DNA from: an uncultured Duodenibacillus sp.
GTDB taxonomy: Bacteria; Pseudomonadota; Gammaproteobacteria; Burkholderiales; Burkholderiaceae_F
Direction of reading: 5' to 3'
DNA: 64,000 bases
Assembly: GCA_944390745.1 (NCBI GenBank)
Contig: CALXQK010000020.1
Coordinates: forward strand, 58,489 to 122,488
Part shown: piece by piece, positions 1-64,000 of the stretch
How positions within the stretch are numbered: position 1 is the first letter of the stretch
Layout of the letters: every line of letters begins with the position of its first letter
Position numbers and translations under genes: made by a program
The notes under the pieces: generated by a model
The model's database searches: none
Told to the model about the DNA's origin: nothing
Seen by the model: the letters and a program-made list of their open reading frames with translations, nothing else

Positions 1-549
1 GACGTGCCTGGGAGATGTCTGCAAACAGAGCCTCTCCGACGGTTATTGACAACCGACCACTGCGGATCCGCGCGGTGGGTGGTCAGAAAGGGGCTGAGGG
101 TCGAAAGTCCTCACCCCCTATCCGATTGACACCGATTGACCGTGAAGGTTTATTGAATGCGAGCCGCCTTCAACGCAAGACCGCGCGAAGTTCCTGCTTC
201 CGGGCGCGGGAAAGCTGCGGCAGGCAGAGCTTGCACGCGCCGCATGGAATAAACCAGGCGCCGCAGCCTGAATCAAGGCTCCGACCGAGGCTTCAAAGTT
301 TTGGGAATTGAAAAGTTTTCGGCGAAAGCCGAAATTCAGGCCCCAGGCGAAAGCTCCCTTGAGCAGAAGGACGGGTTGAAAAACGACGAAAGCCCAGTGT
401 AGCCGCACTGAGCTTCGTCATTTTTGATGGAGTTTCAGATGCCAACACATCAAAGTCTCTCATGGAAGATTATGCCGGAATCCTTCCTTCCGGGCCAGGG
501 CAGAGCCAGAAAGCTTTGTGCGGCGTTTCCCTTCAAAACTGCGTCAAAT
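1..549. other. Left-edge stretch without a convincing gene
   Basis: Short open frames exist on both strands but none has a ribosome binding site, a recognisable domain or a credible protein composition. The stretch lies downstream of the minus-strand flavoprotein gene and its terminator. I cannot tell whether it is spacer or the decayed end of a gene that continues outside the window. Confidence 0.4.
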
Positions 550-552
550 GCG

Positions 553-590
553 AAGAAAGCCCGGCAGCCGAGGGCAGACCGGGCTTTCAA
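553..590 (-). terminator. Intrinsic terminator of the flavoprotein gene
   Basis: A 10-bp inverted repeat (GAAAGCCCGG at 555-564, CCGGGCTTTC at 579-588) lies just past the minus-strand stop codon. A 22-bp part of it (567-588) recurs exactly in the terminator at 2268-2289. Confidence 0.7.
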
Positions 591-595
591 GGTCT

Positions 596-2071
596 TTACA
601 CGCCCTGCGCCGCATTGGCTCCTGCGATGCGTCCAAAGACGTGGATGTCGAGTACGGCATTTCCACCGACGCGGTTGGAGCCGTGAATGCCGCCCGTGAC
701 CTCGCCTGCGGCATAAAGCCCGGGGATGACCTTGGCGTCAAGATCAAGAACACGCGCTTTCGTGTCGATGCGGACGCCGCCCATTGTGTGATGCACGGCC
801 ATGGCGGAGTAGGCTCCCCAAAACGGTCCCTTAAGCAGCTTGTGCGTGAGCATGGCCGGCTTGCGTCCGAATTGAGGATCCTTCTTATCGTCGACGCACT
901 TGTTGAAGGCATCAACTGTTTCCTGCAGAGCCTTCGGGTCGATCTTCATCTGCCGCGCGAGGTCGGCAAGCGTTTCGCCCTTGAAGCTGTCGCCGGTTTC
1001 AAGCCCGCGTATGGCATCGTTCTGGGCGGCCTTGGGGTTGGCGGCAAAGCCGTCGGCGTCGACGATCACGTAACCGTACTTTTCCGGGAGGTTCAGGACG
1101 GCGTCGCGAAGCACGTCGCGGCGCTGATCCTCGGCTACAAAACGCTTGCCGCGCTGGTCGACGTAGATGTAACGCTCGACCACAAGGTGCAGGGACTGCC
1201 GGATGCCCTTGGTGCGGCCGGGCGCAAGACCTGGATTGCACTGAATGTAGTCAGTGCCGATGAGCATGGCTCCGGCGGCATTGGCCGCAAGCATCACCTC
1301 GCCCGTGGAGCAGGCAGGATTGTTGGTTGTGTTGAGCGTGAGCAGACGCGGGTCGTACGCGGCGCGCAGCTGCGGGTTTGCTGCGTAACCGCCCGCGGCA
1401 AGTACGACGCCCCTGGCGGCACGCACAAAAATGCTCTTGCCGTCCTTGACGGCCTCAACGCCGAGCACACGGCCCTCCTGACCATTTTCGCGAATGATGC
1501 GCTTCATCTTCGTGTTCATCAGGAACGTCACGCCGAGCTCGTCGCACTTTTTCTTGAGCACCTCAATATAGCCAGCACCCTTGGCCTTGCTTGCCAGGTG
1601 GCTGCGCGGATGCAGGGCGCCGTAGGCCTGGTCGATGCGGCTGTCGAATTTCATGCCGAGAGACTCAAGCCAGTGCAGCGTCGGAAGCCCCTGTTCGCAG
1701 AGAATGCGCACGAGCTTGGGGTCGGCGCGGTTGTCGCCGGCGTCAAGCGTCTGCTTGATATGCAGCTCCACGCTGTCCTTGATGCCCAGCGGCTGCTGGC
1801 GCTCAGGGTCTGCGCAGTTGTAGTAGCCAGAGCAGAGCATGGTGTTGCCGCCGACAAAGGCAAGCTTTTCCATGACTGCAACCCTGGCTTTCCCCTGCGC
1901 GGCAGAAACGGCCGCCGCAAGACCGGCACCGCCTGAGCCGACAACGAGAACGTCGGTCTCAACATCCCATTTGGCGGGTTTGGAGCACACATCCGCTGCC
2001 TGAGCGCTGATCGCGGCGCCGGCAAATCCGGCGGCAACGGCTGACTGTAGAAACTGTCTGCGATTGGTCAT
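596..2071 (-). CDS. Tat-exported FAD-dependent fumarate reductase-like flavoprotein
   Basis: This 491-residue flavoprotein belongs to the flavocytochrome c / fumarate reductase family, whose members reduce unsaturated organic acids in the periplasm during anaerobic respiration. A twin-arginine signal (NRRQFLQ, residues 3-9) is followed by an FAD dinucleotide fold (VVGSGGAGLAAA, from residue 43). The C-terminal motifs VHHTMGGV (about 426) and HGSNRVGGNA (about 463) match the substrate-binding His and Arg, and GKRFVAEDQRRD holds the likely proton-donor Arg (317 or 318). The His that precedes this in fumarate reductases is Asn279 here (IQCNP), so the substrate may not be fumarate. No haem motif is present, so electrons must come from a separate cytochrome or quinol enzyme not adjacent in this window. 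AAGGAGAG lies just before the ATG. Confidence 0.85.
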   Translation of the reverse strand: MTNRRQFLQSAVAAGFAGAAISAQAADVCSKPAKWDVETDVLVVGSGGAGLAAAVSAAQGKARVAVMEKLAFVGGNTMLCSGYYNCADPERQQPLGIKDSVELHIKQTLDAGDNRADPKLVRILCEQGLPTLHWLESLGMKFDSRIDQAYGALHPRSHLASKAKGAGYIEVLKKKCDELGVTFLMNTKMKRIIRENGQEGRVLGVEAVKDGKSIFVRAARGVVLAAGGYAANPQLRAAYDPRLLTLNTTNNPACSTGEVMLAANAAGAMLIGTDYIQCNPGLAPGRTKGIRQSLHLVVERYIYVDQRGKRFVAEDQRRDVLRDAVLNLPEKYGYVIVDADGFAANPKAAQNDAIRGLETGDSFKGETLADLARQMKIDPKALQETVDAFNKCVDDKKDPQFGRKPAMLTHKLLKGPFWGAYSAMAVHHTMGGVRIDTKARVLDLDAKVIPGLYAAGEVTGGIHGSNRVGGNAVLDIHVFGRIAGANAAQGV

Positions 2072-2251
2072 AAAACTCTCCTTGCATCAAGAGAATAAGG
2101 ATCGTTCAAGACCATGATAAAGAGTTTGCGCGTCCTGTCTGAGCAAAACAACAAGGAAAAAACCCGAACCGGCAGGGATATCCCGGAGATGCCTCGAAAA
2201 AAAGATTTTTCGAAAGCTCTGGCCGACTGTTGTCCGCGGCGCATCAATGAT

Positions 2252-2287
2252 GCAAAAATGCCCGGCTGCCGAGGGCAGACCGGGCTT
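2252..2287 (-). terminator. Intrinsic terminator of ilvE
   Basis: On the minus strand GCCCGG-CTGCC pairs with GGCAG-CCGGGC around a 3-base loop and is followed by ATTTTTG. It sits about 65 bases past the ilvE stop. It shares 22 bp exactly with the terminator at 567-588. The remaining intergenic bases to 2353 hold no gene. Confidence 0.8.
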
Positions 2288-2353
2288 TCGATTCTTCTGC
2301 CGTTTGTCAGGCGGCCGCGCAGGCCAATCGCGGGCCGCCGTCGGGCAGGGCAA

Positions 2354-3379
2354 TCAGCACTCGTAGATCCAGCCCTTGGGGGCTTCGATCTCGCAGGCCT
2401 GGATGCCCGTGAGGGTTTCGCGCAGCTTCGTGCAGACCTCTCCCATCTTTTCCATGCCCGAGGGGATGGAGATGACGCTGCCGTCCTGCAGATGAATCTC
2501 GCCCACGGGCGCGAGCACGGCGGCCGTTCCGATGAGGGCGCACTCCTTGAAGTTCTTCACTTCCGAGAGGGCCACCTGGCGCTCGACGACCTTCAGGCCG
2601 AGGTAGTGCTCGGCAACGTACATCAGCGAGCGGCGCGTGATCGAGGGCAGGATCGAGGGCGACTTCGGCACCACAATGGTGTTGTCGGCGTCGACGAAGA
2701 TGATGTTCGTGCCGCCGGTCTCCTCCACGAAGGTGCGGGTGGCCGGATCAAGATACAGATTCTCGGCGTAGCCCTTCTGGTGCGCGATCACCGTCGGGTA
2801 CAGGCTCATGGCGTAGTTGAGGCCGGCCTTCACGTTGCCGGTGCCGCGCGGAGCCGCACGGTCGTACTCGGACACGCAGATCTTCAGGGGCTTGACGGCG
2901 CCCTTGAAGTAGGCGCCCACGGGCATGACGAAGACGCGGAAGATGAATTCAGGAGCGGGAGCAACGCCGATCTGCGGGCCCGAGCCGATCATCACGGGGC
3001 GGATGTAGAGCGAGCAGCCCGTGCCGAAGGGCGGAACCCAGGCGGCGTTGGCGCGCACGGTCTTCACCACGGCCTCGACGAACTTGTCCTCGGGGTAGGC
3101 GGGCATCTCAAGACGGCGGGCGGTGTCGGCCATGCGGGCGGCGTTCTGGTCGGGACGGAAGGTCACGATGCGGCCGTCGCGGGTGGTGTAGGCCTTGAGG
3201 CCCTCAAAGCAGCTCTGCGAGTAGTGAAACACGCAGGCCGACTCGAGCAGATGGATTTCAGGATCGGTCACGAGACCGCCTTCATCCCACTTGCCGTCCT
3301 TCCAGGTCGACTGCCAGCGATAGTCGGTGGGCGTGTAGCCGAAGCCGAGCTTTTCCCATTCAATGTTCTTCTTTTCCAT
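2354..3379 (-). CDS. ilvE: Branched-chain amino acid aminotransferase
   Basis: A 341-residue class IV PLP aminotransferase that transfers the amino group between glutamate and the keto acids of leucine, isoleucine and valine in the cytoplasm. The PLP lysine is Lys184 in GNVKAGLNYA. FEGLKAY (about 58-64) and the ETGGTNIIFV cofactor-phosphate region (from about 220) are typical. The length and the long N-terminal segment fit the BCAT-II-like bacterial group rather than the shorter E. coli IlvE type. It is transcribed alone, with a 437-base upstream gap and its own terminator. Confidence 0.92.
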   Translation of the reverse strand: MEKKNIEWEKLGFGYTPTDYRWQSTWKDGKWDEGGLVTDPEIHLLESACVFHYSQSCFEGLKAYTTRDGRIVTFRPDQNAARMADTARRLEMPAYPEDKFVEAVVKTVRANAAWVPPFGTGCSLYIRPVMIGSGPQIGVAPAPEFIFRVFVMPVGAYFKGAVKPLKICVSEYDRAAPRGTGNVKAGLNYAMSLYPTVIAHQKGYAENLYLDPATRTFVEETGGTNIIFVDADNTIVVPKSPSILPSITRRSLMYVAEHYLGLKVVERQVALSEVKNFKECALIGTAAVLAPVGEIHLQDGSVISIPSGMEKMGEVCTKLRETLTGIQACEIEAPKGWIYEC

Positions 3380-3816
3380 TTTTGAAATGCTCCGAAATAG
3401 CGCATGCGCCGCGCCGGCAGCCGGATGAGCCGGCCGCAGGCCGCCGGCGGCGTGCGTTTCGTCGTTGAGCCGCCGGAGGGCATCGCCCTGCAGGACGGCT
3501 CGTCAATAAAAAATCTGTTTTCCCTTGCGTGCGGTCCTTCCGGGACCGTCTCCTGCGGCAGCCTGCCCTTCGTCGGCCGCGGGGAGAAAACTCGTTGTCA
3601 GCGGGGCTGCAGAAGCTCTGCGCAGCCCCGATGGTGACGGACGGCCGCGCCTGCAGTTTGCCGCCGTCTGCGAAGGCCGTCTCCCGGGTAGGGGATGGCG
3701 GCCGTCTCCAGACGGCAAGGACTTCAACGCAAAATCATACCCCCGTGCAGGCTCAAGAGGGTTTTTGCGCGCGCAGCCGGCCGTGCGGCGGCTCGCCTGG
3801 CGCGGCGGCGGGGCGG
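3380..3816. other. Intergenic region upstream of ilvE
   Basis: No gene is supported. The stretch contains several GC-rich hairpins, for example GGGGCTGC/GCGCAGCCCC at about 3602-3628, and an AT-rich patch near 3505-3520 that could hold the ilvE promoter on the minus strand. I found no leader peptide rich in branched-chain codons. Confidence 0.4.
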
Positions 3817-5007
3817 CTACAGATGCCGCGCAATGACGCCGGCGAGCGCACGCACGCCGGCGTCGATGCGCTCCTCAGGCACCGTCACAAACGAAAGCCG
3901 CATGTGGTTTTTCTTGTCGCCCAGCGCAAAGCAGGCCGCGCCCGGAACGTAGGAGACCTTGGCTGCGATCGCCTCGGGCATGAGCTTCATGGCGTCGATG
4001 TGCTCGGGCAGCGTCACCCAGATGAACATGCCGCCCTCGACCCTGGTCCAGGAGATGCCTGCGTCGCGCGGCATGTACTTTTCCAGACACGCGAGCATGA
4101 AGGTGCCGCGGTCGCGGTAGATCTTGCGCACGGCCGGAAGGTTTTTCTCGATCACGCCCGTCGTCAGCAGCCGCGCCGCAATGAGCTGCGTGAGCACGGG
4201 CGAGTGCATGTCGGCCGACAGCTTGAGCTCGGCAAGAACGTCTAGGAGCTCCGGGTCGCCGGTGACGTACCCAAGCCGCATGCCGGGCGAGAGGATCTTG
4301 GAGAGGGTTCCGAGCCGCAGCGTGCGCTCGGGCGCAAGCGAGCGGATGGTCTGCGGCGGGCGCTTCTCGTACCAGAGCTCTCCGTACGGATCGTCCTCGA
4401 TGATCCAGAGGTCGAGCTCGCGGGCGCGCTCCACAAGTCTTTTGCGGCGCTCAAGCGAAATCGTCAGTCCCGTCGGATTGCTGAAGGCGGGCATCACGTA
4501 GGCAAACTTTGCGTCCTTCATGTCCTCGGTGATGCCCTCGGGGTCGAGCCCCTCGGCGTCGGCGGGCAGAAACTCAAAGCGTGGACGGCTCAGGCTGAAG
4601 GCCGAGACGGCGCCGAGATACGTGGGGTTTTCAACGAGAATCTTGTCGCCCGGATCGACGAAGGCGCGCGCGGTGAGGTCAAGCGCCTGCTGCGAGCCCG
4701 TGACGATGAGCACCTCCTCGGGGCGCGTGGGCGTGCCGCGGCTCGTTTCGTAGGCCGCGATCGCCTCGCGCAGTTCCGGCTCGCCCTCGGTGGCCGAGTA
4801 CTGCAGCGCGCGCCTGCCCATGGTCTTGAGCACGTACTGGGCGGCCTCGGCCGTTTCCTCTATCGGAAAGCCGTCGGGATTGGGCAGCCCCACGGCAAAG
4901 GACGTGATGTCCTCGTGCGCCGAGAGCGAGAGAAGTTTCTTGAGCAGTGCGTCGGTGCGCATTGAGCCGATGGTGCTCAGGCGCGGGCGCGGCAGCGTCT
5001 CGTTCAT
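3817..5007 (-). CDS. PLP-dependent aminotransferase, class I/II (2-aminoadipate/aromatic type)
   Basis: A 396-residue fold-type I aminotransferase. SNPTGLTISLERR, the YGELWYEK region and the lysine motif TLSKILSPGMRLGY (S-K-x-x-x-P-G-x-R-x-G-Y) place it with the aminotransferases related to MocR C-termini and LysN. The probable role is transamination of an aromatic, branched-chain or 2-aminoadipate substrate; the exact substrate cannot be read. I chose the ATG at 5005-5007, which begins MNETLPRPR and has AGGA 9 bases upstream, over an in-frame Met 23 codons earlier that would add an Arg/Pro-rich stretch. It stands alone between putP and ilvE on the same strand. Confidence 0.85.
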   Translation of the reverse strand: MNETLPRPRLSTIGSMRTDALLKKLLSLSAHEDITSFAVGLPNPDGFPIEETAEAAQYVLKTMGRRALQYSATEGEPELREAIAAYETSRGTPTRPEEVLIVTGSQQALDLTARAFVDPGDKILVENPTYLGAVSAFSLSRPRFEFLPADAEGLDPEGITEDMKDAKFAYVMPAFSNPTGLTISLERRKRLVERARELDLWIIEDDPYGELWYEKRPPQTIRSLAPERTLRLGTLSKILSPGMRLGYVTGDPELLDVLAELKLSADMHSPVLTQLIAARLLTTGVIEKNLPAVRKIYRDRGTFMLACLEKYMPRDAGISWTRVEGGMFIWVTLPEHIDAMKLMPEAIAAKVSYVPGAACFALGDKKNHMRLSFVTVPEERIDAGVRALAGVIARHL

Positions 5008-5113
5008 GTCAGGTCGTCCTTTTTCTTGAGAAGGCCTCCCGGACGGGGCGCGGGCGCGCCCTGGGGGAGCCTTCAAGCGTCAATGTCTCTTGATGATGTT
5101 CTGCCGGTGCAAA

Positions 5114-5152
5114 GCAAAACCCGGATGCGGCATCGGCTGTGCGCACCCGGGC
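5114..5152 (-). terminator. Intrinsic terminator of putP
   Basis: On the minus strand CCCGGGTGCG pairs with CGCATCCGGG and is followed by TTTTGC. It lies 40 bases past the putP stop codon. Confidence 0.7.
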
Positions 5153-5192
5153 GGATGATCTCAGGATCAGGAAATTGAGGCCGGGCTGCGCG

Positions 5193-6677
5193 CTAGCGGC
5201 CTGCACGCACCTCTGCGACCACCTCGTCGAAGGTGCGCTGCATCTCCTCGTCGGGCGCCTTCGTCAGAAGGCTGGCGACGACGATGGCGATGACGCCGAA
5301 GATGAAGCCCGGCACGATTTCGTAAAGCCCGAACCAGGCGAACTGGTGCCAGATGAGCACCGTCGCCGCACCCGTGATCATGCCCGCAAGCGCCCCCTGG
5401 CGGTTCATGCGCTTCCACCACAGGCCCATCAGGATGACCGGGCCGAAGGCCGCGCCAAAGCCCGCCCAGGCGTAGCTCACCAGCGAGAGCACGAGGCTTT
5501 CGGGATCCATGGCCATGATGATCGAGATGATCGAGACGGCAAGCACCATCGAGCGGCCGAACCACAGCAGCTCGCGCTGGCTCGCCTTCGGGCGGATGAA
5601 GCTGCGGTAGAAGTCCTCGGTCAGGGTCGAGGAGCACACGAGCAGCTGGCACGAGAGCGTGGACATCACCGCGGCGAGAATGGCCGACATCAGAATGCCG
5701 CCGATCCAGGGGTTGAAGAGAATCTGCGAGAGCACGATGAAGACGCGCTCGTGGTTTTCCGTCACGAGTGCGGCCTGGTCGGCGTGCGCGCCGAAGTACG
5801 CCGCGCCGAAAAAGCCCACGCTCACGGCGCCGCCCAGACAGAAGAGCATCCAGAGAATGGAGATGCGGCAGGCGTTGGGAATCACCTTGATCGAGCGCGC
5901 GGCCATGAAGCGCACGAGAATGTGCGGCTGGCCGAAGTAGCCGAGTCCCCATGCAACGAGGCTCAGAATGCCGATGGCCGTCTGGTTGGTCACCAGTCGC
6001 AGCATGTCCGGATTGATCGCGGCCACCTGGTCGACCGTGGCCGAAAAGCCCCCGAGGTCGCTCATCACCACGATCGGGGTGACGACGAGGGCCACGCACA
6101 TGAGGCTCGCCTGGATCGTGTCGGTCCAGCTCACGGCGAGAAAGCCGCCGATATAGACGTAGATGATGGTGGCCGCGGCGCCGACCCAGATGGCAAGGCC
6201 GTAGTCCATGTCGAAGGTGTTTTCAAAGAGCCGGGCGCTTGCCACGATGCCGCTGGCGCAGTAGATCGTGAAGAACACGAGGATGATCGCCGCGGCGATG
6301 ATGCGCAGCACCCTGGTGTCGTCCTTGAAGCGGTGCGTAAAGAAGTCCGGCAGCGTGAGCGCGTTGTGCGAGACCTCGGTGTAGACGCGCAGCCGCGCGG
6401 CCACAAGCTTCCAGTTGAAGAACGTGCCGATCGTCAGGCCGATCGCAATCCAGCTCTCGGAGATGCCGTAGAGAAACACCGCGCCCGGCAGCCCCATCAG
6501 CAGCCATCCGCTCATGTCCGAGGCGCCCACCGAGAGCGCCGTCACAAGGCTGCCGAGCGAGCGGCCGCCGAGGATGTAGTCGTTGAAGCTGCGCGTATAG
6601 CGCCAGGCGAAAAAGCCCAGCGCAATCATGAGCAGCAGGTAGCCGCAGAAGGTGACGGCGGTCGGGTTGTCAAACAT
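5193..6677 (-). CDS. putP: Sodium/proline symporter
   Basis: A 494-residue inner-membrane protein of the sodium:solute symporter family that imports proline with Na+. About 13 hydrophobic segments are visible. GASDMSGWLLMGLPGA (about 51-66) is the signature of PutP helix 2, and the RVYTEVSHNALTLPDFFTHRF loop matches the PutP consensus. The length is that of E. coli PutP (502). No PutA dehydrogenase gene is near, so uptake and catabolism are not linked here. The ATG at 6675-6677 has only a weak Shine-Dalgarno. A terminator follows at 5114-5152. Confidence 0.92.
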   Translation of the reverse strand: MFDNPTAVTFCGYLLLMIALGFFAWRYTRSFNDYILGGRSLGSLVTALSVGASDMSGWLLMGLPGAVFLYGISESWIAIGLTIGTFFNWKLVAARLRVYTEVSHNALTLPDFFTHRFKDDTRVLRIIAAAIILVFFTIYCASGIVASARLFENTFDMDYGLAIWVGAAATIIYVYIGGFLAVSWTDTIQASLMCVALVVTPIVVMSDLGGFSATVDQVAAINPDMLRLVTNQTAIGILSLVAWGLGYFGQPHILVRFMAARSIKVIPNACRISILWMLFCLGGAVSVGFFGAAYFGAHADQAALVTENHERVFIVLSQILFNPWIGGILMSAILAAVMSTLSCQLLVCSSTLTEDFYRSFIRPKASQRELLWFGRSMVLAVSIISIIMAMDPESLVLSLVSYAWAGFGAAFGPVILMGLWWKRMNRQGALAGMITGAATVLIWHQFAWFGLYEIVPGFIFGVIAIVVASLLTKAPDEEMQRTFDEVVAEVRAGR

Positions 6678-7020
6678 CGGCAGAAGTATCGTTATTGTTG
6701 TGCGTGCGAATCCAGGCCGCGGGAGACGAAGGCCGCCCCGGGTCGATTCGCCTTGGTTCAGAAACTCAGGGGAAGGGCGCGGGACTTGAGCTGGTCCCCC
6801 GCATGAGGCCGGGCAGGCGGTTCGAGCCGGCGCAGTCCGGTCATTTTACCGCAGTGTTTTTCGCTGGCCCTACGCAGTACTATCTAGCGGGACCTGTGCG
6901 GGGCGTCGTGAAGCTCCGGCGCCCCGAAACTCATCTAACCACACCCCAGTGGGAGCGTAAGCGGAGAGGTCTTCTTGAGGCTTGCGTCGGTTGGATGGGT
7001 TGCTTTGCTTTCAGCCAAAC

Positions 7021-7046
7021 AAAAAAGGGGGCTCTGCCCCCTTTTT
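7021..7046. terminator. Bidirectional intrinsic terminator
   Basis: Six A, GGGGGC, a TCT loop, GCCCCC and five T form a symmetric terminator that would work on both strands. No gene ends immediately before it, so it may belong to a lost gene or to an insertion-element end. Confidence 0.7.
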
Positions 7047-7279
7047 GATTCCCCCGGTATCGCCGCCGACGGGCTCGGGAGGCGTCAGGTCAGGGCCGCG
7101 CTTCGCTTGCCCTTGTCCCTGTCGCCTCCAAGCCCTTGAGGCTGCCGCATTGATTCGGCGCTTGTAAAGGCCTTTCGCGGCATATGCTCGCGCCTGCGGC
7201 GCTGCGCTATTCCACGGTGCCTTGACAAGCACCGCCTCAATGCCTCTGGCGCATCCACCGACGTTTAGACAAAATAAAA

Positions 7280-7334
7280 GACCTCCACTGGGCTCGTAAA
7301 GAGCCTATCCACTCGACTGGCATACAGGGAGGTC
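7280..7334 (+). other. Structured non-coding segment before the transposase fragment
   Basis: GACCTCC (7280-7286) and GGAGGTC (7328-7334) form a 7-bp inverted repeat enclosing a second hairpin, GGCTC (7291-7295) with GAGCC (7301-7305). The right arm also supplies the GGAGG ribosome binding site for the ATG at 7338, so folding would hide it. In IS110-group elements the noncoding RNA lies upstream of the transposase, so this may be part of such an RNA; that is inference. Confidence 0.4.
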
Positions 7335-7337
7335 CTA

Positions 7338-7478
7338 ATGGCGAAGCATACCGCAGAATCCACCGTTCTTGGAAATCCGGCACACATCCTCGATGACCGC
7401 AACTTCATCGGCATCGACCTTCACTCCGACAATATCGTTGTGTGCGTCCTGCGCAACCACATCAACCCCACCACCGGC
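7338..7478 (+). pseudogene. IS110-like (DEDD) transposase, N-terminal fragment
   Basis: The frame begins at ATG 7338 behind GGAGG and reads into FIGIDLHSDNIVVCVLRN, which resembles the first RNase H-like strand of DEDD transposases, with the first catalytic Asp in GID. After about 47 codons the match stops and an unrelated 13-codon tail ends at 7520. A full protein of this family has over 300 residues, so at least 85 percent is missing. The assignment rests on one motif and could be wrong. Confidence 0.5.
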
Positions 7479-7738
7479 CCCCATCAGACGGGCGTCTCCC
7501 GAAGGACGCGCCCCGGCTGACGGGCGAAGGCGCCGGGCGGCCCGGCGTTTGATGCACCCTCCCTCGAAAGGGATCGTTCGAAAGAGGAGGAGCCCCGCCG
7601 GGCGTTTGTCAAGGTGCTGCAAAGCGTGTAGGCTAGGAAACCGCGCCGCAGCCCCTCTCAACAGGAGGGCGCCGCGCGTCAAGAACAAAGGGAAGCGGCG
7701 CCTCAGGGGGGCGCTGAAAACAAGAAGAAGGGACTCAT

Positions 7739-9010
7739 ATGACGAATTCAGAGTCGTCGACCGCCATTCGCCGTCCGGCGATGACGCCGCAGCAAAAGCG
7801 CACGCAGATCATCCTGGCCGCGTGCTATCTCGTTGCCATCGTTCTCGGGCTCATCAACGGGCTCTGGGGGTCCGAGTTCTGGCAGAACACGGGCGAATTC
7901 ATCTCCAACATCTTCATCCGGCTCTTTCGGTTCATCGCCATTCCGATCATTGCCGTGTCGATCATCTCGACGCTGGCCACCATCAGCCGCTCGCGCGAGT
8001 CGGGACGCATTTTTCGACACACGATTTTCTATACGCTCTTGACAACCATCCTCGCGGCAAGCCTTGCGGCGGTGCTCTTTGAGCTCTTCTCCCCGGCCAA
8101 CGTCGCTCTGACCGCGGCTGCGGCCGAGCCCTCGGAGACGCTTGCCAACATCAAGGGGCACAGCTACTTTGAGTACATCGAGTCGGTGATCCCGGACAAC
8201 GTGATTGCGCCCTTTCTCTCGGCCAACGTGCTCTCGGTGCTGATCATCGCCGCGGCCGTGGGCATCGCGATCGCCAAGCTTCCGGCGCAAAGCCGCGAGC
8301 AGGAGCTTTTGATCACGTTCTTCTCGGCGCTGCAGTCGGTGCTCTTTACGATCGTCACCTGGATCATCCGCATTCTGCCCGTGGGCATCTTCGGCTTCTT
8401 TACGGTGCTTGCCATGCAGATGGCCTCGGGCGTGGCGCTCGGCGGCCTCGGCGTGTACCTCGCCACGGTGCTCACGGCAAACTTCGTGCAGATGCTCGTC
8501 ATCCTGCCGGCGCTGCTCCTGATCCGCGGCATCAACCCGATTCGCGTGGCCCGCGGAATGCTGCCCGCGCTCACCGTGGCCTTCTTCTCGAAGTCCTCGG
8601 CGGGCACCCTGCCCGTGACGATGTCCTGCGCGGAGAACAACCTCGGCGTGCACGCGCCGGTGTCGCGCTTCGTGCTGCCGATCTGCACGACGATCAACAT
8701 GAACGGCTGCGCGGCCTTCATTCTCATTACGGTCGTGTACCTGATGCAGAACGCGGGCGCCGACATCACCGCCGGCACGCTTCTGATCTGGATCGTGATC
8801 GCCACGATCGCCGCCGTCGGCAACGCGGGCGTGCCGATGGGGTGCTTCTTCCTGTCGGCAAGCCTTCTGGCGAGCATGAACGTGCCCATTCTGCTGATGG
8901 GCGTGATCCTGCCTTTCTACGCCGTGATCGACGCTATCGAGACGACGCTCAACGTCTGGAGCGACAGCAACGTGGCCGTGCTCGTCAACCACGACATGTA
9001 CGACGATTAG
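7739..9010 (+). CDS. Dicarboxylate/amino acid:cation symporter (DAACS family)
   Basis: A 423-residue inner-membrane symporter of the GltP/DctA family, importing glutamate, aspartate or C4-dicarboxylates with Na+ or H+. Diagnostic parts are SKSSAGTLPVT (about 283-293, the serine-rich hairpin HP1) and the helix-7 motif TINMNGCAAF (about 317), followed by the HP2 region with GNAGVPMG. About eight transmembrane helices are visible. The start is the ATG at 7739-7741, behind AAGAAGGGA. It is monocistronic and ends at a bidirectional terminator. The substrate cannot be read, but the neighbourhood of anaerobic reductases would suit dicarboxylate uptake. Confidence 0.88.
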   Translation: MTNSESSTAIRRPAMTPQQKRTQIILAACYLVAIVLGLINGLWGSEFWQNTGEFISNIFIRLFRFIAIPIIAVSIISTLATISRSRESGRIFRHTIFYTLLTTILAASLAAVLFELFSPANVALTAAAAEPSETLANIKGHSYFEYIESVIPDNVIAPFLSANVLSVLIIAAAVGIAIAKLPAQSREQELLITFFSALQSVLFTIVTWIIRILPVGIFGFFTVLAMQMASGVALGGLGVYLATVLTANFVQMLVILPALLLIRGINPIRVARGMLPALTVAFFSKSSAGTLPVTMSCAENNLGVHAPVSRFVLPICTTINMNGCAAFILITVVYLMQNAGADITAGTLLIWIVIATIAAVGNAGVPMGCFFLSASLLASMNVPILLMGVILPFYAVIDAIETTLNVWSDSNVAVLVNHDMYDD

Positions 9011-9050
9011 CCGCGCCGCCGGCAGCCGGAGATCCGGCGCCGGCCTTTCA

Positions 9051-9100
9051 AAAAAAACGGACGCGCCGCGCAGAGCGACTGCGCAGCCGTCCGTTTTTTT
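9051..9100. terminator. Bidirectional terminator between the symporter and cupin genes
   Basis: An A-tract with ACGGACG pairs with CGTCCGT and a 7-T tract across an inner GCGCA/TGCGC stem. It separates the convergent genes ending at 9010 (plus) and 9126 (minus). Confidence 0.85.
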
Positions 9101-9125
9101 GCGTCTGCCGCAAGAATCAGAGCGC

Positions 9126-9506
9126 CTAGAGCCAGGGCGCCTTTTCGCCTTCGCACATGACGCCGTCGGTCATCGTGAAGCCCTCGAGACTTCCGGCCTT
9201 GGTCTGGATGCAGATGAAGGTCATGCCCTTGTCAAGGGCGCGAATGGCGCGATGCCCCTCGGGGCGAACCACGAACCAGTCGCCGGCAGCAAGCGGCGCG
9301 ACCTCGCCGTCGATGTAGATTTCACCCGACCCCTCAAGCACGCCGTAGAGCTCTTCGTTCTTCGTGTGCTTGTGCACGAACGGAACGGCGGCGCCGGCCG
9401 GCAGCCGGTTGACGCTCACCTCGCAGCCGGTGAGCTCAAGCGCATTGTGCAGTTCTGTACGGCCGGCGGCGGGGTCGACCGAGATCTTCTGAAAGTTTTT
9501 CGACAT
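9126..9506 (-). CDS. Single-domain cupin protein
   Basis: A 126-residue cytoplasmic cupin. The motif HKHTKNEELYGVLEG (about 46-60) is the first metal-binding cupin box with two His and a Glu; PLAAGDWFVVRPEGHRA (about 71-87) is the second, with one His. It may be a small metal-dependent enzyme or sensor of unknown substrate. The start is set by AAGGAG nine bases before ATG 9504-9506, dropping 90 in-frame upstream codons that lie inside the marR gene. It is 82 bases downstream of the MarR-type gene on the same strand, so the two probably form one regulated unit. Confidence 0.85.
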   Translation of the reverse strand: MSKNFQKISVDPAAGRTELHNALELTGCEVSVNRLPAGAAVPFVHKHTKNEELYGVLEGSGEIYIDGEVAPLAAGDWFVVRPEGHRAIRALDKGMTFICIQTKAGSLEGFTMTDGVMCEGEKAPWL

Positions 9507-9588
9507 GATGCTTCTCCTTTTGAAAAATGCAGTCGAAGTGATTGCCTGGGATTGAGGAAGGCTTCGTCCGGGGCCGAGGCCCGGGGGC

Positions 9589-10062
9589 TCAGGGTCCGGT
9601 CCCTGCGTCCCCGGCCAGACGCCGGCACGCCAGGGCCAGCAGCCGGTCGAGCTCGCGGACGTTGTCTGCGCCGAGCGCGGACTCAAGCGCGGCGTCCATC
9701 TGTGCGGAGATCGATTCAAAAAGGCCTCGCAGCGACTCGCCCCGCGCGGTGAGCTCCACGCGCGAGGAGCGCGCATCTCCCGCGTTGGCCGTGCGGCGTA
9801 CGCAGCCTGCGGCCTCGAGCTTTTTCACGAGCGCCGTGATCGTGGCCTTCGTACGGCCGCTGGCGCGGGCAATGTCGCTCATCGTCGCCCCGGGATGGGC
9901 AAAGAGCACGACAAGCACGTCGCCGTGCGCGCAGGCAATGTCGTCAATGCCTGCGGCGCGCATGCGCGCCTCGATGAAGCACTTGAGCTGCGCCGACAGA
10001 CGGGCGGAAAAATGCGCCGTGCGGTAGTGGCTTGAGACGGCGCTGATGCTGGCTTCGGGCAT
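9589..10062 (-). CDS. MarR family transcriptional regulator
   Basis: A 157-residue winged-helix repressor. The HTH lies in ATMSDIARASGRTKATITALVKKLEAAG (about 59-86) and the wing in CVRRTANAGDARSSRVELT, where the DxRSxxV element is the MarR-family hallmark. MarR proteins usually repress their own operon and release DNA on binding small phenolic or oxidised ligands. The downstream cupin gene is the likely target. Two near-identical palindromic boxes in the upstream region (10072-10083, 10137-10150) are candidate operators. Arg/Ala-rich termini are ordinary for this GC content. Confidence 0.88.
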   Translation of the reverse strand: MPEASISAVSSHYRTAHFSARLSAQLKCFIEARMRAAGIDDIACAHGDVLVVLFAHPGATMSDIARASGRTKATITALVKKLEAAGCVRRTANAGDARSSRVELTARGESLRGLFESISAQMDAALESALGADNVRELDRLLALACRRLAGDAGTGP

Positions 10063-10071
10063 GATGTTTGG

Positions 10072-10083
10072 TTTGATGTCAAA
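10072..10083. promoter_or_regulatory. Candidate MarR operator, box 1
   Basis: TTTGATGTCAAA is a palindrome with 5-bp arms (TTTGA, TCAAA), 10 bases upstream of the marR start codon. Its core GATGTCAAA recurs at 10141-10149. Confidence 0.45.
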
Positions 10084-10130
10084 GTTTTCCGGCGCGCCGG
10101 CCGGGCGCTGCCATTGGGTTCCTTCGGCGC

Positions 10131-10150
10131 ATTATAGTTCGATGTCAAAC
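10131..10150 (-). promoter_or_regulatory. Candidate marR promoter -10 element with MarR operator box 2
   Basis: On the minus strand TATAAT (10136 down to 10131) is a perfect -10 hexamer, about 70 bases before the marR start. GTTCGATGTCAAAC (10137-10150), which shares GATGTCAAA with box 1, lies in the adjacent spacer, where a bound repressor would block polymerase. No good -35 hexamer is seen. Confidence 0.5.
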
Positions 10151-10267
10151 AAAATGGGGAGCGAAAGAGAAAGCCTCCCGGGGCTGGACGCCGGGATTGG
10201 CGGAAGAAGCCTCTCTCCCGGCGGCTCGTGCCGCTAGACCGGCGCCGGGCCGCTCACCGGCAGCCGC

Positions 10268-10318
10268 AAAAAAAAGGCCGGACGCGCGCCTTCGGGAAAA
10301 GGCGGCCGTCCGGCCTTC
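10268..10318 (-). terminator. Intrinsic terminator of guaA
   Basis: On the minus strand AAGGCCGGACG pairs with CGTCCGGCCTT, followed by six further T bases. It sits 16 bases past the guaA stop codon. Confidence 0.85.
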
Positions 10319-10333
10319 TGAAGAGGGGAAGCC

Positions 10334-11899
10334 TTATTCCCACTCAATCGTGGCAGGGGGTTTGCCCGAGACGTCGTAGACGACGCGGTTGATGCCCTTG
10401 ACCTCATTGATGATGCGGTTGGAGACCGTGCCCAGCAGCGAGTAGGGCAGCTCCGACCAGCGGGCCGTCATGAAGTCGCTCGTTTCCACCGAGCGCAGGC
10501 TCACCACCCAGTCGTAGGTGCGGCCGTCGCCCATGACGCCCACGCTCTTGACGGGCAGGAACACGACGAAGGCCTGGCTCACCTTGTCGTACCAGCCGGC
10601 CTTGCGCAGCTCCTCGATGAAGATGGCGTCGGCCTGGCGCAGCAAGTCGGCGTACTCGCGCTTGACCTCGCCCAGAATGCGCACGCCCAGACCCGGACCG
10701 GGGAAGGGGTGGCGGTAGACCATCTCGCGCGGCAGCCCGAGCTCGACGCCGAGCTCGCGCACCTCGTCCTTGAAGAGCGCGCGCAGCGGCTCGAGCAGCT
10801 TCAGGTGCAGCGTATCGGGCAGGCCGCCCACGTTGTGGTGGCTCTTGATCGTCTTGGCCTTCTTGGTCTTGGCGCCCGCCGACTCGATCACGTCGGGGTA
10901 GATCGTGCCCTGGGCCAGCCAGCGCGCGGCGGTGAGCTTTCCGGCCTCCTCCTGAAAGACGTTGACGAACTCGCGGCCGATGATCTTGCGCTTTTGCTCG
11001 GGATCCGTGACGCCGGCCAGAGCCGACATGAAGCGCTCCGTGGCGTCGACCACAATGAGCTTCATGCCCATGTTCTTTTCAAAGGTCTCGCGCACCTGCT
11101 CGCGCTCGTTGAGGCGCAGCAGGCCGTTGTCGACGAAGACGCACGTGAGCTTGTCGCCGATGGCGCGGTGAATGAGCGCGGCCGCAACCGAGCTGTCCAC
11201 GCCGCCCGAAAGACCGAGAATCACCTCGTCGTCGCCCACCTGCTCGCGAATCGAGGCCACGGCCTCGGCGATGTAGTCGCCCATCACCCAGTCGGGCGAG
11301 GCCTTGCAGATGTCCAGAACAAAGCGCTCGAGAATGCGGCGGCCCTGCACGGTGTGCGTCACCTCGGGGTGAAACTGCACGCCGTAGAAGCCCCGGGCCT
11401 CGTCGGCCATGCCCGCAATCGGGCACGAGGGGGTCGAGCACATCACCACGAAGCCCTCGGGCAGGCGCGAGACCTTGTCGCCGTGGCTCATCCAGACCTT
11501 GAGCATGCCCTCGCCCTGCGGACCCTTGAAGTCCTCGATGCCCTCAAGCAGGCGCGTGTGGTTGTGCGCGCGCACCTCGGCGTAGCCGAACTCGCGCTTG
11601 GCGCCGCTTTCAACCTTTCCGCCGAGCTGCTGGGCCATCGTCTGCATGCCGTAGCAGATGCCGAGCACCGGAACGCCCGCCGAGAAGACGGCCGGGCTCA
11701 CCTGGTCGGTGGACTCCTCATAGGCGCTCATGTGCGAGCCCGACAGAATGATGCCCTTGGGGTTGAATTCGCGGATGAAGTCGGCCGACACGTCGTTGGC
11801 GTGCACTTCGCAGTAAACGTGCGCCTCGCGCACGCGGCGCGCAATGAGCTGCGTGACCTGGCTGCCGAAGTCAAGAATGAGAATGCGATCGTGAGACAT
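10334..11899 (-). CDS. guaA: GMP synthase (glutamine-hydrolysing)
   Basis: A 521-residue cytoplasmic enzyme that converts XMP, ATP and glutamine to GMP, the last step of guanine nucleotide synthesis. The class I amidotransferase domain carries the nucleophile elbow GICYGMQ (Cys about 82) and the FHPEV catalytic His region. The ATP pyrophosphatase domain starts with the PP-loop GLSGGVDSS (about 229). The C-terminal dimerisation domain ends in the family-typical [18 protein letters not shown]. The length equals the E. coli enzyme (525). It lies downstream of guaB on the same strand with a 148-base gap. Confidence 0.97.
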
Positions 11900-12047
11900 G
11901 GTGAAAGCGAAAAGTGGGAGGCGACGGCCGGTCGTGCGGCGGGAAAATCGCGCAGTCCGGGCGTGCGGGGAGGCTTTAAAAAGGGAAAGATAGAAAAAGG
12001 CGGCGGCCCTTTTGCGGGGCGCGCCGCCATTTTAGCCGAGCCGCGGA

Positions 12048-13514
12048 CTAGTTTTCCTGACGGTAGTTCGGGGCTTCCTTGGTGATCTTCACGTCGTGGA
12101 CGTGGCTCTCGCGCCAGCCCGCGGCCGTGATCTCGACGAACTCGGCGCGCGAGCGCATGTCGTCGATCGTGCGGCAGCCGCAGTAGCCCATCGAGGAGCG
12201 CAGGCCGCCGGCCATCTGATAGAGGATGGTGACGACCGATCCCTTGAAGGGAACCATGCCCTCGATGCCCTCGGGCACGAGCTTGTCGAGGTTGCCCGAG
12301 TTGTTGTCCTGGAAGTAGCGGTCGGCCGAGCCGTGGAACATGGCGCCGAGCGAGCCCATGCCGCGGTAGGACTTGTAGGAGCGGCCCTGGTAGAGAATCA
12401 CTTCGCCCGGGGCCTCCTCGGTGCCGGCGAGCATGCCGCCCATCATCACGCAGTTGGCGCCCGCGGCGATGGCCTTGGCGATGTCGCCCGAGAAGCGGAT
12501 GCCGCCGTCGGCGATGAGCGGAACGCCCGTGCCCTCAAGCGCCTCGGCCACGTTGCTGATGGCCGAGATCTGGGGAACGCCGACGCCGGCGACGATGCGC
12601 GTCGTGCAGATCGAGCCCGGGCCGATGCCCACCTTCACGGCGTCGGCGCCGTGATCGACGAGCGCGCGGGCCGCGGCGCCCGTGGCGATGTTGCCGCCGA
12701 TCACCTGCAGGTTGGGATAGTTCTTCTTCACCCAGGCCACGCGGTCGAGCACGCCCTTGCTGTGGCCGTGGGCGGTGTCGACCACCACGACGTCGACGCC
12801 GGCCTCGACGAGCAGCTCAAGGCGCTCCTCGGTGCCCTTGCCCACGCCGATCGAGGCGCCGGCAAGAAGCTTGCCGTCCTTGTCCTTGGCCGCGAAGGGA
12901 TGTTCGGTGGCCTTGACGATGTCCTTGACGGTGATCAGACCCGAGAGATTGAAGTCGCGGTCGACGACGAGAACGCGCTCGAGGCGGTTTTCGTGCATCA
13001 GGCGCTTGGCCTCCTCAAGGCTTGCGCCCTCCTCAACCGTGACGAGCCGCTCGCGCGGGGTCATGATCTCGCGCACTGGAGCCTCCATGCGCGACTCAAA
13101 GCGCAGGTCGCGGTTGGTGACCATGCCGAGCACGCGGCGTCCCTCAACCACGGGCACGCCGCTGATGCGGTGCTCCTGGCACATGCGGATCACGTCGCCC
13201 ACGAGCATGTCCGGGCCCACCGTGATCGGGTCGCTCACGACGCCCGACTCATGGCGCTTGACCTTGGCGACCTCGGCGGCCTGCTGCTGGGCGGTCATGT
13301 TCTTGTGGATGATGCCCACGCCGCCCTCCTGGGCCATGGCAATGGCCAGGCGGCTTTCGCTCACCGTATCCATGGCGGCCGAAATCATCGGAATGTTGAT
13401 GGTCAGGTCGCGGGTGAGCTTGGTCGTCAGAACGACATCGCGGGGGAGAACTTCAGAATAGGCGGGGACGAGCAGAACGTCGTCGAAGGTGAGTGCCTTT
13501 TGGAGCAGTCGCAT
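12048..13514 (-). CDS. guaB: IMP dehydrogenase
   Basis: A 488-residue enzyme that oxidises IMP to XMP with NAD+, the committed step to GMP. The TIM-barrel fold is interrupted by two CBS domains (about residues 90-205, with [10 protein letters not shown]). The catalytic cysteine lies in [11 protein letters not shown], and GYCGCRTI near the C-terminus is conserved. I set the start at ATG 13512-13514 ([18 protein letters not shown]), the exact family N-terminus; a longer in-frame extension of 51 codons has no homology and contains the upstream tandem repeat. guaA follows downstream. Confidence 0.96.
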
Positions 13515-13555
13515 GGTGTCAACCTCGGGTGCAAAAAAAAAACGGAGCGTGCCGT

Positions 13556-13585
13556 CCGACATTGCATCGGCCGACATTGCATCGG
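13556..13585. repeat. Perfect tandem 15-bp repeat in the guaB leader
   Basis: CCGACATTGCATCGG occurs twice without spacing, 42 to 71 bases upstream of the guaB start. Each unit has inverted ends (CCGA/TCGG). A TAGAAT -10-like hexamer on the minus strand lies just upstream (13607-13612), so the repeat would be at the start of the transcript or an operator. Confidence 0.6.
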
Positions 13586-13688
13586 CGTGTTCTCGGTTAA
13601 CGTTTAATTCTAACACGCCGAGGCGCCGCCCGGCTTCCCCGACCTGCGCAAAGCGCCCCGGCCGCATTCCGGGGCCCGCCAGTTGCGG

Positions 13689-14009
13689 CTAGGTCTCGAG
13701 CGGCTTGATGAGCTGGTGAATGCTGCCGTGGCGCGGACGCGGCGCGGGACTGTCCTTGTGCTGCGCCCGGAGCCGGCGCGCGGTCATGGGGTCGACGAGC
13801 AGCGGCGCGCCCGCATCCACCCGGTCGCCGTCAAAAAGAGCGGTCTCAGGCGAGGCCTTGCGGCCGCACACGCCCCAGGCCGGAATGCGCGCGGGATCAA
13901 GGCCGGCGAGAACTGCCGCATCGCGCACGACGGCGCCCTCGGGAAGTTCGACCGTTTGAAGCGTGACGACGCCCTCGGGGGCGGAGATGGTCGCAACGGA
14001 GATTTTCAT
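13689..14009 (-). CDS. rnfH: RnfH family ubiquitin-fold protein
   Basis: A protein of about 106 residues of the RnfH (UPF0125) family, a beta-grasp fold of unclear function. The features are the strand MKISVATISAPEGVVTLQTV, the segment ALFDGDRVDAGAPLLVDP (about 58-75) and MTARRLRAQ, which correspond to [23 protein letters not shown] in E. coli RnfH. In many Burkholderiales rnfH sits beside guaB, as here. No Rnf complex genes are nearby, so the name reflects family only. The start is uncertain: MKIS at 14009, or MNRRAMKIS five codons earlier at 14024. Neither has a good ribosome binding site. Confidence 0.8.
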   Translation of the reverse strand: MKISVATISAPEGVVTLQTVELPEGAVVRDAAVLAGLDPARIPAWGVCGRKASPETALFDGDRVDAGAPLLVDPMTARRLRAQHKDSPAPRPRHGSIHQLIKPLET

Positions 14010-14200
14010 GGCGCGGCGGTTCATAGGCTTCGCGCGCCGGGCCTGCGCGCGCGAAGAGAAAAGAAGGGAGGTGGGGCGGGGGTCCGGCAGAAGGCTCAAA
14101 AAAGGGGATCTGCGCGGCGGGAGGCTTGAGGCCTCGCCGGGCAAATCCCCCTGCCGCCAGATGGCATCGGCCTTCAGGGACCGTTTTGGGATCCGGGTGC

Positions 14201-15229
14201 CTAGATCACCACGCAGCCGGGCTCGCCCTCGGGGCGGCGCACGATGCTGCCGATGCGGTAGACGGTCTCGCCCTGGTCCTTGAAGAGCGCCATCGCGCGG
14301 TCGGCGTCCTCGGGCGCGACGATCACCGCCATGCCGATGCCGTTGTTGAAGACGCGGTGCATCTCGTGGGGGTCGATGTTGCCCTTTTCCTCGAGCCAGT
14401 CGAAGATGGCCGGCCGCTTCCAGGAGTCCGAGTTGACGACGCACTGCATCGAGTCGGGCAGCACGCGCGGAATGTTCTCGATGAGGCCGCCCCCGGTGAT
14501 GTGGGCCATGCCCTTGATCTTCACGGACTTCATCACCTCGAGCACCTGGCGCACGTAGATGCGCGTGGGCTCCATGGCGCGGTCGGCAAGCGTCGCGCCG
14601 TCAAAGGGCATCGACCAGTCCGCGCCCGAAACCTCAACGACCTTGCGGATGAGCGAAAAGCCGTTGGAGTGCGGGCCCGAGCTTGCCAGTCCGAGCACGA
14701 TGTCGCCCTCGGCGATCGTGCGGCCGTCGATGATCTCGTCCTTTTCAACAATGCCCACGGCAAAGCCCGCGAGGTCGTACTCGCCCTCGGGATACATGCC
14801 GGGCATCTCGGCCGTCTCGCCGCCGATGAGGGCGCAGCCGGCGAGCTCGCAGCCGTGCGCAATGCCCTTGACGACGCGCTCGGCCGTGTCGACGTCGAGC
14901 TTGCCGCAGCCGAAGTAGTCAAGGAAAAAGAGGCTGCGCGCGCCCTGCACGAGAATGTCGTTGACGCTCATGGCCACCAGATCCTGTCCGACGGTGTCGT
15001 GGCGGTTGAGCTGCATGGCGAGCACGAGCTTGGTGCCCACGCCGTCGGTGCCCGAGACGAGCACGGGATTCTTGTACTCCCTGCTGATCTCAAAGAGAGC
15101 GCCGAAGCCGCCGATCGAGCCGAGCACGCCCGGGATCATGGTGCGCCTTGCGGCGGGCTTGATGCGTTCGACGAGTTCGTCGCCGGCGTCAATCGACACG
15201 CCGGCAGCTGCATAGGAAAGTTGAGTCAT
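14201..15229 (-). CDS. purM: Phosphoribosylformylglycinamidine cyclo-ligase (AIR synthetase)
   Basis: A 342-residue cytoplasmic enzyme that closes FGAM to aminoimidazole ribotide with ATP, step five of purine synthesis. The N-terminus carries the family sequence [34 protein letters not shown] (about 60-73), [21 protein letters not shown] (about 135) and [15 protein letters not shown] (about 173) are diagnostic ATP- and substrate-binding motifs. The length matches E. coli PurM (345). It is divergent from hda, as in many beta- and gammaproteobacteria, and in the same orientation as rnfH, guaB and guaA. Confidence 0.96.
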
Positions 15230-15522
15230 GGTCAGAAAGGATCCGGGAATTTGATCGTGAAGGGCCGTCCGCCGGCCCCGTGCGCGGAGAGCCTGGGCGG
15301 GCTTGAGTCGGCCGAAAATGAGCCGCGCCCCGGGCGCCTTTGGGAGCCGGGCGTACTTTGAGGGCGCTGCGCGCTAAACTTGCGTCACGCGCCGACGGGC
15401 TCAATCTAGGCATTTTAGCCCAAGGCGCGGCGCCTGCATGCAGACTCGCGCAGGCCGCGCCCGCCTCGAGGGGGCGCCCGAAGCTTCTCAAACCCACGGT
15501 TCAGGATCAACTGGCGGCAGAC
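15230..15522. promoter_or_regulatory. Divergent promoter region between purM and hda
   Basis: A 293-base gap between genes that diverge. It must hold promoters for both. No PurR-like palindrome or clear sigma-70 pair could be picked out by eye. A plus-strand reading frame in phase with hda runs through half of it but lacks family similarity. Confidence 0.5.
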
Positions 15523-16227
15523 GTGCTCAGACAACCCACGCAGCAGCTTGCGCTTGACCTCGTCGAGCCCGAGGCTCCGACGCTGGACAATTTTGTCGTC
15601 GGCGACAACGCCGAGCTCATCGCGTGCCTGCGGCAGTGTCTGCGCGGCGAGGGGCCGCAGTTCATCTACATCTGGGGGCCGCCCGCAAGCGGCCGCACGC
15701 ATCTGCTCAGAAGCCTCACCCCGAGCCAGCGCTGGCGCGTGCCGGAGTTTGATCCGGCCGTCGTCCTCTATACGGTCGACAACGTTGAGCAGCTCGACGA
15801 TGAGGATCTCGAGAGGCTCTTTCACCTCATGAACGCCGTCAGAAGCCGCCCCGGCACGCGTCTGGTCGCCGCAGGCGCCGGGCCCGCCGCGCAGCTGTCG
15901 ATCCGCGAGGACGTGCGCACGCGGCTTTGCTGGGGGCTCTCCTACCGGGTGCGCTATCTGCCCGATGCCCTTGCCGAGGCCGAGTTCGTGCGGCAGGCCC
16001 GCGCCCGCGGGCTTGAGATTTCGCCCGAGGCCGCCCGCTGGGTGAGCGAGCATGTGCCGCGCGACATGCGGGGACTTCGGGACTTCCTCGATAAAATGGA
16101 CCGCCGCTCGATGCAGACCAAGCGGCGCGTGAGTTTTTCCCTTTTAAACGAATGCCTGCAGAGCCTTGAGGCCGACCGCAGGCATGCGACGCAACTGCCG
16201 CGCCAGGCGGCCGTAAGAAAACCATGA
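15523..16227 (+). CDS. hda: DnaA regulatory inactivator Hda
   Basis: A DnaA-paralogue AAA+ protein of about 234 residues that, with the sliding clamp, stimulates hydrolysis of DnaA-bound ATP after initiation. RQPTQQLALDL near the N-terminus is the clamp-binding plus entry motif (QLALDL), followed by PTLDNFVVGDNAEL. The Walker A is GPPASGRTHLL and Walker B-like TVDNVEQLDDED. I chose GTG 15523-15525, which places QLALDL about seven residues in, as in relatives; an ATG at 15340 would add 61 unrelated residues. The stop overlaps the next gene by ATGA. Confidence 0.85.
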   Translation: MLRQPTQQLALDLVEPEAPTLDNFVVGDNAELIACLRQCLRGEGPQFIYIWGPPASGRTHLLRSLTPSQRWRVPEFDPAVVLYTVDNVEQLDDEDLERLFHLMNAVRSRPGTRLVAAGAGPAAQLSIREDVRTRLCWGLSYRVRYLPDALAEAEFVRQARARGLEISPEAARWVSEHVPRDMRGLRDFLDKMDRRSMQTKRRVSFSLLNECLQSLEADRRHATQLPRQAAVRKP

Positions 16228-16970
16228 AGCTTGCTGTCTTTGACCTTGACCACACGCTGCTGCCGCTTGACTCCGGAGAGATGTGGGTGCGCTGGCTTAC
16301 CTCCCGCGCCGGGCTCGATCCCGTGCCGGTGACCGCGCAGCTTGAGCGCTTTGCCCGCGAATACCGCGCCGGGGTCATCGACATCAACGACTTCGAGTCG
16401 TTTCAGATGCGCTTTCTCGCGCAGTTTCCGCGCGCGTTTCTCAACGTCTCGCTAGCCGAATACCTCGAGGCCGTCATCGACCCGGCGCTGCCGGCGGCCT
16501 CGCGCAGGCTCGTCGAGCACTACGCCACGACCGGCGCGCACACGGCGCTGTGCACGGCCACCTACAGCTTCGTGTCGGGGGCCGTTGCCCGGCGCCTCGG
16601 CATCGACTGGGTGCTCGCCGTGCAGGCCGAGGAAAACGACAAGGGCGAGTTCACCGGACGCCTTGCAGGCGCGCCGTCCTACGCCGAGGGCAAGATCGAC
16701 TACGTGCGCGCGCTCATCAAGCGCTGTCTTGAAAAGGGCGAAAAGCTCGAGGAGCTTGCCTTTTACTCGGACTCAATCGCCGACAAGCCGCTTTTTGACT
16801 TTGTCGAGCGCCTGGGCGGCGTCTGCCGGGCCGTCAATCCCGATGAAAAGCTCGCGCAGGAGGCCAGACGCCGCGACTGGGAGGTGATTTTCACCTACGG
16901 CGACGAGGAGCTTGCGCACTGGAGGGCCGTGGGAAGGCGCCTCATGCAGTCCGCCCCGGGAGCGGCCTGA
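16224..16970 (+). CDS. HAD-IB family hydrolase (phosphoserine phosphatase-like)
   Basis: A 248-residue cytoplasmic HAD phosphatase. Motif I is FDLDHTLLP (Asp7 and Asp9), motif II CTATYSF (Thr after LCTA, about 110), and motif III/IV is in FYSDSIADKPLF (about 187), with a lysine in the preceding GKIDYV. The IB subfamily includes SerB and related phosphomonoesterases. The exact substrate is not readable. The ATG overlaps the hda stop codon, so the two are translationally coupled. Many betaproteobacteria have the same hda-HAD-pcnB-folK order. Confidence 0.88.
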   Translation: MKLAVFDLDHTLLPLDSGEMWVRWLTSRAGLDPVPVTAQLERFAREYRAGVIDINDFESFQMRFLAQFPRAFLNVSLAEYLEAVIDPALPAASRRLVEHYATTGAHTALCTATYSFVSGAVARRLGIDWVLAVQAEENDKGEFTGRLAGAPSYAEGKIDYVRALIKRCLEKGEKLEELAFYSDSIADKPLFDFVERLGGVCRAVNPDEKLAQEARRRDWEVIFTYGDEELAHWRAVGRRLMQSAPGAA

Positions 16971-17055
16971 ATGCGCTCAATGTCGTGCGGGCGGCATGCC
17001 GATTGCGGCGCGGGCGTGCAGCGCGCGGTGAAGAAGAAATTTGTTGGAGCAGCAA

Positions 17056-18792
17056 GTGTTTGATTACGTCAAGAAAATCGTGTCGGGATTCTGCGCACGG
17101 CGCCGCCGCGAGGAGCCCAACCGCACGCCGCGCATCATCGGCCCCGAGGAGCACGGCATTGATCCCGACAAGGTGAGCCGCGCCGCAAGACGCACCTGCG
17201 AACTGCTGCAGGCGCGCGGCTTTCAGGCCTACGTCGTCGGCGGCGCCGTGCGCGACCTGCTTCTGGGCGTCACGCCCAAGGACTTTGACGTCGCCACCAA
17301 CGCCACGCCCGAGCAGGTCAAGCGCTCGCAGCGCCGCGCCTACATCATCGGACGGCGATTTCGGCTCGTGCACGTCGTCTTCGGCGATGAGATCATCGAG
17401 TGCTCGACCTTCCGGGCGCTCGACGCCGCGGGCGTGCGCAAGGACGCCACCGGGCGCGTGGTGAGCGACAACGTCTTCGGCGAAATGTGGGAGGACGCCG
17501 CGCGGCGCGACTTCACCATCAACGCCATGTACTACGACCCGGCCACGCAGCAGGTCTACGACTACCACGGCGGCTTTGAGGACATCGGGCGCCGGCGTCT
17601 GGCGATGATCGGCGACCCGGTCGAGCGCTACCGCGAGGATCCGGTGCGCATGATGCGCGCCGTGCGCATCGCCGCAAAGCTCGGCTTTACGATGGACCGC
17701 GAGACCGAGCGCGCCATCCCGAAGATGGCCCGGGCGCTGGAAAACGTCCCCGCCGCGCGCCTTTTTGACGAGGTGATGAAGCTCTTTACGAGCGGGCATG
17801 CCGAGGCGTGCCTCGTGAAGCTGCGCGCCGAGGGACTGCACCGCTCGCTGCTGCCGATGCTCGACGTCATCCTCGACGAGGAGGAGGGCGAGAAGTTTCT
17901 CATGCTCGCGCTGCGACGCACCGATGAGCGCATTGCCGCGGGCAAGAAGATCTCGCCGGCCTTTTTGTTCGCCACCCTGCTGTGGCCGCAGGTTCACAAG
18001 CGCTGGGAGAGCTATCAGCAGCGCCAGGGCATGATCCGCTCCAGGGCGCTTTTCGCCGCCGCCGAGGACGTCATCGCCACGCAGTGCCAGAAGCTGGCGA
18101 TTCAAAACCGGTTTGTGGCCGACATCAAGCTCATCTGGATGCTGCAGCTGCGCTTTGAGCGCCGCACGGGCAAGAATCCCTACACGCTCGTCGCCCACCC
18201 GAAGTACCGTGCGGGGTACGACTTCATGCTTCTGAGAAGCTTGCTCGGGCACGTGCCCGCAGCGCTCGTCTCCTGGTGGGACGCCTTTGCGCAGGCCGAC
18301 GAGGACGTGCGCGCGCAGATGGTCGCGGAAATGGAGCGCGAGGCGCGCCGCACGGCCGCCCAGGCCCGCGCGGGCAGCCGCAGGCGCCGTGAGGAGGCCG
18401 AGCTTCAAAGCGAGGAGGAGCTGCTTGCGCGCGTTGAAATGGATCGCGAAAACGCAGGCGCCTCCCGCCGCCGCTCCCGCAGGGCGCAGGGCGCAGCCGA
18501 TGCGCCCGCGCAGGCCGACGCGGCCGCACCTGGCGAGGAAGAGGCCGCAGCGCCCGCGAAGTCCCGCCGCCGGCGCCGCCGCTCCGGCAGGAAGACCGCC
18601 GCAGGCGAGGCGCCCGTCGTGATCGAGCCCGCCGCCGCGCAGCCGCCGGCTTCTGCCGCTGAGACCGGCGGCAGCGACGGGCCCGCCGAGGGCGCCCCGG
18701 ACCCGGGACAGGCCGACGACTCCGCCGGCAAGAGCCGCCGCCGGCGCCGCCGCAAGCCCCGTCCCCAGATGACCGACGCCGAGGGGCTCTGA
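17056..18792 (+). CDS. pcnB: Poly(A) polymerase I
   Basis: This class II nucleotidyltransferase adds 3' poly(A) tails that promote RNA decay. VVGGAVRDLLLGVTPKDFDVATNATPEQV (about 55-83) contains the GG and DxD catalytic motifs, and RRDFTINAMYYD and REDPVRMMRAVRIAAKLGF are family signatures that separate it from CCA-adding enzymes. From about residue 445 the tail is low-complexity Ala/Arg/Pro with two SRRRRRR clusters, probably an RNA-binding disordered region longer than in E. coli. I prefer the GTG at 17056-17058 (GGAG six bases before); TTG codons at 17041 and 17044 are alternatives. Confidence 0.93.
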   Translation: MFDYVKKIVSGFCARRRREEPNRTPRIIGPEEHGIDPDKVSRAARRTCELLQARGFQAYVVGGAVRDLLLGVTPKDFDVATNATPEQVKRSQRRAYIIGRRFRLVHVVFGDEIIECSTFRALDAAGVRKDATGRVVSDNVFGEMWEDAARRDFTINAMYYDPATQQVYDYHGGFEDIGRRRLAMIGDPVERYREDPVRMMRAVRIAAKLGFTMDRETERAIPKMARALENVPAARLFDEVMKLFTSGHAEACLVKLRAEGLHRSLLPMLDVILDEEEGEKFLMLALRRTDERIAAGKKISPAFLFATLLWPQVHKRWESYQQRQGMIRSRALFAAAEDVIATQCQKLAIQNRFVADIKLIWMLQLRFERRTGKNPYTLVAHPKYRAGYDFMLLRSLLGHVPAALVSWWDAFAQADEDVRAQMVAEMEREARRTAAQARAGSRRRREEAELQSEEELLARVEMDRENAGASRRRSRRAQGAADAPAQADAAAPGEEEAAAPAKSRRRRRRSGRKTAAGEAPVVIEPAAAQPPASAAETGGSDGPAEGAPDPGQADDSAGKSRRRRRRKPRPQMTDAEGL

Positions 18793-18793
18793 C

Positions 18794-19321
18794 ATGCTCA
18801 AGGACTCCCAGCCGCAGACAGCGCCCGCGGCGCGCGTGGTGCTCGGGCTCGGCGCCAATCTCGGCGACCCTGCGGCGATGCTGCGCGAGGTTCTCGGCGA
18901 GATCGACGCCCTTGCCCAGACCCGCGTGGTGAAGACGAGCCCCTTTTACCGGACGGCGCCCGTGGAGAGCTCGGGGCCTGACTACGTCAACGCCGTGTGC
19001 GTGATTGAGACGAGGCTTTCGGCCGGCGCTCTTCTTGATGCGCTGCAGGCGCTTGAAAACGCCCACGGCCGCGTGCGGCCCGCGGGCGTGGTCAACGCGC
19101 CGCGCACGCTTGACCTTGACATCTTGCTCTGGGGCAGGGCGCGCATTCAGTCGGCGCGGCTGACCGTGCCGCATCCGCGCATGCATCTGAGGGCCTTCGT
19201 GCTTGCGCCGCTCATCGACGTTCTCCCCGACTGCGAGATCCCGGGGTTCGGCAGAGCCGATGCGCTGCTCGCGCAGATTCACGACCAGCGCATCGAGCGC
19301 ATGCGCGGTGAGCAGGCTTGA
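18794..19321 (+). CDS. folK: HPPK, 2-amino-4-hydroxy-6-hydroxymethyldihydropteridine diphosphokinase
   Basis: A 175-residue cytoplasmic enzyme that pyrophosphorylates hydroxymethyl-dihydropterin in folate synthesis. GLGANLGDP opens the fold, SPFYRTAPVE and DYVNAVCVIET follow, and the signature RTLDLDILLWG (about 109-119) with PHPRMHLRAFVLAPL completes it. The ATG is one base past the pcnB stop, so the pair is an operon, the common proteobacterial pcnB-folK arrangement. Confidence 0.95.
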   Translation: MLKDSQPQTAPAARVVLGLGANLGDPAAMLREVLGEIDALAQTRVVKTSPFYRTAPVESSGPDYVNAVCVIETRLSAGALLDALQALENAHGRVRPAGVVNAPRTLDLDILLWGRARIQSARLTVPHPRMHLRAFVLAPLIDVLPDCEIPGFGRADALLAQIHDQRIERMRGEQA

Positions 19322-19533
19322 GGCCGGGGCCAGGGCTTGCGCGGCGGCAGCCTCAAAAAAATCGGCGCCCCAGGGCAAGTCGTGACACAATTGCAGAATT
19401 CAGGCCTCGGGAAAAAAGCCGCCGCAGCCGCGGGCGCATGCGGCTGAAGGCGCCTTTTCCCGTGAACCGCCTCCCCTTGGGCGGCTGAGTTTAAACACCG
19501 AAGCGCTTCAATCCCTCACGGAGAGACAACATC

Positions 19534-20295
19534 ATGAAAAACAAGCTCCTTGCGGCTGTCTGCGCAGCCGTGCTCGTCACCGGATCCTTTGCCGCCGCGG
19601 CTGCCGAGCAGCTGCGCGTGGGCACGCACCCGACCTTCGCCCCCTTTGAGTTCATGGACTCGGCCTCGCGCCAGTACGTGGGCTTTGACATGGATCTGAT
19701 CCGCGAGATCGGCAAGCGCACGGGGCTTGAGGTTGAAATCGTCAACATGGGCTTTGACGGACTGATTCCGGCGCTCATGACGGGCACGATCGACATCGCC
19801 GTGAGCGGCATTACGATCACCGATGAGCGCAAGAAGCGCGTGGACTTCTGCGAGCCCTACTACGAGGCGGGACAGAGCCTCATGGTGCGCGCCGATGAAA
19901 AGGACCGGTTCAAGACCCCGGCCGACCTTGAGGGCAAGCGCATCGCCGTGCAGATCGGCACCACGGGCGCCGACGTCGCCAAGGGCATCAAGGGCGCCGA
20001 GATCAAGAGCTTCAACACGAGCGCCGAGGCCTTCATGGACCTCAAGATGAAGGGCTCGGACGTGGTCATCCTCGACCGGCCCGTGATCGGCTACTTCCTC
20101 GTCAAGAATCCGCGCGCGGCCAAGGGCCTTGCGCAGCAGAGCGCCGTGAAGTTCACGAGCGAATACTTCGGCTTTGCCGTCAAGAAGGGCAACAAGGAGC
20201 TCGTCGAGAAGATCAACAAGGGCCTTGCGGATCTGCGCAAGGACGGCACCTACGACAAGATCTACGCCAAGTGGTTCGGCGAGGCGGCAAAATAA
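19534..20295 (+). CDS. Amino-acid ABC transporter substrate-binding protein (family 3)
   Basis: A 253-residue periplasmic protein with a Sec signal peptide ending near AAAAA-EQL (about residue 24). The SBP_bac_3 signature is GFDMDLIREIGKRTGLEVEIV (about 50-70), and PALMTGTIDIAVSGITITDERKKRVDF is typical of polar amino-acid receptors such as glutamine, histidine or cysteine binders. The ligand cannot be fixed. GGAGAG lies 11 bases before ATG. No permease or ATPase gene is adjacent, and a terminator follows directly, so it must work with a membrane complex encoded elsewhere or act as an orphan receptor. Confidence 0.9.
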   Translation: MKNKLLAAVCAAVLVTGSFAAAAAEQLRVGTHPTFAPFEFMDSASRQYVGFDMDLIREIGKRTGLEVEIVNMGFDGLIPALMTGTIDIAVSGITITDERKKRVDFCEPYYEAGQSLMVRADEKDRFKTPADLEGKRIAVQIGTTGADVAKGIKGAEIKSFNTSAEAFMDLKMKGSDVVILDRPVIGYFLVKNPRAAKGLAQQSAVKFTSEYFGFAVKKGNKELVEKINKGLADLRKDGTYDKIYAKWFGEAAK

Positions 20296-20337
20296 TTTTC
20301 TGCCGCGGCCGGCTGCGCACTGGCGCCTTCAATCAAA

Positions 20338-20397
20338 AACCCCGCCTTCAGGGCGGCGGCCGCAGCGGCCGTCCCTTGAGGCGGGGTTGATTTTTTT
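20338..20397 (+). terminator. Terminator between the binding protein gene and tsaD
   Basis: AACCCCGCCT (20338-20347) pairs with AGGCGGGGTT (20379-20388) around a GC-rich inner hairpin and is followed by GATTTTTTT. It serves the plus-strand gene; the A-run on its left side could also serve tsaD. Confidence 0.8.
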
Positions 20398-20417
20398 GAG
20401 GGGGCAATCGCGCTTTC

Positions 20418-21494
20418 CTAGTGGTTGCGGTGCGCCTGCCGCGGATCGACGGCGTCGGGCCGGGCGGCCTGCGAGAGCGTCCAGCGGGGCTTGACGGAAA
20501 AGCTCCAGCGCCGTGCGGCGGCAAGCCGCTCGGCTTCGTTCATCTTCATCAGGCGCATCATGCCCGCCATGGCGATCATGGCGCCGTTGTCGGTGCAAAG
20601 CGCCATGGGCGGGAAGTAGACGCGCGCGCGGCGCCTGCGGCAGGCCTCGATGAGCGCCGCGCGCAGCTGCCGGTTGGCCGAGACGCCGCCGGCGACCACC
20701 ACGCGGCTGATGCCCGTCATCTTCATGGCCTTGACCGTCTTGGCAACGAGCACGTCGACCACGGCGTCGACAAAGCCGCGCGCCAGATCGGCGCGAAACT
20801 TCTCATCGGTCGGGTCGGCGGCGTTTCTCACGGCCGTCAGCACGGCGGTCTTCAGGCCCGAAAAGCTCATGTCAAGCGTCGGCGCATGCAGCATCGGGCG
20901 CGGCAGCACGACCGCGCCCGGCGTTCCGGCCTCGGCAAGCCGGCTCACGGCCGGACCCCCGGGGTAGCACTCGCCCAGAAGCTGCGCGGTCTTGTCGAAG
21001 GCCTCTCCGGCGGCGTCGTCAAGCGTCTCGCCCAGAAGCTCATAGCTGCCGAAGGCGCCCACGCGCATGAACTGCGTGTGCCCGCCGCTCACGAGCAGCG
21101 CAATGAAGGGAAAGTCGGGCGCGGGATCGGCAAGCCGCGCCGAGAGCAGGTGTCCCTCGAGATGATGCACGCCCACCACCGGGATGTTGAGCGCATAGCC
21201 CACGGCGTGCGCCACCGAGGCGCCCACAAGAAGCGCTCCGGCCAGTCCCGGCCCCTCGGTGACCGCGACGGCGTCAAGCTGCTTCTTGTCGGTCTTTGCC
21301 TGCTCAAGCACCTGGTCGGCCAGAACGAGCACGCGCCGGATGTGGTCGCGGCTGGCAAGCTCGGGCACCACGCCGCCGTAGGCGCGGTGCATGTCGATCT
21401 GGGTGTGGATGGCGTGGGCAAGAAGTCCCTTGTCGCTGTCGATGAGGGCAACGCCCGTTTCATCGCATGAGCTTTCAATGCCGAGAACTTTCAT
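20418..21494 (-). CDS. tsaD: tRNA N6-adenosine threonylcarbamoyltransferase
   Basis: A 358-residue essential enzyme (also Gcp/YgjD) that moves the threonylcarbamoyl group onto A37 of ANN-decoding tRNAs, with TsaB and TsaE. The N-terminus [19 protein letters not shown] is the ASKHA phosphate loop. HHLEGH (about 110-115) holds the metal-binding His pair, and VSGGHTQF and GVSANRQLR are family motifs. I use ATG 21492-21494; upstream in-frame codons run back into the SRP RNA locus and are not real. It stands alone and diverges from ffs. Confidence 0.95.
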
Positions 21495-21615
21495 GGTGCT
21501 GGAAACTAAGGAGATGGCGGCGATTGCGCGGCGACCCGCGCAGAGGGCCCCCGGGGAAAGAATGCATTGTAGACCGGCAGGGCGCGGGCCTTGTGAAAAA
21601 AGCCCGGCGCATCTG

Positions 21616-21644
21616 TTGAGTTGCCGGCCGTTTTCCCATACAAT
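21616..21644 (+). promoter_or_regulatory. Sigma-70 promoter of the SRP RNA gene
   Basis: TTGAGT (21616-21621), a 17-base spacer and TACAAT (21639-21644) form a near-consensus promoter whose start would fall at the first bases of the SRP RNA. Confidence 0.75.
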
Positions 21645-21650
21645 GCGCCT

Positions 21651-21754
21651 CCGGCGGGTCCCCTCGCATGAGAGCTCTGCTAACCTGGTCAGGTCGGGAA
21701 CGAAGCAGCCACGGCGGAATACTCTCAGTGCCGAGGACAAGGCTCGCCATTTTT
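21651..21754 (+). ncRNA. ffs: Small signal recognition particle RNA (4.5S)
   Basis: The conserved SRP domain IV is visible: CAGGTCGGGAACGAAGCAGC, with GGTCAGG and GGAA asymmetric-loop elements and the matching GCAGCCACGGCGGA side. The ends GGCGGGTCC and GGACAAGGCTCGCC pair to close the hairpin, with CCTCG/CGAGG further in. A promoter lies immediately upstream, and TTTTT follows at about 21751. This RNA binds Ffh and directs membrane proteins to FtsY. As in many proteobacteria the gene lies just upstream of dnaX. Confidence 0.95.
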
Positions 21755-22101
21755 GCGCCTGCAGCATCCGCGCAAGTCCTCCCGCGCAGGCCGATCGTCC
21801 CGCCTGCGGCTTTCCCTGCGCCGCACCGCCGTCCCAGCCTTTCTTCCTGCCTCTTTTTTCCGGGCGCCTCGACGCAAACGTGCCGCAGCCTTTGTTTCAG
21901 GTCGCAGGCGCGGCTAGAATTTCAGCGGTTTTTGCGCCTTTTTTCGTTTCCATCCCGTCGACGCCGCGCCCGCATGAGCAGAGCGGGCGGCCGCAAGCCG
22001 CGGCGGCGACCAATGCCCGCGCCCTGATCCAGGGGCCGCTGCCCTCCAGCGCCTGCCCGCCGGGACGGCAGCAGGGCCCGCGCACCAGAATACATCCCGA
22101 T

Positions 22102-23523
22102 ATGAGCTATCAAGTTCTTGCCCGCAAGTGGCGCCCCCATGACTTTGAGAGCATGGTGGGCCAGGAGCACGTCGTGGCGGCTCTGCGCCACGCGCTCGAC
22201 GAAAACCGCCTGCATCATGCGTATCTCTTCACCGGCACGCGCGGCGTGGGCAAGACGACGCTGTCGCGCATTCTTGCCAAGTGCCTCAACTGCACGGGCG
22301 TCGACGGCAAGGGCGGCGTGACCTCGCACCCCTGCGGACAGTGCGAGGCCTGCCGCGCCATTGATGAAGGGCGCTTTGTGGACTACATCGAGATCGACGC
22401 GGCCTCCAACCGCTCGGTCGAGGAAATGACGCAGCTGCTTGAGCGCGCCATGTATGCGCCGGCCAACGCCCGCTACAAGGTCTACATGATTGACGAAGTG
22501 CACATGCTCACCACGCATGCCTTCAACGCCATGCTCAAGACCCTCGAGGAGCCGCCCGAGTACGTGAAGTTCATCCTCGCCACCACCGACCCGCAGAAGG
22601 TGCCGGTGACGGTGCTCTCGCGCTGCCTGCAGTTCAATCTGCGCAGCATGACGCCGCGCGCGGTGGCCGACCACATGGCCCGCATCATGAAGGCCGAGGG
22701 GCTTGAGGCCGATCCGGCTGCGCTCATGCTGCTTGCGCGGGGCGCGCGCGGCTCGATGCGCGACGGCCTGAGCCTGCTCGATCAGGCCATTGCCTTTGCG
22801 GGCGGCCGCGTGACGCTCGAGAGCGTGCGCAGCATGCTCGGCGTCTTAAGCGGCGACGTGCTCGTTGAGCTCACCGAGAAGGTGCTCGCAGGCGACGCCC
22901 GCGGGGCGCTCGCGGCGGCCGACGCCATGGGCATGCAGGGCTTTTCCTACGCGCAGGCCGTGCGCGACTGGGCCGCGCTCATGCACCGCGTGGCCATCGC
23001 GCAGCGCGTGGCGCCTGCGGCCGACGACAGCGATCCCGAGACCCGCGGCATCCTCGCCCTGGCAAAGGCCATGTCGCCCGAGGAGGTGCAGCTCGACTAC
23101 CAGATTCTGCTGCAGGCCAGAAACGACATGGCCGCCGCCCCGGACGAGTACGCGGGCTTTACCATGGCCATTCTGCGCATGCTCGCCTTCAAGCCCGCGG
23201 GCACGGGGCTGGGCTCGGGCGTGCCGGTGCGCGAGTCTGCCGCCGGACATTCCGGGCCCGAGCCGGCTGCGGCGGACAAGCCCCAGGCCGCGGCGCGGCC
23301 GCGCATCCCCGACGACGAGCCGCCAGCGCCTGCCGCGGGAGACTTCAAGCCCGCGGCCGGAGCGCGCATTCCCGGCGGGGCGGCTGCTGCGGCGCGCCCG
23401 GCGCCCGCCCCCGGGCCTGCGGCGGTGACTGAGCCGCCGCCCGAGATTCTCGCCGAGCCCGATCCGGCGGTCTTTGACGACGTGCCCTGGGTCGACGACG
23501 GAGATCCCGGACGGGGAGAGTGA
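22102..23523 (+). CDS. dnaX: DNA polymerase III subunit tau/gamma, zero-frame product
   Basis: A 473-residue clamp-loader ATPase. ARKWRPHDFESMVGQEHVV opens the AAA+ domain, the Walker A is GTRGVGKTTLS (Lys51), a zinc site is formed by the cysteines in CLNCTG and HPCGQCEAC, and domains II and III follow. From about residue 375 comes an Ala/Pro-rich linker. The frame then stops at TGA 23521-23523, whereas the tau C-terminal domain continues in the +1 frame (23429-23992). As written the product would resemble gamma and lack the polymerase-binding domain. The start is ATG 22102-22104; upstream in-frame codons overlap ffs. Confidence 0.9.
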   Translation: MSYQVLARKWRPHDFESMVGQEHVVAALRHALDENRLHHAYLFTGTRGVGKTTLSRILAKCLNCTGVDGKGGVTSHPCGQCEACRAIDEGRFVDYIEIDAASNRSVEEMTQLLERAMYAPANARYKVYMIDEVHMLTTHAFNAMLKTLEEPPEYVKFILATTDPQKVPVTVLSRCLQFNLRSMTPRAVADHMARIMKAEGLEADPAALMLLARGARGSMRDGLSLLDQAIAFAGGRVTLESVRSMLGVLSGDVLVELTEKVLAGDARGALAAADAMGMQGFSYAQAVRDWAALMHRVAIAQRVAPAADDSDPETRGILALAKAMSPEEVQLDYQILLQARNDMAAAPDEYAGFTMAILRMLAFKPAGTGLGSGVPVRESAAGHSGPEPAAADKPQAAARPRIPDDEPPAPAAGDFKPAAGARIPGGAAAAARPAPAPGPAAVTEPPPEILAEPDPAVFDDVPWVDDGDPGRGE

Positions 23524-23992
23524 CGCGCCGGTCAGAGTTGCGCGCACCGGCAGCGGACCGCAGATTCTGCCGCCCATCGAGGTGCAGATCACGCCGCTGC
23601 TGTCTGACTGGCGAGAACTTGTGCGCGCCAGCGGCATGCAGGGCCTCATTCGCGAGGTTGCCGCCTCAAGCGAGGTGGTTGAGCTCGGGCCCGACCATGT
23701 GACGCTGCGGCCGGCCGCACGCACGCTTGTGAGCCACGAGGTCGTGGGCATGATCGAGGAGGCGCTGCAGGCGGGCTCGGGGCATCCGATGAGCGTTCGC
23801 ATCGCCGACGGCGAGCGCGGACGCGGCGTCGTGACGCTGAGCCTCATCGAGGAGGCCGAGCGCCGTGCGGCGCGGCTTGCGCTGATCGAGGCCTTCAAGA
23901 GCGACCCGTTTGTGCAAAAATGCTTGGATGCTTTCAACGGCACGGTGGATGAGACGTCCGTCGAGCCATATCAGGAACAAGGAAAGGAATAG
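23429..23992 (+). CDS. dnaX: Tau C-terminal (domain V) region of dnaX in the +1 frame
   Basis: The frame open from 23429 encodes [12 protein letters not shown], a linker, then [20 protein letters not shown] and [16 protein letters not shown], which match the C-terminal domain of tau that binds the polymerase alpha subunit. It directly continues the linker of the upstream frame. An ATG at 23474 lacks a ribosome binding site, so expression as a separate protein is unlikely. It needs a +1 shift within 23429-23523, or the removal of one G from the GGGG run at 23513-23516, to give a normal tau of about 629 residues. It ends five bases before the ybaB start. Confidence 0.75.
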
Positions 23993-23997
23993 CTTTT

Positions 23998-24330
23998 ATG
24001 CGAGGAAATCTTCAGGGCCTTCTCGCCCAGGCGCAGAAAATGCAGAAAAACGTCGAGCGCATGCAGGCCGAGCTCGGCAATCTCGAGGTGGTGGGCGAGT
24101 CCGGTGCGGGGCTCGTCAAGATCACCATGACCTGCAAGCATGAGGCGCGCAAGGTCGAGATCGACCCGAGCCTCATCTCGGGCGACCCCGACGACAAGGA
24201 GATGCTCGAGGACCTCATCGCCGCGGCCCTGAACGACGCCGCGCACAAGGTTGAGGAGACGACGCAGGCCAAGATGCGTCAGGCGACGGCGGGCATGCCG
24301 CTGCCTCCGGGGATGAAGCTCCCCTTCTAG
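23998..24330 (+). CDS. ybaB: YbaB/EbfC family nucleoid-associated protein
   Basis: A 110-residue protein of the YbaB/EbfC family, a small dimeric DNA-binding protein. The helical start [22 protein letters not shown] is followed by the beta region [20 protein letters not shown] and [16 protein letters not shown], which align along the whole family. It is 5 bases past the tau C-terminal frame with AAGGAA upstream, preserving the dnaX-ybaB pair. The usual third member, recR, does not follow. Confidence 0.93.
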
Positions 24331-24459
24331 GCTTCAAGGCAAAGAGCTCTGCGCGGCGCCCCCAGGCCGGGACACCGCGCTTTTTTCAACTGACGGCCCC
24401 GGCAGGTTTTCTGCCCTGATTCTTTTTCTTCGCGTTTTTTTGGAGGTTTCTTCAAAGCC

Positions 24460-25818
24460 ATGAGCAGCTGGATCGACGTCTTCCTGCTTTTTTGTCTGAT
24501 TTGTCTCAACGGCGTGTTTTCGATGAGCGAAATCGCGCTCGTCACCAGCCGCCGCGCGCGGCTGCAGCTGATGAGTGACGACGGCAGCAAGGGCGCCGAC
24601 AAGGCCATGCAGCTGCAGGACAACCCCAACTGGGCCCTGTCGACCATCCAGGTGGGCATCACCTCGATCGGCATTCTCTCGGGCATGGTGGGCGAGGCGG
24701 CGCTCTCGGGCCCGATGGCGCAGTTCTTCATGGGCTGGGGCGTGCCCGCCGACACCGCGCGCGTGCTCGGCGTCGTGGTCGTGGTGGTGCTCGTGACGTA
24801 TTTTTCGATCGTTCTGGGCGAGCTTGTTCCCAAGCGGCTCGGGCAGGGCAGCCCCGAGCGGCTCGCCTGCCTCGTCTCGCGCCCCTTGAGCGCGCTCAGC
24901 ATCGTGATGAGCCCCTTTGTGAAGCTGCTCTCCTCGTCGACCGAACTGATTCTCAAGCTGCTGCGCCGCGACAAGGACAACGGCTCGGGCGTCACCGAGG
25001 AGGAGATCCACGCCATCATCCAGGAGGGCAGCGACTCGGGCGTCATCGAGGAGAGCGAGCGCGACATGGTGCGCAACGTCTTTCGCCTGGACGATCGACA
25101 GGTGGGCTCGCTCATGACGCCTCGCAGCGACATCGAGTGGATCGATCTGCAGGACAGCGATGAAGAGAACTTTCAGAAGGTGCTCACCTCGAGCCGCTCG
25201 CGGCTGGTGGTGGCCAGCGGGTCGCTCTCCGACATCAAGGGCATCTGCACGACGCGCTCGCTGCTGCAGCAGATCGTCGAGGCCGGCAAGCCCAACTTCA
25301 TGCGCGACCTCGTGCCTGTCATCTACGTGCCCGAGTCGCTGAGCGGCATGGAGCTTCTCGAGCAGTTCAAGAAGACCACCACGCCGCTGGCGCTCGTGGT
25401 CGACGAGTTCGGCGAGGTTGTGGGACTCGTGACGCCGCGCGATCTGCTCGAGGCCATTGCGGGCGAATTCAAGCCCGAGGCCAATGAGGAGGCCTCGGCC
25501 GTGCCCCGCGGCGACGGCTCCTGGTATCTTGACGGCATCATTCCGATTCCCGAGCTCAAGGACTGCCTCGGCTTCAAGGAGGTTCCGCAGGAGGAGCTCG
25601 GGCGCTACAACACGCTCTCGGGCATGATGATGCTCCTGCTGCAGCGCCTGCCGCGCACGGGCGACAAGGTGCGCTGGCAGGGCTGGACGCTTGAGGTGGC
25701 CGACATGGACGGCCGGCGCATCGACAAGGTGCTTGCCGTGCCCGACCGGGCCGGGGAGAAGACGGAGGAAAAAACTCCCGGCAGCGGCCCTGCGTCTGCC
25801 GATGCAAAGGCACAATAG
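24460..25818 (+). CDS. CNNM/HlyC/CorC family transporter protein
   Basis: A 452-residue membrane protein. Residues 1-200 form a DUF21/CNNM domain with four hydrophobic segments (LLFCLICLNGVFSMSEIAL; YFSIVLGELVPKRL). A CBS pair follows (MTPRSDIEWIDL; LVVDEFGEVVGLVTPRDLLE), then a CorC_HlyC transporter-associated domain ending near VADMDGRRIDKV. Relatives export Mg2+ or Co2+; the older hemolysin label has little functional support. It occupies the place where recR follows ybaB in many relatives, separated by 129 bases. Confidence 0.88.
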   Translation: MSSWIDVFLLFCLICLNGVFSMSEIALVTSRRARLQLMSDDGSKGADKAMQLQDNPNWALSTIQVGITSIGILSGMVGEAALSGPMAQFFMGWGVPADTARVLGVVVVVVLVTYFSIVLGELVPKRLGQGSPERLACLVSRPLSALSIVMSPFVKLLSSSTELILKLLRRDKDNGSGVTEEEIHAIIQEGSDSGVIEESERDMVRNVFRLDDRQVGSLMTPRSDIEWIDLQDSDEENFQKVLTSSRSRLVVASGSLSDIKGICTTRSLLQQIVEAGKPNFMRDLVPVIYVPESLSGMELLEQFKKTTTPLALVVDEFGEVVGLVTPRDLLEAIAGEFKPEANEEASAVPRGDGSWYLDGIIPIPELKDCLGFKEVPQEELGRYNTLSGMMMLLLQRLPRTGDKVRWQGWTLEVADMDGRRIDKVLAVPDRAGEKTEEKTPGSGPASADAKAQ

Positions 25819-25902
25819 GGCCCTTGAATCGCACATGTTCTTCGCCGGGCGGGCTGTGCGCTGCGCCCGCATTGTCTTTGAGACGGTTTTTCAACGCATC
25901 CC

Positions 25903-26733
25903 ATGGATTTTCTGTATTTTCTCAAGGCCGCCATTCTCGGCATCGTTGAGGGACTCACCGAGTTTCTCCCCGTGAGCTCCACCGGACACCTGATTCTTGC
26001 CGGACATGCGCTCGACTTCAACGGCGCGGAGGCCGACACCTTCTACATCGCCATCCAGGCCGGGGCCATCGTCGCCGTCTGCTGGCACTATCGCGTCCGC
26101 ATTCTGAGCATTCTCAGAAACCTCTTCAAGCCCGGCGCCGACCAGCGGCTTGCCGTCAACACCGTGGTCGCGTTTCTTCCGGCGGCCGTCCTCGGCGTGA
26201 TGGTCTCCTCGGTCATCAAGACGTATCTTTTCAACGTCTACACGGTTGCCGCGGCCCTGGTCGCGGGCGGTCTGATCATCCTCTGGGTTGAGCGCTTCAA
26301 CGAGCGCCGCGGGCGGGCGCCGCGCGTGGCGACGATGGACGACATGACCTGGAAGGACGCCCTGGGCGTGGGCTGCATGCAGTGCTTTGCGCTCATTCCC
26401 GGAACCTCGCGCTCGGGCGCCACCATCATCGGCTCGCTCGTGCTGGGGCTGTCGCGTACGGCCGCCACCGAGTTCTCGTTTTTTCTTGCCATTCCGACGA
26501 TTTTCGGAGCGACCGTCTACGACCTCTACAAGTCGCGCGACGTGCTCTCGATGGACAATCTTCCGGGCATCGGCGTGGGCTTTGTGGTGAGCTTTCTGTC
26601 GGCCATCGTGGTCGTGCGCTGGCTGCTGCGCTACGTCTCGAAAAACGACTTCCGAATCTTCGGCTGGTACCGCATCGTGTTCGGGCTGGTCATCCTTGCC
26701 GCGGGCGCGGCCGGTCTGTCCCAGTCCGTTTGA
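25903..26733 (+). CDS. uppP: Undecaprenyl-diphosphatase
   Basis: A 276-residue integral membrane phosphatase (BacA) that recycles undecaprenyl pyrophosphate, the lipid carrier for peptidoglycan precursors. The two catalytic motifs are EGLTEFLPVSSTGHL (about 17-31) and PGTSRSGAT (about 164-172). About eight transmembrane helices are visible. The start ATG follows a run of T and A with no strong ribosome binding site. It is 84 bases after the CNNM gene and may be co-transcribed. Confidence 0.95.
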   Translation: MDFLYFLKAAILGIVEGLTEFLPVSSTGHLILAGHALDFNGAEADTFYIAIQAGAIVAVCWHYRVRILSILRNLFKPGADQRLAVNTVVAFLPAAVLGVMVSSVIKTYLFNVYTVAAALVAGGLIILWVERFNERRGRAPRVATMDDMTWKDALGVGCMQCFALIPGTSRSGATIIGSLVLGLSRTAATEFSFFLAIPTIFGATVYDLYKSRDVLSMDNLPGIGVGFVVSFLSAIVVVRWLLRYVSKNDFRIFGWYRIVFGLVILAAGAAGLSQSV

Positions 26734-26751
26734 TCGCCGGCATCTGTCTGC

Positions 26752-26791
26752 GATCCCCGCAGAGGGCCGTCATGGCGCTTTTGCGGGGATC
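26752..26791 (+). other. Strong hairpin downstream of uppP
   Basis: GATCCCCGCA (26752-26761) pairs perfectly with TGCGGGGATC (26782-26791) around a 20-base loop, 18 bases after the uppP stop. No T-tract follows, so it may protect the 3' end or act in Rho-dependent termination. The gap 26734-27013 holds no gene. Confidence 0.5.
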
Positions 26792-26933
26792 ATGAGATTG
26801 CCAGGGAGACGGAATTGAAGGCTGCGCTCAAGGTCAGGGCGCTGCAGCACGCTTTAAACGACCTCCATGCGCCTGGAGTCCCCGCTGTTTCGAGGGATCC
26901 CAGGCGTTTTTGATCTGAAAGCTGTCAAAGGAA

Positions 26934-26977
26934 AAAAACGAGGGACGCTCCAGCCTGGCGGCGGAGCGTCCCTTTTT
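26934..26977. terminator. Intrinsic terminator of argH (bidirectional)
   Basis: GGGACGCTCC (26942-26951) pairs with GGAGCGTCCC (26963-26972), with an A-run on the left and TTTTT on the right, so it works for argH on the minus strand and could also stop uppP read-through. Confidence 0.88.
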
Positions 26978-27013
26978 CATGCGCGGACGGGGCGCCTTGA
27001 GGGGCGCGTCGTC

Positions 27014-28492
<1,479 letters not shown>

Positions 28493-28884
28493 GATGTAGG
28501 AAATCGTTTCTTTGTCTTTGTGTTGTCTGAAGGCGCCCGTGCGGCGCCTGAGAGAAGCGCCGGGGCTCCTTGCGGATTGCGCCGGGCGGCCTGCGTTGGG
28601 ACGCCCCGCGATTTTTGAAAAACGCCAATGATATCAAAAGCTGTTGAGCCAAGAAGGCATCCGCGCAAAATTCCCGGCGGGAAAACGCGCAGCCGCCTCA
28701 TCCGTTCGGCGCATGCGCGCGCGTGCTGCGCACTTCCGGCCGCAGCCGCTGCGGCGGCGCCTGCGGCTCTTAAGCAAGCCCGGCGCGGGCCTTTGTTAGA
28801 ATCCGTGCACTTCAATGAGTGCGCCCCGCGGCGGCCGCCGCGCTCAGGCCGGGCGCCGAGCCTTCTACTTGTGCAGCACAAACC
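28493..28884. promoter_or_regulatory. Divergent region between argH and hemC
   Basis: A 392-base gap between diverging genes. A TAGAAT hexamer at 28797-28802 is a plausible hemC -10 element, without a clear -35. No ARG-box-like palindrome or other gene is evident. Confidence 0.45.
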
Positions 28885-29826
28885 ATGTCTGAATTCAATC
28901 ATTGCATCATCGCCACCCGTGAGAGTCCGCTTGCCATGTGGCAGGCCCTGCACGTGCAGGCGCTCTTGAGAAAGCACTACCCGAATGCCGTCGTCGACAT
29001 CCTGGGCATGACCACCCGCGGCGACCAGATTCTTGACCGCACCCTCTCCAAGGTGGGCGGCAAGGGGCTCTTCGTCAAGGAGCTCGAGGCGGCGATGATG
29101 GAGGGCCGCGCCGATCTGGCCGTGCATTCCCTCAAGGACGTGCCGATGGAGCTGCCCGAGGGGTTCGTGCTCGCGGCGGTGAGCTCGCGCGAGGATCCCC
29201 GGGACGCCTTCGTGAGCCCGAGGTACGAGCGCCTTGAGGAGATGCCCGAGGGCAGCGTCGTGGGAACGGCGAGCCTGCGCCGCGAGCTCATGCTGCGCGC
29301 GCGCTTTCCGCACCTCGTCGTGAAGTCGATCCGCGGCAACGTGGGCACGCGACTTGCAAAGCTCGATCGCGGCGAATTCGATGCGCTCGTGATGGCCGGC
29401 GCCGGACTCAAGCGCCTTGAGCTTTCCGAACGCATCCGCGGCCTGCTTGATCCCTCGCTGAGCCTGCCGGCCCCGGGCCAGGGCGCGCTCGGCATCGAGG
29501 TGCGCGCCGACCGGGCCGACCTCATCGAGGCCCTGCAGTTCATCAACGACCCCGAGACGCGCGCCTGCACGGCGGCCGAGCGCGCGGTCTCCCGGGCGCT
29601 CGGCGGCTCCTGCCAGGTGCCGCTTGCGGCCTACGCGATCGTCAGCGGGGGCGAGCTCTGGCTGCGCGCCCACGTGGGCGACCACCGCACGGGCGAGATG
29701 CTCTGCGCCGAGGGGCGCGGCGCTGTCGCCGATCACCTCGCCATTGCCGAGGCGGTCGTGGCCGACCTGCGCGGGCAGGGGGCCGATGCGCTTCTTGAGC
29801 GCGTGCTCTGCGCGACGGCGCAGTAG
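28885..29826 (+). CDS. hemC: Hydroxymethylbilane synthase (porphobilinogen deaminase)
   Basis: A 313-residue cytoplasmic enzyme that joins four porphobilinogens into hydroxymethylbilane. The dipyrromethane cofactor attaches to Cys243 in [36 protein letters not shown] (with the catalytic Asp) and [11 protein letters not shown] are all present. I start at ATG 28885-28887 ([14 protein letters not shown]); 22 in-frame upstream codons are Ala/Pro-rich and unlike the family. It is followed by a terminator and then hemD. Confidence 0.96.
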
Positions 29827-29870
29827 GCCTGCGCCGCGGGCTGCGTCAAGAGCAGGGCGGCATGGGCAGA

Positions 29871-29899
29871 AAGGGGACGGCCGGGACCGTCCCTTTTTT
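29871..29899 (+). terminator. Intrinsic terminator of hemC
   Basis: GGGACGG pairs with CCGTCCC over a 6-base loop and runs into TTTTTT. It separates hemC from hemD, so hemD needs its own promoter; TACAAT at 29918-29923 is a candidate -10. Confidence 0.8.
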
Positions 29900-30003
29900 G
29901 TTAACAAGGAGCTGCGTTACAATCCGCATCAATCTTTTGTGTGATGTTTACATTTGCGCGGCGTGATGACCGCGTGAATTTGCGCTGGGATGGAAGGGCC
30001 TTT

Positions 30004-30804
30004 ATGCAACGAACTCATCAACCGGTCATTCTGATGCGGCCGGGGGCGGCCAACGACAGACTCGCCGATCTGCTCGAGCGCGACGGCATCAGCGCCTGGC
30101 GCTGGCCGGCGTATCAGATCGTGCTGCCGGAGGATGAGCGGCGCGTCGCCGAGCGATTCGCCCATCTCGACGACGTCGACATGGTGGTGATGGCCTCGCC
30201 TGCGGCCGTGACGGCCGTGGCGCACTGGGTGGAGAAGTGGCCCGGGCACATCACGCTGGCAACGATCGGCGAGGGAACCCTGCGGGTGATCCGTGCGGCC
30301 TGGGGCGACGCGGTGCCGGTGATTTCGCCCGAGGGCGATGCGGCGCACTCGGGCAGCGAGGCGCTCTTTGAAATCCTGCGCCACACCCAGATCCCCAGAC
30401 GCGTGCTCATTGCCCGCGGCCAGACGGGGCGCGAGTGGCTCGCGCAGCAGCTCATTGAGCTTGGAGCCGATGTTGAAAAGCTCACCGCCTACGTGCGCGT
30501 GCCCATTGAGCTCACGCCCGCGCAGATTGAGACGCTCTCGCACGCCGTTTCCGGACCCTCGCCCATCGTGTACCTGACGAGTTCGGACTCGGTTGCCACG
30601 CTGCTGCATGCCATCAAGCCCGTGCCCGAGGCGCGCGACTGGATGCTGCACGGCTCGGCTCTGACGATTCACCCGCGCTGCGCCGACCGGCTCTATGAGG
30701 CGGGCTTTACGCACGTGGAGATCACGAGCGCCGACGACGAGGCCGTGCGCGCGCACATCGCCGCCAACCTCAAGTGGAGCGGCGAGGCCGACTTCGCGCC
30801 CTGA
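30004..30804 (+). CDS. hemD: Uroporphyrinogen-III synthase
   Basis: A 266-residue two-domain cytoplasmic enzyme that inverts ring D while cyclising hydroxymethylbilane. HemD is poorly conserved, but PVILMRPGAANDRLADLLERDG, MVVMASPAAVTAV, RVLIARGQTGREWLAQQLIELGADVE and YLTSSDSVATLL match its fold and the neighbouring hemC confirms the call. I start at ATG 30004; an upstream in-frame ATG at 29941 would add 21 residues of no similarity. The hemX/hemY genes often following in this group are absent. Confidence 0.88.
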   Translation: MQRTHQPVILMRPGAANDRLADLLERDGISAWRWPAYQIVLPEDERRVAERFAHLDDVDMVVMASPAAVTAVAHWVEKWPGHITLATIGEGTLRVIRAAWGDAVPVISPEGDAAHSGSEALFEILRHTQIPRRVLIARGQTGREWLAQQLIELGADVEKLTAYVRVPIELTPAQIETLSHAVSGPSPIVYLTSSDSVATLLHAIKPVPEARDWMLHGSALTIHPRCADRLYEAGFTHVEITSADDEAVRAHIAANLKWSGEADFAP

Positions 30805-31190
30805 GCTCGTCTCGGTCTGGGCGGGATCTGTGGAAATTGCCGCGAAACTTCGCATAAAATACTTCCTTTGCGCCGGCTGTCCCCAGGCCTGATCGCGCAG
30901 GCAGCAGGCGCCGGGTCCGCCCCGAAGGGCTCAGGCCGAACCCGCGGATTGCGGGCAAACAAGAAATTCACGCAAGGCATTTGCCCCGCAGCCCGGAGCG
31001 TGCGCTGCGCCGGGGTGAACGCCGCCCGCTTCATGGGGGCGGCGCATCCAGCAGAGGGACGGGCAGCGCCGGCTGCAGGCCGACGGCCCGCTGCAGCGCC
31101 TCTTGAAGGGCGCCTGAGGCTGAAGTCCCTCCTCGAAGCCGTTTGCATCAATTCAAATCAATCTTTCTTTACTGAACAGAGTGGAAAAAA
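30805..31190. other. Intergenic region upstream of ppa
   Basis: A 386-base stretch with no supported gene. TAAAAT at 30855-30860 is a possible -10 element, which would give ppa a long leader. That leader contains several GC-rich hairpins, including a 7-bp stem GCCGCCC/GGGCGGC at about 31021-31043. I could not match it to a known RNA family. Confidence 0.4.
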
Positions 31191-31742
31191 ATGGGTCTTG
31201 CCCGTGTGACCGCCGGCCGTGATCTGCCGCGCGACTTTAATGTGATCGTTGAAATCCCCGCCAACTCCGCCCCGATCAAATACGAGGTGGACAAGGAGTC
31301 GGGCGCCCTCTTCGTGGATCGCTTCGTCGGAACCGCCATGCACTATCCCTGCAACTACGGCTACATTCCGCAGACGATCGCCGACGACGGCGACCCGGTG
31401 GACGTGTGCGTGCTCACGCCCTTTCCCCTGATGACGGGCACCGTCATCCGCTGCCGCGCCATCGCCGTGCTGATGATGGAGGACGAGGGCGGCGGCGACT
31501 GGAAGATTCTCGCCGTGCCGGTGAGCAAGGTCTGCCTGCGCTATGCGCGCTGGAAGTCGGCCGACGACGTTCCGTCCGACGAGCTCGATCAGATCCGCCA
31601 CTTCTTTGAGCACTACAAGGATCTTGAGCCCGGCAAGTGGGTGAAGGTCAAGGGCTGGCAGAGCGCCGAGGAGGCCGAGCGCCTCATCATGGAGGGCGTG
31701 CATGCCTACGAGGGCATGGAGGTCAAGCCCAAGACCGCCTGA
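31191..31742 (+). CDS. ppa: Inorganic pyrophosphatase
   Basis: A 183-residue family I soluble pyrophosphatase that hydrolyses pyrophosphate and pulls biosynthetic reactions forward. DDGDPVDVCVL (about 64-74) is the metal-binding signature, and PCNYGYIPQT and KVKGWQ are conserved. ATG 31191-31193 is preceded by AGTGGAAAAAA. It is monocistronic and convergent with the sensor kinase pseudogene. Confidence 0.96.
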   Translation: MGLARVTAGRDLPRDFNVIVEIPANSAPIKYEVDKESGALFVDRFVGTAMHYPCNYGYIPQTIADDGDPVDVCVLTPFPLMTGTVIRCRAIAVLMMEDEGGGDWKILAVPVSKVCLRYARWKSADDVPSDELDQIRHFFEHYKDLEPGKWVKVKGWQSAEEAERLIMEGVHAYEGMEVKPKTA

Positions 31743-31783
31743 TCGGCGCGCAAGGCGCCGCCCCAGGCGCTCCTGGCGAAGAG

Positions 31784-31820
31784 TTCCGGCAGTCCGGTGC
31801 GGCTGCCGGAATTTTTTTTG
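31784..31820 (+). terminator. Intrinsic terminator of ppa
   Basis: TTCCGGCAG (31784-31792) pairs with CTGCCGGAA (31803-31811) and is followed by eight T. It lies 41 bases past the ppa stop. Confidence 0.88.
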
Positions 31821-31855
31821 CGCCGCCGGCTTCAGGCAGAAAGCGGCTTCGGGCG

Positions 31856-33724
31856 TCAGCCCTGGCGCAGCGAGACCTCGGCAATGAGCCCGCCCGCGGG
31901 GCGGGGAACGTAGTGCAGGTGTCCGCCGTTGGCCTCGGCAAGCGACATGGAGATCGGTATGCCGAGGCCATGGCCGTTGCCGCGCTCCGAGATAAAGGGC
32001 GTGGCCAGCTGCGTGAGGTCGGCCTCCGAGATCATCCGGCCGGAATTTTCCACGGTCACGACGACCTTGCCCCCGCAGGCGGCGGCGTGTACGGCGACGA
32101 GCCGCTCGTCGGTCTGCAGGGCGGCCGAGACGGCATTGCTCAGAAGGTTGTTGAATAGAAGCTCGAGCTCGAGCTGGTCGCCGAGCACGAAAATGTCGGG
32201 CGCGGCATCCATCGCGATGTCAAGCGCCTGCACGAGCGGCTGCGGCATGCTGTCGCGGGCTGTGGCGAGAATCCCGGGCAGGCTGAGGCGCTGGTCCCGG
32301 TCGACGCCGCCGCGGTTGTAGCTGCGCACCTTTTCGATGATGCTGCGCGAGCGCATGAGGCCGCGCTCAAGGCCGTTGATGCAGCTGGCGAGCTTTTCCT
32401 CGGTGAGGGTCTTTTTCTGCACGAGCAGCTTGAGTCCGTTGCAGTATGAGACGGCCGCGCCGATGGGCTGGGCGAGCTCGTGGGCGATCATGCTCGAGAG
32501 CTGGCTTACGGTGTTGGCCTTGCGAAACTTCTCCATGCGCTCGTAGAGCGCCTGCAGCCGGTGTTCGACGGCGGCCTTCTCGGCGTTGGCGCGGGCAAGC
32601 TCATCGGTTCGGCGCCGCACCAGAAGGCTCACGATGAAGCTTTGGCCCACGAGCAGCGCCAGGCAGAAGATGAACGCCGCAATCCAGGGCTTGTGGGCGT
32701 CAATCCAGCGCTTGACGCTCCAGTCGCGCAGATACGCGTAGTGCTCAAGCTTCAAGAGCCGGTAGACGCGGTCAATCGACTGAAAGTTCGTGGCAAGTCC
32801 TCAGTGCTCGCCGTTTTCATCGACCGGCATCGACAGCAGCACCTTGGCGATCGCGCGTGCCGCCCCCGGCGGGGCGTCGCGCAGGACGGCCACGGTGGTG
32901 TTGGGATAGGCGGCCGTGGAGCGCACGCAGGCCGTGATTCCATCCTCAATGGGAGCGATCACGCGAAAGCGTGCGCGCCCGGCGGGCGAGAGCGACTCAA
33001 GCCAGCACGTCTGCACGAAGGCGACATCGGCCCGGCCGTCGAGCACCTTGCCGGCAATCGGTTCGATCTCGGGCGTGCTGCTGAAGACGACCGAGGAAAA
33101 GAACGTCTCGGGGTCATAGCCCCGTGAGGCGATTTCGGCCAGTCCAATGCGGTAGCCCATGAAGGCCGTGGGATAGCTTGCCGACAGGCGCGCGCCCCTC
33201 ATGTCCTCAAGCGTGTGAACCGTGCGGTTTTCGCTGCTGGTGATGAAGGTGATGGCCGAGGCCTGGTTGGGGTCCGGGCTGCGGCGCGAAATCATCGTGG
33301 CGACGTCCCGCGCCCCGAGCGGCACCATGCGCCAGTAAAAGTCCGAGCTGGCGATGAAGGCGTCGACCGTGCGGTCGCGGATGGCCTTCTCAAGTTCGGC
33401 GCTTGAAAATTCCTCGATGTCGATCTGGTAGGGGTGAAAGGCCTCTCGCAGCGCGCGCACGGACTTTGCAACCAGTCCCGTGACCTTGCTTGCGTCGGAA
33501 AGCTCAATGAGTCCGATTCAAAGCGGACGGTCTGGATAAAGCTGCCGCGTGGCCGCGCTGATGCCGTCGGGCTGCCCCATCTGCCCGGGCGCCGCATCCG
33601 GCTCCCCGGCAGCAGGCGCAGGCGCTGCGGTGAGAAGAACAAGGCCGGCGGCAAGCGCCGCGAGGCAGCAAAGGGCGCCCCGGGCAAGCGGGTGCCGGCG
33701 GGGAGGGCGGCGGCAGAAGCGCAT
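31856..33724 (-). pseudogene. PhnD-domain sensor histidine kinase (TtrS-like) with two in-frame TGA codons
   Basis: One continuous minus-strand frame of 622 codons encodes a signal peptide, a periplasmic PhnD-like binding domain (about codons 65-300, with DMRGARLSASYPTAFMGYR), a transmembrane segment (AFIFCLALLVGQSFIVSLLV), a His box (SSMIAHELAQPIGAAV) and an ATPase domain (NNLLSNAVSAAL; GNGHGLGIPIS). This is the layout of the tetrathionate sensor TtrS. TGA interrupts it at codon 69 (33518-33520) and codon 308 (32801-32803), with the frame intact on both sides. Both can be explained by a single transition, from CGA or TGG and from TGG. The start is two bases past the response regulator stop. 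Other genes here use TGA as stop, so nonsense mutations are the simplest reading. Confidence 0.85.
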
Positions 33725-33726
33725 GG

Positions 33727-34377
33727 TCAGGAGATCCTCAGGAACGCGCGGCGCTCGGCCTCGGACAGGCGGCCGAGCACGCGCAGCAGACCCTCGGTAT
33801 TGAGCACCCGCAGCTTGCGGTAGATCGTGTTGCGGTAGTTCTGGACGGTTTTCAGGGATAGGCTGAGCCGCTCGGCGATGGCGCTGTTGACAAGTCCCTG
33901 CACGAGCAGCGCCGCAAGCTGCTTTTCACGCGCCGAAAAGCCCTCGAGCACCTCGCACAGCGACTTGTAGTCAAGGCCGCCCAGGCGCTGCTCGAGACTG
34001 TGCTTTACGGCCTCCTCAACGCTTTCAAGAAAGGCCTGCGGGGAGACGGGCTTTTGCAGGAAGTCGACCGCTCCCATCTTGAGGGTGCGCACGGCCGAGT
34101 CGATGTCGGCGTGCCCGGTGAGAATGATGATGGGCAGATCAATGCCGCGGCGCTTGATCTCCTCCTGCAGCTCGATGCCCGACATGCCCGGCATGCGGAT
34201 GTCGAGAACAAGGCAGCCCGGCACGCTCGGCGCGTCGGCCGTGAGAAAGGCCTGCGCCGAGCGGTAGCCTGCGGTTCTCCAGCCCTGGGCGTCAAGAAGA
34301 AAGCGCAGGCCGTCAAGAAAGTCCTGGTCGTCGTTGACGACCCGGATGAGCGGCTGTTGGTCTTGTTTGTCGGACAT
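33727..34377 (-). CDS. Response regulator, FixJ/TtrR-like with LuxR-type HTH
   Basis: A 216-residue two-component regulator. The receiver domain has NDD near the N-terminus, the phosphorylated Asp59 in VLDIRMPG, a Thr in ILTGHAD and Lys in LQKPVS. The LuxR/FixJ helix-turn-helix spans about 145-205 (FSAREKQLAALLVQGLVNSAIAERLSLSLKTVQNYRNTIYRKL). It lies between the tetraheme cytochrome gene and its partner kinase pseudogene in one operon. It appears intact although the kinase is broken, so it may be unphosphorylated, cross-activated or on its way to loss. Confidence 0.93.
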   Translation of the reverse strand: MSDKQDQQPLIRVVNDDQDFLDGLRFLLDAQGWRTAGYRSAQAFLTADAPSVPGCLVLDIRMPGMSGIELQEEIKRRGIDLPIIILTGHADIDSAVRTLKMGAVDFLQKPVSPQAFLESVEEAVKHSLEQRLGGLDYKSLCEVLEGFSAREKQLAALLVQGLVNSAIAERLSLSLKTVQNYRNTIYRKLRVLNTEGLLRVLGRLSEAERRAFLRIS

Positions 34378-34389
34378 CTTCGGGTGAGC

Positions 34390-34746
34390 CTACTTCTGGC
34401 CGGAGCCGCCGTGGCAGCTGTCGCATCTCTGGAAATTGTATTGGTGGTGGCACTGGTAGCACGCCTCCACCGTGGCCTTCTCGCGGTTGGGATCCTTTTT
34501 GGGCGGCATGGCGTGCGGCGTGTGGCACATGGTGCACTCCCAGATCTGATCCATTCCGCCGGTCTTCGTGTGCGGAATGAACGTGTGGGGATTGACGGGC
34601 CTGGGGTCGGCTTCGACCGCAATGCCCTTTGCAATGAGCGCCTCAAAGGGACCGTGGCATTGAAGGCATTGCTGCTTGGTCATCTGGGCGGCCAGGGCCG
34701 GGCCCGCAAGTAGTGGGAGAAGGGCGGCGATGATGAGCTTGTTCAT
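34390..34746 (-). CDS. Small periplasmic tetraheme cytochrome c
   Basis: A 118-residue protein with a Sec signal (MNKLIIAALLPLLAGPALAA) and four CxxCH haem sites: CLQCH 27-31, CTMCH 71-75, CYQCH 96-100 and CDSCH 108-112. Additional His residues could be distal ligands. The size and spacing recall the tetrahaem domain of flavocytochrome c fumarate reductases and the Shewanella small tetraheme cytochrome. It would carry electrons from an inner-membrane quinol dehydrogenase to the flavoprotein encoded directly upstream. It is 12 bases from the response regulator gene. No damage is visible. Confidence 0.93.
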   Translation of the reverse strand: MNKLIIAALLPLLAGPALAAQMTKQQCLQCHGPFEALIAKGIAVEADPRPVNPHTFIPHTKTGGMDQIWECTMCHTPHAMPPKKDPNREKATVEACYQCHHQYNFQRCDSCHGGSGQK

Positions 34747-34928
34747 GGCTGTTTTTTTCGGCAGTGTTTTGATGGGGTTGGGTTGGTTTCGGGCCGAACG
34801 GCTTTCACGCTGCGCCCGCGCCGGGCGCAGCGCAGCCTTTTCGAAGTCCCCGAGCAGCCGCGCGGCCGACGGGGACCGCGCGGCGGCTTCGGGCAGAGGA
34901 GAAAGACAGAAGCCTGCGCCTTGATTGA

Positions 34929-36517
34929 TCAGGCGGCCTTGGCCCTTGCGGCGTGCTCGCCCGCCCAGCGGCCCGGGATGATGCCGCGGGGCATGCCGTT
35001 GCCGACATAGATGCCGCCGCAGTTTTCACCGGCCGCGTACAGGCCCTCGATGGGCTTGCCGACAATGTCGAGCACCTGAGCGTTGTCGTTGATCGACAGG
35101 CCGCCGGCGCAGTTGTGCAGGAACACCACCAGACGCACGGCATAGAAGGGCCCCTGCGCAATCTTTGTCTTCAGAAGTTCAGCGGGCTTGCCGAACTCCT
35201 CGTCCTTGCCCGCATCCACGAAGCCGTTGTAGCGCTTGACCTGGGCGGCGAGCTCGGGCTGACTGGTGATCTTTGCAAGCTCCCCAATCGTGTCGGCCTT
35301 GAAGGCGCAGCCCTTCTTGCAGACGTCCTCGGCAATCGACCAGTGCTTCTTCCTGGCCGCGGCCTCGTCAAAGATGGTCCAGATCACCAGGTCGGGCTGC
35401 ACCAGCGCCATGTCGTAGAACGTGTAGCCGCCGAGATCCTTCTTGTCCTCCTCGCGGACAAAGCGCCTGCCCGAGGCGTTGGTGAAGATCACGTCTCCCC
35501 AGCGGCGGCCTTTGACGCCGATGCCGGGGCGGCCGAACTTCGAGCCCTTCGGGAAGCCGTAGGTGCGCGTGCCGAACATGCGGTGCATGTAGGGCGTGTC
35601 CTCGCCGCGGCCGGCCTCAAACATGGCGCCCGCCTTGAGGCCTGCGATCATGGTCGAGCCGTCGTCCTCGTAGTGCGGGTAGCCCGTGGCGGGAATTCTC
35701 GGATCGGCAAAGCGCGGGTCGATGTAGCGGCGCATCGCGATGTTGCTCTTGAAGTTGCCGCCCGCGAGAACCACGCCCTTGCGGGCGCGCACGTTGATGA
35801 CCTTGCCGCCGGCCTCGACGCGCGCGCTGATCACGCGCCCGTCGGCGTTCTTGTAGACGTCGGTGACCTTGTGCTCAAGAAGGATCCTGACGCCCTTGCC
35901 CTCGCAGTAGGCCTTGAGCGGCATCATGACGCCGCGTCCGCCCATGAAGCCGCCCGAGGGCTGGGGCTTGCGGTTGCCGTCGCCGGGGTCGTCGGTGTAG
36001 ACGTGCAGGTAGAACTCGTGGGGCTGGCTGTCGTACTTGCCGGGCTTGGTTGCCGTCCGTCGGCAGGAACTTCACGCCGTGCGCCTCAAGCCACTCCTGC
36101 GTGGGGCCGCAGTACTGCGAGTATTTCCGAAGCAGCGCCCGGGTTGTTCTTCTTGTACTCGGGATTGGTCGGGTCGGTGAGGTGCGCGTAGAGCCGCTCG
36201 GGCGTGTCCTTGACGCCGTGCTCGCGCTGCCACTTCGTGCCGCCCTGAAGCGCCATGATGCCGCCGTTGATGACGGCCGTGCCGCCGTAATAGCGGCCCT
36301 TTTCAAACACGACGACGCTGGCGCCCTCGTCGACGGCCGCAGCAGCCGCGCACATGCCGGCAATGCCGGAGCCCGCGACCACGACGTCGGCGGTCATGTC
36401 CCACTTCGAGAGGGTGGGCAGAAGCCCGGGAGTCGGCGCAGCAAAGGCCGGAGCGGCAAGCCCGGCCAGTCCCGATGCGGCGGCGCCCGCCAGAAATGAA
36501 CGGCGAGAAACTTCCAT
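34929..36517 (-). pseudogene. Tat-exported FAD-binding reductase, frameshifted twice
   Basis: The start at ATG 36515-36517 gives a Tat signal (SRRSFLAGAAASG) and an FAD fold (VVVAGSGIAGMCAAA). The frame shifts by +1 near 36120-36135 (into KYSQYCGPTQEWLEAHGVKF) and again by +1 near 36048-36055 (into YDSQPHEFYLHVYTDDPGDG), after which GVVLAGG, ASGRRFVREED and GLYAAGENCGG follow to the end. Restored, it would have about 528 residues. The fumarate-reductase active-site His and Arg are not conserved (HNCAGG, NGMPRG), so it represents a different acceptor class. The tetraheme cytochrome gene follows at 183 bases. An assembly error cannot be excluded, but the adjacent kinase is also broken. Confidence 0.85.
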
Positions 36518-36852
36518 GATTGATCTCTTTGGTGCGCCGGCGGGCTCCATGAGAGTCTGCAGCGCTGGCGAAAGCAGTTGACTCATGCAGAAGTTTCCCA
36601 AGGCCGATACCCGGGTATGCTGACTGCCGTCACAAGTCGGCCGCGTCCCTTGCTTTGCACCCTCGCGCCTATTTGCATCGCCGCCGGCTGCGGCAATTTG
36701 TGCCAAACTTGACTGCGCTCTTTTTTGAATAAATCCTGCGCGCGCCTGACGGCGCAGGGCCTGGGGCCGGCGCCGCGGGCGCGATGCCTTCAGGCGATTC
36801 GTCCCTTAATCTTTTTTTGGCCTTTTGCCAAAGGCCAGCGAGCTGCAAACCC
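36518..36852. promoter_or_regulatory. Divergent region between the reductase locus and nadE
   Basis: A 335-base gap. It should contain the regulated promoter of the flavoprotein-cytochrome operon on the minus strand and the nadE promoter on the plus strand. I could not identify a clear operator for the TtrR-like regulator. Confidence 0.4.
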
Positions 36853-38544
36853 ATGAGTGTCTCCGCCGCCTATCCCGTCGTCTGCGCCCAGATCAACACG
36901 ATCGTGGGCGACTTTGAGGGCAATGTGAAGAAAATCCTTGACGCCGCGCGCAGGGCGCAGGCCCAGGGCGCGCGCATGCTCGTGTGCCCGGAGATGACCG
37001 TGACGGGCTACCCGGCCGAGGATTGGCTGCTGCGCAAGGACTTCTGCGCGCAGTGCGCGCTCTGGATTGAGCGGTTGAGAGAGGCGCTTTTGCGCGAGAC
37101 CCCGGGCCTTGCGGTGGTCGCCGGCGGCGTGCGCATGACCCGCGGCGGCAGGCGCAACACGCTTTATTTCTTTGCGGGCGACGGGTCGGTGCAGACCTAC
37201 GACAAGCGGCATCTGCCCGAATACGGCGTCTTTGACGAGGGCCGCGTCTTCACCCCGGGGCGGCGCACGCTCGTCGTCAAGCTGGGCAAAAGGCTGCGGG
37301 CGGGCTTTGCCGTGTGCGAGGACCTCTGGTTTGAGGATGTCGCAAGGCAGCTCAAGCAGGCCCGCGCCGACTTCATCGTCAGCATCAACGCCTCGCCCTG
37401 GGAAAAGGGCAAGCGCGCCGAGCGCGAGGCGGCCGTGATCGGACACGCGGCGGCCGCGGGGCTGCCGCTCATCTACGTCAACCTCACGGGCGGGCAGGAC
37501 GAGCTCGTCTTTGACGGCCACAGCTTTGCAAGCGATGCCGAGGGCCGCGTCGTGATGCGCATGGGCGCCGCGGAGGGGCTTGCCGCGCCGGTTGACGCCG
37601 TGCGGCTTGCGGCTGGCGATTTGGCGCCCTGCGCAGACAGCGCCGATGCGCCCGTGCCCGGCACGGGAATCTCCGAACTCTATGACATGCTCGTGATGTC
37701 CGTGCGCGACTACGTCGTCAAGAACGGCTTTTCCGACGTCGTGCTCGGCCTTTCCGGGGGCGTGGACAGCGCGCTTGCGGCCAACATCGCAGCCGATGCG
37801 CTCGGGGCCGAACACGTGCACGCCGTGATGATGCCCACGCGCTTTACGGCCGACCTGAGTCTGCAGCTGGCGCAGACCTGCGCGAAGAACCTCGGAATCG
37901 CCTACTGCGTGCGCCCGATCGAGCCCCTGTACCGGGCCTTCATGGGGGTTCTGGCCGAGGACTTTGCCGGGCGCCCCTGGAACGAGGCCGAGGAAAACCT
38001 GCAGGCGCGCGTGCGCGGGACGCTGCTGATGGCGTACTCCAACAAGTTTTCGCGCCTGGTGCTGACCACGGGCAACAAGAGCGAGTCGGCCGTGGGGTAT
38101 TCCACGCTCTACGGCGACACGGCCGGGGCCTTTGCGCCGATCAAGGACGTGCTCAAGACCGAGGTCTGGGCGCTGTGCCGCGAGGTCAACCGCCGCGCGG
38201 GCTTTGAGCGCATTCCCGAGGCCGTCATTGAGCGTGCGCCCTCGGCCGAGCTGCGCGAGGGGCAGCTCGATGAGCAGTCGCTGCCGCCCTATGCGGTGCT
38301 CGACCAGATCATCGCCGCCTACGTCGAGCGCGGCGCCGGCATCGATGAAATCGTCGAAAGCGGCTTTGCGCGCGAGACGGTCGAGCGGGTGGTGCGGCTC
38401 ATCCACCGCAATGAGTACAAGCGCCGGCAGTGCCCCGTGGGGCCCAAGGTGAGCGCGGTCGCCTTCGGGCGGGACTGGCGCTTTCCGATGACCGCGCGCA
38501 TCGGCTGTCTGCAGAAGCCCTCAGGGAGCGGCGCTTCTCGATAG
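36853..38544 (+). CDS. nadE: NAD+ synthase, glutamine-dependent
   Basis: A 563-residue two-domain cytoplasmic enzyme that amidates nicotinate adenine dinucleotide to NAD+. The N-terminal nitrilase-type amidase has the triad Glu in CPEMTVTGY, Lys in YDKRHLPEYG and Cys in FAVCEDLWF. The C-terminal synthetase has the PP-loop [13 protein letters not shown] and TTGNKSESAVGYSTLYGD. I start at ATG 36853 (MSVSAAYPVVCAQINTIVGD). glnB follows 84 bases later, a pairing seen in other betaproteobacteria. Confidence 0.95.
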   Translation: MSVSAAYPVVCAQINTIVGDFEGNVKKILDAARRAQAQGARMLVCPEMTVTGYPAEDWLLRKDFCAQCALWIERLREALLRETPGLAVVAGGVRMTRGGRRNTLYFFAGDGSVQTYDKRHLPEYGVFDEGRVFTPGRRTLVVKLGKRLRAGFAVCEDLWFEDVARQLKQARADFIVSINASPWEKGKRAEREAAVIGHAAAAGLPLIYVNLTGGQDELVFDGHSFASDAEGRVVMRMGAAEGLAAPVDAVRLAAGDLAPCADSADAPVPGTGISELYDMLVMSVRDYVVKNGFSDVVLGLSGGVDSALAANIAADALGAEHVHAVMMPTRFTADLSLQLAQTCAKNLGIAYCVRPIEPLYRAFMGVLAEDFAGRPWNEAEENLQARVRGTLLMAYSNKFSRLVLTTGNKSESAVGYSTLYGDTAGAFAPIKDVLKTEVWALCREVNRRAGFERIPEAVIERAPSAELREGQLDEQSLPPYAVLDQIIAAYVERGAGIDEIVESGFARETVERVVRLIHRNEYKRRQCPVGPKVSAVAFGRDWRFPMTARIGCLQKPSGSGASR

Positions 38545-38607
38545 AATTGGGATGCGCTCAACCCGCGCGCCGCATCCGCCGGCAGGCGGCGCCGCGCGCG
38601 GTCGTGA

Positions 38608-38967
<360 letters not shown>

Positions 38968-39015
38968 CTCGGACCGCGCGCGCCCGGGGGCGCAGCCGAT
39001 GCACAGAGTTAAGCC

Positions 39016-39052
39016 GCACGGACGCAGAGGGCGTCCGTGCGGTTTGTTTTGT
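39016..39052 (+). terminator. Intrinsic terminator of glnB
   Basis: CCGCACGGACGC (39016-39027) pairs perfectly with GCGTCCGTGCGG (39033-39044) over a 5-base loop and is followed by TTTGTTTTG. Confidence 0.9.
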
Positions 39053-39119
39053 CAGCCTCTGCCCTGAACTATTAAAGTCATCGCTCGTGAGGTTGTTGCA
39101 AAATAATGAGTGCCAGAAG

Positions 39120-39149
39120 TTGACAAGCGTTTCCGAACGTCGCTAAATT
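39120..39149 (+). promoter_or_regulatory. Candidate sigma-70 promoter for a small RNA
   Basis: TTGACA (39120-39125), an 18-base spacer and TAAATT (39144-39149). The -35 box is consensus and the -10 has four of six matches. Transcription would start near 39156, exactly where the first stem-loop begins. Confidence 0.55.
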
Positions 39150-39155
39150 TTCCGT

Positions 39156-39266
39156 GCGGGTAGTTAAGGCTACACCGTATACCTCGTGTGCTCGAACTGA
39201 TGTTTAAGCGATCTTGCAAGATAGCCGAACACGAGGGGAAGAGCCGCCAGCTGGCGGCTCTTTTAC
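39156..39266 (+). ncRNA. Candidate small regulatory RNA, about 110 nt
   Basis: Three stem-loops follow the promoter. The first is CGG-GTAG/CTAC-A-CCG (39157-39177). The second is CCTCGTGT/ACACGAGG (39182-39189 with 39229-39236), enclosing the palindrome ATCTTGCAAGAT (39211-39222). The third is a 24-base perfect palindrome at 39239-39262 running into TTTT, a textbook terminator. No open frame with a start codon spans it. The region is AT-richer than its neighbours. I do not recognise it as a known RNA family. Confidence 0.55.
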
Positions 39267-39644
39267 GTTTTCAAAGTCGCAGTAAAGCGCAAGTTCGAAG
39301 CTCTCCTCAGAGCCGGGGAAATCATCAGCCAGGATGTCCACAGGCTTCGGTTCCTCGTTGATGAGCACGCTGCAGCTGCGGATGGCCGATATGAGCTCAG
39401 AGAGGCTCTTGAGAGGGAGTTCAAATGGGGCGCATTTAACTGCAAATACTCTCGTTTCTACGAGCCGATCTTTCAATCTCTGCAGTCAGTCGAATTGAAG
39501 TTTTGCGACTCGAAGATCAAGCCGCTCATTCGGGCGGCCGGCATTGTCTCTAACAGAGTCTTCAATGCGTCAATCAAGGGGGATTTGGTTTCCTTGAGAG
39601 GCCGCCGGAACATGTTCATCATTGAGCTTCCGGAGCTGATCTAG
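39267..39644 (+). pseudogene. Remnant of an unidentified coding sequence
   Basis: A frame without usable start codon reads VFKVAVKRKFEALLRAGEII at its left end and ends LRGRRNMFIIELPELI at TAG 39642-39644. Its amphipathic pattern and charge distribution look like real protein, better than the opposite strand, where a 90-codon frame begins only with TTG. No family is recognised. The missing 5' end and lower GC suggest the surviving tail of a transferred or degraded gene. From 39645 to 39868 nothing further is supported. Confidence 0.4.
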
Positions 39645-39868
39645 GCCCGCTTGCCTGCGTCTTTGCGCAAGCCGGGCGGCTGCTGGCGGACAAACGTTGC
39701 TCTGGTCTGTACGGCTCCGGCAGCTCTGCCCAGGCGATCACGCGCCAACCCTCGAATTTTCTCCAGTCAGGTGCAGCATCACCGTCACCTCGCTTTTCCC
39801 CGGCGCCCCGGACTTCATCCTCTTGCCGGCGGCAGGAAGGCAGGAAAAGAGCGTGCGATGCGCCCAGC

Positions 39869-39906
39869 AAAAATCCCGGTGCAGGAAAACCTGCGCCGGG
39901 ATTTTT
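39869..39906 (-). terminator. Intrinsic terminator of the OmpA-like gene (bidirectional)
   Basis: TCCCGGTGCAGG pairs with CCTGCGCCGGGA (one G-T wobble position) over four A, with an A-run on the left and TTTTT on the right. It lies about 60 bases past the minus-strand stop. Confidence 0.85.
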
Positions 39907-39965
39907 CCATAGGCTCAAGGGGGCAGTCCCGGTCGGGGGACTGCCGCCGGACTCAGAAATCCGGA

Positions 39966-40637
39966 TTACTGAACCGTGCGGGTGCCGATCACTTCAATGA
40001 CGGCGCGGCGGTTCGGAGCCAGGCACTTGACCAGGTCGCGGACGTTCTTGATCTCGCCGCTGCGGGACGGATCCGGGCATTCCACGACGGCGTCGGCCTC
40101 ACCGCGGCCCTCGGTCTGCACGAGGTCGGGCGAGACGCCCTTTTCGGTCAGATAGGCCTTGACGGCTTCAGCGCGCTGCTCGGAGAGCTTCTGGTTGTAG
40201 GCCTCGTTGCCCATGCGGTCGGCGTAGCCAGTCGTGAGGATCACCTCGACGTCCATGCCGGCCATGCGGCTCACGAGCTGATCGAGCATCGCGGCGCCGT
40301 CGTTGGAGAGCTTGGCGCTGTCGAAGTCAAAGAGCGTGTCGGCCGACAGGGTCACCTTGGCGACCTTGGGCTCCTCAACAGGAGCGGCGGGCGGCTCGCA
40401 GGCGCCGGCCGAGAGAATGTCCTTGTCGCAGGTGCAGCCGGCGCCGTCAGGGCCTCCCTGTTCGGCGAGGGCCGGCGTCCAGAAGCCGGTGCGCCAGCAC
40501 AGGCCCGAGGAGTTCACCACGACCTTGTCGGCAGAATCGGTGACGTAGGGAACGACCGTATCGGCCGCGAGGGCGGAACCTGCAGTAGCCATCAGGACGG
40601 CAGCCATCAGGCCGCCAAGTTTGATCGAAGTCTTCAT
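39966..40637 (-). CDS. OmpA family outer-membrane/peptidoglycan-binding protein
   Basis: A 223-residue exported protein with a Sec signal (LMAAVLMATAGSALA, cut near residue 25). Residues about 115-223 form an OmpA C-terminal domain: LFDFDSAKLSNDGAAMLDQL, TTGYADRMGNEAYNQKLSEQRAEAV and the end RRAVIEV. The peptidoglycan-binding Asp and Arg of this domain are present. The N-terminal part contains several Cys (SGLCWRTGFW, GCTCDKD) and is too short for a beta-barrel, so it is probably a periplasmic or lipid-free anchor protein. Burkholderiales abundantly express such short OmpA proteins. I start at ATG 40635-40637, with AAGGAAA upstream. Confidence 0.88.
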   Translation of the reverse strand: MKTSIKLGGLMAAVLMATAGSALAADTVVPYVTDSADKVVVNSSGLCWRTGFWTPALAEQGGPDGAGCTCDKDILSAGACEPPAAPVEEPKVAKVTLSADTLFDFDSAKLSNDGAAMLDQLVSRMAGMDVEVILTTGYADRMGNEAYNQKLSEQRAEAVKAYLTEKGVSPDLVQTEGRGEADAVVECPDPSRSGEIKNVRDLVKCLAPNRRAVIEVIGTRTVQ

Positions 40638-41589
40638 TGTTGTGTTTCCTTTCTTATCAAGAGACGGATGGGCACTGCTTGTAGTGTCCCGAATGCAGCG
40701 GACAGCCGCCGGACGAACCGAACCGTCGCCCGCCGCGAGTAAAAAGAAAAGGTTTGAAAAATAACGAACTGCAAAGGCCGTCCGCATGCGCCGCTGCCGT
40801 CTCCCTCGCCTAGAACAGGGCGATTCGCCAACGGCTGCACGCAGATCCTAACGCTATTTTGCCTCAAACTTTCACGGAAAGTGAACAAATCGGCAAAGTT
40901 TTCCATGCGACTAGGAGAAAGCCCTAAAGAATGCGGGGACGCCCCCGCAGAGGGCGGCTACAGCATTGAATTTGTTTTGAATCCCCTCAGGCGCCTGCCG
41001 TCCCCCTTCCTGGCCCCGTCGGCCCCGCCGGCCGGGGGAGGGGCGAACGCAGCGGGCCGCGCCCCGGGTGCCCGCCCGCAGAAGGGGACCGTCCCCCTTG
41101 TTTGCGGCCGGGCCTGCGCAGGGGCGCTCTTGATCGCGCTTGCGCGCGCCGCAGAAGGAGGCCTTCGGGCGGCATGCCCGCCAGGCGCGTCCGGATGATG
41201 TCCAAAATTAAAAGAGGGCGTCCGAAGGCCGTCCGGGCGCAGCGGTGCGGGCAAAAAGGGCCCGCAGCGGGCATTGCGGGAAAATTTGAGCGCAGCTGCC
41301 TCGGGGCAATGAACGCAGCAGCGGCCCGATTTGGCCCCCTAGCGGGCATTTCGGCAAAGGCGCGCTCCCGCGCGGCGCCCTCGGGACGGTACAATAGCGG
41401 GCATTGCGATCTTTTCTGATGCAGCCGCTTCACGCGGTGCTCCTGCGGGGCCCGTCCGGCGGGCGCCTCAAGACTTCGCCGCACGCCCGTCTTCAATCAC
41501 TGATGAGGCCGGCGGTCCCCTTTTTCGACGCGCGCAGGCGCCGGCTTTTGCCTGCCTGAGCGCGCATCTCCCAAATTTTCCAGGTGACT
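40638..41589. other. Long divergent region between the OmpA-like gene and gyrA
   Basis: 952 bases with no supported gene; several short frames are GC-rich artefacts. The ompA-side promoter lies in the AT-richer left part. TACAAT at 41389-41394 is a candidate gyrA -10 element. Three copies of AGCGGGCATT occur at 41266, 41341 and 41396. A hidden RNA or small protein cannot be excluded. Confidence 0.45.
41266..41405 (+). repeat. Three direct copies of AGCGGGCATT upstream of gyrA
   Basis: Copies at 41266-41275, 41341-41350 and 41396-41405; each continues as G/T-C-G. The last begins just after the TACAAT hexamer. Spacings are 75 and 55 bases. Confidence 0.6.
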
Positions 41590-44316
41590 ATGGCTCAAGA
41601 CGACAACCGCGAGCAGCCCGGCGCTGCCCCGGACGCGGATCTCACGTCCGACAACCAGGGCGAGGCCAACGGCATGCCCATCTCCTACTCCTACGAAACG
41701 CTTCCCGTGACGCTTGAAACGGAGATGAAGCGCTCGTACCTCGACTACGCCATGAGCGTCATCGTCGGGCGAGCGCTGCCCGACGTGCGCGACGGCTTCA
41801 AGCCCGTGCACCGCCGCGTGCTCTACTCCATGCACGAGCTCGGCAACGACTTCTCGCACCCCACCAAGAAGTGCGCGCGCATCGTGGGCGACGTGATCGG
41901 CAAGTACCACCCCCACGGCGACCAGGCGGCCTACCAGACGCTCGTGCGCCTTGCGCAGGACTTCTCGATGCGCTATCCGCTCGTCGACAGCCAGGGCAAC
42001 TTCGGCTCGATCGACGGCGACGGCGCGGCGGCCATGCGCTACACCGAGTGCCGTCTGGCGCGCATCGCCGACGCGATGCTGGACGACCTCGACCAGGACA
42101 CGGTCGACTTCACGCCCAACTTCGACAACTCTGAAAAGGAGCCCTCGGTTCTCCCGGCAAAGCTCCCCAATCTGCTCGTCAACGGCTCGGCGGGCATCGC
42201 CGTGGGCATGGCCACCAACATTCCGCCGCACAACCTCAAGGAGGTGATCGACGCCTGCCGGCACCTGCTGCACAACCCCGACGCGGGAATTGACGAGCTC
42301 ATTGCGCGCATGCCCGCGCCCGACTTCCCGACCGGGGCCATCATCTACGGCCTCAAGGACGTGCACCAGGGCTACCGCACCGGCCGCGGCCGCGTGGTGA
42401 TGCGCTCGCACACGCACTTTGAGGAGCTCAAGAACGGCCGCCAGGCCCTCGTCGTCGACGACATTCCCTACCAGGTCAACAAGAAGGCCCTTGTGGAGTC
42501 GATTGCGCGCCTCATCCACGAAAAGAAGATCGAGGGCATCAGCGAGCTGCGCGACGAATCCTCCAAGAACGTGCGCATCGTGATGGAGCTCAAGCAGGGC
42601 GCCTTCGGCGAGGTGATCCTCAACAGCCTCTACAAGCTCACGACGCTGCAGACCTCGTTCGGCATCAACATGGTGGCGCTCGTCGACGGCCAGCCGCGGC
42701 TTCTGAACCTGCGCCAGATCATCGAGGCGTACCTGCGGCACCGCCGCGAGGTGGTGACCCGCCGCACGATCTTCCGGCTCAACAAGAACCGCATGCGCGG
42801 CCACATCCTCGAGGGCCAGGCCGTGGCGCTTTCAAACCTCGACGAGTTTCTCTCGATCATCCGCAGCTCGCCCACGCCGGCCATTGCCAGACAGCAGCTC
42901 ATGGCGCGCGGCTGGCGCTCGGCGCTCGTCTCGGGGCTTCTGACGGCCGCGGGCAACGCCGACGACTTCCGCCCGCAGGAGATCGAGGCGGTCTATGGGC
43001 TTGACAAGGACGGAAACTATCATCTGAGCCCCATCCAGGCCGACCGCATTCTGCAGATGGCCCTGCAAAAGCTCACGGGCCTTGAGCAGGACAAGATCAA
43101 CAACGAATACCGCGAGTGCAACGCCGAGATGGTCGATCTGCTCGACATCCTCGCGCGCCCGGAGCGCGTGGTGGCGATCATGGACGCCGAGCTCGAGGAG
43201 CTCAAGGTGCAGTACGGCGACGAGCGCCGCTCGGAGATCGACTGCTCGGGCGACCCGAACTTCAATCCGCTTGACTTCATTCCCAATGAAAAGGTCGTGG
43301 TCACGCTCTCGCAGCAGGGCTACGTCAAGCGCCTTGCGCTCAACGAGTACCGCAGCCAGCGCCGCGGCGGCCAGGGCAAGCGCGCGGGCAAGGTCAAGGA
43401 GGGCGACGTCATCGAGCAGCTCTTTACGGCCAACTGCCACGACACGATGCTGTGCTTTACGAACTTCGGCAAGTGCCTGACGCTGCCCGTCTACGCCATT
43501 CCCGAGGGCGCGCGCACGAGCAAGGGCAAGGCGATCGTCAACCTCATCGCCCTGCAGGAGGGCGAGCGCGTCGAGGTGGTGCTGCCGGTGAGCGAGTTCA
43601 CCGACGACCACTACGTCTTCATGGCCACCGAGGAGGGCTACGTCAAGAAGACCCCGCTGTCGCAGTACTCGGGCGTCAACCGCAAGGGCAAGCGCGCCAT
43701 CCTGCTCAACGAGGGCGACAGCCTCATCGGCGCCGCGCTCACCGACGGCAGCCACGACGTGATGCTCTTTAGCGACGTCGGCAAGGCGACGCGCTTTGCC
43801 GAGACCGACGTGCGCTCGATGGGCTGCGCGGCCCGCGGCGTGATGGGCATGCGGCTTGACGGCGCCAGGATCATTTCGATGCTCGTGGCCGATGACGACG
43901 AAAAGCTCGTGCTCACCGCCTGCGAAAACGGCTACGGCAAGTGCACGCCCGTGTCCGAGTACATGCGCCACGCGCGCAACACCAAGGGCATGATCGCCAT
44001 TCAGACAAGCGAGCGCAACGGCCGCGTCGTGGGCGCCACGCTCGTGTCGCCCGGCGACTCGGTGATGCTTCTGACCGAGCGCGGCAACCTCGTGCGCACG
44101 CCCGTGTCCTCGATTCGCGTCGCAAGCCGCGTCACCCAGGGCGTCACGCTCGTGTCGCTGCAGGACAACGACCGGCTTGTGAGCGTCACGCGCGTGGCCG
44201 AGGACGACGCCGACGATGAAAGCGAGGCCGCGGCCGCCGGGACTTCTGAGGCGGCAGCCCCCGAGGCCTCCGGGGCCGGCGAGGCTTCCGGAGCGTCCGG
44301 CGACAGCGCGTCCTGA
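41590..44316 (+). CDS. gyrA: DNA gyrase subunit A
   Basis: A 908-residue type II topoisomerase subunit that, with GyrB, adds negative supercoils. The catalytic Tyr151 lies in [10 protein letters not shown], and the GyrA box QRRGGQG in the C-terminal beta-pinwheel separates it from ParC. A 30-residue N-terminal extension precedes the usual ETLPV start, and the end is an Ala/Glu/Gly-rich tail. The quinolone region reads [12 protein letters not shown]: Gln112 and Gln116 occupy the places of E. coli Ser83 and Asp87. ATG 41590 is preferred to GTG 41584. serC follows, as in other Burkholderiales. Confidence 0.96.
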
Positions 44317-44494
44317 GCGCGCAGTTTCCAGCAGAAGACGCCGGGGCCCCGGGCCCGCCGCCCCGGACAGGACGCCCGGGGCCTTGATGCCTGAAAGCGG
44401 TGCTAGGATTTGCGCTTTCAGGCCTGCCGCGGCGGCAGCGGGCGGCGCCCCGGCTCGGGGCGCACGCAGTCATTTTTTATCGAGGAGCAGATTC

Positions 44495-45574
44495 ATGAGT
44501 CGGGTGTTTAACTTTGCGGCCGGTCCCGGTGTTCTTCCCGTGCCGGTGCTCGAGGAGGCCGCGGCCAATCTCGTCGACTACCACGGCGAGGGCATGAGCC
44601 TCATTGAAATGAGCCACCGCGGCGCGATCTTCTCGCAGATCATCCGCGAGACGAAGGATCTGCTGCGAGGGCTTCTGAACATTCCCGACACGCACGACGT
44701 GCTGCTGCTGCAGGGCGGCGGGCACACCCAGTTTGCGATGGTGCCCCTGAACCTTCTGGGCGCCGCGGCCGAGGCGGCCTACATCGTGAGCGGCACCTGG
44801 TCGAAGAAGGCCGCGGCCGAGGCCGCCAAGTTCTGCCACGTCAACGTGATCGGCACGCCCTCAAGGCTCGCGATCCCCGCCCGCGAGGCGGTGACGGTGG
44901 CCAACGACGCGGCCTATCTCTACTACTGCATGAACGAGACCATCAACGGGCTCGAGTTCAACTACATTCCGGACTGCCCCGAGTGCGTTCCGCTTGTCTC
45001 GGACGTGAGCTCGGACTTTCTCTCGCGTCCGATCGACTTCAAGCGCCATGCGCTCGTCTTTGCCGGCGCGCAGAAAAACTTCGGCCCCGCCGGACTGACC
45101 GTCGTGATTCTCAGAAAGGATCTTCTGGGACTTGCCTCCGAAACCTGCCCCACGATGCTCAACTACCAGATTCACGCCGAGGCCGGAAGCATGTACAACA
45201 CGCCGCCCACGTTTGCGATCTGGGTGGCCAACCTCGTGTGCAAGTGGCTCATCTCCGAGGGCGGCGTCGAGGTGATGGACCGCCGCGCGCGCGAGCGCTC
45301 AAGCCTTGTCTATCAGACGATCGACGCCTCGGGGGGCTTTTACGTCAACAACATCCCCGCGCAGCACCGCAGCCGCATGAACGTGGTCTTCACCCTGGCC
45401 GAGTCGGCCCTGACCGATCTCTTCATCAAGGAGGCCGACGCGCAGGGGCTCAAGAATCTGCGCGGCCACCGCTCGGTCGGGGGGCTGCGCGCCTCGCTTT
45501 TCAACGCCATGCCCATGGCGGGCGCCGAAAAGCTCTCGCAGTTCATGAAGGACTTTGCCGAGCGGCACGGCTAG
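44495..45574 (+). CDS. serC: Phosphoserine aminotransferase
   Basis: A 359-residue PLP enzyme that makes phosphoserine for serine synthesis and the matching 4-phosphohydroxythreonine step of pyridoxal synthesis. MSRVFNFAAGPGVLP, LLLQGGGHTQFA and the PLP lysine in FAGAQKNFGPAGLT are diagnostic, as is the C-terminal GHRSVGGLRASLFNAMP. GAGGAG stands seven bases before ATG 44495-44497. A GC-rich hairpin (44345-44383) without T-tract separates it from gyrA. Confidence 0.96.
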   Translation: MSRVFNFAAGPGVLPVPVLEEAAANLVDYHGEGMSLIEMSHRGAIFSQIIRETKDLLRGLLNIPDTHDVLLLQGGGHTQFAMVPLNLLGAAAEAAYIVSGTWSKKAAAEAAKFCHVNVIGTPSRLAIPAREAVTVANDAAYLYYCMNETINGLEFNYIPDCPECVPLVSDVSSDFLSRPIDFKRHALVFAGAQKNFGPAGLTVVILRKDLLGLASETCPTMLNYQIHAEAGSMYNTPPTFAIWVANLVCKWLISEGGVEVMDRRARERSSLVYQTIDASGGFYVNNIPAQHRSRMNVVFTLAESALTDLFIKEADAQGLKNLRGHRSVGGLRASLFNAMPMAGAEKLSQFMKDFAERHG

Positions 45575-45655
45575 AAAAGAGGCCGTGCGCCGCGCCGATG
45601 CGCCCCGGCCCGCACTCCCGGACACCCAGAGACAACAGCACGACACGAGGACGTC

Positions 45656-46831
45656 ATGGCATCCGATACGACCGCCGACACGCTTTCAAACGATTCCGAC
45701 CGCGGGGACAACGCCGAGGCGCTCGCGCGGCTTCGCGCCGCCATTGACGAGACCGACGAGCGCATCGTGGCGCTTTTGTGCGAGCGCGCGCGGCTTGCGC
45801 GGGCCGTGGGAGCGGCAAAGGGCGGCGCCGGCGCCGCATCCTCGGTCGTGTACCGTCCCGAGCGCGAGCGCATCGTGCTCGAGCGCGTTCTTGCGCACGG
45901 CGAGCGGCTCGGCTCGCGGCTGCCCCGCGAGAGTCTGGCCGCCGTCTACCGCGAGATCGTGAGCGCATGCCGCGCCGTTGAGGCGCGCCCCCGCGTGGCC
46001 TATCTGGGCCCGCAGGGCACCTTTACGGAGATGGCGGTGATCGAGCAGTTCGGCTCGAGCGTCGACTTCAATCCGTGCCCGAGCATTGAAGCCGCGATGC
46101 ACGCCGTGGAGTCGGGCGTGGCGCAGTTTGCCGTCGTGCCGGTCGAAAACAGCACCCAGGGAACGGTGACGCGCACGATGGACCTGCTGCTTTCAACGCC
46201 GCTGACGGTCGTGGGCGAGGTGAGCGTGGCGGTGCGCCACAACCTCATGAACCGCACCGGCGACATCCGCGACGTCCGGGAGGTCTGCGCGCACCCGCAG
46301 GCGCTTGCGCAGTGCCGCACGTGGATCACCGCGCATCTGCCGGGCGTGCGCGTCACGAGCGCGGCCTCCAACGCCGAGGCCGCGGTGCAGGCAAGCCGCC
46401 GCGACGACCTTGCGGCCATCGCCGCCGCGCGCGCCGCCGAGCTCTACGGCCTGTCGATTCTGGCGCCCGCCATTCAGGACAATCCCTGCAACACCACGCG
46501 CTTCTGGACGCTCGGCACGCGCCCGGCGGGCTATGCCGAGGGCGTGGCCTTCAAGACCGCGGTCATCTTCTCGGTGCCCAACCGCGCGGGCACGCTCTTT
46601 GAGGCGCTTGCCGCCCTTGAGCAGCATGGCGTGTCGATGACGCGCCTTGAGAGCCGTCCCGCGCGCAACGGCGCCTGGGACTACAACTTTTATGTGGACC
46701 TTGAGGGGAGTCTTGCCGACGAGAACCTCGCGGCAGCGCTCGAGGGCATGCGCGGGCGCACGAGCTTTTTCAAGGTCCTCGGATCCTTTCCCGCCGACGC
46801 CTCGGAACCCGCCCGCAGAAGGCAGGCCTAG
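45656..46831 (+). CDS. pheA: Chorismate mutase/prephenate dehydratase (P-protein)
   Basis: A 391-residue bifunctional enzyme that turns chorismate into prephenate and then phenylpyruvate for phenylalanine. Residues about 20-110 are the AroQ mutase (LRAAIDETDERIVALLCERARLARAVG). Residues about 118-295 are the dehydratase (AYLGPQGTFTEMAV; PVENSTQGTVTRTMDLL, with the catalytic Thr in NTTRFW). An ACT domain ends the protein (LESRPARNGAWDYNFYVD), where phenylalanine feedback acts. It is 82 bases after serC and 44 bases before hisC in one operon. Confidence 0.96.
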   Translation: MASDTTADTLSNDSDRGDNAEALARLRAAIDETDERIVALLCERARLARAVGAAKGGAGAASSVVYRPERERIVLERVLAHGERLGSRLPRESLAAVYREIVSACRAVEARPRVAYLGPQGTFTEMAVIEQFGSSVDFNPCPSIEAAMHAVESGVAQFAVVPVENSTQGTVTRTMDLLLSTPLTVVGEVSVAVRHNLMNRTGDIRDVREVCAHPQALAQCRTWITAHLPGVRVTSAASNAEAAVQASRRDDLAAIAAARAAELYGLSILAPAIQDNPCNTTRFWTLGTRPAGYAEGVAFKTAVIFSVPNRAGTLFEALAALEQHGVSMTRLESRPARNGAWDYNFYVDLEGSLADENLAAALEGMRGRTSFFKVLGSFPADASEPARRRQA

Positions 46832-46874
46832 GACGTCGAGCGCACCAGCATTCGTCAAAGGGAGACTTTCAAAG

Positions 46875-48017
46875 ATGCAGCAAAACACCCGTCCCGACTC
46901 CAGAGGCTTCGTCGCACGCGCCTCGATTGAGGCGATCAGCCCCTACATCGCGGGCAAGCCCATTGAGGAGACGGCCCGCGAATACGGCCTTGACGTCAAG
47001 GACATCGTCAAGCTCGCGAGCAATGAAAATCCGCTGGGCATGCCGCAGTCGGCCGTTGATGCGGCGCTGGCGGCCGCCACGGGCGCCAACCGCTATCCGG
47101 ACGGCAACGCAAGGCTTTTCCGCGACGCCGTCGCGCGCCGTCACGGCGTCTCCCCGGACTGGGTGATCGCCGGAAACGGGTCCGATGAAATCCTTTCGCT
47201 TGCCGCGCGTCTGGTGCTTGCGCCGGGGCTGCGCTGCATCTATTCGCAGTACTCCTTTTCGGTCTACGAGCTGAGCGCGCAGGAGTGCGGCGCCGAGTGC
47301 GTCGAGGTGCCCGCGCGCGACTTTGCCGTCGACCTTGAGGGCATTCTTGCCGCGGCCGATTCGAGCGCGCGGCTCATCTACATCACCAACCCCAACAATC
47401 CCACGGGCTACGCCCTCACGCGCGAGGCGCTCGAGGACTTCATGAACCGCGTGCCCGGCGAGGTGCTTGTGGTGCTCGACGAGGCCTACGCCGACTTCCT
47501 GCCCGAGGCGCTGCAGTTCGACTCCATCGAGCTCGTGCGCCGGCACCCCAACCTGATGGTCACGCGCACGTTTTCCAAGGCCTACGGCCTGGCCGGGCTG
47601 CGTGCGGGGTACGGCGTTGCGCACGCCCCGGTGATCGAGATGATGAACCGCATCCGGCCGCCCTTCAACATGAATCTCATCGCGCAGGCCGCGGCCGCCG
47701 CAAGCCTTGAGGACCGGGAGTTTCTCGCGCGCGTGCGCGCCGTCAACCGCGAGGGGCTCGAGAGGCTCGAGGCCTTCTTTGAGGCCCGCGGGGTGAACTA
47801 CCTCAAGAGCTGCGCCAACTTCATGCTCGTTCAGACGGGCCCGCAGACCGCGGAGCTCTACACGGAACTCCTGCGCCGCGGCGTCATCGTGCGGCCCGTC
47901 AAGAGCTACGGGCTCGATGACTGGATGCGCATCTCGGTGGGCACGGCCCGCGAGCTCGACCGCTTCTTCAAGGCCTACGACGAGGCCCGGGCCGCGCTTG
48001 ATGCGCGCGCCTCGTAG
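46875..48017 (+). CDS. hisC: Histidinol-phosphate/aromatic aminotransferase
   Basis: A 380-residue fold-type I PLP aminotransferase of the HisC family. LASNENPLGMP, ITNPNNPTGYALT and the PLP lysine in RTFSKAYGLAGLRAGYG are the key motifs. Its position between pheA and tyrA suggests it mainly transaminates phenylpyruvate and hydroxyphenylpyruvate, or serves both histidine and aromatic synthesis, as proposed for HisC2-type copies in betaproteobacteria. ATG 46875 has AGGGAGA upstream. Confidence 0.92.
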   Translation: MQQNTRPDSRGFVARASIEAISPYIAGKPIEETAREYGLDVKDIVKLASNENPLGMPQSAVDAALAAATGANRYPDGNARLFRDAVARRHGVSPDWVIAGNGSDEILSLAARLVLAPGLRCIYSQYSFSVYELSAQECGAECVEVPARDFAVDLEGILAAADSSARLIYITNPNNPTGYALTREALEDFMNRVPGEVLVVLDEAYADFLPEALQFDSIELVRRHPNLMVTRTFSKAYGLAGLRAGYGVAHAPVIEMMNRIRPPFNMNLIAQAAAAASLEDREFLARVRAVNREGLERLEAFFEARGVNYLKSCANFMLVQTGPQTAELYTELLRRGVIVRPVKSYGLDDWMRISVGTARELDRFFKAYDEARAALDARAS

Positions 48018-48072
48018 TTTCCCGCGGCAATTTCCAGTCCAGACAATCAAGGCAGTCAAGCAAGGTTGGATC

Positions 48073-48972
48073 ATGCAGCTCACACTCATCGGCTCGGGAC
48101 TGATCGGGGGGTCGGCCGCCTGGGCCATGAAGAAGGCGGGCGTCGTCTCGCGCGTTCACGTCTACGACGTCGCAGCCGACAGCGCCCGCCAGGCCTGCGC
48201 CATGGGCGCGGCCGACGCGGCCTTTGAAAGCATCGAGGAGGCCCTTGAGGGCGCCGACTGCATCATGAGCGCCGTGCCGGTGCAGGCCATGTCCGGCGTC
48301 TTTGCCGCCGTCGGGCGCGCGGCGCCCGAGCGCGCCTGGATCACCGACGTGGGCAGCACCCGGTGTTCGGTGATTGCCGCCGCGCGCGCGGCGCTCGGCG
48401 AGCGGTTTTCGCACTACGCCCCCGTGCACCCGATTGCGGGCGGCGAGATGCCCGGCGTTGCCTACGCCAGGCCCGATCTCTTTGCCGGCGCGCGCGCCAT
48501 CTCCACGCCGCAGGAGGGGATGAGCCCGCAGGCCGTCGAGTTCTGGGAGCGGGCCTGGAGCGCCGTCGGCGCCGTCGTCGTGCGCATGAGCGCGCGCGAG
48601 CACGACGAGGTCTTCGCCTCGGTGAGCCACCTGCCGCACGTGCTGAGCTACGCCATGGTCGACTCCATTCTCCAGGCGGGAAAGGCCGACAAGAAGCTCG
48701 CCTTCGCCGGAGCGGGGTTCCGGGACTTCACCCGCATCGCCGCCTCCAGTCCCAGAATGTGGACGGACATTTGTCTGGCCAACCGCGACTGCATTCTCGA
48801 GGCGATGGACGCCTTTGAAGCCGACCTCAGGCACCTGCGGGGCTTGATTGAATCAGGCGACGACGCAGGCCTCATGGAGGTTTTCGGACGCGCAAGCAGG
48901 GCGCGCCGCAGGCTCTTTGCCGCGGGCGCGGCCGCGGGATCTTTCGCGCCGGACCAATCCCGGGCAAAATAA
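48073..48972 (+). CDS. tyrA: Prephenate dehydrogenase
   Basis: A 299-residue NAD(P)-dependent enzyme that converts prephenate to hydroxyphenylpyruvate for tyrosine. LTLIGSGLIGGSAAWAMKKAG is the Rossmann loop, ITDVGSTRCSVIAAA and HPIAGGEMPGVAYARPDLF hold the catalytic His and substrate residues, and SHLPHVLSYAMV is the conserved dimer-helix motif. No fused mutase or ACT domain is present. The gene order hisC-tyrA-aroA is kept. Confidence 0.95.
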   Translation: MQLTLIGSGLIGGSAAWAMKKAGVVSRVHVYDVAADSARQACAMGAADAAFESIEEALEGADCIMSAVPVQAMSGVFAAVGRAAPERAWITDVGSTRCSVIAAARAALGERFSHYAPVHPIAGGEMPGVAYARPDLFAGARAISTPQEGMSPQAVEFWERAWSAVGAVVVRMSAREHDEVFASVSHLPHVLSYAMVDSILQAGKADKKLAFAGAGFRDFTRIAASSPRMWTDICLANRDCILEAMDAFEADLRHLRGLIESGDDAGLMEVFGRASRARRRLFAAGAAAGSFAPDQSRAK

Positions 48973-49050
48973 GCCTTTTTAGCCGGCGCGCCGGGACCCG
49001 CGCGCCGGGCGCTTCAGATTGACCATCAGCAACATCGCGGATCTTCAGCC

Positions 49051-50403
49051 ATGCCAGCAGCACTTTCCGAGAATTCAGGCGCCCGCGCTGCGCGCCCCGA
49101 TCGCTTTGTCGTGCGTCCGGTGACGCACGCCGAGGGCACGGTCGCGCTGCCGGGCAGCAAGTCGATTTCCAACCGCGCGCTCTTTCTGGCAGCCATGGCC
49201 GAGGGGACGACGCGGCTAGAGGGACTTCTCAAGGCCGACGACACCGACCGGATGATCGACTCGCTTGAGCGTCTTGGAATCGGCATGCGGCGCCTTGCCC
49301 CCGACGTCGTCGAGGTGCAGGGGTGCGCGGGCCGCGTGCCCGTCAAGACCGCCGAGCTCTTCGTGGGCAACGCAGGCACGGCCGCGCGCTCGCTGACGGC
49401 GCTGCTGGCCTTTGCGGGCGGCTCGTACCGCATGGACGGCATCGCGCGCATGCGCGAGCGCCCCATCGGGGATCTGCTCGCCGCCCTGCGCGAGCTCGGC
49501 GCCGAGATCGTCTGCGAGAACAAGGACGGCTGCCTGCCGCTTGTCTTTTCCCCGGCCCTGCCCAGAAGCGCCGTCGTGCACATCCGCGGCAGCGTCTCAA
49601 GCCAGTACCTGACGGCGCTTCTGATGACCGCGCCCATGATTGCGCCCCCCGAGGGGCTTGAGATCTGCATCGTGGGCGAACTCATCAGCCGTCCCTACGT
49701 TGAGATGACCGCGGCGATGATGCGCAGCTTCGGGGCGCAGGTGACGAAGACGCCCGGGGGCTATCGCGTCGCCCCCGGCACGTACCGCGCCCGCAGCGTC
49801 TGCCGCGTGGAGGCCGACGCCTCAAGCGCGAGCTATTTTCTGGCCCTCGGCGCCCTTGCCGGCGGTCCGGTGACCGTCACCGGCGTGGGCGAGGGGTCGC
49901 TTCAGGGCGACGTGGCCTTTGCCGATGTGCTCGAGCGCATGGGCGCGGAGGTGACGAAGACTGCCGACTCCATCACGGTGCGGCGCCCCGCCGGCGTGGC
50001 GCTCACCGGCGTGGACGTCGACTGCACGGCCATTCCCGATGCGGCGATGACGCTCGTGCCCATGGCGCTTTGCGCCACGGGCGCCGTGCGGCTTACCGGC
50101 ATTGCAAGCTGGCGGGTGAAGGAAACCGACCGCATCAAGGCCATGACGACCGAAATGCGCAAGTTCGGCGCCGTGGTCGAGGAGGGCGAGGACTGGATTC
50201 TCGCCGCGCACCCCGTTGACGGCGTGCGCGATGCCGTGGTCGAGACCTATGACGACCACCGCATGGCGATGAGTCTGGCGCTTGCCGCTGCGGCAGGCGC
50301 CGAGGTGACCGTGCTCGATCCGGGCTGCACGGCCAAGACGTTTCCGAATTTCTTTGAGGCGTTTGAGTCGCTGTGCCGCCGCGACCGTGCCCCGCACGGC
50401 TGA
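49051..50403 (+). CDS. aroA: 3-phosphoshikimate 1-carboxyvinyltransferase (EPSP synthase)
   Basis: A 450-residue two-domain enzyme that joins shikimate 3-phosphate and phosphoenolpyruvate. LPGSKSISNRALFLAAMAEG, LFVGNAGTAARSLTALLA and YDDHRMAMSLALAA are family motifs. The NAGTA loop keeps the Gly of glyphosate-sensitive class I enzymes. A short hydrophilic N-terminal extension precedes the fold. In some relatives aroA and tyrA or aroA and cmk are fused; here they are separate. Confidence 0.97.
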   Translation: MPAALSENSGARAARPDRFVVRPVTHAEGTVALPGSKSISNRALFLAAMAEGTTRLEGLLKADDTDRMIDSLERLGIGMRRLAPDVVEVQGCAGRVPVKTAELFVGNAGTAARSLTALLAFAGGSYRMDGIARMRERPIGDLLAALRELGAEIVCENKDGCLPLVFSPALPRSAVVHIRGSVSSQYLTALLMTAPMIAPPEGLEICIVGELISRPYVEMTAAMMRSFGAQVTKTPGGYRVAPGTYRARSVCRVEADASSASYFLALGALAGGPVTVTGVGEGSLQGDVAFADVLERMGAEVTKTADSITVRRPAGVALTGVDVDCTAIPDAAMTLVPMALCATGAVRLTGIASWRVKETDRIKAMTTEMRKFGAVVEEGEDWILAAHPVDGVRDAVVETYDDHRMAMSLALAAAAGAEVTVLDPGCTAKTFPNFFEAFESLCRRDRAPHG

Positions 50404-50475
50404 GCCGGAGAAGCCCGCCTCCATTCAACAACCTGTTTGTCTTTGACTGCGTGTTCCAAGAAGGAAGAGATTTCC

Positions 50476-51141
50476 ATGCCCTGTGAAGTCATCGCCATCG
50501 ACGGCCCCACCGCAAGCGGCAAGGGCACCGTCGCCTCGCTCGTTGCCGAGCGGCTCGGTTTTCATTATCTTGACAGCGGCGCGCTTTACCGGCTCACCGC
50601 CTACGCCGCGCTCAAGCACGGCGTCGACCCCGACGACGAGACCGCCTGCGAGGCGATCGCCCGGGGGCTTGCGCCCGAGTTCAGGGGCGGGCGCATTTTT
50701 CTTGAGGGCGAGGACGTCACCAGCGCCATCCGCGCCGAGGCCGTGGGCATTGCCGCAAGCCGCACGGCGGCGCTGCCCGCGGTGCGCCGCGCGCTGCTGT
50801 CCGTGCAGCGCGCCGCCCGCCGCGCTCCGGGCCTTGTGGCCGACGGCCGCGACATGGCCTACGTCGTCTTTCCCGACGCCTCGCTCAAGGTGTTTCTCAC
50901 CGCCAGCCCCAGGGCGCGCGCCCAGAGGCGCTATAAGCAGTTGATTGACAAGGGGATTTCTGCTAATCTCTGCGACCTTACCCGGGATCTGTCCGAACGC
51001 GACCGGCGCGACCGCGAGCGGGCGGCTGCACCGTGCCTGCCGGCGCTTGACGCGCACATCCTCGACAACTCCGGTCTGACGATCGAAGAGACGGTTGCGG
51101 TGATCCTTGCCTGGCGCGAGCGCGCGAGGGCCGCGGCCTGA
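50476..51141 (+). CDS. cmk: Cytidylate kinase
   Basis: A 221-residue P-loop kinase that phosphorylates CMP and d[37 protein letters not shown] contains the Walker A and CMP-binding start, and [24 protein letters not shown] the middle motif. [17 protein letters not shown] is the lid. AAGGAAGAG precedes ATG 50476-50478. One slight difference is [11 protein letters not shown] where most members read DGRDMGTVVFP. Confidence 0.95.
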
Positions 51142-51312
51142 GGGCTGGCCTTGCGTCCCGGGGCGGAATAAAAAATTTTTTTTCAACCCCTCCGGCAGCC
51201 GGGGTCGGAGAGGGATTGCGATATGAACGCCACCCAAATGCGCGAAGGGGCCCTGAGAGGGGCTTTTGAGCGCACCCGGTCGGGTGAGAACTTTTAAACA
51301 TCTTCTTTTTTC

Positions 51313-52998
51313 ATGACCAACACTAACAACACCGAATCTTTTGCCCAGCTCTTTGAGGAAAGCCTCGCCAAGCAGGAAATGCGCCAGGGCGAAGTGATCA
51401 CCGCCGAAGTCGTGCGCGTCGACTACAACTTCGTGGTGGTCAATGCCGGCCTCAAGTCCGAAGCCTATGTGCCCATCGAGGAATTCAAGGACGACCGCGG
51501 CGAAGTGACCGTCAAGCCGGGCGACTTTGTCTCCGTGGCGATTGAGTCGGTTGAAAACGGCTACGGCGACACCATCCTGTCGCGCGACAAGGCCAAGCGT
51601 CTGGCGGCCTGGGCGCACCTCGAGAGCGCTCTCGAGTCGGGCGAACTCGTCACCGGCACCATCACGGGCAAGGTCAAGGGCGGCCTCACCGTCATGACCA
51701 ACGGCATCCGCGCCTTCCTGCCGGGTTCGCTCGTCGACACCCGTCCGGTCAAGGACACCACGCCCTACGAAGGCAAGACGCTCGAATTCAAGGTCATCAA
51801 GCTCGACCGCAAGCGCAACAACGTCGTCGTCAGCCGCCGCGCGGTTGTCGAGGCGAGCATGGGCGAGGAGCGCGCCAAGCTGCTCGCCACCCTCAAGGAG
51901 GGCATGGTCGTCAAGGGCGTGGTCAAGAACATCACCGACTACGGCGCCTTCGTGGATCTCGGCGGCATCGACGGCCTGCTGCACATCACCGATCTCGCCT
52001 GGCGCCGCGTGCGCCACCCGAGCGAGGTGGTGAGCGTCGGTCAGGAAATCGAAGCCAAGGTTCTCAAGTTCGACCAGGAGAAGTGCCGCGTCTCGCTCGG
52101 CCTCAAGCAGCTCGGCGAGGATCCCTGGATCGGCATCTCCCGCCGCTACCCGCAGGGCACCCGCGTCTTCGGCAAGGTCACGAACATCACCGACTACGGC
52201 GCCTTCGTTGAAATCGAAAGCGGCATTGAGGGCCTCGTGCACGTCTCCGAGATGGACTGGACCAACAAGAACGTCGATCCCAAGAAGATCGTCTCGCTCG
52301 GCCAGGAGGTCGAGGTCATGGTTCTCGACATCGACGAGGAGCGCCGCCGCATCAGCCTCGGCATGAAGCAGTGCAAGCCCAATCCCTGGCAGGAGTTCAG
52401 CCAGTCGCACAAGAAGGGCGACCACGTCAAGGGCCAGATCAAGTCGATCACCGACTTCGGCGTGTTCATCGGCCTGCCCGGCGGCATCGACGGCCTCGTG
52501 CACCTCTCGGACCTCTCCTGGAACGAGCCGGGCGAGGAAGCCGTGCGCAAGTACAAGAAGGGCGACGAGGTTGAGGCCGTGGTCCTCGCCATCGACACCG
52601 ACCGCGAGCGCATCAGCCTCGGCATCAAGCAGCTCGGCGGCGATCCGTTCAGCGACTTCGCCGGCCGCCACGAGAAGGGCACGATCGTCAAGGGCACCGT
52701 CAAGAGCGTGGATGCCAAGGGCGCCGTGATCGATCTCGGCGGCGACACCGAGGGCTACCTGCGCGCCTCGGAGATCTCTGCCGAGCGCGTCGAGGACGCC
52801 TCCCAGAAGCTCTCCGTGGGCGACACGGTCGAGGCGCAGATCATCAGCGTCGACCGCAAGAACCGCTCCATCCAGCTCTCGATCAAGGCCAAGGATGCCG
52901 CGGAGGCCCGTGAGGCGCTCGATCGCGTCAACAGCGACGCCTCGAGCGGCACGACCAACCTCGGCGCTCTGCTCAAGGCCAAGCTTGAACAGAAGTAA
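51313..52998 (+). CDS. rpsA: 30S ribosomal protein S1
   Basis: A 561-residue protein with six S1 (OB-fold) domains, which helps mRNA bind the ribosome. The N-terminal domain docks on the 30S subunit, and repeats such as [24 protein letters not shown] and [23 protein letters not shown] recur at 80-90 residue spacing. The 171-base leader after cmk contains AT-rich and hairpin segments and likely supports S1 autoregulation, as in E. coli. ihfB follows 12 bases after the stop. Confidence 0.97.
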
Positions 52999-53010
52999 TC
53001 CGGAGTCTTC

Positions 53011-53331
53011 ATGCGAGCCCTGACTAAATCGGAACTGATCAACCGCGTCTTCGAACGCCATCCCGGCCTCACCTCCAGGGATGCCGACATGGCCGTCAAT
53101 GAAGTACTGCGCACCATGGTCAGCGCCATGAGTCACGGCGTGAGAGTGGAGATCCGCGGCTTCGGGAGCTTTTCGCTGAAGTATCGCGAAGCCCGCGAAG
53201 GACGCAACCCCCGCACGGGTGAAACCGTGAAGGTGCCCGCGAAGTACGTTCCGTACTTCCGGGCCGGCAAGGAAATCCGCGAGCAGCTCAACGAGGCCCT
53301 GGCCCGTGAAAACGCTGCCGCGGCCTCCTAG
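53011..53331 (+). CDS. ihfB: Integration host factor subunit beta
   Basis: A 106-residue HU/IHF family DNA-bending protein, partner of IhfA. MRALTKSELINRVFERHPGLTSRDADMAVNEVL forms the helical body, and GFGSFSLKYREAREGRNPRTGETVKVPAKYVPYFRAGKEIRE the DNA-binding arm with the intercalating Pro in RNPRTG. The rpsA-ihfB pair is universal in beta- and gammaproteobacteria. A terminator follows. Confidence 0.97.
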   Translation: MRALTKSELINRVFERHPGLTSRDADMAVNEVLRTMVSAMSHGVRVEIRGFGSFSLKYREAREGRNPRTGETVKVPAKYVPYFRAGKEIREQLNEALARENAAAAS

Positions 53332-53441
53332 GGGGCACTGCGGGATCGCAAACTCCCGCGTGGCCTTTCGGCACAAGCTTTCTGCAGAGCCTCTGCGGGC
53401 GTCTCTCCCGAAAAGGGGAAGCGACCTGCAGGCCCAGGATG

Positions 53442-53479
53442 AAAACGCCCGACCCGGGTTTTCCGGATCGGGCGTTTTT
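53442..53479 (+). terminator. Intrinsic terminator of the rpsA-ihfB unit
   Basis: AAAACGCCCGA (53442-53452) pairs with TCGGGCGTTTT and runs into TTTTT. Confidence 0.88.
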
Positions 53480-53703
53480 CATGCCCGGGCGAGCCGCTGC
53501 CGGGAATCGACGCGGGCGGCCCGGCGCGGATCGAACCCGGTCGACTAAGGTACAATCAACGAATCGCCTTGTCTGAGGCGGCCGGGGTCTTGGCGCCGGG
53601 CCGGCCCGCGCGCCGGTCGCGGGGCGGCGCCGGAAAGCTTCTTCGGCCGGGTCCGGCTGCGGGCGGGTTGTGATTACCAGGGAAAAGGACAAGATAAACA
53701 GTC

Positions 53704-55677
53704 ATGCGAAAGAGCCTTGTTGTGTCGGCGCTGGCGTCGGCCTATGCAGTGTTGGGAGCCATGAGCGTCGCCTCGGCCGCCGAGCTCGGCGCTCTGACGG
53801 TGTATTCCAATTCGGGCGAACCCTTTGACGCCCGGCTTCAGGTGCGCGACGTCGACCCCAAGGTCGAGCCGCTGCTTGTGCGCCTTGCCCCCGCGTCGGT
53901 CTACCAGCGCGTGGGCAAGACGAGCCGCATCAACACGAGCGATCTCACGCTTGAGCTTGAAAGCAAGTCTCCCTACGTGGTGCGCATCAAGGGCAAGAGC
54001 GCCGTCAATGCCGCGGAGTTCCCCCTGATTGTCGAGCTCTCCGAGGCCGGCCGCATCTCCGCCAAGCTCTATACCGTGCAGCTTAAGAAGGCGGCTGCGC
54101 CGCAGCCGGCCGCAAGCACCGGGAGTGCCCCGGCGGCATCCGCCGCGGGCGGCGCTGCAGCGCCTGATTCCGCCCCGGTCAAGGATGAGAGCACGCCGGT
54201 TGCCGCGCGCTCGGCCGTGCCGTCGGCCGCAGGGGCCGTTCCCTCCGCCTCGAGCCCGGCGGCCGCGCCGCGCAAGAGCGCCTCGCGGGCTGATTCCAGC
54301 GCCGAGGCGCAGGCCGCCGCGCAAAAGAAGCTTGCGCAGGTGCGCGCAGCCGGCCCCGCCGCGGCGCCGCGCGCCGCAAGCGGCTCGGTGAAGCTGCCCC
54401 TTGACCCGGGAGACTACGACCTTGAGGGACCCTTTGAGGTGCGCCAGGGCATGACCATGTGGTCGATTGCCAAGCTCTACAAGGACCGCTATCCGCAGGC
54501 GACGATGGATCAGCTGCTCGTGGGCTTTGTCCGCGCCAATCCGGGCGCCTATGACGGCGGCCGCGTCAACGGCGTGAAGGTGGGCTCGCGCCTGAAGGCC
54601 CCGAGCGCTGCGGACGTTGAGAGAATTCCGGTGGACGACGCCTGGGCGCTCGTGCGCATCAATCCCAATGCCGATGCGACCAAGGCGCCCTCGCGCCGGG
54701 CGCTTGAGCGCGCCCGCACGCAGATGAAAAAGCAGGCCCCGGGCCTGATGGCCCGCGTCAGCGCCCGCGCCGCCGAGGAGCAGAAGGCCCGTGAGGCCCG
54801 CGCCGAGGCGCAGAGAAAGGCCCGCGAGGAGGAGCAGGCCCGCGCGCAGCGCGCCGAGGAGGAGCGCCTTGCCGCCCAGAGAAAGGCTGAGGAGGAAAAG
54901 GCGGCCGCCGCAGCCGCAGCCGCCGCGACGACGGCCGCGGCCTCGGGCGGCGCTGGCGGCTCTGAATCCGCCGCAGCCCCGGCCTCCGACCCCATGGGGC
55001 AGAATCTGGCGCAGGAGGCCTCCGGGCAGAGCCCTGCCGCCGCCGGCGGGCAGCCCGCCCAGGAGCAGCCCGCGGATGACCAGGGCGCTGCGGCCGAGAC
55101 TGCCGCCCCCGAGGCCCAGATTGAGGAGGAGTCCTCGACGAGCCTCTGGATCGGCGTCATCATCATCCTGCTTCTTGTCGTGGGCGCAGCCGTGCTTTAT
55201 CTCAAGGGACGCAACCGGCGCCGGCGCGACGAGCAGGCGCTGCGCACCGTGCGCTTCATGCGCTCGGAGCCCGCTAGCGCCGAACAGCTCAAGGGCGCCT
55301 CGCAGATGGCGGAAAACCGCATGCAGGCCGATCAGGCGGCCGCGCGCGGGTTCGGCGCCGCCGCATCGAATCCGGCCGCTGCGAGCGTGACCTCGCATGT
55401 CGTGCATCCTGAGGCGGCCTCCGGCGCCGCCCCCGCGGCCCATGCGCCCTCAAGCTCGGGATTCAACGTGGCCTCGGCCTACGTCCCAGAATCCCAGGCG
55501 ACGGCCGCGCCCGACGTGATGGACATCAAGATCACCAATGCGCGCAACTACCTGAGCGTGGGGTCGCTTGATGCCGCGCAGGCGCTTCTGCTCGAGGTCG
55601 AGCGCGACGGCAGCGCCCAGCAGAAGGCCCAGGCCCGCGAGATTCTCGAGACGATCCGCGCAAGGCGCGGCTCCTGA
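53704..55677 (+). CDS. fimV: FimV-like LysM/inner-membrane protein
   Basis: A 657-residue protein. A signal segment (LASAYAVLGAMSVASAAEL) leads into the FimV N-terminal domain (LGALTVYSNSGEPFDARLQV). An Ala-rich linker is followed by a LysM-like motif (GPFEVRQGMTMWSIAKLYKD, about 240-260), a coiled, Glu/Arg/Ala-rich segment (about 340-405), a transmembrane helix (LWIGVIIILLLVVGAAVLYL, about 481-500) and a conserved C-terminal FimV helix pair (AARNYL-type, DAAQALLLEVERDG). FimV proteins act at the cell pole on type IV pili and peptidoglycan. Its place before truA is typical of Burkholderiales. GGAAAAGGA lies upstream. Confidence 0.87.
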   Translation: MRKSLVVSALASAYAVLGAMSVASAAELGALTVYSNSGEPFDARLQVRDVDPKVEPLLVRLAPASVYQRVGKTSRINTSDLTLELESKSPYVVRIKGKSAVNAAEFPLIVELSEAGRISAKLYTVQLKKAAAPQPAASTGSAPAASAAGGAAAPDSAPVKDESTPVAARSAVPSAAGAVPSASSPAAAPRKSASRADSSAEAQAAAQKKLAQVRAAGPAAAPRAASGSVKLPLDPGDYDLEGPFEVRQGMTMWSIAKLYKDRYPQATMDQLLVGFVRANPGAYDGGRVNGVKVGSRLKAPSAADVERIPVDDAWALVRINPNADATKAPSRRALERARTQMKKQAPGLMARVSARAAEEQKAREARAEAQRKAREEEQARAQRAEEERLAAQRKAEEEKAAAAAAAAATTAAASGGAGGSESAAAPASDPMGQNLAQEASGQSPAAAGGQPAQEQPADDQGAAAETAAPEAQIEEESSTSLWIGVIIILLLVVGAAVLYLKGRNRRRRDEQALRTVRFMRSEPASAEQLKGASQMAENRMQADQAAARGFGAAASNPAAASVTSHVVHPEAASGAAPAAHAPSSSGFNVASAYVPESQATAAPDVMDIKITNARNYLSVGSLDAAQALLLEVERDGSAQQKAQAREILETIRARRGS

Positions 55678-55737
55678 CGGGAGGCAAGCGGCTTCCCATC
55701 AAAAAAACCGTCAACGAGATTGATGACAACCCTTCGC

Positions 55738-55776
55738 GCCGCGGCCGGCAAGTCCTTGCCTGCCGCGGCCGTTTTT
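55738..55776 (+). terminator. Intrinsic terminator of fimV
   Basis: GCCGCGGC pairs with GCCGCGGC around an inner GGCAA/TTGCC stem, followed by TTTTT. It lies 61 bases after the stop. Confidence 0.82.
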
Positions 55777-55792
55777 CTAGCGAGCTTGAATC

Positions 55793-57929
<2,137 letters not shown>

Positions 57930-58027
57930 GATTTCGGTTCTTCGCTTTTGAAAAAACGCGAGGGCGGCGGCACGGGCGGCATACGCGGCGCCTGCGGCCG
58001 CCTCTTTTATTTTTGAAGAGTTTCTTG

Positions 58028-58768
58028 ATGGGTGCAGGGATGCAGGGATTTGAAGCGCTGCGGCCGCTTGCCGCCGAATTGAAGCAGAAGGCTCGCGAGC
58101 GGCAGGAGCAGGAGGACAGGGAGCAGAAGGTCCAGGCGCGCATTGCGCGCGACACGCAGGTCTTTCTTGAGACCATGAAGCGCACGGGCGTGAAGGCCGC
58201 CTCGGGCGTCAAGATCGCGCGCCGCGTTGAGGAAAAGGACATTGACTTTGCCTCGGCCATGAAGAAGGCGGGCGTCGAGCCCCTTGGGGCAGCGCCCCGC
58301 GTGCACCACAGCAAAAGCGTCGCTCCCGAGCCCCGGCAGACCATTGCCGACAACGAAAGCGTGCTCGAGGAGAGTCTGAGCGACGAACTTGACAGCATCG
58401 AGTTTCTCGAGAGCGACGACGGCAAGAGCTTTCGCCGCCCCGAGGTCGGCCCCGACGTGCCCCGCGACCTGCGGCGCGGCCGATGGAGCATCGTCGGGCA
58501 GATCGATCTGCACGGGATGTTTGTCGAGGAGGCGCGCATCGCAGTCGTCGACTTCCTCAAGAAGTGTCAGGCCCATGAGTGGCTGTGCGTGCGCATCATC
58601 CACGGCAAGGGCAACGGGTCGCCCGACCGGCAGTCGGTGCTGCGCGAGAAGGTGCGCCGCTGGCTCAAGCAGCGCGACGAGGTGATCGCCTTCTGCGAGC
58701 CGCGCGAAAACGACGGCGGTTCCGGCGCCACCCTGGTGCGCCTCAAGCCCCTGCCGCGCAAGAGGTAG
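58028..58768 (+). CDS. Smr-domain endonuclease-like protein
   Basis: A cytoplasmic protein of about 246 residues with a Smr domain near the C-terminus: IDLHGMFVEEARIAVVDFL and VRIIHGKGNGS (the HGKG motif) followed by VIAFCEPRENDGGSGATLV, the order seen in SmrA/SmrB proteins. E. coli SmrB cuts mRNA at collided ribosomes and SmrA nicks DNA; this N-terminus is a charged helical region without recognised collided-ribosome motifs. The start is not certain: ATG 58028 (MGAGMQGFEAL) has a GAAGAG upstream; TTG 58013 is an alternative. Confidence 0.83.
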   Translation: MGAGMQGFEALRPLAAELKQKARERQEQEDREQKVQARIARDTQVFLETMKRTGVKAASGVKIARRVEEKDIDFASAMKKAGVEPLGAAPRVHHSKSVAPEPRQTIADNESVLEESLSDELDSIEFLESDDGKSFRRPEVGPDVPRDLRRGRWSIVGQIDLHGMFVEEARIAVVDFLKKCQAHEWLCVRIIHGKGNGSPDRQSVLREKVRRWLKQRDEVIAFCEPRENDGGSGATLVRLKPLPRKR

Positions 58769-59050
58769 CGCGCCCAGACCGCGGGGCGCGCCGCCCTGCG
58801 CGCATGCTGCTTGAAGAAAAAGCAAGAGTCCGCAGGCAGCGTGCGTGTTAAGATCGGCAAAGCTGCCCCGACATGCGCGTCCCCAGGACGCACGACTCGG
58901 ACGTCAGCGCCTAGGCTGAGGACTGCGCCCGGGGAGAAAGGCGGGCGCCCGGTCTTCGGTTCCACGAAATTGGACGGCGATCCTTTCATTCGCATTTTTG
59001 AGCACCTGCATGCGCCGGACCGAACCTACAACAAAGGAAAGGCATTGAAC
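58769..59050 (+). promoter_or_regulatory. Structured leader of the ABC importer operon
   Basis: A 282-base gap. A TAAGAT hexamer (58849-58854) is a possible -10. Downstream are hairpins GCGTCC/GGACGC (58877-58891), TCAGC/GCTGA (58904-58919) and GCGCCC/GGGCGC (58925-58948). AAAGGAAAGG precedes the ATG. It matches no riboswitch that I can name. Confidence 0.45.
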
Positions 59051-60046
59051 ATGAACTGGACAAGGATTGCCGCGGCAGCGGCGGTTTGCGCAGCCGTCGC
59101 GGGACTCGCGGGCTGCGGCGATGATTCGAAGCCGGGCGCGGCCGCCGGCGAGCAGAAGACGGGTGCGACGACGGTGGGCATCGTGCAGCTCGTTGAGCAC
59201 CCGGCCCTCGATGAGGCCAATCGCGGCATCGTCGCCGCCATGAAGGACCGGGGCATGAAGGTCGAGTTTGACCAGCAAAACGCCCAGGCCGATCAGTCCA
59301 ACCTCGGCAACATTGCGCACCGCTTCGTCACGCAGAAGTACCCGCTCATCTTTGCCATCGCCACGCCCGCCGCGCAAAGCGTTGCCAACGCAACGGATGC
59401 AACGCCCATCGTGGCCACGGCCGTCACCGACTTCGTCTCGGCCAAGCTCGTGAAGTCCAGCGACAAGCCCGGCACCAACGTCACGGGCTCCTCGGACCTC
59501 AATCCCGTCGGCGCGCAGATCGACCTTGCGCTGCAGTTCATGCCGAACGCAAAGACGATCGGCACGATCTACAACAGCTCCGAGCTCAACTCGCAGTTTC
59601 AAGTGAAGATCCTCAAGGATGAGCTTGCCAGGCGCGGCGTGAAGTTCGTCGAGCGCACCGTCTCCTCGGTCAACGACGTGCAGCAGGTTGCGCAGAGCAT
59701 GGTGGGCGAGGTTGACGCGATCTACGTGCCCACCGACAACATCATCGCCTCCTCGATGCCGGTTCTGACCCGCATCACCACGCCGGCAAAGATTCCCGTC
59801 TTTGCCGCCGAGGAGGGCATGCTCAAGGGCGGGGGCCTTGCCACGGTGGGCGTTGACTACTACAACCTCGGCCGCATCGCGGGCGAGATGGGCGCCGACA
59901 TCCTTGAGGGCAAGAGCAAGCCCCAGGACATGCCCATCCGCTATCAGACCGAGTTCAAGGCCAAGGTCAACGGCACCGTCGCCAAGGAGCTCGGCATTGC
60001 GATCCCTGAAGCGCTTCAAAAGACTGCGGAGATCGTGAACTACTAG
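59051..60046 (+). CDS. ABC transporter substrate-binding lipoprotein (TrpX/ABC_sub_bind type)
   Basis: A 331-residue exported lipoprotein. The signal peptide ends with the lipobox LAGC (Cys about 22). VGIVQLVEHPALDEANRGIVAAM and DYYNLGRIAGEMGADILEGK define the ABC_sub_bind (PF04392-like) family, whose members pair with branched-chain-type permeases and have been proposed to bind aromatic amino acids. The ligand is not determined. It heads an operon with a permease and an ATPase. ATG 59051-59053; in-frame codons further upstream cover the structured leader and are not real. Confidence 0.88.
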   Translation: MNWTRIAAAAAVCAAVAGLAGCGDDSKPGAAAGEQKTGATTVGIVQLVEHPALDEANRGIVAAMKDRGMKVEFDQQNAQADQSNLGNIAHRFVTQKYPLIFAIATPAAQSVANATDATPIVATAVTDFVSAKLVKSSDKPGTNVTGSSDLNPVGAQIDLALQFMPNAKTIGTIYNSSELNSQFQVKILKDELARRGVKFVERTVSSVNDVQQVAQSMVGEVDAIYVPTDNIIASSMPVLTRITTPAKIPVFAAEEGMLKGGGLATVGVDYYNLGRIAGEMGADILEGKSKPQDMPIRYQTEFKAKVNGTVAKELGIAIPEALQKTAEIVNY

Positions 60047-60299
60047 TCAAAACCGGTCGGCGGCGCGCCCGCCCGGGGATCTTCGGGCGGGCCTTCGGCC
60101 GTTTGCGAAGGCCCTTTTCGGGATGTCCCGGGGGCTTTTTTGCGCGGCCGTTTGCTGATCTCAGCAAGGGCGGGGAGTCCTTTTCTTTTTCATTTCATTG
60201 CGCAGGACGCCTTGGAAAAAGGCGTCTGCCCGCGCCCCCTCGACAAAAAAGGCGAGGCGGCCCGCTGGCAGCGCGCAAGCAGCATCAAGTTGGCGTTTC
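60047..60299 (+). other. Gap between the binding protein and permease genes
   Basis: A GC-rich hairpin GCCCGCCC/GGGCGGGC (about 60068-60091) without T-tract lies just after the lipoprotein gene. It may cap the abundant binding-protein mRNA and limit read-through. No gene is supported; an in-frame extension of the permease lacks similarity. Confidence 0.45.
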
Positions 60300-61181
60300 A
60301 TGCTCGACATTCTTGTTCCGACGATTGCGCAGGGGCTCCTGTGGGCTCTGCTTGCGCTGGGCGTCTACATTACCTTTCGCGTTCTTGACATTGCCGATCT
60401 GTCGGTTGAGGGAACGTTTCCGCTTGGAGCGGCCGTGGCGGCCACCGCTCTGGTCTCCGGCTGGGGCATTGCCGCAGCCTTTGTTCTTGCCGCCGCCGCA
60501 GGGGCGCTTGCGGGCGTCGTGACGGGGCTTCTGACCACGCGTCTGAAGATTCCGGCGCTTCTGGCGGGCATTCTCACCATGATCGGCCTTTACTCCATCA
60601 ACCTTCACGTGATGGGCAAGGCCAACGTGGCGCTGCTTCGGGTCGAGACGGTCTTTACGCTCGCCGAGGATTTCGGATTGACGCCCGCCATGGCGCTTCT
60701 GGTCGTTGGGGCGGCCGCCGTGCTCGTCGTGGGGCTTGTGATCTACTGGTTTTTCGGCACGGAGCTGGGCACCGCGATTCGCGCCACGGGCAGCAATGCC
60801 CAGATGGCCCGCGCCCAGGGCGTCAACACGAGCCGCATGGTGGTGCTCGGTCTCTTGATCAGCAACGCCCTTGTGGCGCTCTCGGGCGCGCTCGTTGCGC
60901 AGGCCAACGGCTTTGCCGACGTCGGAATGGGCACGGGCACGATCGTCATTGGTCTAGCGTCGGTCATCATCGGCGAGGTGCTCTTCGGCACCCGCAGCTT
61001 CAAGAACTGCCTCATTTCCGTCATTCTGGGCTCGATCGTGTATCGACTCGTGATTGCCGTGGTGCTTGCGCTCGGCATGCCGCCCAACGACCTCAAGCTC
61101 TTTACGGCCATTCTCGTGGCCGCGGCTCTTGCAATGCCCCTGATGCGCGAAAAGATTCGCAGCCGCCGGGTGCGCGGATAA
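60300..61181 (+). CDS. ABC transporter permease (branched-chain type)
   Basis: A 293-residue inner-membrane permease with about eight to nine transmembrane segments. LDIADLSVEGTFPLGAAVAA, LLTTRLKIPALLAGILTMIGLYSINL and GTAIRATGSNAQMARAQGVNTSRMVVLGL (the EAA-like loop that contacts the ATPase) are typical of permeases that work with ABC_sub_bind proteins. The start is ATG 60300-60302, with no strong ribosome binding site. The ATPase gene follows 26 bases after the stop. Confidence 0.9.
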   Translation: MLDILVPTIAQGLLWALLALGVYITFRVLDIADLSVEGTFPLGAAVAATALVSGWGIAAAFVLAAAAGALAGVVTGLLTTRLKIPALLAGILTMIGLYSINLHVMGKANVALLRVETVFTLAEDFGLTPAMALLVVGAAAVLVVGLVIYWFFGTELGTAIRATGSNAQMARAQGVNTSRMVVLGLLISNALVALSGALVAQANGFADVGMGTGTIVIGLASVIIGEVLFGTRSFKNCLISVILGSIVYRLVIAVVLALGMPPNDLKLFTAILVAAALAMPLMREKIRSRRVRG

Positions 61182-61207
61182 CTGCCCTCAAGGAGGCATA
61201 GAAAACC

Positions 61208-61996
61208 ATGCTTATCGTCAAGGACGTCAAAAAGACCTTCTTTCCGGGCAGCGTCAATGAAAAGAAGGCGCTCCAGGGCGTGGACCTCACGCTCGAGGAC
61301 GGCGACTTCGTCACCGTGATCGGCTCCAACGGCGCGGGCAAGTCGACGCTGCTCAACGCCATCGCAGGCGTCTTTCCCGTCGACCAGGGCTCAATTGAAA
61401 TCGACGGCGTCGACATCACGAACATGCCCGAGCACGAGCGGGCGCGCTACATCGGGCGCGTCTTTCAGGACCCGATGAAGGGGACGGCTGCCAACATGAT
61501 GATCGAGGAAAACCTCGCCATGGCAAGCCGCCGCGGCCGCAGGCTGGGGCTGTCCTGGAGCTCCAAGCCCGAGATGGACGCCAGGTTTCGCGAGATGCTG
61601 CGCGAGCTCGATCTGGGACTTGAAGACCGCATGACGGCGCACGTGGGACTGCTTTCGGGCGGCCAGCGCCAGGCTGTGACGCTTTTGATGGCCACGCTCG
61701 TGCGCCCGCACCTGCTGCTTTTGGACGAGCACACTGCGGCGCTTGATCCAAAGACCGCTGAAAAGGTGCTCGGTCTTACCGTGCGGCTTGTCGAGACGCA
61801 CCGCCTCACCACGCTCATGATCACGCACAACATGCGCGACGCGCTGCGCTTCGGCAACCGCCTCATCATGATGCATGCCGGACGCATCGTGGTCGACGTC
61901 AGGGGCGAGGAAAAGAAAAGCCTCACCGTGCCCGACCTTCTCGCGCTCTTTGAAAAGGGCGCCGGGGAGCTGAGCGACCAGATGGTGCTCTCGTAG
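61208..61996 (+). CDS. ABC transporter ATP-binding protein
   Basis: A 262-residue ATPase. The Walker A is GSNGAGKSTLL, the Q-loop follows in GRVFQDPMKGTAANMMIEENL, the signature is LLSGGQRQAVTLL, Walker B is LLLLDEHTAALD and the switch His is in TLMITHNMRDALRFG. AAGGAGG lies before the ATG. It completes a lipoprotein-permease-ATPase importer of unknown small molecule, ending at a terminator. Confidence 0.93.
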   Translation: MLIVKDVKKTFFPGSVNEKKALQGVDLTLEDGDFVTVIGSNGAGKSTLLNAIAGVFPVDQGSIEIDGVDITNMPEHERARYIGRVFQDPMKGTAANMMIEENLAMASRRGRRLGLSWSSKPEMDARFREMLRELDLGLEDRMTAHVGLLSGGQRQAVTLLMATLVRPHLLLLDEHTAALDPKTAEKVLGLTVRLVETHRLTTLMITHNMRDALRFGNRLIMMHAGRIVVDVRGEEKKSLTVPDLLALFEKGAGELSDQMVLS

Positions 61997-62015
61997 CTTC
62001 TTGCCTGCCGCAAGG

Positions 62016-62053
62016 AAAAAAACGCCCGCCGGCGGTCTGCCGGCGGGCGTTTT
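62016..62053. terminator. Bidirectional terminator between the ABC and MFS genes
   Basis: AAAAAAACGCCCGCCGGC pairs with GCCGGCGGGCGTTTT over a short loop, between convergent genes. Confidence 0.88.
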
Positions 62054-62101
62054 GACAGCGGCGTCCGTTGAAAATCCGTCGCATCTGCCGGCTCTGGCGG
62101 C

Positions 62102-63331
62102 CTAAAGCAGGCGGCTCGACCGCGAGGCGACGACGCCGGCGGCGCTCCAGGCGGCGACGGCAAGCGCCGTGAGCAAAAAGCACAGCCCCCAGCTTGCCGT
62201 TTTCTCCAGCACGATGCCGAAGACGAGGGGCCCAAACCCTGCACCGATGTAGCCCAGTCCCTGGGAGAGCGCAGAGATTGCAAGCATCTCGGAGGAGTCC
62301 GCGGACTTGCGGGCCATCAGAAGCATTGCTGCCGAGAGCATGGCGCCCTGGCTTGCGCCTGCAGCCACGCTTGCCGGCAGCAGCCAGACGCCGCCAAGAA
62401 GCCAGCCGCCGATGCCCGCAAGATAAAGCGCCCCAAGAATGAGCGCGGCAAGCGCCTCGCTTTTTACCAGCCGCATGAACGCCGGCGTGAGGATTGAGCT
62501 CGGAAGGCCCGTCGCGAGAAAGACGAAAAACCAGAAGCCCGCGGCCTCGCCTGAGAGCCCCCGGGCGCTTAAAAAGGGCGCAAGCCACGCCCCGACCGTA
62601 TACACCAGCAGCGACTGCAGTCCCATCACGAAGATCAGGGCCGTCGCCGTGCGGCTTTTCAAAAGCCGTACAAAGGGCGTGCGTTTTGCCGCCCCGCAGC
62701 TGCGTTCCCCGGCTCGTCCCCTGCCGGCGGCCGCAGGTGCAAGGACTGCCCAGGCAAGGGCGCCGGCAAGCGCTGCGGCAGCCCAGGCCGCGAGCGTGCC
62801 GTGAATGCCGCCCGCAAGGTTGACAAGCGGCACCGAGGTAAGCCCTCCAATGGCGCCCGAAAGACCGATCACGCCCGTGTAGAGGCCCATCATCGAGGCC
62901 GTGTGCGTGCCGAACCAGTTCTTGATGGCCGCCGGAAGGATGACGTTTAAAAGCGCAATGCCTGCGCCCACCGCAAGGCTTGCCGCAAGGAAAAGGTTCC
63001 AGTCCGAGGTCAGTCGCGCGGCCGCACCCGCAAAGACGATCAAAAGCGATACAAGAACCGCTCGCTTGACGCCGAGCCGCGCGCCAAGCGCCGCGGCAAA
63101 GAACGAAAAGATGCCGAAGGCCGCAATCGGAAGCGCCGCAAGCGTTCCGTACTGCGGGTAGGTGATTGAAAAGACCTTGACGATGGACTCAGCCATGGGG
63201 CCGATGCAGGTCACGGGGCCGCGCAAGAGCATGGCGGCCACCACCACCGCGACGGCGGCAGCCGCAAGGGCCCCGCGCGACGGCGTCAGGGACGGCTGCG
63301 GAGTTTCAGAAGAAGGGGGTGTCGGGGACAT
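62102..63331 (-). CDS. MFS transporter, CynX/NimT-like
   Basis: A 409-residue inner-membrane protein with about twelve transmembrane segments. AMLLRGPVTCIGPMAESIVK, LGARLGVKRAVLVSLLIV (the conserved loop 2-3) and LPAAIKNWFGTHTASMMGLYTG are typical of the CynX/NimT subfamily of cyanate and nitroimidazole permeases; the true substrate is unknown. I start at ATG 63329-63331 (MSPTPPSSETPQPS); 72 in-frame upstream codons are unlike the family. It is monocistronic on the minus strand. Confidence 0.85.
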   Translation of the reverse strand: MSPTPPSSETPQPSLTPSRGALAAAAVAVVVAAMLLRGPVTCIGPMAESIVKVFSITYPQYGTLAALPIAAFGIFSFFAAALGARLGVKRAVLVSLLIVFAGAAARLTSDWNLFLAASLAVGAGIALLNVILPAAIKNWFGTHTASMMGLYTGVIGLSGAIGGLTSVPLVNLAGGIHGTLAAWAAAALAGALAWAVLAPAAAGRGRAGERSCGAAKRTPFVRLLKSRTATALIFVMGLQSLLVYTVGAWLAPFLSARGLSGEAAGFWFFVFLATGLPSSILTPAFMRLVKSEALAALILGALYLAGIGGWLLGGVWLLPASVAAGASQGAMLSAAMLLMARKSADSSEMLAISALSQGLGYIGAGFGPLVFGIVLEKTASWGLCFLLTALAVAAWSAAGVVASRSSRLL

Positions 63332-63754
63332 GGTGCTGCAAAAAAGAATCGCCGCGGCGGCGTCTTGATCAGGGAATCGGCCGCTGCCAGGGGGCGAAGC
63401 GTTGTTTTTTTGTGCGGGCGCAAGGGCCAGCCCGGGCGCCGCAGCTCGAATCGTACCAGCAGGGGGGAATGGACGGCATTGGCGACGTTGAGGACGTCGA
63501 AAGAGAAAGAGCGGCGACTGCAGCGCTCCGAAAAATAGAGTGAGCATCGCATCAAGGCTTTCAGGGCGATGTCGAGAGAAAAGTAAATTCTGAATCAGAC
63601 GGCAGTCTGGGAAAATCGTCTGCGTGATTCAACGCAATATCAAGAAATTGGTGATCCCCAGTGTCGAATAATAATCACAAAATAGATTTTGGAGATTCAT
63701 TCAAGTCGCCTTGAAATATCAGGATTGACCAGGGGAGGGTGCAAGAAAGCAGGC
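63332..63754. other. AT-richer boundary region
   Basis: Past about 63540 the composition falls clearly below that of the rest of the window. No supported gene is present. The change suggests horizontally acquired or mobile DNA next to the transposase fragment. Confidence 0.45.
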
Positions 63755-63907
63755 ATGAGGCTAAACATAGAATCAAAAGAGGGCCGAAGTATTGATTTTT
63801 TATTCGAAATCAATGATTGCTTCGGATTTTCTTGTTTGTCGAGCCTCCTGCTTGATTATTTTTCTGAAGTTGAAGCTGGGGTGGGGCGCAAAATCCGGAC
63901 TTGTTAA
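63755..63907 (+). CDS. Small hypothetical protein
   Basis: A 50-residue frame beginning MRLNIESKEGRSIDFLFEIN with AAGAAAG before the ATG. It contains FGFSCLSSLLLDYFSEVEAG and ends RKIRTC. The base composition is AT-rich and unlike its neighbours. A longer form from TTG 63689 is possible. I recognise no family and cannot show that it is expressed. Confidence 0.3.
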   Translation: MRLNIESKEGRSIDFLFEINDCFGFSCLSSLLLDYFSEVEAGVGRKIRTC

Positions 63908-63931
63908 GCCGGTGAGATAGGCGTGAAGCGC

Positions 63932-64000
63932 TTAAGCGCTAGGCTTGACGGACTTGCTCGTTGCCAAGTCCTCTTCGTATTCAAGCGGCGTCTTCATTGC
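63932..64000 (-). pseudogene. C-terminal end of an IS3-like transposase (cut by window edge)
   Basis: The minus-strand frame ends at TAA (63932-63934) and reads AMKTPLEYEEDLATSKSVKP from the window edge. TPLEYE resembles the C-terminal segment of IS3-family integrase domains. The rest lies outside the window, so it may be intact; I cannot judge. A 14-bp palindrome (AGCGCTTAAGCGCT, 63927-63940) overlaps its stop. Confidence 0.45.

Follow-up and report, generated by a model that had tools for sequence, protein, structure and literature searches.

A PhnD-kinase-linked flavoprotein operon of Sutterellaceae, best read as a relative of TtrSR-controlled respiration and probably broken in a Duodenibacillus-type genome

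In TtrS/TtrR-TtrBCA and ThsSR-PhsABC, as the published accounts portray them, a PhnD-domain histidine kinase and a FixJ-type regulator adjoin respiratory genes, an arrangement shared by the cassette described here (PMC11293645, PMC5408782). According to the same literature, the DNA element of one such system, the TtrR box GTGG-N4-CCAC, has been established by EMSA and deletion in Vibrio parahaemolyticus (PMC11293645). A survey of PhnD-domain kinases gives 154 distinct kinases, 131 of them beside a regulator, and places 13 of these pairs near thiosulfate genes and 18 near tetrathionate genes; by these figures most have no assigned partner (PMC5408782).

The cassette lies on the minus strand at positions 31856-36517 of the window, the 64,000-nucleotide stretch of DNA that was analysed, in the 2.22 Mb genome of a Duodenibacillus-type bacterium (Sutterellaceae). 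We hold with good confidence that it is an operon for respiring an organic electron acceptor, responsive to that acceptor and of flavin-reductase type, that is probably non-functional in this genome. The best reading of the cassette is a lineage-specific relative of TtrSR-controlled respiration. The original prediction named four genes in a row: a Tat flavoprotein, a tetraheme cytochrome c, a FixJ-type regulator and a PhnD-domain histidine kinase. All four are in place, and their Pfam domains agree. The 5' part of the flavoprotein gene (36086..36517; FAD_binding_2, 2.8e-12) encodes a Tat-type signal, read by eye from the N-terminus MEVSRRSFLAG, and an FAD-binding N-terminus whose frame is lost near its end; the 3' part continues in another frame (34929..36062, called as an open reading frame at 34929-35945; FAD_binding_2, 2.2e-21). 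The intact cytochrome gene (34390..34746) encodes 118 residues with a Sec-type signal by eye, matches to Paired_CXXCH_1 and Cytochrom_c3_2, and four CxxCH motifs that are invariant among 12 aligned homologs. Twin-arginine and Sec-like N-termini were judged by eye throughout, and the RR pair is kept in 14/14 aligned flavoprotein rows. Next comes the intact regulator gene (33727..34377; Response_reg 5.1e-25, GerE 2e-12), with the recognition helix TVQNYRNTIYRKL, and then the kinase gene (31856..33724), which has two in-frame TGA codons and was searched against Pfam in halves (HATPase_c, 3.4e-15). Its PhnD-like periplasmic sensor domain (Phosphonate-bd, PF12974) is encoded at 32801..33517 and scores 1.5e-19, compared with 2.8e-20 in the relative L035.

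That this is not the classic tetrathionate system, as originally proposed, is borne out by family models. The L035 kinase reaches 187.9 bits against NCBIfam TtrS (cut-off 750) and the L035 regulator 145.4 bits against TtrR (cut-off 290), so far under both cut-offs that we rejected a classic tetrathionate assignment; the window's own regulator scores 158.5 bits with the FixJ model and 138.7 bits with the TtrR model, both below cut-off. No molybdoenzyme is found among the four operon genes, and a seed match to one occurs in 1/60 family neighbourhoods.

The cassette is conserved as a unit. A flavoprotein ortholog is present in 12 of the 67 family genomes searched, and in all 12 the tetraheme cytochrome and PhnD-kinase genes adjoin it; the linkage on which the original prediction depended thus holds, and an arrangement of unlinked genes is ruled out by this conservation at related loci. 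The regulator is found at 11 of these 12 loci, the twelfth contig stopping inside the kinase. The pairing of enzyme and sensor can nevertheless break, because at L071 the flavoprotein ortholog is paired with an unrelated kinase and because flavoprotein homologs at 48-53% identity (L059, L080, L081 and L082) have the cytochrome beside them and no PhnD kinase. In Sutterellaceae at large, a flavoprotein lies at most 4.5 kb from 49 of the 60 PhnD kinases examined and is absent nearby from 11, with a regulator near 53 and a flavoprotein together with a cytochrome of at least three CxxCH motifs near 30; about 15% of the window's genome falls within 4.5 kb of some flavoprotein. When kinases are collapsed at 60% identity, 37/46 clusters are paired with a flavoprotein, one cluster being mixed, and in the window's genome a flavoprotein and a regulator adjoin four of five PhnD kinases. 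Kinase-flavoprotein pairing is therefore general across Sutterellaceae. Among 20 neighbourhoods outside the family but within its taxonomic order, none has a flavoprotein beside the PhnD kinase. A class-wide kinase search at 1e-45 gave no hit in 368 other genomes, which is weak evidence of absence because scoring was limited to 3 candidates per genome. Plasmid-borne copies were also considered and set aside, no match to the L035 flavoprotein having turned up at E 1e-40 among 72,556 plasmid records.

Sensor and enzyme have also diverged together: their distances correlate across 58 pairs (Mantel r 0.61, 0/2000 permutations), and those of the kinase catalytic part correlate with enzyme distances at r 0.53. 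This bears on what the sensor detects. We give a slim chance to the idea that the sensor's signal is not the enzyme's substrate at all but, say, a sulfur oxyanion or the general redox state, as with TtrS/ThsS and perhaps sox-linked kinases. Characterised PhnD kinases are described as sensing tetrathionate or thiosulfate (PMC5408782), and SoxB occurs in 2/20 out-of-family neighbourhoods, but within the family the sensors diverge in step with the enzymes, and it is flavoproteins that stand beside most of the kinases, in a census that covered molybdoenzymes as its sole sulfur-enzyme class.

In profile comparisons with solved proteins, the flavoprotein comes nearest to flavocytochrome c3 fumarate reductases (4.1e-54) and then to urocanate reductase (5.5e-48); 3-ketosteroid dehydrogenases follow slightly behind (KSTD-type 4at0, 3.2e-45). 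Against the flavocytochrome c model TIGR01813, the L035 flavoprotein scores 217.2 bits, below the cut-off of 285.45. The column of FccA Arg402, whose place in the profile alignment is marked by the mutant entries 1jry and 1lj1 (R402K and R402A), holds Lys in the window; other cassette members have Ala, Gly or Ser there, and the four more distant rows have Ser, Thr or Trp. The Arg544 region of FccA does not align with the cassette flavoprotein. Because the first of these positions is unconserved and the second unaligned, a fumarate-type mechanism is not transferable, and a fumarate reductase proper was rejected for want of the catalytic Arg402. At the paired-histidine position before the GG motif, H469 is invariant and the second residue is Asn (N470) in 14/14 rows. 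An AlphaFold model has a mean pLDDT of 68, with residues 305-339 under 50, and is too weak for active-site claims to be drawn from it.

These comparisons also suggest another role, in which the flavoprotein would be a catabolic dehydrogenase or desaturase of the 3-ketosteroid or cyclohexanone dehydrogenase type, passing electrons out through the cytochrome, with the sensor detecting a growth substrate. The missing fumarate-reductase arginine is in keeping with such an enzyme, as is the profile score of 4at0, nearly as close as those of the reductases. Foldseek likewise ranks the 3-ketosteroid-delta4-dehydrogenase 4at0 first and lists cyclohexanone dehydrogenases, along with flavocytochrome c3 and urocanate reductase as further fold neighbours, but these ranks are weak, given the low model confidence and top TM-scores of about 0.5-0.6. 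Against this role, the profile scores favour flavocytochrome c3 and UrdA, paralogous flavoproteins abound in the family (they occupy 32 places in the window's genome), and half of the PhnD-kinase neighbourhoods hold a flavoprotein and a multiheme cytochrome. We consider a catabolic dehydrogenase quite improbable here, and less likely than a reductase. The enzyme class thus comes out closest to the flavocytochrome c3 fumarate reductases, with the tetraheme cytochrome as constant partner; together with the linkage, this outcome supports the original reading of an acceptor-responsive respiratory module built on a flavoprotein.

The disruption of two of the four genes, also predicted, is present in the given sequence. 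The flavoprotein gene has two frame changes between about 36040 and 36150, and the kinase gene has about 620 codons that are open apart from its two TGA codons. In the closest relatives, L034 and L035, the flavoprotein and kinase frames are both open, and in L035 all four cassette frames are. Identity to L034 is 84% for the 5' part of the flavoprotein and 91% for the 3' part, and 71% for the kinase against its open counterpart with stops read as X. It is unlikely, if still a real chance, that the operon functions in the cell and that its lesions are errors of sequencing or assembly. Such errors would fit frames that are otherwise open and the low dN/dS of the broken genes against relatives (about 0.08-0.11 for flavoprotein pieces and 0.09-0.25 for kinase pieces, values taken only qualitatively because dS is near saturation). 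However, this one locus has four lesions, spread over two of its genes, whereas no internal stop occurs in any of the other 34 flavoprotein matches of the genome (0/35 overall, with short frames in the cassette flavoprotein, 380 aa, and in C15, 326 aa) and the other four PhnD kinases are open. In L034, a metagenome-assembled genome, the regulator gene of this operon also contains a stop, possibly an error in its turn. We conclude that the operon is probably dead in the window's genome. The module here changed place and afterwards, apparently, broke, and relatives show reciprocal empty sites.

Upstream of the enzyme gene we found a palindrome, TAC-N4-GTA, that is perfect in 19/57 promoters against 0.03 expected from shuffles, at a density of 1.32 per kb in promoters versus 0.006 per kb elsewhere in the loci. 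The window's sole example, TACCCGGGTA at 36608-36617 (unstranded), is a putative regulator operator with its centre some 95 bp before the flavoprotein start; the pattern TACYCGRGTA occurs once in the whole genome, at this site, and a like site precedes 10/11 orthologous cassettes examined. Allowing up to one mismatch, a TAC..GTA site was not found in 27/58 promoters, one of which (L053) has a perfect site after start correction. The TtrR box is absent from all 57 promoters. FNR-like sites were set aside because they matched upstream of just 3/11 cassettes (L072, L076 and L077), the window's not among them. Base changes in the operator go along with changes in the recognition helix of the regulator: in 24/28 loci, operator position 5 is C where helix position 2 is Gln and T where it is Glu. 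Three helix-operator pairings were tried over 20 distinct combinations; 88, 253 and 23 out of 5000 permutations, respectively, came up to the value observed, and the third pairing is the one reported. In Duodenibacillus, the helix change from QGH to QNY accompanies an operator change from TACTCGAGTA to TACCCGGGTA. These two correspondences suggest two helix-operator rules.

For relatives whose genes are open, we infer the following ligand, reaction, electron flow and DNA binding. In the periplasm, the kinase's PhnD domain would bind the acceptor or a compound chemically close to it, and the kinase would then phosphorylate the FixJ/TtrR-type regulator, which may bind TAC-N4-GTA upstream of the flavoprotein and activate the operon, its own genes included. 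The FAD protein, exported by the Tat route, and the tetraheme cytochrome, also exported, would form a split flavocytochrome c, with electrons passing from quinol through a NapC-type quinol dehydrogenase encoded elsewhere to the tetraheme cytochrome, then to FAD and to the acceptor, whose reduction would probably be that of an activated C=C bond. The window's genome has one NapC/NirT-type match, flagged with an internal stop. More tentatively, and with rather less confidence than the operon's own role receives, a single ancestral TtrSR-like pair may have given rise in Sutterellaceae to many acceptor channels that run in parallel and are insulated from each other, every one of them with a separate sensor domain, flavin reductase and recognition helix and a TAC-N4-GTA operator to match. 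If so, operators could map which sensor governs which reductase, and PhnD sensors would be a readable catalogue of gut electron acceptors.

Our census offers a large further group of PhnD kinases a class, defined by flavin-reductase partners and comprising most of those examined in one gut family. Members of the family hold many operons of this type; each apparently has a sensor to itself, and often a separate DNA switch as well. A search by title or abstract start, in literature mostly outside subscription, found no paper on PhnD kinases paired with flavin reductases. Because sensor, operator and enzyme lie in one small operon, with an all-open relative at hand, what Sutterellaceae respire becomes a question for reporter assays, and the regulator-operator covariation provides a natural test set for the insulation of paralogous two-component systems.

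Little et al. reportedly described large reductase repertoires in gut bacteria. Single genomes of gut bacteria, Eggerthella lenta included, are presented as encoding many respiratory reductases that depend on flavin or molybdopterin (PMC13060105), and gut reductases as governed by substrate-specific regulators (PMC9734109). E. lenta uses membrane-spanning LuxR-type regulators, whereas the Sutterellaceae cassettes have pairs of a PhnD kinase and a FixJ-type regulator. Shewanella FccA/UrdA, like the cassette, combine an FAD_binding_2 enzyme with a tetraheme cytochrome. In FccA this cytochrome is a domain of the same chain as the flavin part; in the cassette it has a gene of its own, with a 118-residue product and four CxxCH motifs, a dedicated sensor pair is present and the Arg402 column is unconserved. 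The cassette resembles TtrSR-type systems, as their descriptions have them, in that an inverted repeat whose half-sites flank N4, in the cassette a putative operator, precedes the reductase gene (PMC11293645, PMC5408782). The layout of TAC-N4-GTA and GTGG-N4-CCAC is the same but the bases differ, and a flavoprotein with a tetraheme cytochrome takes the place that the molybdoenzyme has in TtrBCA. The palindrome upstream of the enzyme gene is a new element, and the cassette as a whole varies a known TtrSR-type theme.

The four-gene sensor-reductase locus of the original prediction (minus strand, 31856..36517) was confirmed together with its two disrupted genes: the flavoprotein gene carries two frame changes within about 100 bases, and the kinase gene has two TGA codons in a frame that is otherwise open. 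The cytochrome and regulator genes are both intact, with no lesion. Because spacing is tight, with 12 bp between the cytochrome and regulator genes and the regulator and kinase genes almost touching, these three genes fit a single transcript. The copy of the operon in this genome (2.22 Mb, 20 contigs) is most likely dead. Relatives with an open kinase and flavoprotein were found among uncultured MAGs of Duodenibacillus, a genus of Sutterellaceae, which are the closest named relatives for the operon. All four frames are open in one of them (L035, CALXKM010000007), with a regulator that ends about 13 residues early; in the other (L034, CALXQS010000023) the flavoprotein, cytochrome, and kinase are open, and an in-frame stop at codon 116 of the regulator (L034:11491-12138) may represent decay or error in that MAG. 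Since single internal stops are seen in several other PhnD kinases of the family (G043:C1:2113756, G044:C6:553508, several on G057:C1, and G055:C73:25570), decay of these sensors, or errors in them, may be common.

A search of 67 Sutterellaceae genomes with the flavoprotein gave matches of E 1e-80 or better in 13; a close ortholog, defined as at least 58% identity to the L034 flavoprotein, is present in 12 of the 67. The expected linkage of the genes in relatives held: tetraheme cytochrome and PhnD-kinase genes adjoin the ortholog in all 12 genomes, and the regulator is present at 11 of 12 loci, the twelfth contig (L079) stopping inside the kinase gene. The gene order varies, being flavoprotein-cytochrome-regulator-kinase at the three Duodenibacillus loci, flavoprotein-cytochrome-kinase-regulator at seven others (and at L079 as far as its contig goes), and kinase-regulator-flavoprotein-cytochrome at L071. 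Flavoprotein homologs of 48-53% identity at L059, L080, L081, and L082 occur with a tetraheme cytochrome and without a PhnD kinase, and L081 and L082 have a divergent gene that by eye resembles LysR. Another genome of the genus encodes a truncated member of this flavoprotein family, of about half length (L083, G002:C8), which neither a tetraheme cytochrome nor a PhnD kinase adjoins.

Among Duodenibacillus genomes, the cassette has moved. The window's operon sits between ppa and nadE; hemD-ppa-nadE-glnB are consecutive in G006 and G008 (L150, L151), where the ppa-nadE gap is empty, and ppa lies within the 1.5-kb flank of nadE in eight of nine other genomes of the genus. The operon of G006 and G008 is located between an ABC-F gene and cstA, and these two are adjacent genes in the genome of the window (L161).

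PhnD-kinase matches occur in 39 of the 67 family genomes, with a maximum of at least 19 per genome, since scoring in the larger genomes covered 19 candidates each. In 60 family kinase neighbourhoods, which are the next 60 by score after the loci already in hand and not a random sample, a flavoprotein lies within 4.5 kb of the kinase in 49, a regulator is present in 53, a cytochrome with at least three CxxCH motifs in 30, and a molybdoenzyme seed match in 1; ten have the regulator alone, and one has none of these four. After kinases longer than 450 aa were collapsed at 60% identity, 37 of 46 clusters were flavoprotein-linked, and one cluster was mixed. As background, about 15% of the window's genome is within 4.5 kb of a flavoprotein, a value that would run higher in flavoprotein-richer genomes. 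The only PhnD kinase of the window's genome without a nearby flavoprotein (L052, G000:C5:127000-141000) adjoins a phage-integrase-family gene. Across 300 genomes of the order, 36 have sensor-domain matches (6 in Sutterellaceae, 30 outside). No flavoprotein was found within 4.5 kb in any of 20 out-of-family kinase neighbourhoods taken roughly by score, which contain a kinase-domain match in 16, a regulator in 15, and a molybdoenzyme seed match in 5. SoxB is found in two of these 20 (L206 and L211), with SoxA and SoxZ also in L206; proximity to Sox genes suggests that these PhnD kinase-regulator pairs are a thiosulfate sensor for Sox.

Tree and distance comparisons show that sensor and enzyme mostly stay together. 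Of the 12 kinases marked in an 80-kinase tree as neighbours of an orthologous flavoprotein, 10 fall in one supported clade of 15; the exceptions are L071, where an unrelated kinase stands beside the enzyme ortholog, and L077_k0, the second kinase of a locus whose other kinase falls inside the clade. Across 58 kinase-flavoprotein pairs, enzyme distances are correlated with those of the sensor domains (r 0.61; 0/2000 permutations), somewhat more strongly than with those of the kinase catalytic part (0.53); close orthologs inflate both values.

A palindrome, TAC-N4-GTA, lies upstream of the enzyme genes and may be the operator of the regulator. It was first noticed in the orthologous cassettes, and these are included in the 57 loci counted (those in hand with a flavoprotein longer than 400 aa within 1.5 kb of the kinase), so that the data behind the discovery and those behind the count partly overlap. 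A perfect copy occurs in 19 of the 57 promoters (250 bp), compared with a mean of 0.03 and a maximum of 1 in 200 dinucleotide shuffles; TGC is the runner-up among the 64 possible outer triplets (4/57). These promoters have 1.32 copies per kb, compared with 0.006 per kb in the remainder of those loci, and one of the four palindromes outside promoters (L053:5608) is upstream of the gene's likely Tat start. With one mismatch allowed, and the window included, the site is present in 31 of 58 loci and absent in 27. TACCCGGGTA, TACTCGAGTA, or a one-off form is found in 10 of 11 promoters examined of the orthologous cassette; the exception, L071, has GTTCCCTAGGGAAC and a sensor and regulator from another lineage. 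The window's genome and G006 each have a single TACYCGRGTA, in both cases at the cassette (C20:95096-95105 in the former, corresponding to window 36608-36617); the G008 genome, with an imperfect cassette site, has none. For the reversed control pattern, the counts in these three genomes are 8, 14, and 11. In seven other genomes, seven of nine occurrences of TACTCGAGTA are at cassettes of this kinase clade, and TACCCGGGTA (six more times) and the mixed form (once) are never at such cassettes. Within 1.5-kb flanks, 30 flavoprotein loci in the window's genome yielded the palindrome at only two, namely the present cassette and the one on C8; none of the 20 out-of-family loci has it. By eye, a TTGnGA hexamer follows it by 6 bp in the three Duodenibacillus promoters. 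The promoters of L120, L135, and L140 contain a second palindrome class, TGCCTAGGCA, as perfect 12- to 14-mers, and their regulators have TVDH-type recognition helices.

Of 28 loci with both operator and helix, 15 combine C at operator base 5 with Gln as the second helix residue, 9 combine T with Glu, and 4 are exceptions (permutations, kinship ignored: 0/5000 on all loci, 23/5000 on 20 distinct combinations); two other pairings are weaker on distinct combinations (88/5000 and 253/5000). Because relatedness is still in these statistics, co-variation between operator and recognition helix is suggestive only.

In regard to enzyme class, a profile search puts flavocytochrome c3 fumarate reductases and urocanate reductase nearest among solved proteins, followed by 3-ketosteroid dehydrogenases; Foldseek with a weak model (mean pLDDT 68) places 3-ketosteroid dehydrogenase first and the other two next. 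Arg402, the HH motif, and Arg544 are positions of the fumarate reductase FccA with assigned roles. In the Arg402 column, the Duodenibacillus proteins have Lys, and the remaining cassette members have Ala, Gly, or Ser. All 14 aligned rows retain the first His of the HH motif and have Asn in place of the second; no alignment was obtained for the Arg544 region. The enzyme is thus not a fumarate reductase of the established type. The one NapC/NirT-type candidate for a quinol link in the window's genome is flagged with an internal stop.

The relatives, the family-wide census, and the candidate operator, now added to the operon's description, support the proposal of an acceptor-responsive respiratory module built on a flavoprotein. 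For Vibrio parahaemolyticus, EMSA and deletion experiments have been published on a TtrR box, GTGG-N4-CCAC, that lies immediately upstream of the -35 box (PMC11293645); TAC-N4-GTA shares its layout and differs in the half-sites. That this is not the classic tetrathionate system was borne out, and our findings support an operon that works like TtrSR-controlled respiration yet lies outside the TtrSR family by the tested cut-offs.
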